The translations under genes were made by a program, and so were the position numbers. The notes under the pieces are model-generated. The model saw nothing but the letters and a program-made list of their open reading frames with translations. It searched no databases and was not told the DNA's origin. A stretch of 5,574 nt of DNA from an archaeon MnTg01 (GTDB lineage: Archaea > Thermoproteota > Nitrososphaeria > Nitrososphaerales > Nitrosopumilaceae): NCBI GenBank assembly GCA_008974855.1, contig BFAR01000023.1, positions 1 to 5,574 of the forward strand, in the 5' to 3' direction. Within the stretch, counting starts at the first letter, position 1. Every line of letters starts with the position of its first letter. Positions 1 to 5,574 of this stretch are shown here, piece by piece.

Positions 1-129
1 TCATGTCAAATTTCATGAGTGGAGAGTATAAGTACATTAAAGAATTTTGAGAAATTGTTTATTTTTTCGTGACATATTGGTCATTCTGAACATCGATTCA
101 TCTATTATTCCAATTACTAAACAAAATAC

Positions 130-540
130 ATGTCAAGATGGGATAATGATAGTTTTGATAATGAAAGATACGATCTTACTTCAGATAATGAAGAAATTAA
201 ACTGCTAAAAAAATTTGAGGACTATAAAAAACTTGAAAGAATAGAGTTTGACAAAAGAGAATTCACTCAAATCACAAATAAAGAAAAAACCAGAGATTTT
301 GGAAGATCTTTTCACGTAATGACAATATTACAAGGCGTCATTATCACAGTATTTGCAGCAGTTCTATTTTTTGTAGAATTTATCAGCTCTGACATCAAGT
401 TTTTGATGCTATCATTAGTATCTGTAATTCTATCAGGAGAGATTGTCATCATATCCATCTATTTACGAAAGAAAGCTAGGAGTGATGCACAAAAGTCTTC
501 GATGCAATTTCAAAGTGAAACTGAATTTGAAAGAATTTAG
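130..540 (+). CDS. Small two-helix membrane protein, unknown function
   Basis: I do not recognise a family. The 136-residue product has a highly charged hydrophilic N-terminal part (residues 1-60, rich in Asp, Glu, Lys and Arg, probably helical from about 20 to 56). Two hydrophobic segments follow at about 63-85 and 91-112, joined by a very short polar turn (Ser-Ser-Asp). A basic stretch (Arg-Lys-Lys-Ala-Arg, 113-117) comes right after the second segment, then a polar tail. By the positive-inside rule both ends should be cytoplasmic, giving a membrane hairpin. Glu104 lies within the second hydrophobic segment, which is unusual. There is no signal peptide. The ATG at 130 has no Shine-Dalgarno sequence, which suits leaderless initiation. 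The stop is 4 bases from the end of the convergent ATPase subunit F gene. The coding call is solid; the function is unknown. Confidence 0.8.
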   Translation: MSRWDNDSFDNERYDLTSDNEEIKLLKKFEDYKKLERIEFDKREFTQITNKEKTRDFGRSFHVMTILQGVIITVFAAVLFFVEFISSDIKFLMLSLVSVILSGEIVIISIYLRKKARSDAQKSSMQFQSETEFERI

Positions 541-544
541 GAAT

Positions 545-847
545 TTAAACTCCTAATATTTTTTTAAGCATTGCCCTATAATCAACTTCAGATTTTTCAC
601 TTCCTGGAGCAGGTAATGAAAAAACTAGAGTGTCTTTTTTTGCTCGTAATGAAGTTAGTTCATCATTAATTGGATCTGAAATGTCATCACTAACTAAAAC
701 CAATCCTACATCAGAATCGTCGGTTAGTTTTTTTATTTCGTCAAGGGCTTTATCAGGACCTTCTACGATTATTCCTTGAATTCCAGCTAGTTGAGAGCTT
801 GTTACAAAAACTCTGCTGCCTACAGAGACAATCTTCACAATTTGCAT
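545..847 (-). CDS. atpF: A-type (archaeal/vacuolar-type) ATP synthase subunit F
   Basis: This 100-residue protein matches subunit F of the A/V-type ATPase, the small Rossmann-like subunit that sits with subunit D on the central stalk inside the A3B3 head and helps couple rotation to catalysis. The family pattern is visible. A first strand and turn, Lys-Ile-Val-Ser-Val-Gly (residues 5-10), is followed by a Leu-Ala-Gly-Ile segment near 20-24. The second strand, Val-Gly-Leu-Val-Leu-Val-Ser-Asp-Asp-Ile, lies at about 47-56, where family members read like 'vgiilite.ia'. A Pro-containing strand near 75-80 precedes a C-terminal helix ending Lys-Lys-Ile-Leu-Gly-Val. Length is normal for the family. 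The ATG at 847 has no clear Shine-Dalgarno sequence. No other ATPase subunit is adjacent, so the gene stands apart from the rest of the complex in this window. The cell location is the cytoplasmic face of the membrane complex. Confidence 0.85.
   Translation of the reverse strand: MQIVKIVSVGSRVFVTSSQLAGIQGIIVEGPDKALDEIKKLTDDSDVGLVLVSDDISDPINDELTSLRAKKDTLVFSLPAPGSEKSEVDYRAMLKKILGV
559..565 (+). terminator. Possible T-run terminator for the membrane protein gene
   Basis: Seven consecutive T residues lie on the plus strand about 20 bases after the stop at 540. Archaeal RNA polymerase commonly terminates at U-runs without a hairpin. The run lies inside the 3' end of the opposing ATPase subunit F gene, where it is the antisense of Lys-Lys codons, so it could also be coincidental to coding. 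Confidence 0.3.
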
Positions 848-931
848 TTTTCTTTTACTAATTTAACCCTTTTTAGAAAGATTTTCTGTTTTTTTGGAAA
901 CGTTGATTTAGGTTAATGAATAGCAAGAACC
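848..931. promoter_or_regulatory. Divergent promoter region, ATPase F / 98-residue gene
   Basis: This 84-base AT-rich spacer separates two divergent starts. On the minus strand a TATA-like stretch (TCTAAAAAG, about 869-877) is centred about 26 bases before the ATG at 847. On the plus strand GATTTA (905-910) is centred about 24 bases before the ATG at 932. Both spacings fit leaderless archaeal promoters, but the box sequences are only approximate, so this is inferred from position and composition. Confidence 0.4.
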
Positions 932-1228
932 ATGGTTGAAATCGATAAAGAAAAAGACGTGTATCTGTTTTTGCATGGAAAAATGGATTTACAACAAAAA
1001 TCAATTGATATACTTGTTGCAAATGGGATTGATAAAGAAAAAATTATTCTAGCTTTGCCCAACAAAGTTGGTAAGGAAGGAGACTATATGGCTATGTTGT
1101 GGATGCCTCCCAATCCAGATCATATTAAAATTCAAAAAATAACCAAAATTAAACAAGTTGAACCAGAAGGCATGACGGGTTTATGGGAAGGAGTATCAAA
1201 AGACGATTTATTTACGATCCCTCTTTGA
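932..1228 (+). CDS. Hypothetical 98-residue soluble protein
   Basis: I do not recognise a family. The product is hydrophilic and has no signal peptide, membrane segment or cysteine. It appears alpha/beta: a short strand Val-Tyr-Leu-Phe-Leu (about 10-14), a helix (about 19-31), a second strand Lys-Ile-Ile-Leu-Ala-Leu (about 37-42), then Leu-Trp-Met-Pro-Pro-Asn-Pro (about 56-62) and a lysine-rich strand (about 65-75). The early strand, helix, strand order could be a small Rossmann-like or ACT-like fold, but that is a guess. The ATG at 932 has no Shine-Dalgarno sequence but a TATA-like box at leaderless spacing. The gene ends 6 bases from the convergent SWIM gene. Codon use resembles its neighbours, supporting a real gene; no function can be assigned. 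Confidence 0.7.
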   Translation: MVEIDKEKDVYLFLHGKMDLQQKSIDILVANGIDKEKIILALPNKVGKEGDYMAMLWMPPNPDHIKIQKITKIKQVEPEGMTGLWEGVSKDDLFTIPL

Positions 1229-1234
1229 AAAAAA
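1228..1234 (-). terminator. T-run just after the SWIM gene stop
   Basis: Seven A residues on the plus strand (1228-1234) read as seven T on the minus strand immediately after the SWIM gene's TAA. A U-run in this position is a typical archaeal intrinsic terminator. It takes up essentially the whole gap between the two convergent genes. Confidence 0.4.
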
Positions 1235-1537
1235 TTACAAATCAGAAACGAGTCCAGAAATAAAATCAGAAAATTCATCATCTGAGAATTTTATTTGCTC
1301 TACCTTGTTTTCTTTTTGAGCTAGAGCAAATGATTGTAGATGATAGCAATCATTTTTTCCTGTAATTGAGTTAAAGTAAAAGCTCTCACATGAACAAAAG
1401 TTTAGTTCAGGTTCAATCCAATATTCTTTTTCTTTTCCTACAACAGTCCAGATTTTTCTATGACTAGGCTCAAAAATGTGTAGTTTAATGCGTTTTTCAG
1501 AAATAACAATTTCAATTTTACCTAGATCATTTGTCAC
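1235..1537 (-). CDS. SWIM-type zinc-finger protein
   Basis: This 100-residue protein carries a SWIM zinc-binding signature, Cys-x-Cys-x13-Cys-x-His, formed by Cys48, Cys50, Cys64 and His66. It is followed by Leu-Gln-Ser-Phe-Ala-Leu-Ala, the helix that usually caps this finger. The upstream beta-rich part (residues 7-45, including Trp30 and Trp40) fits the strands that normally precede it. The acidic C-terminal tail (about 84-100) is not part of the finger. SWIM domains bind nucleic acid or protein; archaeal members include relatives of Sws1, a partner of Rad51 paralogues, so a recombination-accessory role is possible but inferred. The start is GTG at 1537. An in-frame stop lies three codons upstream, at 1546-1544, and there is no later ATG near the N terminus, so GTG is the only good choice. 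It is divergent from, and 31 bases from, a phosphoesterase gene. Confidence 0.8.
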   Translation of the reverse strand: MTNDLGKIEIVISEKRIKLHIFEPSHRKIWTVVGKEKEYWIEPELNFCSCESFYFNSITGKNDCYHLQSFALAQKENKVEQIKFSDDEFSDFISGLVSDL

Positions 1538-1568
1538 AAGGATTTAATTCAAAAGGTACACTATATTT
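1538..1568. promoter_or_regulatory. Interleaved divergent promoters, SWIM gene / phosphoesterase gene
   Basis: Only 31 bases separate the two starts. On the plus strand TTTAAT (1543-1548) is centred about 26 bases before the GTG at 1572 and about 23 before the TTG at 1569. On the minus strand AAATATAG (about 1561-1568) is centred about 27 bases before the GTG at 1537. Each box therefore lies almost on top of the other gene's start, so the two pre-initiation complexes could hardly assemble together. Spacing and sequence both fit TATA boxes of leaderless archaeal transcripts; no transcript data are available. Confidence 0.5.
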
Positions 1569-2321
1569 TTGGTGGTAAAAACAGTAATAGTTCCTTCTCA
1601 ACCAGCACTACTTTTGCAAGGTAGCAGTCGAAGTGTAATAATTTCTGATTTACACATTGGTTTTGAAAGTAAATTAGTTTCTAACGATATTTTTCTTGGA
1701 AAAAATACAACTACAGATGAAACAATTAATGAAATAGAATCAATAATAGATTCAACAAAGGCAGACTCCTTGATTCTTTTAGGTGATATAAAATCAAGTA
1801 TTAAATCAATTTCCAAATCAGAGTGGAATGATGTCCCAAAATTTTTAAAAAAAATGAAAGATAGGGTTGATACTGTTTTGATTCCAGGAAATCATGATGC
1901 AAATATTCAAAAACTTGTGCCAGATGGGATTTCGCTTGGTAGCTCAGTAGGAATGGTACTTGAAAATATTTTGCTCACTCATGGTCACACTATTCCATCT
2001 GAAAATTTCTCACATGTGGATAAAATTATCATGGGTCATGTACACCCTGTATTTTTCCAAGAAGGTTCAGTTCTCAATGGACAAAGAGTGTGGGTATCAA
2101 TTAAAACTGAAAAACACCAGATATTTCCATCAGTTTCAGGAGAATTGGAAATTATTATTGTTCCATCTTTTAACAGATATTTCTACGCAACTCAAAAAAA
2201 GTTTTATAAAAAATCAATTTCTCCGATTTTAGAAAAAATAAAAAAATATTCATCAGTAAAAATTGTGACTTTAGATGGTACAATAATTGGGGATGAATCA
2301 ATAATTAATCAAGTTCTTTAG
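1569..2321 (+). CDS. Calcineurin-type metallophosphoesterase, archaeal SbcD-related (COG1407-like)
   Basis: This 250-residue cytoplasmic protein has every core motif of a dinuclear-metal phosphoesterase: Asp27-x-His29 (Ser-Asp-Leu-His-Ile-Gly), Gly72-Asp73, Gly107-Asn108-His109-Asp110, His138-Gly-His140, and Gly156-His157-x-His159-Pro. Motif order and length match the archaeal 'SbcD-related' or ICC-like phosphoesterases, relatives of bacterial PdeM, which is linked to DNA-damage genes. Family members usually have Gly-Asp-x-Lys-His at the second motif; here it is Gly-Asp-Ile-Lys-Ser, so a common His is replaced, though the metal-ligand Asp73 is kept. The C-terminal part (about 205-250) is Lys-rich and unassigned. 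The start is uncertain: TTG at 1569 or GTG at 1572, a one-residue difference; the TATA-like box at 1543-1548 fits either. The substrate is unknown; a nucleic acid or nucleotide phosphodiester is likely. The 3' end overlaps carB by 4 bases. Confidence 0.85.
   Translation: MVVKTVIVPSQPALLLQGSSRSVIISDLHIGFESKLVSNDIFLGKNTTTDETINEIESIIDSTKADSLILLGDIKSSIKSISKSEWNDVPKFLKKMKDRVDTVLIPGNHDANIQKLVPDGISLGSSVGMVLENILLTHGHTIPSENFSHVDKIIMGHVHPVFFQEGSVLNGQRVWVSIKTEKHQIFPSVSGELEIIIVPSFNRYFYATQKKFYKKSISPILEKIKKYSSVKIVTLDGTIIGDESIINQVL
2233..2246 (-). terminator. Possible T-rich terminator downstream of carB
   Basis: On the minus strand this reads as seven T, one A, then six T, about 72 bases beyond the carB stop. 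It would suit archaeal U-run termination, with the carB 3' end running antisense into the phosphoesterase gene. It also encodes a Lys-rich stretch of that gene, so coding can explain the run. Confidence 0.3.
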
Positions 2322-5300
2322 TCAATTGATTTGTAAGGTTCTAATGGGTTTGTAGTAGGTTCATTTTCTTGTAACCATGCAAGTGTTTTTACAAATGATT
2401 CAGCGATTTCTGGGGTAGTAAGAACTGGAATGCCCATCTCTAAGGATTTTCTTCGAATCTGATATTCATCATAAAGCATTCCAACATATTTTTCGAGCGT
2501 TGATGTACTTGGGATATTAATTATAAAATCAATTTTTCTTTCAAACAATAAATCTGCAATGTTGGGTTTTCTATCAGGTTCACTAATTTTATAGACTATA
2601 CCTACGTCTCCAATCTTTTCAGATAAGAACTCAGCAGTATGTTCGGTAGCCATAATGTTATAGCCAAGATCCTTGAGCGATGCAGCAGTTTGAAGAAGTT
2701 TTTCTTTATTTTCTTCACCACCAATGGTAATGAGGACAGTACCCTCTTCAGGTAAATTGTACCCTACAGAAATTAGAGCTTTTGATAATGCATCATAAAA
2801 GCTCTCACCAAAACATGCAGCCTCACCAGTTGATTGCATTTCTACACCTAACATAATATCCGCACCTTCAAGTTGCATAAACGAAAATTGTGGAACCTTA
2901 ATTCCATAATTATTGATTTTTTTCCAGTGATCTTTTGGAATTTTTGGTAGTGGTTTACCAAGAACTGCTTTAGATGCTAAGCTAATTAGATTTATTTGAA
3001 CCAGTTTAGAAACAAATGGCATTGAACGAGATGCACGAATGTTTAGCTCTATTACATAAACTTGACTGGAATTAATCAAAAATTGTAAGTTAAATGGTCC
3101 TTTAATGTTAAATGTTTTTCCAATCTGTTCAGTATAATCGGTAATTGTTTCGATGATTTTATTATTTAAACGCCAAGGAGGAATGCACATCATTGCATCA
3201 CCTGAATGAACACCTGCACTTTCTATGTGTTCGACTATTGCGCCAATCACGACATTTTTTCCATCAGATATACCATCAACGTCAACTTCAAGCGAATTTA
3301 ACATAAATTTTGAAATTACGACTGGATGATCCGGAGATAATGTAGTTGCTTCACCAACATATTTTTTTAATTCTTCTTGTGACCAAACTACTTTCATTGC
3401 TGCGCCACTCAAAACGTAAGAAGGTCGTACTATTACAGGATAACTAACTTCAATTGCAAAGTTTTTTGCTTCAGTGATGTTTGAAAATTCTTGCCATTTT
3501 GGTTGCTTTATGTGAAGTAGGTCTAACTCATGACTAAATTTTGAACGATTTTCAGCTCGGTCTACATCAACAGCAGATGTCCCAAAGATCTTAATTCCGT
3601 GTTTAATAATTTCTGGTGTAAGATTGTTTGCAGTTTGGCCACCTACACAGGTAACCATGCCCTTTGCATTTTCAAATTCATTAATATCAAGAATTCTCTC
3701 AAGTGTAAGTTCTTCAAAATAAAGTCGCTCACAAATATCATAGTCAGTAGATACAGTTTCTGGATTACAGTTTACTACAACTATGTTTTTTTCACCATTT
3801 TCTTGTAATCCCCATACCATATTGACAGTGCCCCAATCAAATTCCACACTACTTCCAATTCTATAGGGGCCTGCACCTATGACTACAATTCCCCTATCTT
3901 TTTCAGCAATTTCCAAATCATGTTTATTGCCTCCATAAGTAAAATAGAGATAGTTTGTTTTAGCAGGCCATTCAGCTGCTAATGTATCAATTTGTTTTAC
4001 TACCGGTAAGATTCCCTTTGTTTTTCTTATTTCCCTAACCTCAAATTCATCTTTTTTTACAGCTCTGCCAATTTGCTTATCAGAAAAACCAAGCTTCTTT
4101 GCCGTATACAACAAATCATAGTCTAACTGGGAGTCTACAAGTTTTTTTTCAGTGTCTACAATGTTTTTTATTTTTTCAATGAACCAAGGATCAATTGCAG
4201 AAAGTTTGTAAATTTTTTCAACTGACATTCCTTTTTTTAACGCTGCCGCTACATGATACAAAATATAATCATCTGGCTTTAAAAGATGATTTTCAAGATC
4301 TTCATCATCAAATGTTTTTTCATTAAGACGATTCAAAACTAATCCGTCTTTTCCTATATCCAACATTCGAATAGATTTTTGAAATGATTCTTCAAATGTT
4401 CTTCCAATTGCCATAACTTCACCTACAGATTTCATGGTAGGCCCAAGTTTACGATTAACAAGTTCAAATTTTTCAAAATCCCAACGTGGGTGTTTGCACA
4501 CAATATAATCAAGAGAAGGCTCAAAACATGCAGTAGTTGCTTTTGTAATTTGGTTTACAAGCTCAGAAAGAGAATACCCTAAACTAATTTTTGCAGACAT
4601 GTATGCAAGTGGATAGCCAGTTGCTTTACTAGCAAGAGCTGAAGAACGAGATAGTCTAGGATTTATCTCAATTGCAGCATATTTGTCAGACTCTGGATCT
4701 AGTGCAAATTGTATATTACATTCACCAACAATACCCACATGTTTTGTTGCACGCAAACTAGCTGATCTTAAAAGATGGTATTCATGATTATCGATTGTTT
4801 GAGAAGGTGCGACTACAATATTATCTCCAGTATGAACTCTCATTGCCAGAATATTTTCCATATTACATACGATGACGTTATTTCCTCCATAGTCTTGAAT
4901 TACTTCATATTCAATTTGCTTCCAGTCTCCAACATACTCTTCAATGAGGATTTGACCTACCATACTTGCATTTAGTCCTCGTCCTACAATTTCATGAAGC
5001 TCTATTTCGTTATGTGCTACCCCGCCCCCTTTACCTCCTAGAGTATAGGCTACTCGGATAATTACTGGATATCCAAGTTCCTTTGCAACTTTTTTTGCCT
5101 CATCAAAGGTTTTCACCGTCTTACTTTTGAGAACTGGAACATCACACTCATCCATAGAATCTTTAAACTTCTGTCGATCCTCTGCTGCAATTATACCTAG
5201 AATTTGAGTTCCAAGTACCTTTGTTCCATATTTTTTTAGAATTCCAAGTTCGTCAAGTTTTACTCCACAGTTAAGAGCAGTTTGACCACCAAATCCCAAC

Positions 5301-5574
5301 ATTATTCCATCAGGTCGTTCTGATTCAATGATTGTCTCTACATACTTTGTAGTGACTGGTAACAAGTACACTTTGTCTGCAAATCTAGTATCAGTTTGAA
5401 TTGTAGCAATGTTTGGATTGATAAGAATACTTTTCAGTCCATCTTCGTGAATTGCTTTGAGGCATTGGCTTCCGGAGTAGTCAAATTGACGGTCGTTTTA
5501 GCGACTTTCGCCGGCTTCTCCGATTTTTATTGCCCCACTACCTAAAACTAAAATCTTTTTTAACGATTCATTTT
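2318..5574 (-). CDS. carB: Carbamoyl-phosphate synthase large subunit, intron-containing, 5' end cut by window
   Basis: CarB makes carbamoyl phosphate from bicarbonate, ammonia (channelled from CarA) and two ATP, for arginine and pyrimidine synthesis. With the 21-base insertion removed, about 1077 residues are visible and perhaps three more lie beyond the edge; E. coli CarB has 1073. Order: N-terminal pre-ATP domain (Leu-Gly-Ser-Gly-Ala-Ile-Lys-Ile-Gly-Glu-Ala-Gly-Glu | Phe-Asp-Tyr-Ser-Gly), Gly-Phe-Gly-Gly-Gln-Thr near 86, first ATP-grasp with Arg-Leu-Ser-Arg-Ser-Ser-Ala-Leu-Ala-Ser-Lys, oligomerisation domain, second synthetase half (Gly-Ala-Gly-Pro-Tyr-Arg-Ile-Gly; Asn-Cys-Asn-Pro-Glu-Thr-Val-Ser-Thr-Asp-Tyr-Asp; Gly-Val-His-Ser-Gly-Asp), and a C-terminal MGS-like allosteric domain from about 940. 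A simple open frame would begin at GTG 5371 and lose 60 conserved residues. Codons from 5572 to 5507 and from 5485 to 5372 are clear CarB sequence in the same frame, separated only by the insertion. carA is probably upstream, outside the window. The stop overlaps the phosphoesterase stop. Confidence 0.93.
5472..5523 (-). other. Full bulge-helix-bulge RNA structure including exon-exon outer helix
   Basis: Beyond the central helix, exon bases 5523-5513 (UCGGAGAAGCC) face exon bases 5482-5472 (GACUACUCCGG). Nine of 11 positions pair (one is U-G), with A-A and C-A mismatches. The strongest block is the six-pair UCGGAG/CUCCGG. Two extra U residues (5484-5483) separate this helix from bulge 2, so the motif is slightly relaxed on the 3' side. 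The outer helix lies in conserved coding sequence, so some pairing may be fortuitous; the central and inner helices depend on the insertion itself. Confidence 0.65.
5486..5506 (-). other. Candidate 21-nt bulge-helix-bulge mini-intron in carB
   Basis: The 21 bases, read on the minus strand, translate as Ser-Arg-stop-Asn-Asp-Arg-Gln between the Glu and Phe of CarB's Gly-Glu-Phe-Asp-Tyr-Ser-Gly motif. The TAA is at 5500-5498. The RNA folds as follows. The central helix pairs GGCG (5512-5509) with CGUC (5491-5488), including one G-U. Bulge 1 is AAA (5508-5506). The inner helix pairs GUCG (5505-5502) with CGAC (5495-5492), closing a 6-base loop CUAAAA. Bulge 2 is AAU (5487-5485). Splicing endonuclease normally cuts after the second bulge base, here 5507/5506 and 5486/5485, and joining gives GGC GAA UUU GAC, exactly the conserved protein. 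The insertion is about 48% G+C (10 of 21) against visibly AT-rich surroundings. Splicing would use the tRNA-splicing endonuclease and an RtcB-type ligase, neither seen in this window. Confidence 0.85.

Follow-up and report, generated by a model that had tools for sequence, protein, structure and literature searches.

The closest described counterpart of the element reported here is the bulge-helix-bulge (BHB) intron in the cbf5 pre-mRNA of crenarchaea, which according to the available part of PMC2738675 (2009) is 16 to 44 bp long, has relaxed motifs and was lost in some lineages. The same text gives cbf5 of Cenarchaeum symbiosum and Nitrosopumilus maritimus as intronless, mentions putative introns predicted in other protein genes (citing a rudivirus paper and a Sulfolobus chapter) and states that relaxed motifs outside tRNA are taken by heteromeric endonucleases. 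By 2020 the crenarchaeal cbf5 mRNA was named, in the accessible portion of PMC7714728, as the sole additional BHB intron reported, and that study added a BHB in the leader of HVO_1309 from Haloferax volcanii. No carB intron is named in the available portions of PMC12397907, PMC6379350, PMC6125680 and PMC12918454. Among the open-access titles and first lines of abstracts listed, none reports an intron in carB or in any mRNA of ammonia-oxidizing archaea.

The window analysed here is an entire contig of 5574 bp from a 1.07-Mb draft genome (69% complete). carB lies on its minus strand and runs from beyond the contig end to position 2318. Exon 1 (5507..5572, minus strand) is in frame, with the start codon beyond the contig end; it translates as NESLKKILVLGSGAIKI-GEAGE and is conserved at the protein level in relatives. 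Exon 2 (2318..5485, minus strand) includes the stop codon. Between GEAGE and FDYSG there are 21 nt (5486..5506, minus strand) with an in-frame TAA at 5498-5500. The minus strand reads GGC GAA / AGT CGC TAA AAC GAC CGT CAA / TTT GAC TAC TCC GG, where the slashes mark the predicted intron ends. A preliminary description of this DNA had placed and read the interruption correctly. It had also claimed that gene calling would lose about 60 N-terminal residues of CarB, and this is what we found: the longest carB ORF begins only at 5371 (1017 aa), and in a profile search TIGR01369 (CarB) aligns to it from profile position 63 on, so that approximately 60 N-terminal residues are missing from the ORF. 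We conclude with high confidence, from comparison of the locus with its relatives, that the 21 bases are a BHB pre-mRNA intron of carB, predicted to be excised so that GEAGE is joined to FDYSG. Elsewhere in the window, the ORFs at 130-540, 932-1228 and 1235-1537 matched no Pfam family at 1e-3. The neighbouring genes encode an ATP synthase F-subunit-like protein (545-847, minus strand; PF01990) and a calcineurin-like phosphoesterase (1569-2321, plus strand; PF00149).

In the proposed structure (all elements on the minus strand) the central helix pairs GGCG in exon 1 (5509..5512) with CGTC in the intron (5488..5491), giving 4 bp with one G-U pair. Two 3-base bulges flank it: AA↓A (5506..5508), with the predicted 5' cut between 5507 and 5506, and AA↓T (5485..5487), with the predicted 3' cut between 5486 and 5485. 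The inner helix consists of GTCG (5502..5505) and CGAC (5492..5495), which show two-sided changes in relatives. The outer helix pairs C GGAG.AG in exon 1 (5515..5522) with CU.CUCC G (5473..5480), which includes the third bases of GAC, TAC and TCC. The preliminary description called this a textbook core. The central helix, bulges and inner helix were as it described them; "textbook" goes too far, since the outer helix does not adjoin the 3' bulge directly (2 bases are unpaired on the 5' side and 7 on the 3' side) and the motif thus falls outside the strict hBHBh' form, which has a flush outer helix. Relaxed forms are known for cbf5, so that failing the strict form still allows membership in the BHB class, and the carB motif is a relaxed BHB. 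Its layout is that of archaeal tRNA introns with relaxed BHB (HBh'; 11 to 175 nt in the sources available), with a central helix between exon and intron end, 3-base bulges and an intron hairpin; unlike those introns, the carB insert sits in mRNA. Structure model R1 matches the window at 5472-5521 with 2.4e-19, a value that includes the window sequence in the model by construction. In the folding calculations, the weakest point of the case is the 50-nt stretch taken alone, which favours a rival structure (-12.5 vs -10.9 kcal/mol; central-helix probability 0.24). Fold energy by itself does not stand out (z -1.2; 22 of 200 shuffles did as well) and was not decisive.

The carB element is similar in several ways to the cbf5 pre-mRNA intron of Desulfurococcales and Sulfolobales, as far as the latter is covered in the available text of PMC2738675. 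Both are short (16 to 44 bp there, 20 to 40 nt in carB), have a relaxed BHB with cut points at bulge position 2/3 (predicted in carB), interrupt a region of conserved codons, are lost in some lineages (a probable loss for carB), are missed by annotators and occur in archaea expected to have a heteromeric endonuclease. The cbf5 range also disposes of the earlier remark that 21 bases is very short. The two differ in gene and in archaeal class, and cbf5 splicing was shown by cDNA (PMC2738675, same portion) whereas carB splicing is predicted. Like the HVO_1309 leader BHB, the carB motif is an mRNA target of the splicing endonuclease (a prediction for carB); the former is located in a 5' UTR and not within a reading frame, as stated in the part of PMC7714728 consulted. 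The putative 12-bp introns of rudivirus SIRV1, described in the same portion of PMC2738675, are likewise very short and found in protein genes of an archaeal system. In contrast to the carB insert, which is fixed at one site across many genera, they are inserted during infection and their splicing is undemonstrated there.

We searched for relatives with a 175-base query from the carB 5' end, insert included. It matched 212 of 250 genomes of the family, and the best-scoring 30 loci all carry the insert; this first set leans towards carriers because the query includes the insert. The insert lies close to the end of its draft contig (68 bases), which could point to an assembly or sequencing artefact. 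Since the other 29 loci of the first set and many independent assemblies, including single-contig genomes such as G022, carry the insert, we regard the probability of an artefact as negligible. A second search avoided the insert and used 300 aa of CarB from the region downstream. Among the best 80 of its 592 confirmed places, the insert is present in 58 and absent in 22. The preliminary description had suggested alignment and covariation across relatives as a check; the two sets combined gave an insert at the same codon boundary, with a covarying inner helix, in 88 of 110 carB loci (Nitrosopumilaceae, Nitrosotalea, Cenarchaeum and Nitrososphaeraceae), which is more than chance would give. Its absence from the other 22 indicates that it is dispensable. 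Among the 88 carriers the length is 20 to 29 nt: 21 nt in 48 loci, 22 nt in 19, 20 nt in 15, 26 nt in three, and 25, 27 and 29 nt in one each.

After repeats were dropped, the 88 carriers left 49 distinct sequences (alignment A1), on which a covariance model was built. At E <= 0.01, 168 of 300 genomes sampled evenly across the class have a match to this model; the strict filters used can lose weak matches, and an assembly that gives no match may simply not contain carB. The match is strong (1e-9 or better) in 155 of the 300; the 13 weaker ones may reflect nothing more than exon edges. Of 398 genomes sampled across the phylum, 48 match at 1e-5, and 47 of these belong to the same order. The sole match outside the order (G454) was rejected: it spans 29 bases, which is the length of the exon edges and leaves no room for an insert. 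All 20 further loci examined from model matches (17 outside the family, one of them, G270, outside the order) carry 20 to 40 nt at the same place. The insert is thus widespread in the class, beyond what a single window shows, and hence probably old. Counts below are given for the 88 carriers or for 138 carrier loci, which include 50 loci from the model search and some repeated genomes (104 distinct 5' regions with insert).

Across the 49 distinct sequences, 96.6% of the cells in the proposed structure are paired. Its covariation score of 0.228 compares with at most 0.098 for slid versions of the structure, and 0 of 500 shuffles scored as high. The plain count of pairs with two-sided change, one of five measures, was reached by 51 of 500 shuffles. 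In the inner helix four of five pairs change on both sides, and the fifth is unpaired in 22 of the 49 sequences. The helices seen include GTCG/CGAC, GTCA/TGAC, GTAG/CTAC, GCCG/CGGC, GCCAG/CTGGC, GCTAGA/TCTAGC and GCGGCC/GGCCGC, the last with a TTCG loop. The central and outer helices show changes on one side only (G-C/G-U). Three of the four central pairs never break and vary only by G-C/G-U, so that their support is conservation and not covariation; the fourth is lost in 3 of the 49 sequences. The central helix has 4 bp in 123 of the 138 carrier loci and 3 bp (CGCA) in 15. The bulges are held as well: bulge 1 is A[AG]↓A in 136 loci and A[AG]↓T in 2, and bulge 2 is A[AGT]↓T in all 138. The insert is real, widespread and conserved in structure, and is very probably a BHB pre-mRNA intron, a new member of a kind that is known but almost empty. 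Three loci (L143, L160 and L161) have GC-rich introns with long inner stems ending in TTCG-type or CGAAA loops.

Lengths of 20, 22, 23, 25, 26, 29, 34 and 40 nt occur among the inserts, and these break the frame. The 57 distinct inserts include 21 whose length is a multiple of three (3n), and all 21 carry an in-frame stop, compared with 21 of the other 36 (Fisher p 3.5e-4, in a test that ignores shared ancestry). A translated insert is disfavoured by both observations. The stops may set the 3n inserts apart from cbf5, in which some introns of 33 to 39 bp keep the frame according to the available text of PMC2738675. A programmed ribosome bypass is another way to keep such an insert out of the protein: the ribosome would take off at the Glu codon, skip the hairpin and land just ahead of the Phe codon, and the RNA would stay uncut. 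A hairpin of frame-independent length between coding parts in register suits this mechanism as well. In ribosome bypass, take-off and landing codons match as a rule. Here the would-be landing codon never matches the take-off GAA/GAG (0 of 138 begin with G), and bypass gives no reason for exon 1 to pair with the intron end, for the pair of 3-base bulges or for the outer exon helix. We consider it very improbable and prefer the BHB intron.

The exon codons next to the insert are also constrained, a further point of contrast with cbf5. The first Gly codon is GGA in 87 of 88 carriers vs 2 of 22 insert-free loci; the corresponding counts are 88 of 88 vs 0 of 22 for GGC, 85 of 88 vs 0 of 22 for GAC, 86 of 88 vs 2 of 22 for TAC, and 85 of 88 vs 0 of 22 for TCC. 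In 135 of 138 carriers and 3 of 22 others, the codon ahead of GGA has C as its third base, and in the structural model this C can add a C-G pair to the outer helix. The 22 insert-free loci represent a few lineages and cannot be treated as independent observations; the codon tests also ignore shared ancestry. Elsewhere in the carriers' exon 2 the shares are 45% for GGA, 18% for GGC, 31% for GAC, 34% for TAC and 6% for TCC. In the outer helix GGAG.AG/CU.CUCC, the A of the first GGA and the C that ends each of GAC, TAC and TCC lie opposite pairing partners, and GGC takes part in the central helix. Judged by these sequences, carriers alone retain, at six flanking exon codons, the synonymous variants that suit the exon helices. 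Together with the stops in the 3n inserts, these choices hint at selection on splicing.

Exon 1 itself evolves as protein. In 75 distinct 12-codon stretches, departures from the majority number 58, 9 and 352 at codon positions 1, 2 and 3, respectively. Exon 2 is open over the 338 codons read in all 20 further loci, and excision in silico gives GEAGE/FDYSG in the carrier loci translated. It might be argued that exon 1 is a relic and the insert tolerated junk, with translation of CarB beginning at an internal GTG/ATG, the start that gene callers assign. The databases appear to agree: of the best 120 of 7211 matches, obtained by querying with the truncated ORF, 103 start within exon 2; the junction is present in 16 and missing from one shorter partial entry. 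A relic would not show protein-level constraint in carriers, the residues that would be lost correspond to the beginning of the CarB profile, and neither the helix covariation nor the exon codon choices are explained by it, which makes a relic extremely improbable next to an intron flanked by two coding exons. Two database proteins, P0005 and P0012, have an intact GEAGEFDYSG junction, yet are nearest to intron carriers (94% to L122 and 96% to L132); they may represent either further intron loss or sequences derived from cDNA/RNA. Among the best 120 of 1275 database proteins inspected for cDNA-like entries, those that cover 95% or more of the Nitrososphaera query reach no more than 74% identity. 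The starts of P0016 and P0019 (Nitrososphaeraceae CarB) look like intron plus exon 1 in another frame (MELLRSEKQAKVNYNDRYFDYSG...), and from their sequences these proteins look mis-called around the insert.

A second intact carB, named in the preliminary description as an outcome that would speak against an intron, was found in none of 13 genomes checked, 11 of them single contigs; each has one full CarB (the window's own genome is only 69% complete). The remaining CarB matches in the 13 genomes are partial, 24 to 40% identical and mostly ORFs of about 380 to 520 aa; a few are pieces of carB. A pseudogene was dropped on the single full carB per genome and the exon 1 constraint. The RNA could also be cut and never ligated, or the hairpin could be a regulatory processing site without spliced product, as in the leader of HVO_1309, where the BHB in the mRNA is cleaved by EndA (PMC7714728, accessible portion). 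This we find scarcely credible: the conserved protein reappears on excision in the carrier loci translated, exon 1 shows protein-level constraint, and with no second full carB found, unjoined halves would leave no full CarB. In the window genome, one EndA-type gene (scoring above the TIGR00324 cut-off) and an RtcB gene are present, and 7 of 7 more complete relatives have two EndA-type genes each. Thaumarchaeota are given as having alpha2-beta2 endonucleases in the part of PMC4090602 available. The gene set of the host is consistent with an endonuclease for relaxed motifs (predicted to be heteromeric) and a ligase. The BHB intron in carB put forward in the preliminary description is accordingly backed by several lines of sequence-level support: covariation, frame-breaking lengths, held cut geometry, exon codons, exon 1 constraint, a single carB, and EndA-type and RtcB genes.

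In the mechanism we propose, the archaeal tRNA-splicing endonuclease would cut the carB RNA between bases 2 and 3 of each bulge, and RtcB ligase would seal the exons, joining GEAGE to FDYSG. The junction-spanning peptide of the spliced product would be IGEAGEFDYSGSQCLK. CarB would be made from the spliced message only: translation of an unspliced one would run into a frameshift or a stop caused by the insert and yield a short dead product. The excised intron may form a circle.

Should splicing be confirmed, carB, which encodes a core enzyme of arginine and pyrimidine synthesis, would join cbf5 as a second such gene. The class that hosts the carB intron includes ammonia-oxidizing archaea, which are globally abundant. 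The insert makes archaeal mRNA splicing testable in cultured strains, with carriers and intronless lineages as a natural comparison, and accounts for database CarB entries that lack the first ~60 residues. A regulatory role of the intron is no more than a possibility. In eukaryotes, 3n introns show a stop-codon bias. We entertain, with considerable doubt, a wider scheme in which splicing by the tRNA machinery would gate carB as an arginine/pyrimidine switch, the intron would predate the split of the known Nitrososphaeria lineages, the exons would be held in splicing-competent codons, and selection would keep the unspliced message untranslatable, as an archaeal counterpart of the eukaryotic bias.

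In a quick CarB tree of 108 rows (L012 and L013 were dropped as short), insert presence has to switch at least 7 times, and starred branches force 3 of these switches; such a tree cannot tell gain from loss. Carriers are found on both the Nitrosopumilaceae and the Nitrososphaeraceae sides. The simplest reading would be a single early gain followed by several losses among marine lineages of Nitrosopelagicus and Nitrosopumilus; alternatively, transferred intronless carB genes may have replaced the original ones in the insert-free lineages. A screen for other split genes took 800 kb of G051 (65% of that genome), kept 883 ORFs after removal of antisense ones and compared them with 1.6 Mb of G022; 741 of the ORFs gave a match of 80 bits or more. 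It detects an intron only where one genome of the pair lacks it. carB, with 22 extra bases, was the only clear split. Six other distinct ORFs were flagged, both directions taken together, and were discarded by eye as alignments outside the gene or noise. Exon 2 of carB in another genome, G040 (locus L283), has an internal TGA where relatives have Arg (ICD*LYFEEL). An intron was rejected there, as this is a simple stop at an Arg position, and the TGA is either a point change or a sequencing error.
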